Assembly (NCBI GenBank): GCA_003252075.1
Contig: QKDO01000018.1
Span: forward strand, 1-42,874
Length of the DNA: 42,874 nucleotides
Source of the DNA: Nitrospirota bacterium
GTDB lineage: Bacteria; Nitrospirota; Thermodesulfovibrionia; Thermodesulfovibrionales; UBA6898
Direction of reading: 5' to 3'
The notes under the pieces were generated by a model, which was not told where the DNA came from, did not search any database, and was given only the letters and a program-made list of their open reading frames with translations. The position numbers and the translations under genes were made by a program. Within the stretch, counting starts at the first letter, position 1; every line of letters begins with the position of its first letter. Of the stretch, positions 1 to 42,874 are shown in pieces.

Positions 1-138
1 ATTTGCCTTGTAGTACAGGGTCTCATCGTTTCCCGGAAGAATGCCCTCGGCCTCCATCGTCACCCGGTCGCCTGTTGAAAAGTTCCAGTAGCTGCCCTTT
101 CCTGCCCTGTCTCCGCCTATGTGCCTGATCTGTAACAT
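1..138 (-). CDS. Hypothetical protein, 5' part only (cut by the window edge)
   Basis: An open frame starts with ATG at 138, behind a very good ribosome binding site (AAGGAGG about 7 bases upstream), and runs off the left edge after 46 codons without a stop. The visible residues begin MLQIRHIGGDRAGKG and include a short Gly/Lys-rich stretch followed by an acidic stretch. No family is recognised. The gene is supported by the ribosome binding site and a plausible promoter just upstream. Confidence 0.6.
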   Translation of the reverse strand, partial: MLQIRHIGGDRAGKGSYWNFSTGDRVTMEAEGILPGNDETLYYKAN

Positions 139-521
139 GGTCTTGTCCTCCTTTTCGTTCTTTTCTTGATTCTAGGATATCAAAGGACAGGGGTAAGGGT
201 AATTGGAGGAACTACCTATTTAGGCGGGAAATGTATCTTAGGTTCACGGAAATGTTCTGCTAACGGCTTCATGTAAGGGAGCCAGGCCGTTATCAGGGAT
301 ATCACATTGGCCCAGGGCAGGGCCAGATGGGCATGCAAAATGACCAGGCCTGCAAGGTCGTAACCAGTTGTTTTGTGCCATATGTTTTTTCCATTTTTCG
401 CCAGGGTCATGTTATATCCTGTACCCGCGAAAATGCTGTCTTGACGGGAAGAAGAAGGCTGATTAAGATATCGGCAAAGTTGATTCACCTTAAATTGCCT
501 GGTTTTGATAATGAGGATACT
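139..521. other. Intergenic stretch, 383 bases, no supported gene
   Basis: Besides the candidate promoter at 174-223, this stretch holds only one unsupported open frame (488-216, minus). It may contain decayed coding DNA. No repeat, RNA gene or clear terminator was seen. Confidence 0.4.
174..223 (-). promoter_or_regulatory. Candidate promoter with upstream palindromic operator for the leftmost gene
   Basis: On the minus strand TATCCT (179-174) lies 17 bases from TTACCC (202-197), a weak sigma70-like pair. Just upstream of the -35 is the near-palindrome CCTAAATAGG (223-214), embedded in a run resembling LuxR/NarL-type activator sites. The match is only by eye and the factor is unknown. Confidence 0.3.
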
Positions 522-881
522 ATGGTGAAATATTTGTCTGTTAACGCACTTTGGTTATTGCTTTATATAGTTCTTCTTTACGGATGTGCATCTCACATAT
601 CCCTTGAAGATCTCAGCAGGGACTGGATAGCCAAACCTTTGTCCGAGCTTAAACAGGAAATGAAAAGTCCTGATTCGTATGCTTCAAAGGTTGGATGGAA
701 AGAGACTACCTATCCGCTTCCCAATGGCAATTTTGTCTATATTGAGCCAGTTAGCGCCGATTGTTTTGTGCATTGGGAAGTAAATCAAGGCGGTACCATT
801 ATCGGCTATCAGGCCAAAGGAAATGGTTGTAAGCAGGGGAAATCTGATAACATCACCAATATTCAAATCCGCTCGGAATAG
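522..881 (+). CDS. Small lipoprotein of unknown function
   Basis: The 119-residue product begins with a Lys-containing n-region, a hydrophobic segment of about 16 residues, and a lipobox-like LLYGC around residues 17-21, so it should be exported and lipid-anchored. The rest is soluble and contains two further Cys. The open frame continues upstream to 327, but the ATG at 522 is chosen because it has a GAGG ribosome binding site 5 bases upstream and puts the signal sequence at the N terminus. No family is recognised. It lies alone between non-coding stretches, so context gives no function. Confidence 0.65.
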   Translation: MVKYLSVNALWLLLYIVLLYGCASHISLEDLSRDWIAKPLSELKQEMKSPDSYASKVGWKETTYPLPNGNFVYIEPVSADCFVHWEVNQGGTIIGYQAKGNGCKQGKSDNITNIQIRSE

Positions 882-1160
882 TAAACCAGATATCCATGCA
901 AAAGAGAAAATCTCTCCGGTCCCAAGAAGTACAACGTTAAGATTATCTCGCAGCCACCGCACATTTTCCGATTCCTCGACTCCCCCTCTTTTCTTCCGTT
1001 TCTTACCTTTACGGATATACAGGGAGAGAGCGCGTTGAGTTCAGCAAATAAGCGAGACTTTTTATGTGGATGGTTGCCGTGTCGACTTCAAGGGAATAGC
1101 CCTCAGCTGTCATCAATAGCAACAGCTGTTGGTAGTGAGGAAGAAGTTTGGCCTCGGCTT
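882..1160. other. Intergenic stretch with a possible decayed coding fragment
   Basis: About 280 bases without a convincing gene. On the minus strand, just downstream of the stop at 1161 and in another frame, about 50 codons (roughly 1157-1010) read as plausible protein (KAEAKLLPHYQQLL...) but have no start signal. This could be a remnant of a gene. Confidence 0.3.
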
Positions 1161-1388
1161 TTATGTATTACGTGAATTCATTTTGTTGAGGCAATTTTGC
1201 AAAGCATTGAGCATTTCGTTCGATAATCTCTGAATGCCATCCATCCTTTGCATTGCCTTCAGTAAAAGGTCGTGCAGGTCATCCTCTGTAACGGAAGCAT
1301 CCATGAGTTCTAACGTTCCCTTTACCGCTAATATGTTTTCGTTGAGCTGATGTGATATTTCCTCGAGTTTATTATTTCTCTCTGTCAT
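1161..1388 (-). CDS. Stand-alone HisKA-like (histidine kinase dimerisation) small protein
   Basis: This 75-residue protein is almost entirely helical and amphipathic. Residues 8-30 (EEISHQLNENILAVKGTLELM) resemble the first helix of a HisKA dimerisation/phosphotransfer domain, where the phospho-accepting His sits in an S-H-x-L-N motif; here the His is residue 13. There is no ATPase, sensor or membrane domain. The ATG at 1388 has an excellent AAGGAGG ribosome binding site. It lies 34 bases downstream of the RNB nuclease gene, so it may be the last gene of that operon. It could be a phosphotransfer or kinase-inhibiting partner, or simply a coiled-coil protein; the HisKA resemblance is by eye. 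Confidence 0.6.
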   Translation of the reverse strand: MTERNNKLEEISHQLNENILAVKGTLELMDASVTEDDLHDLLLKAMQRMDGIQRLSNEMLNALQNCLNKMNSRNT

Positions 1389-1422
1389 CGTTTCCTCCTC
1401 CTTGTATCAGGCGTAATCTGCA

Positions 1423-2931
1423 TTATCGATACGAACCTTCCCTTCCGTGCCGTCGTCGTGCTCTGATCTTCTTAAAATCTATAAACCCCCGGTCAACGTC
1501 AGTGTGGACAAGCTGAACACGTATCTTGTCGCCGACATCAATTCCCCTGAACCCCTGCAAAAGTTTGCCTTCAACCGGAGGATGGAATATGCGGACCCAG
1601 GTGCCCTTGGCAGCAGCGCCGGTGACGATGGCATCGAACTTTTCCCCGATTCTCGATTCAAGCAGAAGCGCCGCAGCTGACTTGCCGACCTGCCGCTCCA
1701 CCTTGGCAGCAGCATCCTCCTCGTCAGTGCAGTGCCGTGCCAGCCCTTCCAGTTCATCGTCCTGATAGGGAACGGTATCGCCTGAAAGTGCCGCCTTCAG
1801 AAGCCGGTGGGTTATAAGGTCGGGATACCGCCGGTTGGGCGCTGTTGAATGGGAATAGTCCTTTACCGCAAGGCCGAAATGGCCCGGTACCGTCTCACCG
1901 GGAAATTCCGCAACATATTCCCCTGCACCCATCAGTTTGATGATGGTGAGCGAAAGGTCCGGGAACCTGACCGGATCATCGGCTTTTTCTTTTACGAGGA
2001 ACTGTTCAAGCGCCTTTGAATCCGGCTGCCGAGGGAGCGCGTATCCGAGCACGTCAGCTACCTCGACGATCCGTTCCCAGCGTTTCGGCGTACGGACAAC
2101 GCGTCTGAGCGAGGGGAATTTTCGCAAGGCAAGATAGCGTGCAGTTACGCCATTTGCCGCAACCATGAAGTCCTCAATGATATCCTTTGCCCTGTTGCGC
2201 TTGTGCTCCTCAAGGTCTCTGATCTCATCACCGTCGAACAAAGCTCTTGTCTGGATGGTCTCAAGGTTCAGTGCACCATGTTCGTGCCTGAACGCCTTCA
2301 TCTTCTGTGCCGCCAGGTCCTGCAGCTTGAGGGTTTCATCAAGACCCTGTACTGCGCCTATGTCCTTGGGCAAAGAACCCGTATCCTCCAGCCATGCTGC
2401 AACGCTGTTATATGCGAGTTTCGCTTTATTGCGGACAACAGCTCGGTAGACGTCCGAGCCCCCGAGCATGCCATCCGACGAGATCACCATATCGATGATG
2501 ATGGCCATCCGGTCTTCCTGGTAGTTAAGGGATGTAAGGTTAGTAGACAGCTTTTCAGGGAGCATCGGAAATATCCGGGCATCGGTATAGACAGATGTCG
2601 TATTATGTTTCGCATGGGCATCAAGGGCAGAACCGTTCCTGACAACTGCGTCAACGTCAGCTACTGCTACCAATATCTTTGTTGAGCCATCCGGCATTTT
2701 CGCGGCGGTCGTAAGCTGATCGAGATCTTTCGAGTCGTCGTTGTCAATGGAGCACCAGAGAAGACTTCTCAGGTCACGGACCTGCGCAGAATCAGCGATT
2801 GCAGGTGAATGGATGGCATCAAGCTCGGAAAGAGCTTCTTTCGAGAACTCAGGCAGCAGGCCACGCTCGATCATTACTCTGCTGGCGATCCTCTGCAGGA
2901 TAAGGCGGTGATGTTTGTCTGTTACTACCAT
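1423..2931 (-). CDS. RNB-domain exoribonuclease (RNase II/R family)
   Basis: A 502-residue 3'-5' exoribonuclease-like protein expected to degrade single-stranded RNA in the cytoplasm. The RNB catalytic signature SIDNDDSKDLDQ starts at residue 61 and supplies Asp63, Asp69 and Asp71 for metal binding; the fourth Asp of E. coli RNase II (Asp210) is Gln72 here. The second hallmark, TAPNRRYPDLITHR, is present around residue 370, and the C-terminal 90 residues look like an S1-type OB fold with a basic tail. N-terminal cold-shock domains are short or missing, so the protein is smaller than RNase R. It starts 5 bases after the stop of the LOG-like gene and is probably translationally coupled to it. 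Confidence 0.88.
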   Translation of the reverse strand: MVVTDKHHRLILQRIASRVMIERGLLPEFSKEALSELDAIHSPAIADSAQVRDLRSLLWCSIDNDDSKDLDQLTTAAKMPDGSTKILVAVADVDAVVRNGSALDAHAKHNTTSVYTDARIFPMLPEKLSTNLTSLNYQEDRMAIIIDMVISSDGMLGGSDVYRAVVRNKAKLAYNSVAAWLEDTGSLPKDIGAVQGLDETLKLQDLAAQKMKAFRHEHGALNLETIQTRALFDGDEIRDLEEHKRNRAKDIIEDFMVAANGVTARYLALRKFPSLRRVVRTPKRWERIVEVADVLGYALPRQPDSKALEQFLVKEKADDPVRFPDLSLTIIKLMGAGEYVAEFPGETVPGHFGLAVKDYSHSTAPNRRYPDLITHRLLKAALSGDTVPYQDDELEGLARHCTDEEDAAAKVERQVGKSAAALLLESRIGEKFDAIVTGAAAKGTWVRIFHPPVEGKLLQGFRGIDVGDKIRVQLVHTDVDRGFIDFKKIRARRRHGREGSYR

Positions 2932-2936
2932 ATGCT

Positions 2937-3533
2937 CTACCCTTCTCTCCGTGCACCCCCGCCATTGTGACAGGAAGGATGCCTGAAATGTTCCTTTGTG
3001 TAATATGCCAGCAGTTTCCTGACAAGCCGGCCTGGCTCATTATCATAGAGTATTTTTGAACCGGTCGTCTTTCTGATCACTTTCACGATATGTTTTATCT
3101 CTTTGGTAATGCCGTCCGTACCCATAAGCACGCCGATAAGTTTTCCTTCGTCATAGGCAATCGAGAACTCCCCAAGGGTGCCTGAACGCCCGCCCAGGAT
3201 AATGACGATATCGGACGACCGGATATTGACCACCTCCCTGCCCATGAGGCCGCTACCGGTAAATATCAGGACGTCATGATATTCCGTAGGTGACCCGTAT
3301 TTGTTCGTATGCTCCCACAGACTGAGACCTGGTGAAATACCGACAACGTATCCCCCCGATTCCTTGGCGCCCCGCGCAGCTTCAAACGGGAATCCCGGAC
3401 ATGCCCCGGTGATGGTTATGCAATCTGCCTCAGCGATAGCCTGACCAAGGGCATATGCCATCATTTTATGGTGTCCCGTCAGCCTGCTGCTTGCACTTCC
3501 CATAACACCCACTTTGAGCTTCATCCCTTCCAT
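2937..3533 (-). CDS. LOG-like / SLOG-superfamily nucleotide-binding protein
   Basis: The 198-residue Rossmann-like protein has a Gly-rich N-terminal strand-loop (VGVMGSAS), TGACPGFP in the middle, and LGGRSGTLGE near residue 125. This is a variant of the PGGxGTxxE motif of lysine decarboxylase-like/LOG proteins that lacks the leading Pro and has an inserted residue, so cytokinin-type nucleotide phosphoribohydrolase activity should not be assumed. Start choice: the ATG at 3533 has AAGGGAGAG close upstream; an ATG at 3584 overlapping the previous stop is an alternative that would add 17 residues. It is the seventh gene of the operon beginning at 8810. Confidence 0.75.
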   Translation of the reverse strand: MEGMKLKVGVMGSASSRLTGHHKMMAYALGQAIAEADCITITGACPGFPFEAARGAKESGGYVVGISPGLSLWEHTNKYGSPTEYHDVLIFTGSGLMGREVVNIRSSDIVIILGGRSGTLGEFSIAYDEGKLIGVLMGTDGITKEIKHIVKVIRKTTGSKILYDNEPGRLVRKLLAYYTKEHFRHPSCHNGGGARREG

Positions 3534-3583
3534 CTTCTCTCCCTTCTGTTCACTGTGCCGTATCAGGGCTGCTTTCTTTATCA

Positions 3584-5038
3584 TCACACACCCCCGCATG
3601 CCCTTCCCCGCAGGCTGAAGAAGAACTTGAGCGTTTTTTTCACCTTGTCCGAGAAAATCTTTCCTGAAAAATAGTTGCCGACAACACGCTTGTTGATCTC
3701 GGCGAGCGTGGGATAGGGATGCACCGCGCCGGCAAGCGCAGAGAGATTTACCTTGCCGTTCAGGGCAGCCACCCATTCGCTGATCAGTTCTCCGGCATGC
3801 AGGCCAAGGATCTGCACGCCAAGCGGTTTTTCCTTTGCATCGAGCACCAGTTTGATCCTTCCCAGCCCTTCACCCTCGGCAAGACCGCGGTCATTCATCT
3901 TGAATTCCTCTGCCCAGACAGTATACTGAAGGCCTGCCCGCTTCGCTGCCATCTCATTCATCCCGATACTCGCAAGCTCCGGGTCTGTGTAGGTACACCA
4001 CGGGAAATATGTATAGTCTGCCTTGCGCGGCAAATGCAGTATCGCATTTGTCAGCACCACGCCTCCTTCATAGCCTGCTGCATGCGTGAACTGGTAAGCC
4101 CCGGTAACGTCACCGGCCCCAAAGATATGCTTCTGTGTTGTCCTGAGTCTGCTGTCGAGGTTGAGCCCTTTTCCATCATAGGCAACACCGGCATTCCCGA
4201 GCCCGAGCGTTCCGAGATTAGGTTCCCTGCCCAGGGCCACGAGTATGGTTTCTGCCGTAATAATCGCAGTCCTTCCGTCCTTCATCCGGACCGTAACTTC
4301 CCGCTCGCTGCCCAAGTCTTTAACCGCCTCGATCATTGCATTAAGATGGAATCTCACCCCTTCTGCCGAGAGGTTCTGCATCACTGCCTCTGCCATGTCG
4401 GGGTCTTCCCTGCCGAGTATCTGCCCGCTCCGCTGGATAACCGAGACGTTTGTGCCGAGCCGGGAGAAGGCCTGTGCCATCTCGGTCGAGATCGGCCCAC
4501 CGCCCAGTATGATCATGGACTTCGGCAAGGTATCCAGGTAGAAGATATCCCTGTTCGTGATGTGGGGTATGCTGTTGAGCCCTGCGATCTTCGGAATGGA
4601 GGGAGATGAACCTGTCGCTATGACCCAGGTCTTGGCTGTTATCTTTCGGCCCTCCAGACTAACCGTATGCTCATCCATAAAGGTCGCATTCCCTGATTCG
4701 ACTTTTGCACCAAGACTGCAGAACCGCTCCGCCGAATCATGCTTCTGGATGACCGAGATCACCGATTTTATCCTGTTCGATACTTCCTTGAAGTCTACCG
4801 CTCGCACTTCCGATTCGGGAAGCCCGAAACGCGCGGCATGTTTCATGAGGTGATAGACATGGGCCGTCTTGATAAGTGTCTTGCTCGGCACACAGCCGAA
4901 ATGCAGACAGTCTCCGCCGAGCACGTTCTCCTTTTCTATAAGCAGGGTCTTTGCACCGAACTGGGCAGCTCCTGCAGCAACGGTGAGACCCGCAGAGCCT
5001 CCTCCCAGGATCCCGATATCATAGTCAAATTTTGCCAT
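3584..5038 (-). CDS. FAD-dependent pyridine nucleotide-disulfide oxidoreductase (mercuric reductase-like family)
   Basis: A 484-residue flavoenzyme of the dihydrolipoamide dehydrogenase/mercuric reductase class. It has an N-terminal FAD-binding GILGGGSAGL, the redox disulfide GGDCLHFGCVPSK around residue 45, a second dinucleotide fold ILGGGPISTEMAQ, FGAGDVTG, and the C-terminal dimerisation domain with HPYPTLAEI. It lacks the N-terminal HMA domain and C-terminal vicinal Cys pair of genuine MerA, and keeps the His-x-x-x-x-Glu region that MerA replaces. A thiol/disulfide substrate is therefore more likely than Hg(II). The ATG at 5038 follows AGGAGG. It sits 11 bases downstream of a VTT-domain membrane protein, a pairing common for this subfamily. 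Confidence 0.85.
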   Translation of the reverse strand: MAKFDYDIGILGGGSAGLTVAAGAAQFGAKTLLIEKENVLGGDCLHFGCVPSKTLIKTAHVYHLMKHAARFGLPESEVRAVDFKEVSNRIKSVISVIQKHDSAERFCSLGAKVESGNATFMDEHTVSLEGRKITAKTWVIATGSSPSIPKIAGLNSIPHITNRDIFYLDTLPKSMIILGGGPISTEMAQAFSRLGTNVSVIQRSGQILGREDPDMAEAVMQNLSAEGVRFHLNAMIEAVKDLGSEREVTVRMKDGRTAIITAETILVALGREPNLGTLGLGNAGVAYDGKGLNLDSRLRTTQKHIFGAGDVTGAYQFTHAAGYEGGVVLTNAILHLPRKADYTYFPWCTYTDPELASIGMNEMAAKRAGLQYTVWAEEFKMNDRGLAEGEGLGRIKLVLDAKEKPLGVQILGLHAGELISEWVAALNGKVNLSALAGAVHPYPTLAEINKRVVGNYFSGKIFSDKVKKTLKFFFSLRGRACGGV

Positions 5039-5049
5039 GCAACCTCCTG

Positions 5050-5754
5050 TTATGGTGAAGCGGATTTCTGCTTCTTCGCCCGATACGCCGCCAACAACTT
5101 CTTCGTTATAAGCGGGAATATGCCGAGCAGGATGAACGATATAATCAGCCCCGGAGAGAGAATACCGCTCAATGATTCGATCTTTCCAAGCTCCTTCCCT
5201 GCATTGACATAGACTATGGTGCCGGCGAGCATGCCGAGCTGCGATACCCAATAGAACGTGCGCAACGGCATTTTTGTCAGTCCCATTACCAGATTGATGA
5301 CGAAAAAAGGAAGAACCGGGATCAGCCTGAGCGTAAAGAGATAGAAAGCCCCCTCCTGTGAGATGCCCTCGTTGATGACCGTAAGCTTATCGCCGAATTT
5401 TCCCTCTACCCAGTCCCGCAAAATGAAGCGGGACACAAAACAGGCAATCGTCGCCCCTATGGTGCTGGCAAAGGAGACAATAAGCGTGCCGGCCCCGAGG
5501 CCGAACAGCGCTCCTCCTGCCAGGGTCATGACCGCTGCTCCGGGCAGGGAAAGCCCGGTCACCCCAATGTAGATGATCATATAACCACTGATCACTGCCA
5601 CAGGATGATCTCCATACCATGCTCCAAAAAGCTGCTGCGACCCCTTGAGATAGGAAAGGGTCAGATAATCCTCCAGGTGGAATATCCGGAATACGGCAAT
5701 AACAGCGATGATAACGACGACGATGATCAGTTTCTTGATCGCCATCTTATGCAT
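5050..5754 (-). CDS. VTT-domain (TVP38/TMEM64, DedA-like) membrane protein
   Basis: A 234-residue integral membrane protein with an N-terminal transmembrane helix (residues 5-22) and four to five further hydrophobic segments. The core has the VTT pattern: GAAVMTLAGGALFG, then F-x-x-R-L-I-P-V-L-P-F-F, typical of the SNARE-associated/TVP38 family, which is linked to lipid scrambling or small-molecule export in characterised members. Start: the ATG at 5754 has GGGAGG seven bases upstream and overlaps the end of glucokinase by 8 bases; a second ATG at 5745 would also be possible. It is coupled to the downstream oxidoreductase; their joint substrate is unknown. Confidence 0.82.
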   Translation of the reverse strand: MHKMAIKKLIIVVVIIAVIAVFRIFHLEDYLTLSYLKGSQQLFGAWYGDHPVAVISGYMIIYIGVTGLSLPGAAVMTLAGGALFGLGAGTLIVSFASTIGATIACFVSRFILRDWVEGKFGDKLTVINEGISQEGAFYLFTLRLIPVLPFFVINLVMGLTKMPLRTFYWVSQLGMLAGTIVYVNAGKELGKIESLSGILSPGLIISFILLGIFPLITKKLLAAYRAKKQKSASP

Positions 5755-6715
5755 CTGTCGCCTCCCGTAATGTCTGCCGGGCAAGGACAGCTGCGCCCCA
5801 GAGGCCACTGTTTTCATCGGTGATCAGGGATACCGGAACCTGCTCAAGAAGGTGGGCCAGCGTATCGGAACTGCGGAACTCTTTTCCGAACTCCGAATGC
5901 TCAAGCATTTCCGGTGCCCTTGCCGCCAGACCACCGGCCACGAAAAGCCCGCCACGGGCGAGGGTTTCAAGCACATAATTCCGGCATGCCCGGCCATAGA
6001 ATTTTGCAGCCCACGCAAGGGTCTCGGGATAGAGAGAAAATTCCTGAGCAACCTCTTCCGGGTCCTTTTTTCTTCCCGTCAGAAAATGGTGAAGGTAGCT
6101 CAGTCCTTTTCCTGAGACAACCGTATTGCCGGTGACATACTGCCCGTGATGCTCCCGCAGAAGAAATTCCTGATATGCATGTTCCCGTTTCGTTACAAAG
6201 GAAAAGTTGCTATGGCCGCCCTCAGAAGGGATAGCCCGATAACGGCCATGTCCAGCCTGAATGAGCAGGGCCTTTCCCAGGCCCGTACCGGCGCCGATGA
6301 CAGCGACCGGAGCGCCTGCAACGGTTCTCCCGGTCAGAATGACCTTTGCCCGCTCGCCCGCCTCCGAAGAACAGGCAAAAGCCTGCGCGACGAAGTCGTT
6401 GATCAACAGGCACTTTTTGAGACCGACCTTCCCCTGCACAGAACTGAGGTCGATATCCCATGCTATGAACGGCGGCCTGCTTCTTACCCCGTCCTCGACC
6501 GGCCCGGCCACGGCAAAAACGACAATATCAGCAGCCTCGGGGAAGAGGGGAAACCCGTTCCCGCCGAGATTATCGAGGAGATGACGGAACGAGTCTGCAT
6601 CAGTCGTCTTCAGCCAGACCACCTCAGCAAGGAGCAGACAGTCGTTCTCCGTGACTGTGAAATGGCCGAACCTGCTGTTCGTTCCACCGATATCGGCAGC
6701 AAAAATATGTTTCAT
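5747..6715 (-). CDS. glk: Glucokinase
   Basis: A 322-residue ATP-dependent glucokinase of the bacterial hexokinase/actin-like fold, converting glucose to glucose 6-phosphate. Visible motifs are the N-terminal phosphate loop ADIGGTNSRFG, the sugar-binding LLINDFVAQA with its Asp, the adenosine loop VIGAGTGLG, and SEGGHSNF. Length matches the family. The start at 6715 has a modest GGGACGG upstream. It lies between the DUF3047 gene and the VTT gene in the ArsS operon, and its product is the substrate of zwf encoded on the divergent transcript, so the two operons together cover glucose to ribulose 5-phosphate. Confidence 0.9.
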   Translation of the reverse strand: MKHIFAADIGGTNSRFGHFTVTENDCLLLAEVVWLKTTDADSFRHLLDNLGGNGFPLFPEAADIVVFAVAGPVEDGVRSRPPFIAWDIDLSSVQGKVGLKKCLLINDFVAQAFACSSEAGERAKVILTGRTVAGAPVAVIGAGTGLGKALLIQAGHGRYRAIPSEGGHSNFSFVTKREHAYQEFLLREHHGQYVTGNTVVSGKGLSYLHHFLTGRKKDPEEVAQEFSLYPETLAWAAKFYGRACRNYVLETLARGGLFVAGGLAARAPEMLEHSEFGKEFRSSDTLAHLLEQVPVSLITDENSGLWGAAVLARQTLREATDA

Positions 6716-6757
6716 CCGTCCCGCACCATTATGCGGCAGATCTCCGGCAGCGGACGC

Positions 6758-7474
6758 TCATCTATATACCTCGATATAATCGACAAAAGAAACCGACTGT
6801 TCACCGGTGTTGTCGGAATCGTTCATGATGGCGATACTTGCTTCCGCCGGCGGCTCTGCACCAAAGGCCCTGCGATAATCTTCAATGACATCAACGTCTT
6901 CCTCGACCCACTGCCCGGCCTTCTCGGTGCCTGCCTCGAGGAGGATCATCTTTGCTTTTTCGGTATACGGATTGGATATGATCCTCTGCTCATGCTTCCG
7001 GTTGGCCCAGATATAGTTCAGGCTGCTGTGCGGCGGATATTCCCCGTAGATCGTCTTTGCGATCCCGTATTTCAGCCGTTGCCCGAATGACGCCGTCCCC
7101 GGATTATACTTGAAAATGATGTAAATGCGGATCGGATAATCGTCTCCTGACTTCTCCTCGGCATTGCCTTTTTGGTAAACATTCTCGACCTTCCATCGCC
7201 AGCGTACCTTCGGATAGTCAAAAACACGATATTCCTTGCGGTAAAGAAGACCCGATGCCGAGGCATGGCTCTCGGCCCGGAGAAAGGAACGGTCCCCATC
7301 CTGGACAACGGTATAACCTGAGTGCTGCGGTATCTTCGGAAAATAAAGCGGCTTCCATTGTGAGAGGTCATGGAAGTCCTCTCTGAACAGGACCACTCCT
7401 GCCTGACACCAGCCTGTTGCCGGGAAGAGGAGCACGAACGCTATGAGGCAGACCGCTGCAGTTATCCTTTCCAT
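6758..7474 (-). CDS. Secreted DUF3047 family protein
   Basis: A 238-residue protein with a clear signal peptide (MERITAAVCLIAFVLLFPA, probable cleavage after the Cys/Gln-Ala region near residue 24) followed by a beta-rich domain with many aromatic residues, W-R-W-K-V around residue 90 and a Tyr-rich middle part. This is the pattern of the uncharacterised DUF3047 family. The ATG at 7474 is used because it starts at the signal peptide and has GAGGGGAG just upstream; that sequence lies within the hairpin-bearing stretch after arsS. The protein is probably periplasmic. Its biochemical role is unknown. Confidence 0.72.
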   Translation of the reverse strand: MERITAAVCLIAFVLLFPATGWCQAGVVLFREDFHDLSQWKPLYFPKIPQHSGYTVVQDGDRSFLRAESHASASGLLYRKEYRVFDYPKVRWRWKVENVYQKGNAEEKSGDDYPIRIYIIFKYNPGTASFGQRLKYGIAKTIYGEYPPHSSLNYIWANRKHEQRIISNPYTEKAKMILLEAGTEKAGQWVEEDVDVIEDYRRAFGAEPPAEASIAIMNDSDNTGEQSVSFVDYIEVYR

Positions 7475-7490
7475 TCTCCCCTCGTTCTTC

Positions 7491-7516
7491 CCAGCAGGCA
7501 CCCTGCCCGCTACTGG
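7491..7516 (-). promoter_or_regulatory. Bacterial SECIS-like hairpin after the arsS TGA
   Basis: In the minus-strand RNA, six base pairs (CCAGUA at 7516-7511 with UGCUGG at 7496-7491, one G-U) are followed by a three-base bulge on the 5' side, then four pairs (GGCA with UGCC) closing a GGG loop at 7503-7501. The loop starts 24 nt after the TGA and begins with G, both within the known range for bacterial SECIS elements. The TAG stop overlaps the 5' arm. Pairing was done by eye. Confidence 0.65.
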
Positions 7517-8475
7517 ATCGAACCAATTCACGTGGAGCCCTGTCCTGCCGTGCAACCGAAACAGTGGTCGTCGACGATGATCTTTCTCGACGCGAGCCGG
7601 TCGTGATCAAAATCCCTGATCATGGCAGGATACCCTTCGGCAATACCGAGTCCGGTCATCTGGTTGAAATCACAGTCATACAGCCTGCCGTCCCATGCCA
7701 CATTCACCAGGCGCCTGCACATGAGACCGCACAGGGTCTCCGGATTGAAGGCCTGCATGAGCTTTTCCATGTATGTTTCAAAATTGCCGCTCCTGAGCAG
7801 GAATTGGCGAAACCTGCCGACCGGCATGTTTGCAAAGGTATAGAGACGGTTAAAGGTAATACCAAAGGCTGAGCCGAGTTCTTCCTTGTATGTCGCTTCG
7901 AGAGAAGACTGCACAGGAGGGAGAAAAGCTCCCGCAGGATTATAGACGAGGTTCAGCGTTCTTCCCCTATCAGAACCATAGCCAAGATTATTCAGTTTCC
8001 TGAGCGCAGCAATACTCTTGTCAAAAACTCCCTTTCCCCTCACCCTGTCGACATGCTCACCATTGCAGGAAGGGAGAGATGCTACGAGCTCGATATGCTT
8101 TCCGTCATAGAAGTCGAATAGATCTTCCATCCCTTTTTCATAGAATATCGAAAGGTTAGTACGCACCACGACATGGCAGCCCGCGCTTTCCGTCTCCTCA
8201 ATAAGATAACGGAAATGCGGATTCAACTCCGGAGCGCCACCGGTTATGTCAACGGTCTTGATCCTGCCGTCATGTAAAACGGCAAGAACGGCATCAACCG
8301 TCTCCCTGCTCATGGCCTCCTGGCGGTCAGCTCCTCCCTGCACATGGCAGTGCTTGCACGCCAGGTTACAGCGATATCCTACATTTACCTGCAGCATGTC
8401 TATGCCGGAGGCGGTCAGGGGACCATCCTGACGTGCCCGGATCTTTTCACTGAAGCGAGCGCTGAACACGGGCAC
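7510..8475 (-). CDS. arsS: ArsS-type radical SAM enzyme, predicted selenoprotein (in-frame TGA read as Sec316)
   Basis: A radical SAM enzyme matching arsenosugar-biosynthesis ArsS, which in characterised cyanobacteria transfers a 5'-deoxyadenosyl group to dimethylarsenite. Seen: cluster motif C36-N-L-A-C40-K-H-C43, TGGAPEL, and a Cys-rich C-terminal domain with LCGLMC, YDCDF and HCFGCTAGQGST. The standard frame stops at TGA (7530-7528). Family members continue with Cys at this point, so TGA probably encodes Sec316; five more codons (IGSIQ) lead to TAG at 7512-7510, giving 321 residues. A SECIS-like hairpin follows directly. The start is GTG at 8475, just after the stop of the CMD gene. If no selenocysteine machinery exists in the genome, the end is 7528. 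Confidence 0.85.
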
Positions 8476-8477
8476 TC

Positions 8478-8810
8478 TCAGATGGAGATCTTTTCGGCTG
8501 CGTTATGCGCCTGGATGCCGTGAATGAGCGATGCCCCTCCCCTTACTGCAGAGGCAACATGTACGGCTTCGGTAATATGCTCCATGCCCATGCCTTCTTC
8601 CAGGCAGCTTTTCGTAAAGGCATCTATGCAGTAGGGGCACTGCAGGGCATGGGCCACACCCAGACCGATGAGCACTTTTTCCCGCCTGGTAAGCGCTCCG
8701 GGCTGGAGTGACGTGTTGTACCAGTCCATGAACTTCTTAAAGAGCTCCGATTTGAACTTCCCGATCTCGCCAAAACGGCCGAGGTCCTCTTCCTTGTAAT
8801 AATCACCCAT
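8478..8810 (-). CDS. CMD/AhpD-fold peroxidase-like protein, arsenosugar-locus associated
   Basis: A 110-residue protein of the carboxymuconolactone decarboxylase/AhpD fold. The redox motif CPYCIDAF sits at about residue 58 and is followed by GGASLIHG, typical of the small peroxidase-like proteins found next to ArsS radical SAM genes. Some relatives carry Sec in this kind of motif; this one has two Cys. The ATG at 8810 has AAGGAG eight bases upstream and is the first gene of the long minus-strand operon. It probably acts in thiol redox chemistry or as a partner of ArsS; no direct evidence for substrate. Confidence 0.85.
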   Translation of the reverse strand: MGDYYKEEDLGRFGEIGKFKSELFKKFMDWYNTSLQPGALTRREKVLIGLGVAHALQCPYCIDAFTKSCLEEGMGMEHITEAVHVASAVRGGASLIHGIQAHNAAEKISI

Positions 8811-8844
8811 GGGAAAATCTCCTTCCCGTTAATTTTATGATTTT

Positions 8845-8872
8845 ATTATATACTGATACATCCCGTGATAAA
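8845..8872 (-). promoter_or_regulatory. Promoter for the arsS operon
   Basis: A perfect -10 TATAAT lies at 8850-8845 (minus strand), with a weak -35 TTTATC 16 bases upstream (8872-8867). The predicted start near 8838 gives a 5' leader of about 28 bases carrying the AAGGAG site. The divergent gnd gene has a possible -10 TACAAT at 8909-8914 but no convincing -35. Confidence 0.5.
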
Positions 8873-8941
8873 GAACAACTTCTTTTCGCTCTCCACGTGT
8901 TTTTCTGCTACAATTTCCTTACAGGTTCAAAGGAGGCGGAC

Positions 8942-9862
8942 ATGCAGATAGGCATGATAGGTCTGGGACGCATGGGCATGAACATGGCGATACGGCTGCT
9001 TCGGGACAGACATAGGGTCGTTGCATATAACCGGTCGCCGGACAAGGTAAAGGAGATTTCCCGGAAAGGTGCACAGGGAGCCTTTTCGATCGGAGAACTG
9101 ATCAGTTCCCTCGAGCCTCCCCGTTACTTGTGGATAATGCTGCCGGCCGGAAATCCTGTTGATGATATGATACAGGAACTAAAGCCACTTCTTGGCAGGG
9201 GAGACACGATTATTGACGGCGGAAACAGCTACTACAAAGATGATGTTCGGCGCGAACAGGCTCTGAGAAAGACCGGCCTGCATTATATTGATGCCGGTGT
9301 CAGCGGAGGCATATGGGGGCTGAAGCTCGGCTACTGTATCATGGCGGGCGGTGAAAAAAAGGTCTGCAGGAAACTTGAACCGGTGTTCAGGACGCTTGCG
9401 CCGAAAGATGGCTATCTCTATTGCGGACCTGCGGGTGCAGGCCACTTCGTGAAAATGGTGCACAACGGCATTGAATACGGCATGATGTCTGCCTATGGTG
9501 AAGGCTTCGGGATACTGGACTCGTCACCCTACTCCCGACATCTGGACTTCGGCGACGTGGCGCACCTCTGGAACCAGGGCAGCGTTGTGCGGTCATGGCT
9601 CCTGGAGCTGGCAGAAGAAGCCTTCAAAAAAGATAAGAAGCTCACGCAGCTTGCCGCATATGTAGAGGACTCCGGTGAAGGACGGTGGACCGTGCAACAA
9701 GCCATAGAGACCGCCGTCTCTGCACCAGTGATCACGGCTGCTCTCTTTCAGCGCTTCCGGTCACGTGATTCTCATGCATTTTCCGACCGTATGCTCGCAG
9801 CATTGCGCAATGAATTCGGCGGCCATGCGGTCAAAAAGAGCGCGATGAGAAAACGGACATGA
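8942..9862 (+). CDS. gnd: 6-phosphogluconate dehydrogenase, decarboxylating (short type)
   Basis: A 306-residue enzyme oxidising 6-phosphogluconate to ribulose 5-phosphate and CO2 with reduction of NAD(P)+. It has the N-terminal Rossmann motif GMIGLGRMGMNMA, the substrate motif DGGNSYYKDD, GVSGGIWGLKLGY, and HFVKMVHNGIEYG containing the catalytic Lys. Its length is that of the short GndA/YqeC type rather than the 468-residue E. coli type. The ATG at 8942 follows AAAGGAGG; the longer frame from 8837 has no such signal. Its stop overlaps the ATG of zwf (ATGA), the first link in a coupled oxidative pentose phosphate operon. Confidence 0.92.
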   Translation: MQIGMIGLGRMGMNMAIRLLRDRHRVVAYNRSPDKVKEISRKGAQGAFSIGELISSLEPPRYLWIMLPAGNPVDDMIQELKPLLGRGDTIIDGGNSYYKDDVRREQALRKTGLHYIDAGVSGGIWGLKLGYCIMAGGEKKVCRKLEPVFRTLAPKDGYLYCGPAGAGHFVKMVHNGIEYGMMSAYGEGFGILDSSPYSRHLDFGDVAHLWNQGSVVRSWLLELAEEAFKKDKKLTQLAAYVEDSGEGRWTVQQAIETAVSAPVITAALFQRFRSRDSHAFSDRMLAALRNEFGGHAVKKSAMRKRT

Positions 9863-11379
9863 TTGAACCTGCCTATGCAACCTACGACAGCTGCAGCATC
9901 GAGATCCCGAAGCCCTTCCTGCTTGTGATCTTCGGTGCATCCGGGGACCTCAGCAGGAAAAAGCTTTTCCCCGCGCTGTACCGGCTGAACCGCGATGGCC
10001 TGCTTCCCCGCAATTTCTGCATCCTCGGTGCTGCCAGGACCGCCATGGACCGGAGCGCATTCCACGATCTGATGCGTAAGGCCGTTGAAGAGACCTTTGG
10101 AAAAGATTTTGACCGAAAGGCGTGGGAGTCATTCGCGAGACGGCTGCACTATCACGCAGGAGAGTATGACCATCCTGCATCCTACAACGATATGAAAAAA
10201 AGCATCGAAGACCTTGAGCGGACACATGATACTCTCGGCAACCGCATCTTCTACCTCGCTGTGCCGCCGACCGTGTACGAGGCTGTCGTCTCACATCTCG
10301 GTGCATCCGGCCTCTCCCAGGAAAAAACGGGATTCACGCATATTGCCATAGAGAAACCCGTAGGTTCTGATCTTGCCTCTGCACGGAAGCTGAATAATGT
10401 ACTCAGGTCATCATTTCTCGAACGGCAGGTCTACCGCATGGACCATTATCTTGCGAAGGAGACTGTTCAAAACATCCTCATGTTCCGGTTCGCGAATGCG
10501 ATCTTTGAGCCGCTCTGGAACAGGCGGTACATCGACCATGTGCAGATCACGGTTTCTGAAAGCATCGGCATCGAGAACAGGGCAGGATATTATGAAAAGG
10601 CCGGGGTCATCCGCGACATGTTTCAGAACCATATCTTTCAACTCCTCGCTCTGACTGCCATGGAACCCCCGTCGGTATTCGAATCAGAACGTGTCAGGGA
10701 CGAAAAGGTTAAGGTCTTCCGCTCCATCAGGCCTTTTGCCGTCGACAGCCTCGATGACGCACTGGTGGTCGCTCAGTATGGAGAAGGCATGGTCAACGGG
10801 AAAAAGGCGGCTGCTTATCGGAATGAAGCAGGCGTTTCTCCCGACTCCATGACACCGACCTATGCCGCGCTCAAAGTCCATATCGACAATTGGCGATGGA
10901 ACGGTGTCCCCTTCTATCTCCGTTCAGGCAAACGGCTTGTCAAAAAGAAAGCAGAGATATCGGTTCATTACCGTGCAGTGCCGCATCTCATGTTCTCGAA
11001 GGCGATGCACGAAGAGATCGAGCCGAACGCGCTCGTCATACGCATTCAGCCGGATGAGGGTATCGATATCACTTTCCAGGCAAAAAATCCCGGCACAAAG
11101 ATCTGCCTCAGTCCCGTATTGATGGACTTCTCCTACAAAAAAGTCTTTTCCCTGAGCGATTACGAACGTATCCTCCTTGACTGCATGCAGGGAGATCAGA
11201 TGCTCTTCGTCAGGGACGATGGCGTTGAGCAGACCTGGTCACTCCTTACGCCGGCAGTCGAAAAGATTGAGTCACCCGACTCTGCGCGCGACATCACCAT
11301 CTATGCGGCAGGGACCGAGGGGCCGAGAGAGGCGGCTACCCTCTTGAAGAAAGACAGACGGTCATGGAGACCGCTCTGA
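9859..11379 (+). CDS. zwf: Glucose-6-phosphate dehydrogenase
   Basis: A 506-residue enzyme catalysing oxidation of glucose 6-phosphate to 6-phosphogluconolactone. Visible motifs are the nucleotide-binding FGASGDLSRKKLFPAL near residue 29, the IEKPVGSDL region, the active-site RMDHYLAKE (RIDHYLGKE in most homologues), and DMFQNHIFQLLAL. Length is standard. It overlaps gnd by 4 bases and pgl by 16 bases, so the three genes form one translationally coupled unit. The source of its substrate could be the glucokinase encoded on the divergent operon. Confidence 0.95.
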   Translation: MIEPAYATYDSCSIEIPKPFLLVIFGASGDLSRKKLFPALYRLNRDGLLPRNFCILGAARTAMDRSAFHDLMRKAVEETFGKDFDRKAWESFARRLHYHAGEYDHPASYNDMKKSIEDLERTHDTLGNRIFYLAVPPTVYEAVVSHLGASGLSQEKTGFTHIAIEKPVGSDLASARKLNNVLRSSFLERQVYRMDHYLAKETVQNILMFRFANAIFEPLWNRRYIDHVQITVSESIGIENRAGYYEKAGVIRDMFQNHIFQLLALTAMEPPSVFESERVRDEKVKVFRSIRPFAVDSLDDALVVAQYGEGMVNGKKAAAYRNEAGVSPDSMTPTYAALKVHIDNWRWNGVPFYLRSGKRLVKKKAEISVHYRAVPHLMFSKAMHEEIEPNALVIRIQPDEGIDITFQAKNPGTKICLSPVLMDFSYKKVFSLSDYERILLDCMQGDQMLFVRDDGVEQTWSLLTPAVEKIESPDSARDITIYAAGTEGPREAATLLKKDRRSWRPL

Positions 11380-12113
11380 GCAGTAACGTCCGTATTCTCC
11401 CCGATGCCGAGGCTGTTGCCCGCACTGCTGCTCGCATATTCCAGAGTTCTGCAGCTGTTGCCATTGCATCACGTGGCAGGTTTTCGGTAGCCCTTTCCGG
11501 GGGCTCGTCACCGCAACTGCTCTACCGCATGCTCGGTACGGCATACCGCGAAAATATCCGGTGGGACCTGACCCACATCTTCTGGTCTGACGAACGGTGC
11601 GTCCCCGCTGATCATGAGCTGAGCAACTTCAGGATGGCCAACGAAGCGTTGACCTCTCGGATCAGCATGCCCGCCGGGAACATCCACAGAATGAGAGGTG
11701 AACTTCCGCCTGAAGAGGCTGCCAAAGATTATGAGCGAGACCTGCAGACCCATTTCAGGGCAGACGGCTTCCCGAGGTTCGATCTCGTCCTGCTCGGCAT
11801 GGGAAGCGACGGACACACTGCCTCGCTTTTCCCGGGAGCAGAGGCAGTGTCTGACATGAAGCGTCTTGCGGTGCCGGCATATTCTGCGTCTGCGGGGAAC
11901 TGGCGTATAACGCTGACAATTCCCGTTCTGAACGCCGCTTCGTTAGTAGTCTTTCTTGTCACCGGAAAGGCGAAGGCGGGGATTGTCGTTGAAATTCTTG
12001 CGAAAGGGAAGCGGGAGCCCTATCCTGCCGGAGCAATCATCCCGCAGCATGGGCGTATTGTCTGGCTGCTCGACAGCGACGCAGCATCAGGACTGCAGCA
12101 AAAGTCGTTATGA
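11364..12113 (+). CDS. pgl: 6-phosphogluconolactonase
   Basis: A 249-residue DevB-type lactonase hydrolysing 6-phosphogluconolactone. Visible motifs: SGGSSPQLLYRML near residue 45, FWSDERCVP in the middle and LGMGSDGHTASLFPG near residue 145, all diagnostic of the glucosamine-6-phosphate isomerase/6-phosphogluconolactonase fold. It overlaps the end of zwf by 16 bases. It completes the oxidative branch of the pentose phosphate pathway in gene order gnd-zwf-pgl. Confidence 0.93.
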   Translation: METALSSNVRILPDAEAVARTAARIFQSSAAVAIASRGRFSVALSGGSSPQLLYRMLGTAYRENIRWDLTHIFWSDERCVPADHELSNFRMANEALTSRISMPAGNIHRMRGELPPEEAAKDYERDLQTHFRADGFPRFDLVLLGMGSDGHTASLFPGAEAVSDMKRLAVPAYSASAGNWRITLTIPVLNAASLVVFLVTGKAKAGIVVEILAKGKREPYPAGAIIPQHGRIVWLLDSDAASGLQQKSL

Positions 12114-12142
12114 TTTGCCCGTTGCTTCCGGAGGAGTTTTTC

Positions 12143-12193
12143 ATGGAACTTGATGCACTTCAGACTGCGCTGACCGTAGCACGAGTCCGATGA
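12143..12193 (+). CDS. 16-residue mini-ORF translationally coupled to the downstream transferase
   Basis: ATG at 12143 stands six bases after a strong GGAGGAG (12130-12136) and encodes MELDALQTALTVARVR. Its TGA (12191-12193) overlaps the ATG of the next gene (12190). The next gene has no ribosome binding site of its own, so this mini-ORF probably delivers ribosomes to it. It could instead be the remaining N terminus of a deleted gene. Confidence 0.5.
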   Translation: MELDALQTALTVARVR

Positions 12194-12864
12194 TATCCGT
12201 CGTCATTCCGGCCCTGAACGAAGAAGAAAACATCTCCAGATGCATTGAAGCGATCAGGACAGAAGGACCCATATGCGAGGTCATCGTTGCAGACGGGGGC
12301 AGCAGGGACCGGACACGGGAAATCGCGCAATCATACCCCGGGGTAACCTGTATTCAGGCGGAGAAAGGCCGCGGCAATCAGATGAATGCAGGGGCGTCTC
12401 GCGCACGGGGAGAGGTGCTGCTTTTTCTCCATGCCGATACGATCCTCGCCTCGGGATGGGATAGGGGAATTGAAGAAGCGCTCAGGGACCATAGGGTCGT
12501 CGGAGGTGCCTTCACCTTTTCTCTCGATAACCCTTTGCAAAAATACCGTCTCATCGAAGCATGGGTATCCCTGCGGTGCCGCGTGTTCAGGCTACCTTAC
12601 GGTGACCAGGCAATCTTTGTCAGAACAGGTGTCTTCAACAAACTGGCAGGGTATAAGAACATACCGCTCATGGAGGATGTTGATCTCATGGGAAGGGTCA
12701 AAAAACTGGGAAAGATCACGATTCTTGAACACCGGGCCCTTACATCAGGACGACGGTGGGTCGCTAAAGGCCTGATCAGGACAGCTGCGATCAACCAGAC
12801 CATGATGCTGCTGTACCGTCTCGGCGTCAGTCCGCAGCGTCTCTCAAAGTTCTATTACCGATGA
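12190..12864 (+). CDS. Family 2 glycosyltransferase, rSAM/selenodomain-associated transferase 2 type
   Basis: A 224-residue GT-A-fold transferase. It starts with SVVIPALNEEENI, carries VIVADGGSRDRT, KGRGNQMNAGA, and the divalent-metal motif LFLHADTIL, then YGDQAIFVRT and MEDVDLMGR. This arrangement matches the short family annotated as radical SAM/selenodomain-associated transferase 2, which co-occurs with ArsS-type genes. It could add a sugar or related group to an arsenosugar precursor; this is inferred from co-occurrence only. It is coupled to the mini-ORF upstream and overlaps the next gene by 4 bases (ATGA). Confidence 0.85.
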   Translation: MISVVIPALNEEENISRCIEAIRTEGPICEVIVADGGSRDRTREIAQSYPGVTCIQAEKGRGNQMNAGASRARGEVLLFLHADTILASGWDRGIEEALRDHRVVGGAFTFSLDNPLQKYRLIEAWVSLRCRVFRLPYGDQAIFVRTGVFNKLAGYKNIPLMEDVDLMGRVKKLGKITILEHRALTSGRRWVAKGLIRTAAINQTMMLLYRLGVSPQRLSKFYYR

Positions 12865-13460
12865 TCAAGAATCTCTTCGGCATATTCATCAAATTCCCTG
12901 AGCCCGGCAAGGTGAAGACCCGCCTTGCAAAGGACTTAGGCAATAAAAAGGCTGCGGATATCTACCGGCAGGTCGTTGAACTGATCCTGAAAAACACCTC
13001 GCCTTTCGATCATGCATATGACCGGATTGTTTTCTACGATCCTGTCGCCCGGCAAAAAGACTTTTCTGAATGGCTGCCGGAAGAGCAGTTAATCCTTCAG
13101 CAGGGGAGCGACGTCGGCGCAAGGATGCACAACGCGATAAGGGTATTGCTCGACAGGGGAGGGGAAAAGGTTGTTTTGACCGGGGCTGACATCCCTGATC
13201 TCTCCGGCAGGATCATCGAATCGGCTTTTCAGGAGCTGACCCGTGCTGACATTGTCATCGGTCCGGCTAGAGACGGGGGTTATTATCTCATCGGTATGAA
13301 ATCCCCGCACGCTGAGATATTCCGGAACATCCCCTGGAGCACGGGAAGGGTATTTGAAGAGACAATGAGGAGGATCGCAAAACTGCAGCTTGGCTGCGCA
13401 GGCGTTACCGCGCTTTCAGACCTCGACACTGCAGATGACTACCACAGGCTGTTACGCTGA
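12861..13460 (+). CDS. DUF2064 nucleotidyl/glycosyltransferase-like, rSAM/selenodomain-associated transferase 1 type
   Basis: A 199-residue GT-A-like protein. The N terminus FIKFPEPGKVKTRLAKDLG is the hallmark of the TIGR04282/DUF2064 family, whose basic loop resembles a nucleotidyltransferase phosphate site. Further motifs: LTGADIPDL with the metal Asp, GPARDGGYYLIGM, and W-S-T near residue 153. It overlaps the preceding transferase (ATGA). The pair is characteristic of genomes with the ArsS-type radical SAM gene and supports an arsenosugar-type pathway, although the substrates of both are not established. Confidence 0.85.
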   Translation: MIKNLFGIFIKFPEPGKVKTRLAKDLGNKKAADIYRQVVELILKNTSPFDHAYDRIVFYDPVARQKDFSEWLPEEQLILQQGSDVGARMHNAIRVLLDRGGEKVVLTGADIPDLSGRIIESAFQELTRADIVIGPARDGGYYLIGMKSPHAEIFRNIPWSTGRVFEETMRRIAKLQLGCAGVTALSDLDTADDYHRLLR

Positions 13461-13529
13461 ACAAGGTCATTTTACGACGAGGGCAAGTCACTGCAACCCG
13501 TCGATACAGGAGGGCAAGGACTAAACCCT

Positions 13530-13764
13530 TCACACGTCAAACGCTTTGAGAGCACGAACATTCTCGTTCTCTGCATCAGGCTGTTAATCAGCTCAGCCTC
13601 CGGCCGCTTGCTCGTAATGGCAACGGTTATCCAATGCTGAAATGCGCCGTAGTTCTTATCACCGACATACAAGGACTGACCCCATCACTTTCCGCATGGA
13701 GCACCTTTCGGATATTGACACCGGGAAAGACCTGCTTCATCTTCTTAAGGTATCGCCAGAAGCA
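13530..13764 (-). pseudogene. Decayed gene remnant with two frame changes
   Basis: On the minus strand, protein-like sequence runs in three frames: CFWRYLKKMKQVFPG... from 13764, then after a one-base shift near GATGGGG, SLYVGDKNYGAFQHWI..., then ENENVRALKAFDV ending in TGA at 13532-13530. No start codon is visible and a TAG precedes the first piece. No family was recognised. The stretch 13461-13804 between convergent transcripts holds nothing else that I can support. Confidence 0.35.
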
Positions 13765-13804
13765 CTATTTGCGCATGCCGACCTATGTCAGCATAAGGAG
13801 CTAA

Positions 13805-14545
13805 TCATCTCTCTATGATTTTCTCTTCCTGCCCCTCAAGGATATCACCAGCAATAATCGTTTCCAGATGGTTTTTCAGTCGCAATGCTTCAGCTGCCGT
13901 CATTTCCTTGAATTGCACAGCCATACCGGGAGGCAGTGTAAAAAAATCGCCCAGAAGCTCTTTTATATAAATGATTGTCCCCTTCAGCTGCAGCGCGTTT
14001 CCCTGTGTCAGAGGAATGGTGAGATCAAGACTATCTCCGAGAGGAAAAGGATTTTCTTTTCTCAGGTAGACCCCGCCCTCGGAAAGCGTTTCCGAAAAAA
14101 GTTCATACCGCATCCCGCGATAGATAGCCGATACCTTTCGGTAGAATGGCACCCTGAGATGTTTCCGGTTTGTCCCCCTGGAGAAAAAAAAACACTCCTG
14201 CAACGTAGCATGGAGAAGGTCAACTCTTAGCGGTTTTGTCAGGTAAGCGTAACAGCCCAACTTCCGGCACTGCTCTATACTTTCATTATCCGCGCCAGTG
14301 GAGAGCATGATCACCGGAAGGTGTGCGGTCATCTTATCCTCCTTGATATAACGCAGAGTCGCAAAGCCGTCCATCTGGTCCATATGCACATCAAGCATGA
14401 CAACGTCAGCCCCGGCAAGTTTGATAAGCCTCAGTGCTTCACGCCCGCTATCGGCAGGCATAACCTTGAACCCGAATCTTTTCACGAGCAGACTGACGTA
14501 CATGAGAGAAGTTTTGCTGTCGTCCGCATAGACTACTGTTTTCAT
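13805..14545 (-). CDS. Response regulator with receiver and PilZ domains
   Basis: A 246-residue two-domain regulator. The receiver domain (residues 1-118) has the acidic pair D8/D9, phospho-acceptor Asp52 in VVMLDVHM, Ser82/Thr83 and Lys104 in YLTKPL, so it should be phosphorylatable. Residues 125-235 form a PilZ domain with the c-di-GMP-binding R127-x-x-x-R131 and the second loop LSEGGVYL. It would link a phosphorelay to cyclic-di-GMP, probably acting on motility or surface polysaccharide. The ATG at 14545 has GAAGGAGAG upstream. No cognate kinase is adjacent; the isolated HisKA-like protein at 1161 is 12 kb away. Confidence 0.88.
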   Translation of the reverse strand: MKTVVYADDSKTSLMYVSLLVKRFGFKVMPADSGREALRLIKLAGADVVMLDVHMDQMDGFATLRYIKEDKMTAHLPVIMLSTGADNESIEQCRKLGCYAYLTKPLRVDLLHATLQECFFFSRGTNRKHLRVPFYRKVSAIYRGMRYELFSETLSEGGVYLRKENPFPLGDSLDLTIPLTQGNALQLKGTIIYIKELLGDFFTLPPGMAVQFKEMTAAEALRLKNHLETIIAGDILEGQEEKIIER

Positions 14546-14624
14546 TTCTCTCCTTCAAAAAAAAGCCGCATATCGTATAAGAAATACAATACAAAGTGCA
14601 GAGGAAAACACCAAAAATCAGCGA

Positions 14625-15065
14625 TTACAGTTGTTTGCCGATGGCCTTTCCATATTCCTGACAGGCATGCAGTCCCTCGCTGGTCTCCACCTTGGCTTCT
14701 TTCAGCGCAAAGGGTCCCAGATTCGACATGTCCATCTTGAAGACATATTCCATGGTATCGAATATCAGCTGTGGCGCCTCACCGCTATGGGTATGGGACC
14801 CGAAAGCACCCGCTACTTTTCCCTCAAGGTTCGCCTTCTGGGCCAGGAACAGAAAGGTCTTCATGTTTTCGGTCATATCCTTGTGATAGGTAGGGCAGCC
14901 AAAGATGTAGCCGTCAAACCCGGCAAGATCTTTTTCACTCTTGATTTCTGATATCTTTTTCTGTTCGACCTCGTTCCCGGAAAACCGGACACCCTCGGCA
15001 ATATACTCCGCCATTTTCCCGGTCTTACCGGTCCTGCTGTAAAAGGCAATCAAGACTTTTTTCAT
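14625..15065 (-). CDS. Flavodoxin-fold protein
   Basis: A 146-residue flavodoxin/WrbA-like protein. The FMN phosphate loop is SRTGKTGKMAEYI at residues 10-22, and the isoalloxazine-flanking segments are GCPTYHKDM near 56-64 and GSHTHSGEA near 89-97. It would carry electrons or reduce small substrates in the cytoplasm. It stands alone between the REC-PilZ gene and a secreted protein gene, so its partner is not evident. Confidence 0.85.
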   Translation of the reverse strand: MKKVLIAFYSRTGKTGKMAEYIAEGVRFSGNEVEQKKISEIKSEKDLAGFDGYIFGCPTYHKDMTENMKTFLFLAQKANLEGKVAGAFGSHTHSGEAPQLIFDTMEYVFKMDMSNLGPFALKEAKVETSEGLHACQEYGKAIGKQL

Positions 15066-15151
15066 ACGCTATCCTCCTCGCGTAACCTGCTTACGCAAAG
15101 TTCATTTCATGCAGCCTGCATCGCGCCGGCTCAGTGCGTCCGGCCAGACCC

Positions 15152-16042
15152 CTACTTGCCTCCTGCAACCTGTTTCAGGGTGTTCTCAATTGCTCCCGGA
15201 GCGCCCGAGATCTTCATGAACGTGCCCATGGTAAGATCCGGGAAGCTTTGCGCAATACGGAACTTTCCATGCAGCATGTAGACATTCCCTTCGGATACGA
15301 TCAGTTCATAGGGTAGATGGGGGGTCTGCTTCAATTCCCCGAAGTCCACCACCTTCATGACCGCTTCGTCTGCACCTTCACCTTCTTTGATCCCCACACC
15401 AAAAACGGACTCCTGTTTGCCGGGAATATCAACACGGTAGATCTTGACGGTACCGCCTTTGCCCTTGGCCAGACCTGCCTCGACCGCCTTGATCGCCTCA
15501 TCATACGACCCATGAGATGCAAGTTTCACCTGGTCGGTAAAATAGGGCATAAAAATCATATAATGATAGTCGCGGAGTGACGAGGCTTTCAACCCTTTTT
15601 TCGAGCCGAACTCCTCAGCCTTGCCGAGCGCCGTCTGCAGTTTCGTCGCGACATCGGCAAGATCTCCTTTCATCTGGTAGATCTGCGCCATATAGAGTGG
15701 ATTGGTTGAGGCGACCTGGAGTTCCTTGCCCGTCTCGGTAAGAGATATGCGCTGAATAGCCCCATAGGCACCAAAGGGCGACTTCGCCGCATTGCTCTTG
15801 AGTGCATCGCTCGTAATGACAAGAATGTGTGCGCCCGCGTAGGGCTCGTACTCCCCAACTATCTGAAAGCCTTCTTTTTCCATCGCGTTTCTTACCTCGG
15901 CAATACGGTCCTTGATCGTACCGGAACCGCGATAGAGCAGCAGATCGGGTTTGAGCATGGTATCTGCAGCAGAAACTGATGCGCTGATGAAGAACAGCAG
16001 CATAAAAAGCGCATAGGATATCCTCCACACCGCTCTGTTCAT
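15152..16042 (-). CDS. Secreted protein of unknown function, weakly DUF302-like
   Basis: A 296-residue protein with a signal peptide (hydrophobic residues 9-23, cleavage probably after SVSAA). The mature part has two similar-looking alpha/beta halves: one around IAEVRNAMEKEGFQIVGEYE and another around AIKAVEAGLAKGKGG...YRVDIPGK. The first half resembles DUF302 domains by eye. The ATG at 16042 has GGAGGTGG upstream and begins the signal peptide; the longer frame to 16111 would bury it. No metal or cofactor motif stands out. Probably periplasmic. Confidence 0.7.
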   Translation of the reverse strand: MNRAVWRISYALFMLLFFISASVSAADTMLKPDLLLYRGSGTIKDRIAEVRNAMEKEGFQIVGEYEPYAGAHILVITSDALKSNAAKSPFGAYGAIQRISLTETGKELQVASTNPLYMAQIYQMKGDLADVATKLQTALGKAEEFGSKKGLKASSLRDYHYMIFMPYFTDQVKLASHGSYDEAIKAVEAGLAKGKGGTVKIYRVDIPGKQESVFGVGIKEGEGADEAVMKVVDFGELKQTPHLPYELIVSEGNVYMLHGKFRIAQSFPDLTMGTFMKISGAPGAIENTLKQVAGGK

Positions 16043-16107
16043 AAGACCACCTCCATAATGAATTTTTTGCACTACCGCATGCGAGTAAGCCAAATTACCG
16101 AGGGCTC

Positions 16108-16311
16108 TCATCTCACTTCCCGCAATTCATCCAGGGCAAACTGAAGGCCTTCCGCCATCCCCTGCCAGTAAGCGATCTGGTCCCTCGTCATCCAGATATC
16201 GCGGAAGTTTTTAGGTTCGGCCTCTTCAAGCTGCTTAAGCTTTTCATTAAGATCATGTTTTTTGGTAACCGCCCTTTCCTGCTCTTCTCGGATCCTCACC
16301 ACCGGGTTCAT
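16108..16311 (-). CDS. Small coiled-coil protein
   Basis: A 67-residue, highly charged, helical protein (heptad-like EEQERAVTKKHDLNEKLKQLEEAE) followed by a Trp-containing segment. Its ATG lies 4 bases after the stop of the preceding oxidoreductase gene, so the two are probably co-translated. No family is recognised. Confidence 0.6.
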   Translation of the reverse strand: MNPVVRIREEQERAVTKKHDLNEKLKQLEEAEPKNFRDIWMTRDQIAYWQGMAEGLQFALDELREVR

Positions 16312-16315
16312 CCCG

Positions 16316-16948
16316 TCACCGCCGTATCAGGTCAACAGCGATATTCGTTCCCATGCCGAGACCATATCCGAGGGTTATCATGAGCATGGCGAGCGGCTCA
16401 AGATATCGGGCCGAAGTCAACAGCCCGCAGTCCACTGCTTCAAAGCCGACATCGTTGATCAGCTTTGCTGTTACGATCTTGGATTCAGCGTCATCTCCGC
16501 AATAGAACATGGTTGCCCTTCGGGAACCAAAGAGACGATTACCCTCCTGATAGACCTGCGCAAAGGCGGTATTGAAGGCCTTGATGACCCTCGCACCCGG
16601 AGCCATCCGAGCAATCTCTTCAGCAGCAGATGTTGTATGGCCGAGAGCAAGTCCGCTCATATCGGGGGTCAGGGGGTTGGTACAATCTATGACGATCTTG
16701 TCCTTCAGGGTGCCTGCCTGTCTGACCGCATCAGGGACATCACTCCACCGGACCGCAAGAAGAATTACATCACTGCCAGCTGCTGCCTCTTCCGGTGTGC
16801 CGGAGCGTGCATTCGGCACTGAGGAGGCGACGGCGGCAAGCTTTTCCCTGCTGCGGGAATAGCTGAACGTGACCGCATGTCCCTTCTCCGCCCAGATCCT
16901 GCCAAGACCGCCCCCCATATTCCCGCAACCGATAATTCCAATATGCAT
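16316..16948 (-). CDS. NADPH-dependent F420 reductase-like oxidoreductase
   Basis: A 210-residue protein with an N-terminal Rossmann fold (IGIIGCGNMGGGLGR), VILLAVRWSDVP and CTNPLTPD, then VIKAFNTAFAQV, which together define the NPD family (F420H2:NADP oxidoreductase-like, ProC/6PGDH-related). Without evidence for F420 in this organism, the cofactor is open; many bacterial members act as NADP-binding reductases of unknown substrate. The ATG at 16948 has GGAGG six bases upstream and is preferred to the upstream open frame to 16990. Confidence 0.8.
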   Translation of the reverse strand: MHIGIIGCGNMGGGLGRIWAEKGHAVTFSYSRSREKLAAVASSVPNARSGTPEEAAAGSDVILLAVRWSDVPDAVRQAGTLKDKIVIDCTNPLTPDMSGLALGHTTSAAEEIARMAPGARVIKAFNTAFAQVYQEGNRLFGSRRATMFYCGDDAESKIVTAKLINDVGFEAVDCGLLTSARYLEPLAMLMITLGYGLGMGTNIAVDLIRR

Positions 16949-17078
16949 GCGTTTCCTCCGGCCAATTATTGTATACACTATAGCAAACAAAACCTGTTCT
17001 GTCGACAGAACGCAAAAAAGGCGCAGGGAATATATCCGTGCACCTTTCTTTGCGTGTATGCTCAGGTATGTTCAGTTC

Positions 17079-18194
17079 TCAGGGTTTCCATTTTTCAACG
17101 AATTTGCCGTCCTCTGTCACCCAAACGACGTAAGGGGCCACCGTGACATCGCCCTTGTCATCGAATTTTATACTGCCCATGGTACCGTTGAATTCCATGC
17201 TGTGAAGCTTGTCGACAATTTTTTCACCTTCTGTCGTCTTTGCCGCTGCAATGGCTGTGAGCATGATATTTGCTGCATCATAGGCATAGATCGAGTAGGG
17301 GCCGATCTCCCCGTACTTTGTGGTATATTTGCTGATGAAGTCTTTGGCAGATGCGATATTCTTCGGGTCAGGGCTGAACGTGAGATACGTACCCTCCGCT
17401 GCCTGAGCCCCCGCGATCTCAACGAACTTGGGATCGATAGAACCGTCGCCACTCATGAACGGTGCTTTTATTCCGAGTTCGCGTGCCTGCCGGACAAGAA
17501 GCCCCATCTCCGGATAAATGCCGCCGAAAAACAGGAGTTCGGGCTTCTTCTCCCTGATGGATGTGAGCACGCCCTTGAAGTCCTTATCTCCCTGGACGAT
17601 CCCTCCGTAGAAAATGACATCGGCATTCTCGCCCAGCGCCTTTCTGAACTCGTCCGCAAGTCCCTGTCCGTATGTTGTCTTATCATGGATAACGGCTATT
17701 TTCTTCACTTTGAGCTGGCCATTGACAAAATCGGCCGCAACTTTACCCTGCTGGTCGTCCCTGCCGCATACCCTGAACACGTTCCGGTAGCCTTTCTCTG
17801 TCAACTGAGGATTGGTAGAACCGGGCGATATCATAGGGATATTACCCCTGACGTAGATATCCGATGCCGGTATGGAACAGCTGGAGTTAAAATGGCCGAT
17901 GATACCCACCGCACCTTCATTTACGATCTTGTTCGCAACAGAAACGGCCTGTTTCGGATCGTGCTGATCATCGCCGATAATGATCTCCACCTTCTTCCCG
18001 AGCACTCCTCCCCGTCCATTCCATTCCTCGACAGCCAGGGAAACACCGTTTTTGAAGTCCGTTCCCATTTTAGACTGATCTCCGGTCATCGGGCCGGCAA
18101 CGCCGATCTTCACGTTTTCAGACTTTTTCTGGCATCCCGCTGCCAGGATCATCGCAACGCCGAGACAGAGAAAGATCGCAGCAACTTTTCTCAT
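17079..18194 (-). CDS. Branched-chain amino acid-type ABC substrate-binding lipoprotein
   Basis: A 371-residue periplasmic-binding protein type I (LivJ-like). It has a lipoprotein signal (hydrophobic residues 5-17, lipobox LAAGC with Cys21), then VKIGVAGPMTGDQSKMG, the usual ligand-binding start, ISPGSTNPQLT and the C-terminal SIYAYDAANIM. It would capture an amino acid or similar ligand for a Liv-type transporter; no permease or ATPase genes are nearby. The ATG at 18194 directly follows the stop of thiE (TAATATG), so it is co-transcribed with thiE. Whether the ligand is thiamine-related is only a guess from that position. Confidence 0.88.
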   Translation of the reverse strand: MRKVAAIFLCLGVAMILAAGCQKKSENVKIGVAGPMTGDQSKMGTDFKNGVSLAVEEWNGRGGVLGKKVEIIIGDDQHDPKQAVSVANKIVNEGAVGIIGHFNSSCSIPASDIYVRGNIPMISPGSTNPQLTEKGYRNVFRVCGRDDQQGKVAADFVNGQLKVKKIAVIHDKTTYGQGLADEFRKALGENADVIFYGGIVQGDKDFKGVLTSIREKKPELLFFGGIYPEMGLLVRQARELGIKAPFMSGDGSIDPKFVEIAGAQAAEGTYLTFSPDPKNIASAKDFISKYTTKYGEIGPYSIYAYDAANIMLTAIAAAKTTEGEKIVDKLHSMEFNGTMGSIKFDDKGDVTVAPYVVWVTEDGKFVEKWKP

Positions 18195-18195
18195 A

Positions 18196-18816
18196 TTACC
18201 TCCCTTTGATGGTTTGCAGCATTCGTATGAACGTACGTGCATTTTCCGTGATATCGCCCTTGCAGATCGCTGTGGCAACTGCGATGCAGTCAGCGCCTGC
18301 ATTCATGACATCTATAACCGACGCGAACCCAATTCCCCCGATGGCCACAACAGGAATGTTGACATTCTGTTTGATTATTTTCAGAATGTCAACCCCTTGG
18401 GGAATGCCGGCATCCTTTGTCGCTGTGCGAAAAATGGGGCCGAAACCGATATAATCCGCCCCTCCTGCCTCCGCCTCCCTAGCCTGCTCAAGACTGTGCG
18501 TGGAAATACCTATGATACGGCTGCCCATGATCCTTCTTGCCTCCTCCAGCGGAAGGTCATCCTGGCCAAGATGCACACCGTCGGCATCAACGGCAAGCGC
18601 AATGTCAGCATGGTCATTGACAATGAAAACGGCGTCGGACGCGCGGGTGAGTTTCCTGAGACTTGCCGCCTCTGCGTAGAGCTCCCGCCGCGTCTTTTCC
18701 TTGTCTCGGTACTGAACAAAGGTAACGCCCGCCTCAAGCACACGCCTGACCATGTCATGCTGCGGCAGTGTCGAATAGGTCCTGTCCGTGATAAAGCAGA
18801 TGCCGTTGCCGTACAT
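18196..18816 (-). CDS. thiE: Thiamine phosphate synthase
   Basis: A 206-residue TIM-barrel enzyme coupling the HMP pyrophosphate and thiazole phosphate moieties into thiamine phosphate. Visible: QYRDKEKTRRE, FIVNDHADIAL with substrate Asp, GVHLGQDDLP, the TKDAGIPQG phosphate loop and AIGGIG near the C terminus. Length is typical. It sits directly upstream of the substrate-binding lipoprotein gene and 19 bases downstream of accC. Confidence 0.93.
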   Translation of the reverse strand: MYGNGICFITDRTYSTLPQHDMVRRVLEAGVTFVQYRDKEKTRRELYAEAASLRKLTRASDAVFIVNDHADIALAVDADGVHLGQDDLPLEEARRIMGSRIIGISTHSLEQAREAEAGGADYIGFGPIFRTATKDAGIPQGVDILKIIKQNVNIPVVAIGGIGFASVIDVMNAGADCIAVATAICKGDITENARTFIRMLQTIKGR

Positions 18817-18835
18817 TACTGACCTGCAGAAATTG

Positions 18836-20200
18836 TTATTTTTGCGTTGGCTGCGGAGAATTGTTCATCTTTTCGACAAAACCGGTATTGAACTCCCCCC
18901 TGATAAAGTCCGGGTCGTTCAGGACCTTTTTGTGAAACGGTATGGTCGTCTTGATGCCTTCAACGATGAATTCGTCAAGGGCCCGCTTCATGCGGGCTAT
19001 CGCCTCTTCCCGGTTCCTTCCGTGGACAATGAGCTTGGCAACAAGAGAGTCGTAATGGGAGGGGATAACACAGCCGTTGTATGCGGCGGTATCCACCCGG
19101 ACACCCGGCCCGCCGGGAAGTGCAAGAAACGTGATTTTGCCGGGATAAGGGATGAAACGTTCCGGATCCTCTGCATTGATCCTGCATTCGATGGCATGCC
19201 CGAAGAACTTTACCTGCGGTTGTTTGATCTCAAACAGTAGCCCGGCCGCTACCCTGATCTGTTCTTTTACGATATCTATGCCGGTGACGTACTCCGTAAC
19301 AGGATGTTCCACCTGCAGCCGGGTATTGATTTCCATGAAATAGATATTACCATCCGGCCCAACAATAAATTCCACCGTACCGGCGTTCCGGTATTTTAAT
19401 GCCCGCGCAGCCTTCACCGCATACTCGCCGATCTTCTTCCTGAACTTTTCCGAGGCAATGGGTGAAGGCGACTCTTCGATCAGTTTCTGGTGCCTCCGCT
19501 GTATGGAACAGTCCCTCTCGCCGAGGTGCAGGATATTACCCTTCGTATCCGCAATGATCTGCACCTCAATATGCCGCATCTCGGTGATGTATTTTTCCAT
19601 ATAGAGTTCGCCGTTGCCGAACGCGGTCAGCGCCTCTCTCTGAGCCATGAAAAAAAGCTTTTCAAGCTCTGCCTCCTCCCTGATAATTCTCATGCCTCGT
19701 CCGCCGCCGCCTGCCGAAGCCTTGATAATGACAGGGAAACCGATCTTCTTGGCGGTCTTGAGCGCCGCCTCCTCGGTCACCACGGGGCCGTCGCTGCCCG
19801 GCACAACAGGGACGCCCCTGCGTTTCATGGTCTGCCGCGCCTTTGCCTTGTCGCCACCCAGCCGTATCGTCTCTGAAGACGGCCCTATAAAGGTTATTCC
19901 CGAAGTGAGGCATGCCTCGGCAAACTGGGGGTTCTCGGATAAGAAGCCGTAGCCGGGATGGATCGCTTCAGAATCGGTTATCTCTGCTGCCGAAAGGATA
20001 CTGGGTATATTGTTGTAGCTCTGCGCCGCACTGGCAGGGCCAACACAGACCGACTCGTCGGCAAGCTTCACATGCAGCGAGTCCCGGTCAGCGTCCGAAT
20101 AGACCGCTACGGTCCTGATACCGAGCTCCTTGCAGGCACGGATCACCCTCACCGCTATCTCGCCACGGTTGGCAATAAGGATCTTCTTAAAGGTCTTCAT
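18836..20200 (-). CDS. accC: Acetyl-CoA carboxylase, biotin carboxylase subunit
   Basis: A 454-residue ATP-grasp enzyme carboxylating biotin on AccB, the first step of fatty-acid synthesis. Seen: N-terminal [28 protein letters not shown], the flexible Gly-rich ATP lid [11 protein letters not shown], and [14 protein letters not shown] with the catalytic Arg and Glu. Its ATG overlaps the accB stop (ATGA). Confidence 0.96.
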
Positions 20201-20643
20201 GCGGGATCGATAAGAAAGAGCGGTTCACCGTACTCGACAGGTTGTCCGTTTTCCACCAGTGCCTTCACAACGACACCGTCAGCCTCGCTTTCGATCTCGT
20301 TCATCAGCTTCATGGCTTCAATGATACAGAGCGCCTGCCCTTTCTTCACCCTCTGGCCGATCTCGATAAATGAAGGGGCCTCGGGAGACGGTGCGCGGTA
20401 AAATGTCCCGACGATCGGGGACGTTATCGTGATGAGGCGCTGCTCAGAATCTTCCGCAACGATCTCCTTGACGATCGTCTCCTGAACAGGGACAACGGAA
20501 GGTTTCTGTGCAGCTATCTCGAATGGCTGAAGGAATTTTTCTCTCTTGATCTTTACCTTGGTACCGTCTTTCTCAACCTGCAGCTCGGTAATATCGGTTT
20601 CCTTGAGTAGTTCTATGATCTCTTTAAGGTCCTCAAGTTCCAT
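20197..20643 (-). CDS. accB: Acetyl-CoA carboxylase, biotin carboxyl carrier protein
   Basis: A 148-residue carrier with a helical N-terminal region, a Pro/Val-rich linker and a C-terminal biotinyl domain. Biotin attaches to Lys112 in EAMKLMNEI. The start abuts the efp stop (one-base overlap), and the end overlaps accC, so efp-accB-accC are tightly coupled. Confidence 0.95.
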
Positions 20644-21206
20644 TATTTTACCCTTTCTATGTATTCGGACGTCCGCGTATCGACCTTAATGGTATCACCC
20701 TCATTAAGATGGAACGGCACCCGCACAACGGCTCCGGTCTCCAGCGTGGCAGGCTTTCCGCCGCCCGACGTGGTGTCACCTTTGAAGCCGGGAGGATCGG
20801 TCTTTGCGATGACCAGTTCGATGAAGGTCGGCAGCTCCACATTGAGAGGCTCCCCTTTATAGTACAGTATCTTTACCTCGACGTTCTCCTTGAGAAAGAG
20901 TTTTGCTCCGCCGAGCTGTGCGCCGCTCAGCGGGAGTTGTTCATAGTTTTCCTGGTCCATGAAGATATAGTCATCCCCCTGGGCATAAAGGTACTGCATC
21001 TTCTTTTCCTCAAGCCCAGCGGGAGGAAACTTTTCCCCGGACCTGATTGTCTCTTCCACAACGCTTCCGCTCCTGAGGTTCCTCATCTTCGTTTTGACGT
21101 TTGCGCCGCCCCTCCCCATCTTTACGTGCTGGAAATCTATGATCTCGTAGGGGTCTCCCTTGAATTCGATCTTTAAGCCTTTCCTGAAATCACTTGTTGC
21201 GAACAA
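20643..21206 (-). CDS. efp: Translation elongation factor P
   Basis: A 187-residue factor relieving ribosome stalling at polyproline stretches. The three beta-barrel domains are visible, with the tip loop [12 protein letters not shown]; the tip residue corresponding to Lys34 of E. coli EF-P is Arg32 here. C-terminal signature [17 protein letters not shown] matches the family. No modification enzyme (EarP, EpmA) is encoded in the window, so whether Arg32 is modified is unknown. First gene of efp-accB-accC. Confidence 0.95.
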
Positions 21207-21230
21207 TAGCCTTTTCCTCCTGGAATTACC

Positions 21231-22292
21231 TTATAGAATCTCAAGTTTCTTGGGAAGCGATGTCAATATTCTGCAGCCCTGCTTTTCCACAAGAAGCATG
21301 TCCTCAATCCTGACACCACCAAGTCCGGGCAGGTAGATCCCCGGTTCCACCGTGAAGACCATCCCTGATCTGATCATCTCTCTCCCGAATCGTGATATGC
21401 GGGGCAGTTCATGCACGTCAAGTCCTACGCCGTGGCCGGTGCCATGACCGAAGTAGTCGCCGTACCCTGCCTTTTTTATAACATCTCTTGCGGTCTTGTC
21501 AACCATGCGGGCGGCAGTCTCCTGGCGAACAGACCTGATGGCACTCATGTTGGCATTCAGAACCGCTGCGTAGACTTCTATCTTCCTCGAAAGATCACTG
21601 CCGCCCTTCATCAGAAAGGTCCTCGTCATATCGGAAAAATACCCTCCGGCCTCTCCTGCCCAGTCGAACATCACGAAATCTCCCGGCCGGATCCTGTTGT
21701 CAGAGGGCTTTGCGTGCGGCAGGGCAGTATTCTTCCCCGCTGCCACAATGAGATCGAAGGGAATCACGGTACAACCCTGTTTCTTCAGAGCTGTCTCAAG
21801 CAGCAGGGCAAGATGCCGTTCCGATACGCCTGCCCTGATATGCGGCTTCACCTCAAGGAATGCCTTCTCTGCACGCTCAACAGCCTTACGGATCATCTTG
21901 ATCTCAAGACTGGATTTCACCCTTCGCATCTCTTCGACCAGGTTCGTAACACCCTTCACCCTGACCCCTTTTCTGAGAAGTAACCTATAGAAGGCGTACG
22001 ATACGGTTGACTCAAAACCGAGCGTTCTGATACCGACCGCCTTTGCCTTCTCCAGGACCTCTTTGGGCCGCTCATACTGTTCGATGATGATATCAAAGCC
22101 TCTGACCTCACGCTTTGACAGCTCTTCATAACGCGAATCGGTAAAAAAGATCCGTTCCCTCCCGGCAATGAGGAGACAGGCTGATGAGCCGGTAAATCCG
22201 GTAAGATATCGCACATTACGGATTTGGGATATAAGCATGCCGTCGATCCCTTTTGCTGCAAGGGACCTGGTCAGTGCAGGGATGTGCTTCAT
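21231..22292 (-). CDS. M24 family aminopeptidase (Xaa-Pro peptidase type)
   Basis: A 353-residue metallopeptidase with an N-terminal creatinase-like domain and a C-terminal pita-bread fold. Metal ligands are visible: [19 protein letters not shown] gives two Asp, [14 protein letters not shown] supplies His, and [12 protein letters not shown] and VRIEDMLLV supply two Glu. It should remove N-terminal residues before proline. The start overlaps the aroQ stop (ATGA). Gene order aroQ-pepQ-efp-accB-accC is conserved in several bacterial groups. Confidence 0.93.
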
Positions 22293-22717
22293 GTATTCAG
22301 GATCTTCGGGCTTGCCTGAACTGCAAGGAGATACCCTTCAGCTCCAAGACCGCTGATCTGGCCCGTCACGACCCCTGAGATATAGGACCTCTTCCTGAAT
22401 TCCTCTCTTTTATGGATATTGGAAATATGCACCTCGATAGCAGGCCTGCCGACAGCTGCAATGGCATCGCGGATGGCAATACTGGTATGCGTATAGGCTG
22501 CAGGGTTGATGATCAGTACATCGTAGGTCTCTTGCTGTATGGCATCAACGATCTCCCCTTCGCTGTTCGATTGGAATACCGCTGCTTCGATTTCCAGTTC
22601 CTTTGCAAGAGCTCTAATCCGACTGTTGATGTCGTCGAGCGTCATGCTGCCGTAGACATCAGGTTCTCTTTGGCCGAGCAGATTAAGGTTGGGACCGTGA
22701 ATGACAAGGATCTTCAT
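22289..22717 (-). CDS. aroQ: 3-dehydroquinate dehydratase, type II
   Basis: A 142-residue shikimate-pathway enzyme. It starts [21 protein letters not shown] with the catalytic Arg/Tyr region, has [15 protein letters not shown], and [14 protein letters not shown] with the catalytic His. Length is typical. AGGAGAG precedes the ATG. Confidence 0.95.
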
Positions 22718-22767
22718 GGTGTGAGCTCTCCTGGTTTGGAACGTTCAGTGCCCTGCACCGGCAGCGG

Positions 22768-23124
22768 TCAAAATTCGTTCTCTATTTTGGGAACGGTCGT
22801 TTTAAGAATATAGCGTCCTTTTCCATAGTTGCCTTCCGGCTTTATGACAAGGGCAAGGTAATATCCCTCATTGATCTTACGCATGATGATCCCGCAGGTG
22901 TCAGAGATGATCGAGAACTCTCTCGCCTCCCCGAGCCGGAGATTTTCCGCTGCATACCCGATATCCCTGATCATTGCCGAGGCCTCAGCGCCAAGTCCTG
23001 TGAGGTCTATAAGCTTCTCCTGAACATATTCCTCCACCAGAATACCGTCTGAGGCAATGATCATCGCAGAGACCGCGCCGTCAACCTTTTCAACCGTTTC
23101 TTTAAGAACGTCCGAAAAATTCAT
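22768..23124 (-). CDS. Roadblock/LC7-domain protein
   Basis: A 118-residue roadblock domain protein: an N-terminal helix, V-D-G-A-V-S-A-M-I-I-A-S-D-G-I-L-V-E strand-turn, GLGAEASAMIRDI helix and a C-terminal sheet. Such proteins act as GTPase-regulating or scaffolding partners. Its start lies inside the end of the TPR gene (23-base overlap). A second roadblock protein, MglB, is encoded 7.6 kb away with MglA; the present one may be another partner of the same GTPase. Confidence 0.8.
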   Translation of the reverse strand: MNFSDVLKETVEKVDGAVSAMIIASDGILVEEYVQEKLIDLTGLGAEASAMIRDIGYAAENLRLGEAREFSIISDTCGIIMRKINEGYYLALVIKPEGNYGKGRYILKTTVPKIENEF

Positions 23125-24196
23125 CGCGTCTCTTCTGTATCCCTTCCAGGAAAGCGTCCAATTTAGCTATGAGGACTTCTTTGTCCTTTCCCAGCAGCTT
23201 CAGAAGCGCCCTCAGTTCATTAACCCGTTGAAGAACGACCCGATTGTCCGGATCAACAGAGAGGCATTTTCTGTATATTCCCATTGCCGCGGAATATTTA
23301 TCTTCCGCAATAAAGCGGTCTGCGTCATCGAGGTCTTCGCCGGCAGATTCCCGCGCTGGCATATCCCCATCCGTGTCCGGAAGATCTTCCACGGGTTCCC
23401 CAAACTCTTCAGCCTGTTCGATCTCTGCTCCAGATAAGCCCGTAACAGGACTCTCTTCTTCTTCGCCTTCCGCAGCCACATCCTCGAAGGCAAGGCCCTG
23501 TTCTGACTCATCAATCGTTTCTTCCGCAATGGTGATCTCATCCGTAAACTGTTCTTCCTCTGAAGCATCCGGCTCGGCCGCATCATGCAGCGTGACTTTA
23601 CCACCGAAGAGCGAGTCCTTAAAGGCGTTCAACTCTTCTTCAGAATGCTCCGTCTGCGCCTCTTCAGGTTCTCTCGTGACCTTTTCTACGCCAAGTTCAG
23701 GAGGAGCAGCCTCCGGCAAGGTTTCTTCAGGCATCTTCAGTACACCAGGCATAACGGCTGCCGCTGCCTGATCCTGCTCGCTGCTTCCCGAAACATCACC
23801 CGACTCCAGGGCCTTGAGGTTGTTTAGCGTCTCCTCATCCATAGGGTTGAGCCTGAGAATCGCCTTCGAAGCTGTTATCGCGCGCGCTGTTTCGCCGGTA
23901 TCACGGTATACCTCGGCAAGTTTCTTATGCGCAAAGAGATTGTCCGGCACGGAAGCGATGACATTTTCGAACTCCTTCGTTGCCTCAGGAAGCATGCCTT
24001 TTTCGAGATAGATCTTGCCGAGTAGAACACGGGCGCTGGTGTATGCCTGATGCTTTTCAAGACCTGCCTGAAGCGCGTCGATCGCTTCATCCAGCATGCC
24101 TTCTTTTCTGTATTCCTCGGCTAGAGGAAGAAAAAGCTTTGAATTAGGGTCTTTTTCAAACTTTTCTTTAAGTTTTTCTATATCTTTGGATGCCAT
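23102..24196 (-). CDS. TPR-repeat protein with acidic linker
   Basis: A 364-residue soluble protein. Residues 15-130 contain three to four tetratricopeptide repeats (LAEEYRKEGMLDEAIDALQAGL, LLGKIYLEKGMLPEATKEFENV). Residues 135-300 are low-complexity and very acidic (many Glu, Asp, Ala), then a final TPR-like helical pair. It is probably a scaffold, with the roadblock protein encoded by the overlapping gene as likely partner. There is no ribosome binding site before the ATG at 24196; the promoter seems to end only 11 bases upstream. Confidence 0.82.
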   Translation of the reverse strand: MASKDIEKLKEKFEKDPNSKLFLPLAEEYRKEGMLDEAIDALQAGLEKHQAYTSARVLLGKIYLEKGMLPEATKEFENVIASVPDNLFAHKKLAEVYRDTGETARAITASKAILRLNPMDEETLNNLKALESGDVSGSSEQDQAAAAVMPGVLKMPEETLPEAAPPELGVEKVTREPEEAQTEHSEEELNAFKDSLFGGKVTLHDAAEPDASEEEQFTDEITIAEETIDESEQGLAFEDVAAEGEEEESPVTGLSGAEIEQAEEFGEPVEDLPDTDGDMPARESAGEDLDDADRFIAEDKYSAAMGIYRKCLSVDPDNRVVLQRVNELRALLKLLGKDKEVLIAKLDAFLEGIQKRRDEFFGRS

Positions 24197-24207
24197 AAGG
24201 TATCAAT

Positions 24208-24236
24208 TTTTTAGCAAAACAGGGCAATAAAGTCAA
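24208..24236 (-). promoter_or_regulatory. Promoter of the TPR gene, predicted near-leaderless transcript
   Basis: TTGACT (24236-24231) and TAAAAA (24213-24208) on the minus strand, 17 bases apart. The -10 ends 11 bases before the ATG, so transcription should start about 4 bases from the start codon. No Shine-Dalgarno sequence is present. The -10 is weak. Confidence 0.4.
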
Positions 24237-25450
24237 GTTTTGATTTTAAGATAGCGGTCGAGAATTGCGTCCGCAATCTCGTCTTTGCTCAGCAAACCTG
24301 TCTTTGCTGAACCCTTTCTGTCTAAAATCACAACATTGTTCGTGTCCGTCTCAAATCCCGCCCCTATTTCGGTAACATCATTGAACACGATCATGTCCGC
24401 TTTTTTCCGCTGCATCTTTTGCTTTGCACGCTCCAGTTTCCCGCCCGTCTCTGCAGCAAATCCGATGATAAAAGGCTTCTTTTTCTGTGCTGCCACATGG
24501 GCGATAATGTCCTGCGTCCGGTCAAGTGCAAGGGAGTCCATGTTGCGCTTATCCACCTTGGTCCTAGCCTGCAGATGTGGTCTGAAATCGGCAACTGCTG
24601 CAGCCATGATGAGGATTGAGGCATCTTTTTCCGTTTCTTCTGTCACTGCCCGTAACATCTGGGCGGCGGTGTCTACCCGTCTCAAGATGACACCGGACGG
24701 ACTCTTCAGCGCAGTCGGTCCGCTTATAAGCACAACCGTGGCACCGCGTATCCATGCAGCCCGGGCAATGCTGAACCCCATCTTTCCCGAGGACCTGTTG
24801 GATAGAAAACGAACCGGGTCAAGGTGCTCCCGTGTCGGCCCTGCCGTAACAACAATCTTCCGGCCCTGAAGATCCTGGGGCGTCACTGCTGCGACAACGG
24901 CTTCGACTATGTCCGGCACATCTGCAAGTCTTCCCTTGCCTTCCTCACCGCAGGCAAGGGGGCCGCTTTCCGGCCCTACCTGCCGAATCCCAAACGACAG
25001 CAACCGCTTCAGATTTTCCTGGAATATGGGATGTTCGAACATCTTTTCATTCATCGAAGGTGCAATCACAACGGGCCCCTGATACGCGAGGAATGCCGTG
25101 GAAAGTATGTCGTCCGCAATGCCGTTCGCGAGCTTTGCAATGATATTGGCTGTCGCTGGTGCTATGACCATGACATCTGCATGAGCCGGCAGGGATATAT
25201 GAGTCAGGGGATCCTGAAACACCGAAGTGTAGACCGTATTCTGGGATGCAACCTGGAGTGAAAGCGGAGTGATGAACTGCTTGGCAGCCTCGGTCATCAC
25301 GACCGTGACCGAGGCGCCGACATCTTTCAGTCTCCTGATGAGATCTGCAGCCTTATATGCCGCAACACCTCCCGTAACGCCAAGGAGTACTGATTTATTC
25401 TTCAGTCTCTTCAGCTTCTGTTTCCTTCTTGCCGCCGAAGAGCTCCTCAA
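24233..25450 (-). CDS. coaBC: Bifunctional phosphopantothenoylcysteine decarboxylase/phosphopantothenate-cysteine ligase
   Basis: A coenzyme A biosynthesis enzyme. The N-terminal flavoprotein (CoaC) half has VLLGVTGGVAAYKAADL, an active-site-type LTHISLPAHADV and APSMNEKMFEHP; the C-terminal ligase (CoaB) half has VVTAGPTREHLDPVRFLSNRSSGKMG, VINA-equivalent ILIMAAAVADFRP and the K-x-K-K region. The start is uncertain: the first core residues are preceded in frame by TTG (25450) and CTG but no ATG, and the region overlaps the end of rpoZ by about 56 bases. The true start is probably nearer 25390-25400. Confidence 0.9.
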   Translation of the reverse strand: MRSSSAARRKQKLKRLKNKSVLLGVTGGVAAYKAADLIRRLKDVGASVTVVMTEAAKQFITPLSLQVASQNTVYTSVFQDPLTHISLPAHADVMVIAPATANIIAKLANGIADDILSTAFLAYQGPVVIAPSMNEKMFEHPIFQENLKRLLSFGIRQVGPESGPLACGEEGKGRLADVPDIVEAVVAAVTPQDLQGRKIVVTAGPTREHLDPVRFLSNRSSGKMGFSIARAAWIRGATVVLISGPTALKSPSGVILRRVDTAAQMLRAVTEETEKDASILIMAAAVADFRPHLQARTKVDKRNMDSLALDRTQDIIAHVAAQKKKPFIIGFAAETGGKLERAKQKMQRKKADMIVFNDVTEIGAGFETDTNNVVILDRKGSAKTGLLSKDEIADAILDRYLKIKT

Positions 25451-25802
25451 AGGCTTTCTTGTCGAGATTCTCCTTCTCGTGGAGGTAGACCTTCAGATCC
25501 TTTTCGAGCTCGCTCAGATCCTCAGGTGCCCCGATCTTCTTGCTCTCCTCGAGGAGCCTGCGGTAGTCGTATTTGCTTGCTTTTTCATTCGCTATCCTGG
25601 CTTCTTCACCGGTGATGTATTCAAGCTTGTCCTGAAGCGCCTCTTCAAGCGCAAGGGTCGTTACCTTTTTCGACTTGGTCGTCACCCTCGGCTTTGCGCC
25701 GAGCGAGAGCTCCTTTGCCCTCTGGGAAGCTATGATTACGAGCCTGAACTTGCCGTCGATCTTCTGATGGTCAATCTCTGCCGGCAGGGAAATGAGATCC
25801 AT
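25395..25802 (-). CDS. rpoZ: RNA polymerase omega subunit
   Basis: A 135-residue RpoZ with the core FRLVIIASQRAKEL and a long, charged C-terminal extension (about 60 residues rich in Glu and Lys). The position between gmk and coaBC is the common bacterial arrangement, which supports the assignment. Omega is usually 70-110 residues, so the extension is lineage specific. Confidence 0.88.
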   Translation of the reverse strand: MDLISLPAEIDHQKIDGKFRLVIIASQRAKELSLGAKPRVTTKSKKVTTLALEEALQDKLEYITGEEARIANEKASKYDYRRLLEESKKIGAPEDLSELEKDLKVYLHEKENLDKKAFEELFGGKKETEAEETEE

Positions 25803-25808
25803 ATGCGA

Positions 25809-26438
25809 CTACCTCCTGATGATATTTTTCTCGATCCATGCTGCATCCCTTCTGGCGCTCCGTTGCCGTTCTGCGAGGACAATGCACCCGAACTTCCTGA
25901 GGGAACTGTTCAGCAGGTCGTTTACTATAACATAATCATATATTTTATACTCCCGGATTTCCTCGACAGCGCGCTTCAGCCGCCTTTCCCTGTCCTCCCG
26001 GGTATTGCTCATCCTTCTTTCCAGTCTGTTCCTGAGCTCTGTCATGGAAGGAGGCAGGATAAAGATGAAGACGCCATTTCCGTAGGTCTCCTTTATCTGC
26101 CGTGCACCCTGGGTGTCGATATCGAGGATAACGTCATACCCGGAAGCAATTATCTTCTCGAGACGACTTCTTGACGTACCATAGAGATTGCCATGCACTT
26201 CCGCCCATTCCACGAACTCACCTTTCGCGATCATGTTCCGGAACCTTTTCTCCGTGATAAATATATAATCCTCACCGTCAACCTCTCCCTGCCTGGCCTT
26301 TCTCGTGGTGAATGAAACAGAGGTCTTCAGGTTGTCGAGCAAGACCGCGATCTTTTTGCAGATCGTTGTCTTGCCTGCTCCGGAAGGAGCAGATACGATA
26401 AAAAGGGTTCCTCTTTCTCTATGCTTCCTCTTCGTCAC
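25809..26438 (-). CDS. gmk: Guanylate kinase
   Basis: A 209-residue kinase phosphorylating GMP to GDP. P-loop [15 protein letters not shown] near residue 16, GMP-binding [15 protein letters not shown], then [13 protein letters not shown] and [16 protein letters not shown] lid. The start is GTG at 26438, with AAGGAAAAGG upstream, overlapping the end of the RemA-like gene by 20 bases. Confidence 0.94.
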
Positions 26439-26703
26439 TGCCGCCTTTTCCTTCCAGAAACCGTTGGGTGATCGTTTCGGCCTGGAGCGCCGAGAGGATA
26501 ATATGGTTACTGTCGGTTATAATGATCGACCGCGTACGCCTTCCCTGCGTCGCATCGACAAGTCTGCCGACGTTCTTTGCCTCCTCGCGCATGCGCTTCA
26601 TAGGAGCTGATCCGGGCGTGACAATGGCCACGACCTTGGAGGAGGCGACGACATTGCCGAATCCTATATTGACAAGCACTGAACTGACGTCACTTTTTTT
26701 CAT
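26419..26703 (-). CDS. RemA/DUF370 family regulator
   Basis: A 94-residue protein matching the RemA (extracellular matrix regulator, DUF370) family: [11 protein letters not shown] near the N terminus, [17 protein letters not shown] and [19 protein letters not shown]. In Bacillus, RemA is an atypical DNA-binding protein of matrix genes. It is in the frequently seen yicC-remA-gmk-rpoZ arrangement. It carries an acidic C-terminal tail that overlaps gmk. Confidence 0.88.
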
Positions 26704-26778
26704 GACAACCTCTCAAAAGGCAGGTAAAGGTGCCGACAAAAAAGTCTTTTCCCCGTCTTCACCTCAGCCTGCGTGTTC

Positions 26779-27627
26779 TTACTGTAAATTCTGCACCTGT
26801 TCCCTGATCTTTTCTATCTCCGTCTTCATGTCCACGGCGAGCTTCGAAACATTGAAATCAGCTGACTTGGAGGACATGGTGTTCACTTCACGGTTCATCT
26901 CCTGCACCAGAAAATCCAGTTTTCTCCCCATAATACTATCGCTGCCGAGGACTTCCCTCAGCTGCTGGACATGGCAGTCGAATCTCGCGATCTCTTCGGT
27001 AATGTCAGCCTTGCCAGCAAGGACAGCAATCTCCTGATGCATCCTCGCAGGATCGATCTCCTGGTTCCCCAAAAGGATCATCAGCTTTTCCTTCAGCCTT
27101 GCTGCTGCCTCCGGGGCCGCCTGCGCGCTCTGCGTCTTCATCTCACGGTTCATCGCGCCGAGAGCGTCGACAATCCTGCTGATCTCCCGGACCAGCAGTT
27201 GCCCTTCCCTGCTTCTCATATGGTAAAGGTTTTCAACTGCCCCCTCAAAAACCTTTTTAATCGTTTCTATGTCAAAAGACACATCAGCCTCCATAAACAT
27301 GTCATGAAACTTGGCGATGCTGTTGATATCCACCTGCCCCGGAATAGCGAATTCCTCCTGCAGGGACCTGAGTGCACTGAATATCCTGCCCGCAACTTCC
27401 TTATTGAGCTTGAGATCGGCAGTGGCGTCTCCTGACACAGAGATGCTTACATCGAACTTGCCCCTGCTGAAACGTTCCCGGAGAATGTTCCTGAAGGTCA
27501 TCTCATGCTGGTTCAGAAATGACGGGGACTTGATATAGATATCGAGGAATCTCTGGTTCAGGGAGCGGATCTCCACCCTGCACCCCAATTCCTCAGCACT
27601 TCCAAAGCCTGTCATGCTCTGTGCCAT
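26779..27627 (-). CDS. yicC: YicC family endoribonuclease
   Basis: A 282-residue protein with the diagnostic N terminus MTGFG and EIRSLNQRFLDIYIK, and a helical C-terminal domain with REVNTMSSKSADF. Members act as endoribonucleases in small-RNA turnover. The ATG at 27627 has no ribosome binding site, and a promoter ends 9 bases upstream. It heads the yicC-remA-gmk-rpoZ-coaBC unit. Confidence 0.92.
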   Translation of the reverse strand: MAQSMTGFGSAEELGCRVEIRSLNQRFLDIYIKSPSFLNQHEMTFRNILRERFSRGKFDVSISVSGDATADLKLNKEVAGRIFSALRSLQEEFAIPGQVDINSIAKFHDMFMEADVSFDIETIKKVFEGAVENLYHMRSREGQLLVREISRIVDALGAMNREMKTQSAQAAPEAAARLKEKLMILLGNQEIDPARMHQEIAVLAGKADITEEIARFDCHVQQLREVLGSDSIMGRKLDFLVQEMNREVNTMSSKSADFNVSKLAVDMKTEIEKIREQVQNLQ

Positions 27628-27636
27628 AGCGGTTTA

Positions 27637-27666
27637 ACTATAAACCAGCTTGTCGCACAAGGTCAA
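27637..27666 (-). promoter_or_regulatory. Promoter of yicC, predicted near-leaderless transcript
   Basis: TTGACC (27666-27661) and TATAGT (27642-27637) on the minus strand, 18 bases apart. Nine bases separate the -10 from the ATG, placing the transcription start 1-3 bases before it. No Shine-Dalgarno sequence. Confidence 0.5.
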
Positions 27667-27700
27667 ACGGTCCTATAAGGTATTGTAATATCTAATAATA

Positions 27701-27728
27701 TTGAAAATTCAGGATTAAATGCTATAGA
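27701..27728 (+). promoter_or_regulatory. Promoter of the 2-oxoacid oxidoreductase operon
   Basis: TTGAAA (27701-27706) and TATAGA (27723-27728), 16 bases apart, with an extended -10 TGC immediately before. It is divergent from yicC. The leader of about 25 bases carries GGAGG before the ATG at 27760. Confidence 0.55.
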
Positions 27729-27759
27729 ATGTTAGTTCATCTCACTCCTGGAGGAAATT

Positions 27760-28335
27760 ATGGCAGAAACAGTTGAAATCAGATGGCACGGAAGAGGTGG
27801 CCAAGGCACGGTCACCGCCGCAAAGGTGCTTGCAGACGCGTGTCTGAGTGGTGGAAGATACGTACAGGCCTTTCCCGAATATGGACCTGAAAGGGCCGGC
27901 GCTCCCCTGCGGGCGTATAACCGTGTTGCTTCCAAGGAACTCAGGATGCACTGTCCCGTTCTCGAACCTGACGTTGTGACGGTCGTTGACGCAACCCTCC
28001 TCGACAGCATCAATATTGCGGAAGGTGCCAAGGACAATACGGCATTTGTCATAAACACCACAAAGGATCCCAAGGAAATACGGGCAAAGCTGAAGGCAGG
28101 GCCAAAGCAGCGGGTAGTCACGGTCGACGCGACCAAGATAGCCCTCGACTGTTTTGGCAGGGCCATGCCGAACTCACCCATGCTCGGTGCGGTATGCAAG
28201 GTGACCGGTTTGATATCGATCGACCACCTTCTTGACGATGTCAGGAAAAGCTTCGGCAAGAAGTTCTCCCAGAAGATCATAGACGGTAACATCGAGGCAA
28301 CAAAAAGAGGATATGAGGAGGTTAAAGAAGGATGA
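27760..28335 (+). CDS. porG: Pyruvate:ferredoxin oxidoreductase, gamma subunit
   Basis: A 191-residue subunit with the HGRGGQGTVTAAKVLA signature and the EYGPERAGAP segment typical of gamma subunits of archaeal-type four-subunit 2-oxoacid oxidoreductases. It overlaps porD by 4 bases. The complex converts pyruvate and CoA to acetyl-CoA, CO2 and reduced ferredoxin, or runs in the CO2-fixing direction; pyruvate is preferred as substrate by gene order (G-D-A-B), but another 2-oxoacid cannot be excluded. Confidence 0.92.
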   Translation: MAETVEIRWHGRGGQGTVTAAKVLADACLSGGRYVQAFPEYGPERAGAPLRAYNRVASKELRMHCPVLEPDVVTVVDATLLDSINIAEGAKDNTAFVINTTKDPKEIRAKLKAGPKQRVVTVDATKIALDCFGRAMPNSPMLGAVCKVTGLISIDHLLDDVRKSFGKKFSQKIIDGNIEATKRGYEEVKEG

Positions 28336-28625
28336 AACCAAAAGGATGGAAAGACCTGCCTCCAGGGTCTGTTGTGCTTGAGGGCGGCAGCGCGGCAAAG
28401 TTCAAGACGGGCTCCTGGCGGGCCTTCAGACCGATATGGAAAGATGAGAACTGCATCCAGTGCCTGTTCTGCTGGATCTACTGCCCTGACATGGCGGTGA
28501 AGGTCAAAGACGGCAAGCGGGGTGATTTCGACTATGACTATTGCAAGGGATGCGGCATCTGCGCCCTGGAATGTCCCGGCAAGAAAGGCCAGAAGGCCAT
28601 TGTTATGACAGAGGAGGGCAAATAG
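28332..28625 (+). CDS. porD: Pyruvate:ferredoxin oxidoreductase, delta (ferredoxin) subunit
   Basis: A 97-residue ferredoxin-type subunit with two [4Fe-4S] motifs, CIQCLFCWIYCPD and CKGCGICALECPG, which carry electrons from the TPP centre to ferredoxin. Its position between gamma and alpha subunits and the one-base spacing to porA support a single complex. Confidence 0.94.
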   Translation: MKPKGWKDLPPGSVVLEGGSAAKFKTGSWRAFRPIWKDENCIQCLFCWIYCPDMAVKVKDGKRGDFDYDYCKGCGICALECPGKKGQKAIVMTEEGK

Positions 28626-29804
28626 ATGGCTAAAGTGGTAGCAGTTACCGGAAATGAGGCGTGCGCAAATGCGCTGCGCCAGGTGAATCCCGATGTCTGC
28701 GGTATATATCCGATCACGCCCCAGACGGACATGATGCAGCGCTTTGCATCGTACATCGCCGATGGGAAGGTCGATACGGAATCGATCCTTGTTGAGAGCG
28801 AGCACAGCTCCATGTCTGCCTGCATCGGTGCGGCAGCAGCCGGCGGCAGAGTCGTGACAGCGACATCGTCACAGGGGCTTGCGCTGATGTGGGAAATGCT
28901 CCATATTGCCTCCGGCGACAGGCTTCCGATAATCATGCCGGTCGTCAACCGCGCACTTTCCGCGCCGCTGAACATCCATGGTGACCATTCGGATGCCATG
29001 GGCGCACGTGACACGGGCTGGATCCAGTTGTGGTCAGAGAACGGCCAGGAGGCTTACGATAATACCATTCAGGCGTTTAGAATCGGTGAACACATGGAAA
29101 TTAGGCTGCCGGTCATGGTCTGTCTTGACGGATTCATCATCAGCCACTCGATCGAGAGGATGGAATACCTTGAAGACCAGGAGGTCAGGGACTTTGTCGG
29201 CCCCTTCAAGAACTTCCTGCCGCTCCTGGACCTTGACAAACCAAAGAGCTACGGTCCGCTCATTCTTACCGACCTGTACCATGAATACAAACGTGCACAG
29301 CATGAAGTCATGACCAAGGTGAAGGATGTGGTCCTCGATGTGGCGAAAGATTTCGAGAAACTGAGCGGCAGAAAATACGGTATTTTCGAGACCTACCGGC
29401 TCGAGGATGCCGACATTGCAATCGTCATTCTGAATTCTGCTGCAGGAACAACAAAGGATGTCATCGATGAGTTCAGGGATAAGGGTATCAAAGCCGGGCT
29501 TCTTAAGCCGAGACTCTTCCGTCCGTTTCCCTTTGAAGAGGTAGCTGAGGCATTGAAGCATGTCAAGGCTGTCTGTGTCATGGACAGGGCCGACTCGTTC
29601 GGCGGCTACGGTCCGCTCTTCATGGAAGTGGCCTCAGCACTCTACCCGCTTGAAAGGAAGCCGCTCCTCTTGAACAAAGTTTACGGCCTCGGCGGAAGGG
29701 ATTATCTTCCTTCCCATGCAGCTCAGGTGCTCACCGAGCTTCACGATATCTCCAGGAGCGGCAAGGTCAACGTGCTCAAAGAATACATAGGAGTGAGGGA
29801 ATAA
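28626..29804 (+). CDS. porA: Pyruvate:ferredoxin oxidoreductase, alpha subunit
   Basis: A 392-residue subunit with the diagnostic GIYPITPQTDMMQ near residue 32, SEHSSMSACIGAAAAGGRV and TATSSQGLALMWEM, and the C-terminal GGYGPLFMEV. It forms the substrate and CoA side of the active site together with the beta subunit. Confidence 0.94.
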   Translation: MAKVVAVTGNEACANALRQVNPDVCGIYPITPQTDMMQRFASYIADGKVDTESILVESEHSSMSACIGAAAAGGRVVTATSSQGLALMWEMLHIASGDRLPIIMPVVNRALSAPLNIHGDHSDAMGARDTGWIQLWSENGQEAYDNTIQAFRIGEHMEIRLPVMVCLDGFIISHSIERMEYLEDQEVRDFVGPFKNFLPLLDLDKPKSYGPLILTDLYHEYKRAQHEVMTKVKDVVLDVAKDFEKLSGRKYGIFETYRLEDADIAIVILNSAAGTTKDVIDEFRDKGIKAGLLKPRLFRPFPFEEVAEALKHVKAVCVMDRADSFGGYGPLFMEVASALYPLERKPLLLNKVYGLGGRDYLPSHAAQVLTELHDISRSGKVNVLKEYIGVRE

Positions 29805-29805
29805 C

Positions 29806-30738
29806 ATGGCGACAACACTTACGTTAAAAGAGCTCTCTAAGAAAGAAGACCGTTTCACGCATGGACACAGGATGTGCTCAGGCTGCGGAGCGCCGATCGT
29901 CGTCAAGATTGCGCTTATGGCGACTGACTACCCCGTCGTCATCTCGAATGCAACAGGATGTCTTGAGGTCTCATCCTGCATATCCGAATTCACCGCCTGG
30001 AATGTACCCTGGATACATACCGCCTTTGAGAATGCGGCGGCAACACTATCCGGAGTGGAGACCATGTACCGCTCTCTCAAGAAACAGGGCAAGATGGACC
30101 GAGAGGTAAAGTTCATCGCTTTTGGCGGCGACGGTGGCACCTATGATATCGGCTTTCAGAGTCTTTCCGGTGCCATGGAGCGCGGTCATGACATGATCTA
30201 TATCTGCTATGACAACGGTGCGTACATGAACACCGGCATTCAGCGTTCAAGCGCGACGCCGCTCGGCGCTGATACGACCACCTGCCCTGCCGGCTCGGTC
30301 ATACCGGGCAAGTTACGGTCGAGAAAGAATCTTACGAAGATCATGGCTGCCCATAATATCCCCTATGTTGCCCAGGCATCTCCTTCGCACTGGCAAGATT
30401 TTGCGAAGAAGGTCCAGAAGGCGCACGAGATCAAGGGTCCGAAGTTCATCAATGTGATCGCACCCTGCAACCGCGGTTGGAGATCAAAGACCAATGATGC
30501 CATACTGCTCAGCAGGCTCGCGGTCAATACCTGCTACTGGCCGCTGTATGAGATCGAGAATGGCACGACCAAAATTACGGTCACACCGAAGCAGAAGCTG
30601 CCGATCGTTGATTTCCTCAAGCCCCAGGGCAGGTTCAAGCATCTTTTCTCTCCGGAAAATGAGGGCCTTCTCACGCAGGTGCAGGATGAAATAGACAGGG
30701 AGTGGGAAAAATTGCTGAAAGAGGCAAAAACAGATTGA
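29806..30738 (+). CDS. porB: Pyruvate:ferredoxin oxidoreductase, beta (TPP-binding) subunit
   Basis: A 310-residue TPP-binding subunit. CSGCGAPIV at residues 24-32 gives cluster ligands, SNATGCLEVSS another, and FGGDGGTYDIGFQSL followed by YDNGAYMNTG is the TPP-Mg site. It completes the complex and ends the operon before mglB. Confidence 0.94.
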   Translation: MATTLTLKELSKKEDRFTHGHRMCSGCGAPIVVKIALMATDYPVVISNATGCLEVSSCISEFTAWNVPWIHTAFENAAATLSGVETMYRSLKKQGKMDREVKFIAFGGDGGTYDIGFQSLSGAMERGHDMIYICYDNGAYMNTGIQRSSATPLGADTTTCPAGSVIPGKLRSRKNLTKIMAAHNIPYVAQASPSHWQDFAKKVQKAHEIKGPKFINVIAPCNRGWRSKTNDAILLSRLAVNTCYWPLYEIENGTTKITVTPKQKLPIVDFLKPQGRFKHLFSPENEGLLTQVQDEIDREWEKLLKEAKTD

Positions 30739-30773
30739 TTAAAGCCACCCATTGTGATATTTTTTAAGGTGTT

Positions 30774-31265
30774 ATGAGCTCAGATCTTGTCATGTACGAA
30801 GAGGAGTTCCGGATGATCGACGAGGAACTCCAGAGGCTCTTTCATCAGGCGAGTGCGAAGGTCGTCTTTCTTGTCGACAAGAACGGGCAGCTGATCGCAT
30901 CCGCAGGTGAAACCCGCGACATAGACACCACATCGCTTGCCTCCCTTACCGCGGGAAACATCGCTGCAACAGGCGGCATAGCCCGCCTGCTCGGCGAAAA
31001 GGAATTCACGATCCTTTTTCACGAAGGGGAAAAAGATAATATTCACATATCGCTCATCGGTCAGCGGGTGATTCTTGTTGTCATATTTGACAAGCGGTCA
31101 TCGCTCGGCCTTGTCAGACTGCGCGTCAAAAAGGCATCTGAGGCACTGGTGAGGATCTTTCATGAAATCACGAGCAAGGCTGATAAGGAAAAGAGCGAAG
31201 GCAAGCTCGATGAATCCCCCTTTGCTGAGATCAGCGATGAGGATATAGACAATCTCTTCAAGTAG
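30774..31265 (+). CDS. mglB: MglB-like roadblock protein
   Basis: A 163-residue roadblock/LC7 protein: VVFLVDKNGQLIASAGE strand-turn, ASLTAGNIAATGGIARLLGE helix and a C-terminal tail ending SDEDIDNLFK. It is encoded directly before MglA, the arrangement seen in Myxococcus and Thermus, where MglB acts as the GTPase-activating partner controlling polarity and motility. Confidence 0.9.
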   Translation: MSSDLVMYEEEFRMIDEELQRLFHQASAKVVFLVDKNGQLIASAGETRDIDTTSLASLTAGNIAATGGIARLLGEKEFTILFHEGEKDNIHISLIGQRVILVVIFDKRSSLGLVRLRVKKASEALVRIFHEITSKADKEKSEGKLDESPFAEISDEDIDNLFK

Positions 31266-31278
31266 GTGCGCTAACTAA

Positions 31279-31866
31279 GTGTCCTTTATTAACTATTCTT
31301 CCCGCGAGATAAACTGTAAGATCGTCTATTATGGCCCGGGTCTCTGCGGCAAGACGACCAATCTGCAGTATGTCTACAAAAAAACGAACCCTGAACAGAA
31401 GGGAAAACTCATTTCGCTTGCTACCGAGACGGAGCGGACGCTTTTCTTCGACTTCCTTCCCCTTGCCCTGGGAGATATCAAGGGTTTCAAAGTACGTTTT
31501 CACCTCTACACCGTACCCGGCCAGGTCTTCTATGCCGCGAGCAGAAAGCTCATTCTGAAAGGCGTTGACGGCGTTGTCTTTGTTGCTGACAGCCAGATCG
31601 AACGGATGGAGGCAAATATTGAGAGCCTTGATGACCTGAGGATAAACCTTGCTGAGCAGGGCTATGAACTCGACAAGCTCCCCTATACGATCCAGCACAA
31701 CAAGCGCGATCTTTCGAATGTTGCACCTCTGGAAAACATGAACAAGCTTCTGAATTCCCGCAATGTGCCCTGGTTCGAGGGTTGCGCGGTTACCGGCGTG
31801 GGCGTCTTCGAAACACTTAAGAACGTCGCCAAGCAGGTCCTTATCGAACTGAAGAAGCATTACTAG
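31279..31866 (+). CDS. mglA: MglA-like small GTPase
   Basis: A 195-residue Ras-like GTPase. P-loop YYGPGLCGKTTNL, switch region TLFFDFLPL, TVPGQVFYAASRKLIL, and the N-K-x-D equivalent QHNKRDL. The invariant aspartate of the PM3 motif is Thr as in MglA family proteins. The start is GTG at 31279, 13 bases after mglB. Its 3' end overlaps the convergent Mur ligase-like gene by 26 bases. It would control cell polarity, together with the mglB product. Confidence 0.93.
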   Translation: MSFINYSSREINCKIVYYGPGLCGKTTNLQYVYKKTNPEQKGKLISLATETERTLFFDFLPLALGDIKGFKVRFHLYTVPGQVFYAASRKLILKGVDGVVFVADSQIERMEANIESLDDLRINLAEQGYELDKLPYTIQHNKRDLSNVAPLENMNKLLNSRNVPWFEGCAVTGVGVFETLKNVAKQVLIELKKHY

Positions 31867-33208
31867 ACTTTCTCATCCACCCTGCAATCTCTTCTGCAAC
31901 ATCAGCCAGGGTATCGTCGCGGGCGCCGAAGACCACACAGACATCATATCCTTCCAGATGTGCAAATACGTCCTTCCGTCCGTGCAGGCAGACAGCCTTG
32001 CGGCCGGACGCCTTCACAGGTGCGGCGATATCATCACTGGAAATATCTTTCGCAGCGGTACCGCCGGCATAGTAGATCGGCAGAAGTACCAGCAGGTCAC
32101 CTTCTCTCAGGCCCTCCGTGAATGCTGAAACATATTCTTCTTTCATAAGGCGTGTCGGTCCGAATCCGTGAGGCTGGAAAATATAGCAAATTCTGTCCCG
32201 TGTCGCCTGCATGGCCTGCATCAGGCTCCGGATCTTGTGCGGATTATGAGCGTAGTCGTCGACAACGAGACGCCTGCCATCTTGCAGATGAATATCGAAC
32301 CTCCTCTCGATACCGATAAATTCGGGAAGTGCATCAGCAATCCTCTGCAGGGGCACGCCTTCCTCTGAAAGAAAGGCTATGCAGGCTACGGCATTGTACA
32401 GATTGTGTCTGCCGGGAAGGGAAAGCAGAAATTCCTGTCCGCAGACGCTGAAAGAAGTCTTCAGCGGATAATATCTGATCTCCGCCGCCTGATAGTCAGA
32501 TGCCATATCGAGGGAGAACTGCACGGCATTCCTAATGTTGCAGGCAGCAAGATTCCCGTCATCTGCATTGAGATACACGGCGCCCACGGTCTTTGCGGAA
32601 AGCAGCTCAAACATCCTTGCCGTCTCTTCTATGGCATGGTGGTCAAGATCAAGATTCAGGAGAATCGTATGCTGCGGTTCATAATCAACGATCGTCCCGT
32701 CTGATTCGCAGGCCTCGATCACGAGATAATCAGAACTGCCTGTCAGATAGTTGCCAGGATTGTTTTCGCTCTTGAACTGCTTTACCCTTCCCCCTCCAAT
32801 AAAGTTGGGAAGCATGTCGAGCCGCTGCATCAGAAAGGCGAGCATGCCTGAGGTCGTGGACTTGCCGCTCGTGCCGGCGACCGCGATAGTCCTGTACGCT
32901 GATACGATCTCGGCGAGAAATTCGGGTCGGGTCCTTACCGAAACACCAGCTGCTTCCGCTGATACTACATCCGGGTTTGACCCCTCGACTGCCGTACTGA
33001 AGACGGCAAGGTCAAAGGACCGGTCAATACCGCTGCCGTCCTGCGGCACGATATTGACGCCGTTCATCTGCAGACTCAGCCTCACCGGGTGCGCAGGACG
33101 TAAATCAAAGAGACGGTCTGATCCGAACACTGCATGACCTTTTTCTGCCATGAAGCCGGCGATTGCAGAAACGCCGCTGCCGCCTATGCCGGAAAAGAAG
33201 ATTTTCAC
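31841..33208 (-). CDS. MurC/Mpl-like Mur ligase family protein
   Basis: A 455-residue three-domain ligase-like protein. N-terminal Rossmann IFFSGIGGSGVSAIAGFM, P-loop VAGTSGKSTTSGML, ACESDGTIVDY and DDYAHNPHKI near residue 315; most MurC/Mpl proteins have a His pair here (for example DDYGHHP), so the second His is Asn. It could be MurC, Mpl or a ligase of another precursor. It lies alone on the minus strand between mglA and the receiver-SPOR gene, not in a dcw cluster, so its being the cell-wall MurC is not certain. Confidence 0.8.
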   Translation of the reverse strand: MKIFFSGIGGSGVSAIAGFMAEKGHAVFGSDRLFDLRPAHPVRLSLQMNGVNIVPQDGSGIDRSFDLAVFSTAVEGSNPDVVSAEAAGVSVRTRPEFLAEIVSAYRTIAVAGTSGKSTTSGMLAFLMQRLDMLPNFIGGGRVKQFKSENNPGNYLTGSSDYLVIEACESDGTIVDYEPQHTILLNLDLDHHAIEETARMFELLSAKTVGAVYLNADDGNLAACNIRNAVQFSLDMASDYQAAEIRYYPLKTSFSVCGQEFLLSLPGRHNLYNAVACIAFLSEEGVPLQRIADALPEFIGIERRFDIHLQDGRRLVVDDYAHNPHKIRSLMQAMQATRDRICYIFQPHGFGPTRLMKEEYVSAFTEGLREGDLLVLLPIYYAGGTAAKDISSDDIAAPVKASGRKAVCLHGRKDVFAHLEGYDVCVVFGARDDTLADVAEEIAGWMRKSSNASSVR

Positions 33209-33220
33209 CCTGAATGTCTT

Positions 33221-34576
33221 CTACTGCCGCCGGACAATGGTCTTGAAGCCCTTCGTTCTGAGCGACTCCGACACTTCGAGCGCTTTGTCATAGCTCGCAG
33301 CAGTCCCTCCAGTGACCCTGTAGAAGTTCTTCCTGCCGGAGCTCTCCACCTTCTTTACGGTGGCTGCATATCCGGCCTTCCGTATTTTTGCGGCAAGTGC
33401 ATCGGCATTAGCCTTGCTCTCGAAGACCCCCGCCTGAACAGCGTACGAACCTGCGGACATATTACCCTCAGCAATCTCCTTCTGTAGCGACTCCTTCTGT
33501 GCCCCGGCAGATCTTGCAGCATTTTTTCCCACCGCAGGCGTCGGTTTCTGACGCGGTGATTCTGCCTGTTCTGCAGTGCCGGGAACCGGTGGCTCCTGCG
33601 TTACCCGTATCTCCGGAATGACCTTCTGCTTTCCTGCAGGAGCATCGGGAGGTTCAGGTACAACCGTTGTAGGACCAGGAAGGACCTTCGTAACCTCGTT
33701 CAGGGCAGGCACCTGCTTATTCCCTGCCGAAAAGAAAAGATATCCCCCGACCCCCAGCACAATACCAACCATAACCGAGGCCCCGACAAGGAGTCCGCGC
33801 CTGACAGGGGTGGGAGAGACTTCCTCGGTCACGGGATCGTAAGCACCGGAAGAGTCATCCGCAATGGTATGTACTTTCGGTTCACCGTCATGGTCATCTC
33901 CTGATGATGCGGAAACATCGGAGAACAGGTCCCGTTCTTCCCGGGCATCATCTTCCCGTGCGTCCTGATGCGCCCTTGGCGAGAGATATTTCTCTTCTTC
34001 ATCATGCGGCACCCTGACAGGTCTGGATGCCGAACTGTTCTCATGCTCCCTATCGGATCGGTAACTATCAAGCTCTTCTTCGGCTGCGGGGGTTAACAAG
34101 GTATCTTCCGCCTCTTCATAGGTATCGATTATGATGACCGGCTCGATATCCTCATCTTGAAGGTCAGGGCTTGTCAATGCCATCCCGCTGTGCTCATCTG
34201 CTGTCTCCCCCAGCACCGCTTTCGTCTTTGCAATGATCTCATGGGGATCCAGCGGTCTGACCAGGATATCCACAATACCGATCGCGGCGGTATATTTTGG
34301 ATCGAGCTCTCCCAGCTGACCAACGATCATGATGACGGGCACGCTCTTCAGTGCCGGGACACTATGGATCGCCTTGCTGACCTTCAGTCCGTCAATGCCG
34401 GGAAGCAGAAGCTTGAGGAAGATCAGGCCGGGAAGCAGTCTTTGTGCTGTCTCAAACCCTCTCTGGGCATCCTGCTCCGTCGCAACTTCAAGACCCTGCT
34501 GTTCCAGGGTCTGTTCTATCAGTTCGCAGGCTGCGGCATCGTCATCAATGACAAGAACTTTTTTTCTCTGTGCCAT
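33221..34576 (-). CDS. Membrane protein with degenerate receiver domain and periplasmic SPOR domain
   Basis: A 451-residue protein with three parts. Residues 1-125 form a CheY-like receiver; the acidic pair (D11-D13) is kept, but the phospho-acceptor position in LIFLKLLLPGIDG is Lys55, the Thr/Ser site is lost (MIVGQ) and the conserved Lys is Arg in LVRPL. Residues 140-255 are an acidic low-complexity linker; LLVGASVMVGIVLGVGGYLFF is a single transmembrane helix, then a Pro-rich periplasmic stretch and a C-terminal SPOR domain (YAVQAGVFESKANADALAAK). SPOR domains bind denuded peptidoglycan at division sites. It probably senses or marks septal wall while binding a cytoplasmic partner by the phosphorylation-independent receiver. 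Confidence 0.88.
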   Translation of the reverse strand: MAQRKKVLVIDDDAAACELIEQTLEQQGLEVATEQDAQRGFETAQRLLPGLIFLKLLLPGIDGLKVSKAIHSVPALKSVPVIMIVGQLGELDPKYTAAIGIVDILVRPLDPHEIIAKTKAVLGETADEHSGMALTSPDLQDEDIEPVIIIDTYEEAEDTLLTPAAEEELDSYRSDREHENSSASRPVRVPHDEEEKYLSPRAHQDAREDDAREERDLFSDVSASSGDDHDGEPKVHTIADDSSGAYDPVTEEVSPTPVRRGLLVGASVMVGIVLGVGGYLFFSAGNKQVPALNEVTKVLPGPTTVVPEPPDAPAGKQKVIPEIRVTQEPPVPGTAEQAESPRQKPTPAVGKNAARSAGAQKESLQKEIAEGNMSAGSYAVQAGVFESKANADALAAKIRKAGYAATVKKVESSGRKNFYRVTGGTAASYDKALEVSESLRTKGFKTIVRRQ

Positions 34577-34585
34577 AGGTATTGT

Positions 34586-34849
34586 CTACCCCCTGTTGTC
34601 CGGTTTCTTCAGCTGCAGATCTGCATCAGCTATCTTTCCCTGCGGATGGTAAAGGGTCATCGCAATAATACTACAGGCAGCGACAGGCATGATCCCGTGG
34701 TACCGCAGATATCTTGCAAACACGGATTCCTGCAGTGTCTCCATAAACTGACCCTGACAGCGTTTCAGAGCCACAAAAAATATGGCGAACACAAGAAAGA
34801 TCAACTGCAGGAACTGCTTGATGCTCATCTCCTGTTTCGCACCGGACAT
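34586..34849 (-). CDS. Small membrane protein
   Basis: An 87-residue protein with two hydrophobic segments: about residues 14-27 (LQLIFLVFAIFFVA) and 51-64 (GIMPVAACSIIAMT), and a charged C-terminal tail. An AAGGA lies 9 bases before the ATG. It fills the space between the U32 peptidase and receiver-SPOR genes on the same strand. Unknown family. Confidence 0.5.
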   Translation of the reverse strand: MSGAKQEMSIKQFLQLIFLVFAIFFVALKRCQGQFMETLQESVFARYLRYHGIMPVAACSIIAMTLYHPQGKIADADLQLKKPDNRG

Positions 34850-34909
34850 CGTAACAGGTCCTTTTTGTTTTCTCCGAAATTCTGCTTGCGTTCCGGCTTT
34901 TGCATATGA

Positions 34910-36163
34910 TCATGCCCTCCGTGTCGTAACAGGCTCTTCCGTCTTCGCAGACCTGAAGTTTTTCTGCCTCCGGATGATATCATACACCCGTGCCTCCTGC
35001 GGAACATTCATAACTATGATATCCTCATTCCTTGCCGAATGAAGATGGTTCCCTTCTCCGTCTTTCATGTTTTCGACCGTGAAGAGTCGCTCTTCAATGC
35101 CGGGGGAGAGGAACTCAATGGGATCATGGTCATCCAGCCTGTTCCGCAACGCCACGGTGGCGACTTCTCCCTGCTTTGCAAGGATGATCCCGACAAGCTC
35201 ATGGCTCATCCGGTAGCTCTCACCGTCGAAGTTATAGTCTTGGTCAGGCTGTTTGCCGAAGAACATGCCGGTGGTGTATCCCCTGCTGCTGAACATGGCA
35301 AGCTCTCTGATCCATCGGGGGTCAACAGCATATTCCCGACCTTCAGCAATCGTATCACATGCCTCCCGGTAGACCTTCACGACGCCGGCGACGTAGTTAA
35401 TCCCCTTCATCCGGCCCTCGATCTTGAAACTGTCGACACCGGCATGTGCAAGCTGGTCAAGGTGTTCTATCATGCAGAGGTCACGGGAGCTCAGGATATA
35501 GGTACCGCGCTCATCCTCGAAGACCGGAAGGTATTCACCCCGTCGCTTCTCTTCCATCAGCGTATAATTCCAGCGGCAGGAATTGGTGCATTCTCCGGTA
35601 TTTGCACTCCGCGAAGCGAGATAACTGCTGATATAGCACCTGCCGGAATAGGACAAACAGAGAGAACCATGCACAAAGGTCTCAAGCTCAACAGATACCC
35701 GGCTGCGGACCTCGCGTATTTCATCGATCGACAGCTCACGGGCGAGTACAAGTCTACGTGCCCCCATGTCCTGCCAGAAACGCGCAGCTTCTGCATTCGT
35801 TATATTGGCCTGGGTACTGATATGGATATCCATGTCAGGGGCTCTCTTCCTGCAGATCAAGAAAACGCCCGGATCGGAGATGATGACGGCATCCGGCCTG
35901 ACGTCATGCAGGAAGTCCATATGCTCCTCGATATGCCGCATGTCACGGTTGTGGGGAAAGATATTTGCCGTTACATAGGCTTTCCCGCCCTGTTCCTGCA
36001 CGTAGCGCACGGCATCCCGCAGTTCTTCTCCCTGGAAATTGCCTGCCTTGCCTCTCAGGCTGAAGCGGGAGTCACCGAGATACACGGCGTCAGCCCCATA
36101 ATGAATCGCGGTCCTGAGCTTTTCAAAATCCCCGGCAGGTGCAAGCAGTTCAGGCCGTTTCAT
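34910..36163 (-). CDS. U32 family peptidase / tRNA-modification (TrhP/YegQ-like) protein
   Basis: A 417-residue protein with [27 protein letters not shown] at the N terminus, [13 protein letters not shown], the U32 core [32 protein letters not shown], which has the conserved Cys residues, and [20 protein letters not shown]. Characterised relatives (RlhA, TrhP, UbiU/V) mostly act in RNA hydroxylation or ubiquinone synthesis rather than proteolysis; the length fits the TrhP group. It starts inside the stop of rnhA (ATGA). Confidence 0.9.
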
Positions 36164-36642
36164 GCACCAGACCTTTCCGCAGCATGCGCTTTCCTGTAAC
36201 GTTTGATCTCATGACAGGCTATCCTGTCACACCGCTCATTCTCGGCATGTCCACTGTGCCCTCTGACCCAGTGCCACTCGATCTCATGCGGTTCAGCAGC
36301 CCTCAGAAGCCGTTCCCACAGGTCCCTGTTCATCACATCCTTCTTCTGCGAGTTCTTCCAGCCCTTTTTTATCCAGTCCGGTATCCATTCCGTCATCCCC
36401 TTGACAACATAACTGGAGTCAGTCGTGATTTTCACCCGACAGGGAATGATCAGCATCTCCAGGGCCCTGATTACGCTCATAAGCTCCATCCGGTTGTTGG
36501 TTGTCATGCCTTCCGCACCTGACACTTCTTTTTCTTTCTTTGCGGACCGAAGGATCGCCCCGAAACCTCCGACACCCGGATTTCCGCTGCACGCGCCGTC
36601 AGTGAATATTTCAACCACAGGGCGGTCTTTGCTCTTTTTCAT
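36160..36642 (-). CDS. rnhA: Ribonuclease HI
   Basis: A 160-residue RNase H1 degrading the RNA strand of RNA-DNA hybrids. The catalytic set is visible: [13 protein letters not shown] with Asp, [14 protein letters not shown] with Glu, [11 protein letters not shown] with Asp, and [11 protein letters not shown] with the final Asp. The gene is standard and precedes the U32 gene. Confidence 0.95.
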
Positions 36643-36692
36643 GAACCTATATTACCTTTTTTTATTCCTACTTTTCCAAATATGGCGCGACT

Positions 36693-36721
36693 TTGACATA
36701 TTGATCCTCTTGCTTTATCCT
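36693..36721 (+). promoter_or_regulatory. Promoter of the DUF2007 gene, predicted leaderless
   Basis: A perfect TTGACA (36693-36698) and TATCCT (36716-36721) 17 bases apart. The ATG (36727) is only 5 bases after the -10, so the transcription start should coincide with the start codon. There is no Shine-Dalgarno sequence. This is the strongest leaderless candidate in the window. Confidence 0.6.
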
Positions 36722-36726
36722 AAGTC

Positions 36727-36975
36727 ATGGCTGAAGAATGGATCACCCTGCGTATTACCCATGATCAGCTCGAAGCAGAGATGATAAAGGACCTGCTCGA
36801 AAGTGGGGATATCCCTGTCGTGCTCCGCTCCGCAAAAGTAAGCCCCTATCCGGTCAATATTGGAAAGATGGGAGAGATCAAGGTTCTGATAAGGAATACG
36901 GATAAGGATTCCGCAGAAGAAGTCCTCACAAAGTTCCGTGAAGCATCGGGAGAGCCCGGGGAAAATGAGCACTAG
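36727..36975 (+). CDS. DUF2007 domain protein
   Basis: An 82-residue protein with the DUF2007 pattern: an N-terminal strand EWITLRITHDQLEAEMIKDLLES, I-P-V-V-L-R, and I-K-V-L-I-R-N-T-D-K-D-S-A-E-E-V-L near the C terminus. Its role is not known; the fold resembles small ferredoxin-like regulatory domains. It is followed after 2 bases by the SspB-like gene. Confidence 0.82.
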   Translation: MAEEWITLRITHDQLEAEMIKDLLESGDIPVVLRSAKVSPYPVNIGKMGEIKVLIRNTDKDSAEEVLTKFREASGEPGENEH

Positions 36976-36977
36976 TC

Positions 36978-37385
36978 ATGGCCGGCAGCCTTGACGAGCT
37001 CAGGAAACAGGTCTTTTTCGATATGCTCAACCTCGCCGGCAGGGTATTTGTCGCTGTAGGGTATGGAGATGATGTTGTCATCGGCAAGAGAGGGTTCCTG
37101 CCCCAGGAAAAGGAAAAAGGCATTATCCTCGTTTTCAATCAAAAAATGAACTTCACCTGGGATGATGAAGGCATCACCGCAACCCTTGTCTTCGGCAGAA
37201 CACCGGAGAAATGCTCTATCCCCCAGGACAGGATCATGACCATTTTCTCTCCGGAGCTCAATGCCCAATTTTCCACGTTCCCGCAGAATGGGGCGAGTGG
37301 TCCGCATGCAGGGAAAGAAGAAAGCGAAAAGCCGCAAGCTGATGAAAAAGTGATCAGGGTAGACTTCGGCAAAAAGAAACCGTAA
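36978..37385 (+). CDS. SspB-like ClpXP adaptor-type protein
   Basis: A 135-residue protein with the beta-rich core GIILVFNQKMNFTWDDEG...TLVFGRTPEKCSIPQDRIMTIFSPE, resembling SspB, which delivers ssrA-tagged peptides to ClpXP. The C-terminal part is a charged linker ending VIRVDFGKKKP, like the SspB tail that docks to ClpX. The assignment is by pattern only. It is coupled to the DUF2007 gene. Confidence 0.7.
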   Translation: MAGSLDELRKQVFFDMLNLAGRVFVAVGYGDDVVIGKRGFLPQEKEKGIILVFNQKMNFTWDDEGITATLVFGRTPEKCSIPQDRIMTIFSPELNAQFSTFPQNGASGPHAGKEESEKPQADEKVIRVDFGKKKP

Positions 37386-37683
37386 CGAAGCCTGTCCGTC
37401 TGTTGGTGCAGAGTGCGTATAGCACATCCCTAACCCGCACCGCGGCAGCAAACGAAATTCAAAGGATTATCAAAAGGAATCAGGATAGAACAATAAGTTG
37501 TAATAGTCATGAATTGCATTGACATCACTTGTAAACGTTTTTCTCGACTTCTTCCTGTACTCAACGCCAGTTTCAATTATCAATAACTGTTGACTTCATG
37601 TCGTATTTCACATATTAAGAGATCAGAAAAATTGACCGGCAATAATCAGAGCTCGTCTTCTATTTGCTTTTTTCGTTTGATAA
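37386..37683. other. Intergenic stretch between core and accessory region
   Basis: About 300 AT-rich bases without a gene. It holds a small GTGC...GCAC hairpin near 37412-37424 without a T-run, so not a terminator. No repeat or RNA gene was seen. Base composition changes here towards AT-richer DNA. Confidence 0.4.
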
Positions 37684-38110
37684 TTATTGAGACTGCCCTC
37701 TATCGGGGAATCCGTCCTCCCATTTCTGTCCTTTGTTAGTCTCTTCATAATGCCGTTTGATCTCCTTGTATAATGCATCGTTTGTTCGTTGCGCTAAAAG
37801 TTCAAAGTAAGTCCCTTTTTTGCCCAACGATACGGTTTGCAACAATGAGGTCAAATCCCGCACCACAACCAACATCAAGAATGGTTTCTCCTGATATGAC
37901 TATCCCCAGCCTAAAGGGATTTCCCACTCCACAAAAGGATTCAATCAGTTCATCGGGCATACTCTGGATAATTGTGGGATCATAACCCCGCTGGATTGCA
38001 CCCTCTCTCCCTGTGGGATAATTAAATTTTCCAGTAGCCGACCTTGATACCTGTGCATATTTCTCCCGAACAGCATCCTGTATCTTCTTTTCATCTATTT
38101 CATTACTCAT
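37684..38110 (-). pseudogene. arsM: Arsenite methyltransferase (ArsM) remnant, truncated and frameshifted
   Basis: The ATG at 38110 has GGAAGGAG upstream and begins a good ArsM-like sequence: VREKYAQVSRS, FNYPTGREGA, SFCGVGNPFRLG and the SAM-binding ILDVGCGAGFDLIVAN. The frame stops at 37804-37802 just after a six-A run (37821-37816) in the coding strand. In the next frame, TYFELLAQRTNDALYK... continues to 37684 but does not look like ArsM; the rest of the methyltransferase fold and its other arsenic-binding Cys are absent. It is thus a 5' remnant joined to foreign sequence. It sits 14 bases after the MtrA-like gene. Confidence 0.75.
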
Positions 38111-38124
38111 TTTGCTCCTTCCCA

Positions 38125-39231
38125 CTATTCTGGGGCACCATCCTGTGTATATTGAAACCCATAGCACATTGAGAGATATGCTTTTTCAAGTTCCCTTCCC
38201 AAATAAGCTGCATGGTCAAGCCGTGAAAGAAGCCCGCGTTCAATAGCTGTTGATCCTATTAGAACGGGGTCTTCACCATAGATTGTTTCATTGAGGGTGC
38301 CGTCTTTCAGATAGTGTTCAAGATATATTCTGCCCTCATTTTTTTTGGCGTAGATTATGAAAAACCCTGAAGGGTCAAGAATAAGTTTTTGTGGCTTTCG
38401 TGCTTCAACAAGGGGCATCCTTTTCATCGATAGGGTCTTGTCGAATCTTCCAGGATTTTTCTCCAAACAAGAATGTATCCCTCTTTCTATTTCAGCAATA
38501 TCCTCATTCCCCATAAGGTCAACAATCTCCACCTGTGACCTGAAGTGTTCAATTTCTGTTAGCTCAAGGTTCTTCAAAATAGGTCTTTGCCCTTTAGATC
38601 CGATGATCCGCTTATCATAGCCAACTCCATTATTAAACACCGATATCATGCCTTGGCCTGCCATATGTCCTTTGGAATCTTTTCCACAAAGGATAATGAA
38701 TCGTATGGAAGGATTAGAAACTGTGTTCCTTATAACCTTTTCTATGCCGATATTTTCCGTATGAGTCTTGCCGACTATCGCAAAGTTATCAGAACCCAGA
38801 CGGCTTGTTAGCAGTTCGGGCAGATTATCGCTGCAAAGGGTGCTTACGGCAACTGAACACTTTTCATTGCCAATAATAAATTCCCCTTGTTCTGGATACA
38901 GTTGAGCTGTCTTTTTTATTGGCATAAAAGTAAGGGGTTTGCATACAGGGTTACAAGTCCTTAAAGAGGAAATTTCCATAATCCCGGAGAGAGCATTGGA
39001 CACAGGCACAGGAAAGCAGGGTTCACATCCAAGGCAATCATGAGTTACCTCAGACTTTTCAATAATGCCTGAGAGCCTTTGCTTCATCTCCTCATTGTCC
39101 TTACCTCTGTTCAAGACTTCCTTGAATTCTAAGAGGGTGTCATGGAAACATTGGCATGTTCGGCATTTCTCAGTCGCAGATATTTTTTCTAACTCGGTTA
39201 AGAGTTCATCTAGGTTGCATGTCTCTTCCAT
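38125..39231 (-). CDS. Cys-rich protein with MtrA-like (cobamide-binding) domain and DUF4346-type C terminus
   Basis: A 368-residue protein. Residues 1-100 contain eight Cys in clusters (C23, C26, C28; C66, C69, C72; C93, C97), likely metal or Fe-S sites. Residues 105-260 match the MtrA family (tetrahydromethanopterin S-methyltransferase subunit A): YPEQGEFIIG, VAVSTL, ENIGIEKVIRNTVSNPSIRFIILCGKDSKGH, IIGSKGQRPILKNLEL. The last 100 residues resemble DUF4346. It is cytoplasmic and not membrane-anchored. It may carry a cobamide or methyl group; its location just before arsM suggests methyl metabolism of arsenic or another metal, but this is speculation. Confidence 0.7.
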   Translation of the reverse strand: MEETCNLDELLTELEKISATEKCRTCQCFHDTLLEFKEVLNRGKDNEEMKQRLSGIIEKSEVTHDCLGCEPCFPVPVSNALSGIMEISSLRTCNPVCKPLTFMPIKKTAQLYPEQGEFIIGNEKCSVAVSTLCSDNLPELLTSRLGSDNFAIVGKTHTENIGIEKVIRNTVSNPSIRFIILCGKDSKGHMAGQGMISVFNNGVGYDKRIIGSKGQRPILKNLELTEIEHFRSQVEIVDLMGNEDIAEIERGIHSCLEKNPGRFDKTLSMKRMPLVEARKPQKLILDPSGFFIIYAKKNEGRIYLEHYLKDGTLNETIYGEDPVLIGSTAIERGLLSRLDHAAYLGRELEKAYLSMCYGFQYTQDGAPE

Positions 39232-39240
39232 GAAACGTGG

Positions 39241-39723
39241 CTACCTACAATTCTTGTCTGAACAGTAGCAAGTGGCTGTCTTGGCTTTTCTTTTCATCCA
39301 GAAATAGCCGATTACTATTGAAATCAGCGTAAGTACGAAAGTAAGTGGTTTGGTGAATCCCAGAAAAGAGGAGCCAAATAGATTAAGATAGATCGCAAGC
39401 ATGGGAGACCCGCAACAGCCCAAAAGGAAGCATCCTCCAAAATAAAGAATCCCTGTCATTGTGAAACCACCTATCGCACCACCAATACCGCTTTTTCGGT
39501 TTTGCAGAAATTTTGTGGTAGCAAAAACCGTAAATGCAGACGCAAGTGCATAGGATAGTCCCATGAAGTAATCTTTCTGTTCCAAATAGTGCAATATAAA
39601 TGGTGTGTCGTCAATCTGAAACCACTGTTTAGAAATCTGAAGGTTACTCCAATAAGAGTAGCTTACGTGGAGGGCAAGCACCAATACAAAGGCACCCGCT
39701 GAGTACACAATGGTTCTTTTCAT
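39241..39723 (-). CDS. Membrane protein with Cys-rich C-terminal tail
   Basis: A 160-residue protein with four transmembrane segments (about residues 7-22, 53-71, 83-105 and 115-141). Between the third and fourth is GGCFLLGCCGSPM, and the cytoplasmic or periplasmic tail ends with CYCSDKNCR, both candidate thiol or metal-binding sites. It resembles small metal-handling membrane proteins (MerT-like in style) but no specific family is recognised. It starts 10 bases after the OB-fold gene. Confidence 0.7.
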   Translation of the reverse strand: MKRTIVYSAGAFVLVLALHVSYSYWSNLQISKQWFQIDDTPFILHYLEQKDYFMGLSYALASAFTVFATTKFLQNRKSGIGGAIGGFTMTGILYFGGCFLLGCCGSPMLAIYLNLFGSSFLGFTKPLTFVLTLISIVIGYFWMKRKAKTATCYCSDKNCR

Positions 39724-39733
39724 CTTGTTTGTC

Positions 39734-40132
39734 CTAAAACTTTAGGTGCCTTAAAATCTCCACATTTGTGGCTTCAAAAAGCAGCCCACCTTTTTCAATG
39801 AAATGTCCCGTGGCGTTAATCTCATCCCATTCCTTCGGCATTGTCTTTTCGTATTTAATAGGTAGGGAAAATTTGGCGCAGCCCAGAGATTTACAATTTT
39901 TAGCTTCTGCTGTATCAATTATGGCAAAGAGTTTTGGGTCTTTCTTCGAAAACCTTGCTACAACCCCCGTAATAGTGATAGACCCCTTGTAAGCATTTGG
40001 GTTTGCCTGTACATCGCTGACAGATAATATTCCGTTTTTGACTGTTGTCTTAGGCTCACCACTACTGAAACCCTTAACAACTGTCCCAGCAATAAAGGCG
40101 ATTATTGCAAAAATAAGTATAGTCTTCTTCGT
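39734..40132 (-). CDS. Membrane-anchored OB-fold-like protein, no ATG/GTG/TTG start (ACG at start position)
   Basis: A 132-codon open frame that a conventional start-codon search misses. It begins with an ACG at 40132 placed 6 bases after AGGAG, with in-frame TAG just upstream, so no normal start exists. The product has TKKTILIFAIIAFIAG as N-terminal membrane anchor, then a beta-rich domain (ILSVSDVQANPNAYKG, TITGVVARFSKKDP, FAIIDTAEAKNCKSLGC) like OB-fold periplasmic proteins, with two Cys around residue 88-93. Downstream genes follow within 10 bases each, and a promoter lies upstream, so the gene is probably functional by rare ACG initiation or carries a mutated ATG. Confidence 0.7.
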   Translation of the reverse strand, partial: TKKTILIFAIIAFIAGTVVKGFSSGEPKTTVKNGILSVSDVQANPNAYKGSITITGVVARFSKKDPKLFAIIDTAEAKNCKSLGCAKFSLPIKYEKTMPKEWDEINATGHFIEKGGLLFEATNVEILRHLKF

Positions 40133-40158
40133 AAAAGTCTCCTAATGTCTTTTATCAA

Positions 40159-40188
40159 ATACTAGCCCGACAAGGAGACAACAGTCAA
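40159..40188 (-). promoter_or_regulatory. Promoter of the OB-fold / MtrA-like operon
   Basis: TTGACT (40188-40183) and TAGTAT (40164-40159) on the minus strand, 18 bases apart. The predicted start near 40152 leaves a 20-base leader with AGGAG. Confidence 0.5.
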
Positions 40189-40277
40189 TATAGTCCATGC
40201 CAGTACCCTGACGCTAACCGCAACGATAAGAACGTTTACAGTCCGTGCTGCAAACTTGCTTCAGTTTTATATTAACT

Positions 40278-40958
40278 ATGAATTATGATAGAAGAATGGA
40301 ATTAACTTTCATTCAGCCGACCCAAGACAGAACCCATTTTTACAGGTGGGCTTCTGCCTTGGCCTTGATAACAATTTCCTACAACATCCTTGAAGGCTGT
40401 GTCTCTGTTTTCTTTGGACTTCAGGATGAAACCATAGCATTGTTTGGGTTTGGGCTTGATTCTTTTGTTGAAGTAGTTTCAGGAGTCGGCATTTGGCACA
40501 TGATTAAACGAATGAAACGAACTGATGCTGTCAATCACGATATCTTTGAAAAAAGGGCACTCCAGATAACGGGAACGGCATTTTATGTCCTTGCGATTGG
40601 TCTGATTGTGACCTCTGCCCTGAACATGTACAGGGGGAACAAGCCTGAAACTACCTTTTGGGGTATAGTTGTCTCTGTTATTTCCATACTGTCCATGTGG
40701 ATGCTAATCCATTACAAGATGAAAATCGGTAAACAATATAACTCTCAGGCGTTGATAGCGGACGCAAACTGCACTAAGGCATGCATGTACCTGTCAATCA
40801 TTCTATTTTTTTCAAGCATTGGGTATGCGGTCACAGGAATAGGTATGCTTGACTCGATCGGTGCAATAGGAATTGCAGTTTTTTCTTACAGGGAAGGCAA
40901 AGAGTCATTTGAAAAGTCGAAGGGCAAGCTTTGTGGTTGTCAAAGGGGCTGTAGTTAG
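40278..40958 (+). CDS. CDF-like cation transporter, atypical
   Basis: A membrane protein of about 226 residues with five to six transmembrane segments. GFGLDSFVEVVSG corresponds to the TM2 metal site of cation diffusion facilitators (Asp kept, His replaced by Gly/Leu), and ALIADANCTKACMYLS to the TM5 site. There is no C-terminal cytoplasmic domain of usual length; instead it ends in a short Cys-rich tail, CGCQRGCS. The start is uncertain: ATG at 40278, a later ATG at 40296 or GTG at 40245; none has a strong ribosome binding site. It is divergent from the MtrA-like operon. Metal specificity is unknown. Confidence 0.75.
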   Translation: MNYDRRMELTFIQPTQDRTHFYRWASALALITISYNILEGCVSVFFGLQDETIALFGFGLDSFVEVVSGVGIWHMIKRMKRTDAVNHDIFEKRALQITGTAFYVLAIGLIVTSALNMYRGNKPETTFWGIVVSVISILSMWMLIHYKMKIGKQYNSQALIADANCTKACMYLSIILFFSSIGYAVTGIGMLDSIGAIGIAVFSYREGKESFEKSKGKLCGCQRGCS

Positions 40959-40992
40959 AGAGATTTTTTATTATGCTGTTCATTAACCCTAA

Positions 40993-41151
40993 ATGTTTGA
41001 AAAGCTACAAACACTGGGACAGAATGTAAAACATGAGGTCAAGGTCTACCTGGGAGTCCGCATTCAGGGGTTACTCCGGGATGACAGGATTAGGCGATAT
41101 TTAAGCAAACAGGGAGACTTCCTTCCTGTAGGCTTGCGTCGGAAGACCTGA
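40993..41151 (+). CDS. Possible small protein or truncated gene
   Basis: A 52-codon frame starting ATG at 40993 (MFEKLQTLGQNVKHEVKVYL), ending TGA at 41149-41151. The N terminus resembles YkvA/DUF1232 proteins in style but the rest does not follow, and no ribosome binding site is visible. It could be a remnant. The remainder of 40959-41397 contains direct repeats but no other gene. Confidence 0.3.
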   Translation: MFEKLQTLGQNVKHEVKVYLGVRIQGLLRDDRIRRYLSKQGDFLPVGLRRKT

Positions 41152-41203
41152 CCGACTGGTGAAGATTTCTTTTGGTAATCGATATTATCTGCCAAATTCT
41201 GCG

Positions 41204-41251
41204 GATTATACGAAGTTCACCTTTAGACCTTATTATCAGATTATGCGAAAT
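41204..41251 (+). repeat. Direct repeat pair GATTATRCGAART
   Basis: GATTATACGAAGT (41204-41216) and GATTATGCGAAAT (41239-41251) differ at two positions and are 22 bases apart. A partial copy (CTGCGGATTA) preceding the first also occurs at 42828-42837. They could be recombination or regulator sites. Confidence 0.35.
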
Positions 41252-41314
41252 ACCCTTCGTTACCGGAATGTCTAAGCTCAGGCACATAACTCACAGCGTG
41301 ACACATGCTGTCCC

Positions 41315-41343
41315 TTGAATATCCCCGTTTTTGCTGATAGACT
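41315..41343 (+). promoter_or_regulatory. Candidate promoter of the OsmC gene
   Basis: TTGAAT (41315-41320) and TAGACT (41338-41343), 17 bases apart, about 55 bases before the ATG. Moderate match only. Confidence 0.35.
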
Positions 41344-41397
41344 GGAATTAAACACCAGTGTTATCGAAGTTCTCGGACCAATAGAAAGGAGGATATC

Positions 41398-41958
41398 ATG
41401 GGCGACTTATCCAAAGGGAAATTGAACGGGATTGATACGCAAGCGTTAAAGCAGGTCATGGGGCAGATTTCGAAAGACCCTTCACTTGGCAAGGTAAAGT
41501 TTCAGGTGACCACAACATGGAAGGGGACAACGAAGTCGGAAACGGTGATTGAAGGCTATAAAATCAGCGGGCAGAAGGTTAAGCGCATTCATACTTTTGT
41601 CATTGATGAACCGAAGGAACTTATGGGTGAAGATGCTTCAGCTAATCCCCAGGAATATCTCATGGGGGCGATGAATGCCTGCATCATGAATACCTATGTC
41701 ATAGCCGCCGCAATGAAGGGTGTCAAGCTGGAGTCAGTGGTGATGGAAACAGAAGGTGAGTTGGACCTTCGCGGTTTCCTGGGTATCGACAAGAACATCA
41801 TACCGGGATATAACGAGCTGAAATACCGGGTGCGACTGAAGGGAAACGGCACAAGGGAACAATATGAGGAAGTCCATAAGGCGGTAGTTGCCACTTCCCC
41901 CAATTATTACAACATAACCCATGCGATAAAGTTGAATACGGAGCTGATTATTGAATAA
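41398..41958 (+). CDS. OsmC family protein with a single Cys
   Basis: A 186-residue OsmC/Ohr-like protein. The first Cys of the family is Cys95 in AMNACIMNTY. The second, usually in a C-P context near the C terminus, is Ser167 in ATSPNYYN. Peroxidase chemistry of the two-Cys type is thus unlikely; a one-Cys or binding role is possible. AAGGAGG lies 7 bases before the ATG. It is free-standing between non-coding DNA and the P460 gene. Confidence 0.88.
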   Translation: MGDLSKGKLNGIDTQALKQVMGQISKDPSLGKVKFQVTTTWKGTTKSETVIEGYKISGQKVKRIHTFVIDEPKELMGEDASANPQEYLMGAMNACIMNTYVIAAAMKGVKLESVVMETEGELDLRGFLGIDKNIIPGYNELKYRVRLKGNGTREQYEEVHKAVVATSPNYYNITHAIKLNTELIIE

Positions 41959-42045
41959 CCTTGCAGCGCATTAACACCCTGACGCTGTTGTGTTTTATCT
42001 GCTCGTACGGCGTGAGTGAGTGGGCTTATTGGGCTTCACGGGCGT

Positions 42046-42074
42046 TTGTGAAGATATTAATAACCTTCTGTAAT
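42046..42074 (+). promoter_or_regulatory. Promoter of the cytochrome P460 gene
   Basis: TTGTGA (42046-42051) and TGTAAT (42069-42074), 17 bases apart. The leader has AAGGAG eight bases before the ATG at 42110. Confidence 0.45.
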
Positions 42075-42109
42075 CTGGGAGGGGTTAAGGTGAGGAAGGA
42101 GATTTTCAC

Positions 42110-42694
42110 ATGAGCAAGCCTACTACATTTGTTGCCGTTACTTCTATGTACGTTCTCTCTATGACGATGATGTTTCTCTGCCCTAAGGTAATCGTGAGTG
42201 CAGGAGCAGCCGACAAAGCGGCGAAATTCGACGAAGTAGGTAAGCTCCTGTTGCCCTCAGACTATCGGACGTGGGTGTTCGTGGGCGCTACGGTCACTCC
42301 AAATGAGATGAATGGCGGGAAGGCGGCGTTTCCTGAGTTTCACACAATCTACATGGACCCGGCAAGCTATAAAATTTACAAGAATACTGGGGAGTTTCCT
42401 GAAGGGACAATGATGATTAAGGAAACTTTGATGATTGGGGGCAAGAAGGCACCGAGCGGAAATGGCTACTTCATGGGAGATTTCGTCTTGCTGGCCGCCG
42501 GAGTAAAAGACACGAAACGATTTGGCGGAGAGCGAGCAGGGTGGGGATTCTTCGTTTTCGGTAACCCTTCCGACCAGCAGCCCAAATCAGAGGTATTTCC
42601 TGCAGCCAAGTGTAACAGCTGCCACGCCGCAGCTGCTCAGGAGAGGGTTTTCATCCAGTACTATCCGGTGCTTCAAGATGCGAAACCGAAATGA
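42110..42694 (+). CDS. Cytochrome P460 family protein
   Basis: A 194-residue periplasmic c-type haem protein with an N-terminal signal peptide (about residues 8-33). The haem site is C168-N-S-C171-H172. The preceding beta-rich domain with FHTIYMDPASYKIYKNTGEFPEGTMMIKE is typical of the cytochrome P460 family. Characterised members oxidise hydroxylamine with a Lys-crosslinked haem; others are of unknown function. Which it is cannot be told from sequence alone. Confidence 0.88.
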   Translation: MSKPTTFVAVTSMYVLSMTMMFLCPKVIVSAGAADKAAKFDEVGKLLLPSDYRTWVFVGATVTPNEMNGGKAAFPEFHTIYMDPASYKIYKNTGEFPEGTMMIKETLMIGGKKAPSGNGYFMGDFVLLAAGVKDTKRFGGERAGWGFFVFGNPSDQQPKSEVFPAAKCNSCHAAAAQERVFIQYYPVLQDAKPK

Positions 42695-42874
42695 TGTGAT
42701 GAAAGCCTCATAACTCAGGCGGTTGCAGTTCGAATTGCCCTCGCAAGCGAAGCGATAAACCCTGCTATGAACCGGCAGATATGTTGAGTACTACACGTAA
42801 TCAATAACAGTTGCGCTTTCAAATATCTGCGGATTAGTAGTCAACTATATTGCATCACCCCTTTTCTGCATACG
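42695..42874. other. Right edge, no gene seen
   Basis: About 180 bases after the P460 stop. It holds an imperfect copy of the repeat-associated CTGCGGATTA near 42828. No start with a ribosome binding site. Confidence 0.4.

Follow-up and report, generated by a model that had tools for sequence, protein, structure and literature searches.

A predicted C-terminal selenocysteine in the arsenosugar biosynthesis radical SAM protein ArsS of a Nitrospirota bacterium

The window, the whole stretch of 42,874 nt analysed here, carried a gene for the radical SAM protein ArsS on its minus strand, interrupted close to its 3′ end by an in-frame TGA. From the GTG at 8475 the frame comprised 315 residues, ending ...DDHCFGCTAGQGST, and the TGA at 7530-7528 followed directly after ...HCFGCTAGQGST. 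A preliminary description of this DNA had ended the frame at this TGA and continued it with Ile-Gly-Ser-Ile-Gln and TAG. Both assignments were correct, the first to the base and the second with the TAG at 7512-7510. Numbering of the selenocysteine (Sec) as residue 316 assumes that GTG 8475 is the start. The following features were assigned:

8478-8810, minus strand: AhpD-like arsenosugar-associated peroxidase-like protein, directly upstream of arsS (TIGR04169, 148.9 bits; cut-off 120)
7510-8475, minus strand: arsS, radical SAM (seleno)protein of 321 residues with predicted Sec316; GTG start at 8475, TAG stop at 7512-7510
7528-7530, minus strand: in-frame TGA, predicted Sec codon of a GxxU motif (G-S-T-U); the column holds Cys (TGC/TGT) or TGA in homologues
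7510-7527, minus strand: predicted post-Sec codons IGSIQ and TAG stop (ATT GGT TCG ATC CAG TAG)
7492-7512, minus strand: bSECIS-like hairpin TAGCGGGCA-GGG-TGCCTGCTG, with a 9-bp stem (two G-U pairs) and a GGG loop at 7503-7501

Of 80 related loci, 49 likewise had an AhpD-like relative of TIGR04169 detected close to arsS. The gene after arsS encoded a DUF3047 protein and probably starts at ATG 7474, so that the hairpin would take up roughly half of the short intergenic spacer. Further downstream (3584-6715, minus strand), a glucokinase-like protein, a VTT-domain membrane protein and a mercuric-reductase-like flavoprotein were encoded. A few unrelated arsS loci also had genes of the latter two types nearby.

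With readthrough of the TGA, ArsS matched TIGR04167 with 426.5 bits over profile positions 2-302 of 303, exceeding the curated cut-off of 300 over the whole model. The Pfam domains were Radical_SAM and DUF3641, and the DUF3641 match extended to the end of that model (134/134). The C-terminal Cys-or-Sec residue that follows CxxCTAGxGxx in the family was present as HCFGCTAGQGST-U. A sequence search of the PDB returned only a weak match, to the radical SAM core.

Among 296 sampled genomes of the phylum, at least 21 ArsS matches from 20 genomes contained an in-frame TGA codon. A conserved Cys at the TGA site, proposed in the preliminary description together with an alignment of the C termini, was borne out. 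Among 147 distinct homologues, the column held Cys in 123 and TGA in 24, with no other state (147/147 rows); all non-TGA homologues read had Cys. Read as an ordinary stop, the TGA would end ArsS at Thr315 and leave the hairpin incidental, for example as a weak terminator or as spacing sequence ahead of the DUF3047 gene. This reading has in its favour that TGA is normally a stop codon and that the six residues at stake sit at the very C terminus. However, no homologue among the 147 distinct rows ended naturally at the Thr315 position, an outcome that had been named beforehand as counting against Sec. The sequence past the TGA also spoke against an ordinary stop, as amino acids were kept while third bases varied. 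In the 23 Sec members compared, Sec+2 was always Gly (23/23), with all four third bases in use, Sec+3 was Ser, Ala or Thr, and Sec+4 was mostly Ile or Val; codon variation lay mainly at third positions. The residues after Sec agreed with those of the Cys forms (C-x-G-[AS]-x-stop), and TAG or TAA stood exactly six codons past the TGA in 18 of the 23. By this pattern, the codons after the TGA behave as coding.

The hairpin, likewise claimed beforehand with its GGG loop 24 nt past the TGA, was recovered at 7512-7492, with a fold of about -12 kcal/mol. Taken alone, this fold was modest, the 45-nt stretch reaching z = -2.1 against shuffled sequences. The rule applied here required G[G/T] at or near the loop start, a distance of 14-37 nt and a stem of at least 5 bp; hairpins were scored as pairs minus G-U pairs, with a threshold of 5 or more. 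This threshold was reached by 22 of 23 Sec members versus 8 of 104 Cys members, and after 6.3% of the 3254 TGAs in the same genome as background. The arsS hairpin scored 7, a value reached by 0.8% of these TGAs. The association of the hairpin with Sec members rather than Cys members is a further point against an ordinary stop. A consensus fold of the Sec members recovered the same six pairs, and stem cells were paired in 94.2% across the 23 members, with none of 500 shuffles as high. Both sides of the stem changed at one pair only, from A-U to G-C in four sequences, and the covariation is therefore supportive, not strong. Published bSECIS rules demand a loop of 3-9 nt, a stem of 4-16 bp, a G in the first two loop positions, a distance of 16-37 nt from the UGA and a minimum free energy of at most -7.5 (PMC13188914). 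Tested against these, as the preliminary description had advised, the arsS element conformed with its 3-nt GGG loop, 9 bp, 24 nt and about -12 kcal/mol. The TAG stop forms the beginning of its first stem strand; the element thus consists of the stop codon and 3′-untranslated sequence and lies outside the reading frame.

A search of the genome for selA, selB, selC and selD, also advised there, succeeded for three of the four genes. The genes selA and selB adjoined on contig 9, and selD was located on contig 5; SelA (607 bits), SelB (366 bits) and SelD (341 bits) passed their curated cut-offs. An intact selC was not found in the 146-contig draft, a point that favours an ordinary stop; only 3′-end remnants were detected, one of 44 nt on contig 71 (G000:C71:29674-29717) and one of 25 nt on contig 123 (G000:C123:31837-31861). 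A degenerate selC pattern gave no match in the genome, and an Rfam scan of the 42,874-nt window returned nothing. Matches to RF01852 below the cut-off were, where checked, ordinary tRNAs (Trp, Ser, Tyr, Leu, Gly, Arg). No tRNA was located within or beside selB, the arrangement reported for some Nitrospirae, or in the stretches scanned at the smc and thioesterase neighbourhood, the site of selC in close relatives; these neighbourhood genes lay on separate contigs here. The sister genome UBA6898, which shares 97.4% identity with this one across the 4.75 kb surrounding arsS, contained an intact selC with a UCA anticodon beside a tyrosine recombinase, and further selC pieces elsewhere; the loci concerned in the sister genome are L193, L195, L197 and L198. 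A tRNA-Sec match was also present in 18 of 19 relatives with TGA-containing ArsS. Because of the intact sister copy and these matches, selC is probably present in the organism and missing from the assembly. It looks like a recurrent integration site, and mobile elements that use its 3′ end for attachment would fit the remnants and could explain both these and the assembly gap.

Second tRNA-Sec-like tRNAs (L163, L165, L164 and L166) were observed in the relatives G182, G254, G272 and G256, respectively. Three of them were called with other anticodons, two as Cys (GCA) and one as Gly, whereas L164 received no call. The pair with GCA resembles the selC* tRNACys reported from Nitrospirae (PMC7609411).

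Such tRNAs allow a reading in which the TGA is recoded, but as Cys or another residue, by a selC-like tRNA (selC* tRNACys, opal anticodon). The occurrence of selC-like tRNAs with GCA or other anticodons in G182, G254 and G256 and of selC* tRNACys in Nitrospirae would be in keeping with it. However, ARAGORN called the UCA tRNAs of the relatives tRNASec, the best tRNA matches of relatives scored 61-75 bits with the Rfam tRNA-Sec model, and the genome itself encoded SelA, the Ser-to-Sec synthase, and a Sec-type SelD. Recoding to a residue other than Sec is thus considered highly improbable.

Other genes of this genome also had in-frame TGA codons at canonical Sec sites, which again argues against an ordinary stop in arsS. 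SelD contained one at SCAG-U-AAK (UxxK). Two ArsM-type methyltransferases contained one at AYSG-U-ITG and AWSQ-U-IGG (UxxG), the former scoring above the family cut-off and the latter being a more distant relative. Both UxxK and UxxG are motifs tabulated for known selenoproteins. A SECIS-like hairpin was present for SelD and both methyltransferase genes, that of the contig 120 gene being weak (-6.0 kcal/mol). The two genes, likely encoding selenoproteins, were located as follows:

G000:C120:15486-16268 (L219): ArsM-type methyltransferase with TGA at UxxG
G000:C146:20825-21475 (L220): ArsM-type methyltransferase with TGA at UxxG

The window itself held a truncated ArsM-like methyltransferase fragment at 37817-38113 (minus strand), which matched NF008823 positions 3-102 and then stopped. 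It is probably a decayed or partial copy.

Taken together, Sec recoding of the arsS TGA is strongly supported by sequence comparison, because TIGR04167 was matched through the TGA, the TGA aligned to an otherwise invariant Cys, the codons after it were constrained, the hairpin was conserved, and selA, selB, selD and other selenoprotein genes occurred in the same genome. The preliminary proposal of Sec316 is upheld by this evidence, and an ordinary stop has very little probability left. ArsS is almost certainly, as judged from these data, a C-terminal selenoprotein in which UGA 7530-7528 would be decoded as Sec through SelB and the hairpin. SelB carrying Sec-tRNASec would bind the hairpin 24 nt downstream of the UGA, and this binding would cause the ribosome to insert Sec; translation would then add IGSIQ and end at the TAG. 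The actual insertion is predicted from the genome. With the TGA read as Sec, a standard gene caller would predict an ArsS six residues too short and lacking the conserved C-terminal Sec/Cys residue.

In a quick tree of 58 rows, the Sec and Cys states needed five changes versus 18.7 for shuffled labels, and the Sec rows thus grouped within a single Nitrospirota portion of the tree. Well-supported branches forced only one change. Several switches between Sec and Cys, in either direction, have probably taken place, their count being only loosely fixed by this tree. One relative of the same genus (G113) had two arsS genes (L167 and L168), both with TGA and hairpin.

ArsS is reported to adenosylate arsenic in oxo-arsenosugar biosynthesis (Cheng et al. 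2021, as cited in PMC12159101), and an ArsM gene was present in the same genome as arsS. Near the C terminus, a selenolate in place of the conserved Cys thiolate could serve in arsenical binding or in redox turnover. Within one genome, Sec is predicted at two steps of arsenic metabolism, the methyltransferase step and the radical SAM step, and the mildly fresh point of this analysis is solely that ArsS and the ArsM-type enzymes encoded together in this genome are all predicted to be selenoproteins. The arsenosugar route of this Nitrospirota lineage may tentatively be regarded as selenium-dependent at two successive steps, with the ArsM-type methyltransferase(s) and ArsS all selenoproteins, although we rate this as somewhat less than an even chance. 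If true, this would link the handling of arsenic to the supply of selenium.

Literature searches for ArsS with selenoprotein returned nothing direct; the family turned up in the tables of reviews. The preliminary description had stated that part of the family is annotated as selenoproteins. This agrees with those listings and with the NCBIfam name of TIGR04167, arsenosugar biosynthesis radical SAM (seleno)protein ArsS, and the novelty is limited accordingly. The ArsS of the window is a further well-supported case of a known selenoprotein family, right but ordinary, and adds a Nitrospirota set of 24 distinct Sec sequences to a family that the reviews consulted list only as predicted. It shares with NCBIfam TIGR04167 (rSAM_SeCys) the full-length match, the order of Radical_SAM and DUF3641, the C-terminal Cys/Sec site, GxxU and the AhpD-like TIGR04169 partner gene. 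Nothing essential differs; the window member comes from Nitrospirota, with a SECIS stem that begins at the stop codon. AAR34688.1, a radical SAM selenoprotein that Zhang and Gladyshev (2005) predicted and that PMC13188914 and PMC9312934 tabulate as the representative, is alike by family and motif listing in these tables, with TIGR04167, GxxU and one Sec. The Cys-type ArsS of other bacteria belongs to the same enzyme family and has Cys instead of Sec in the homologues read.
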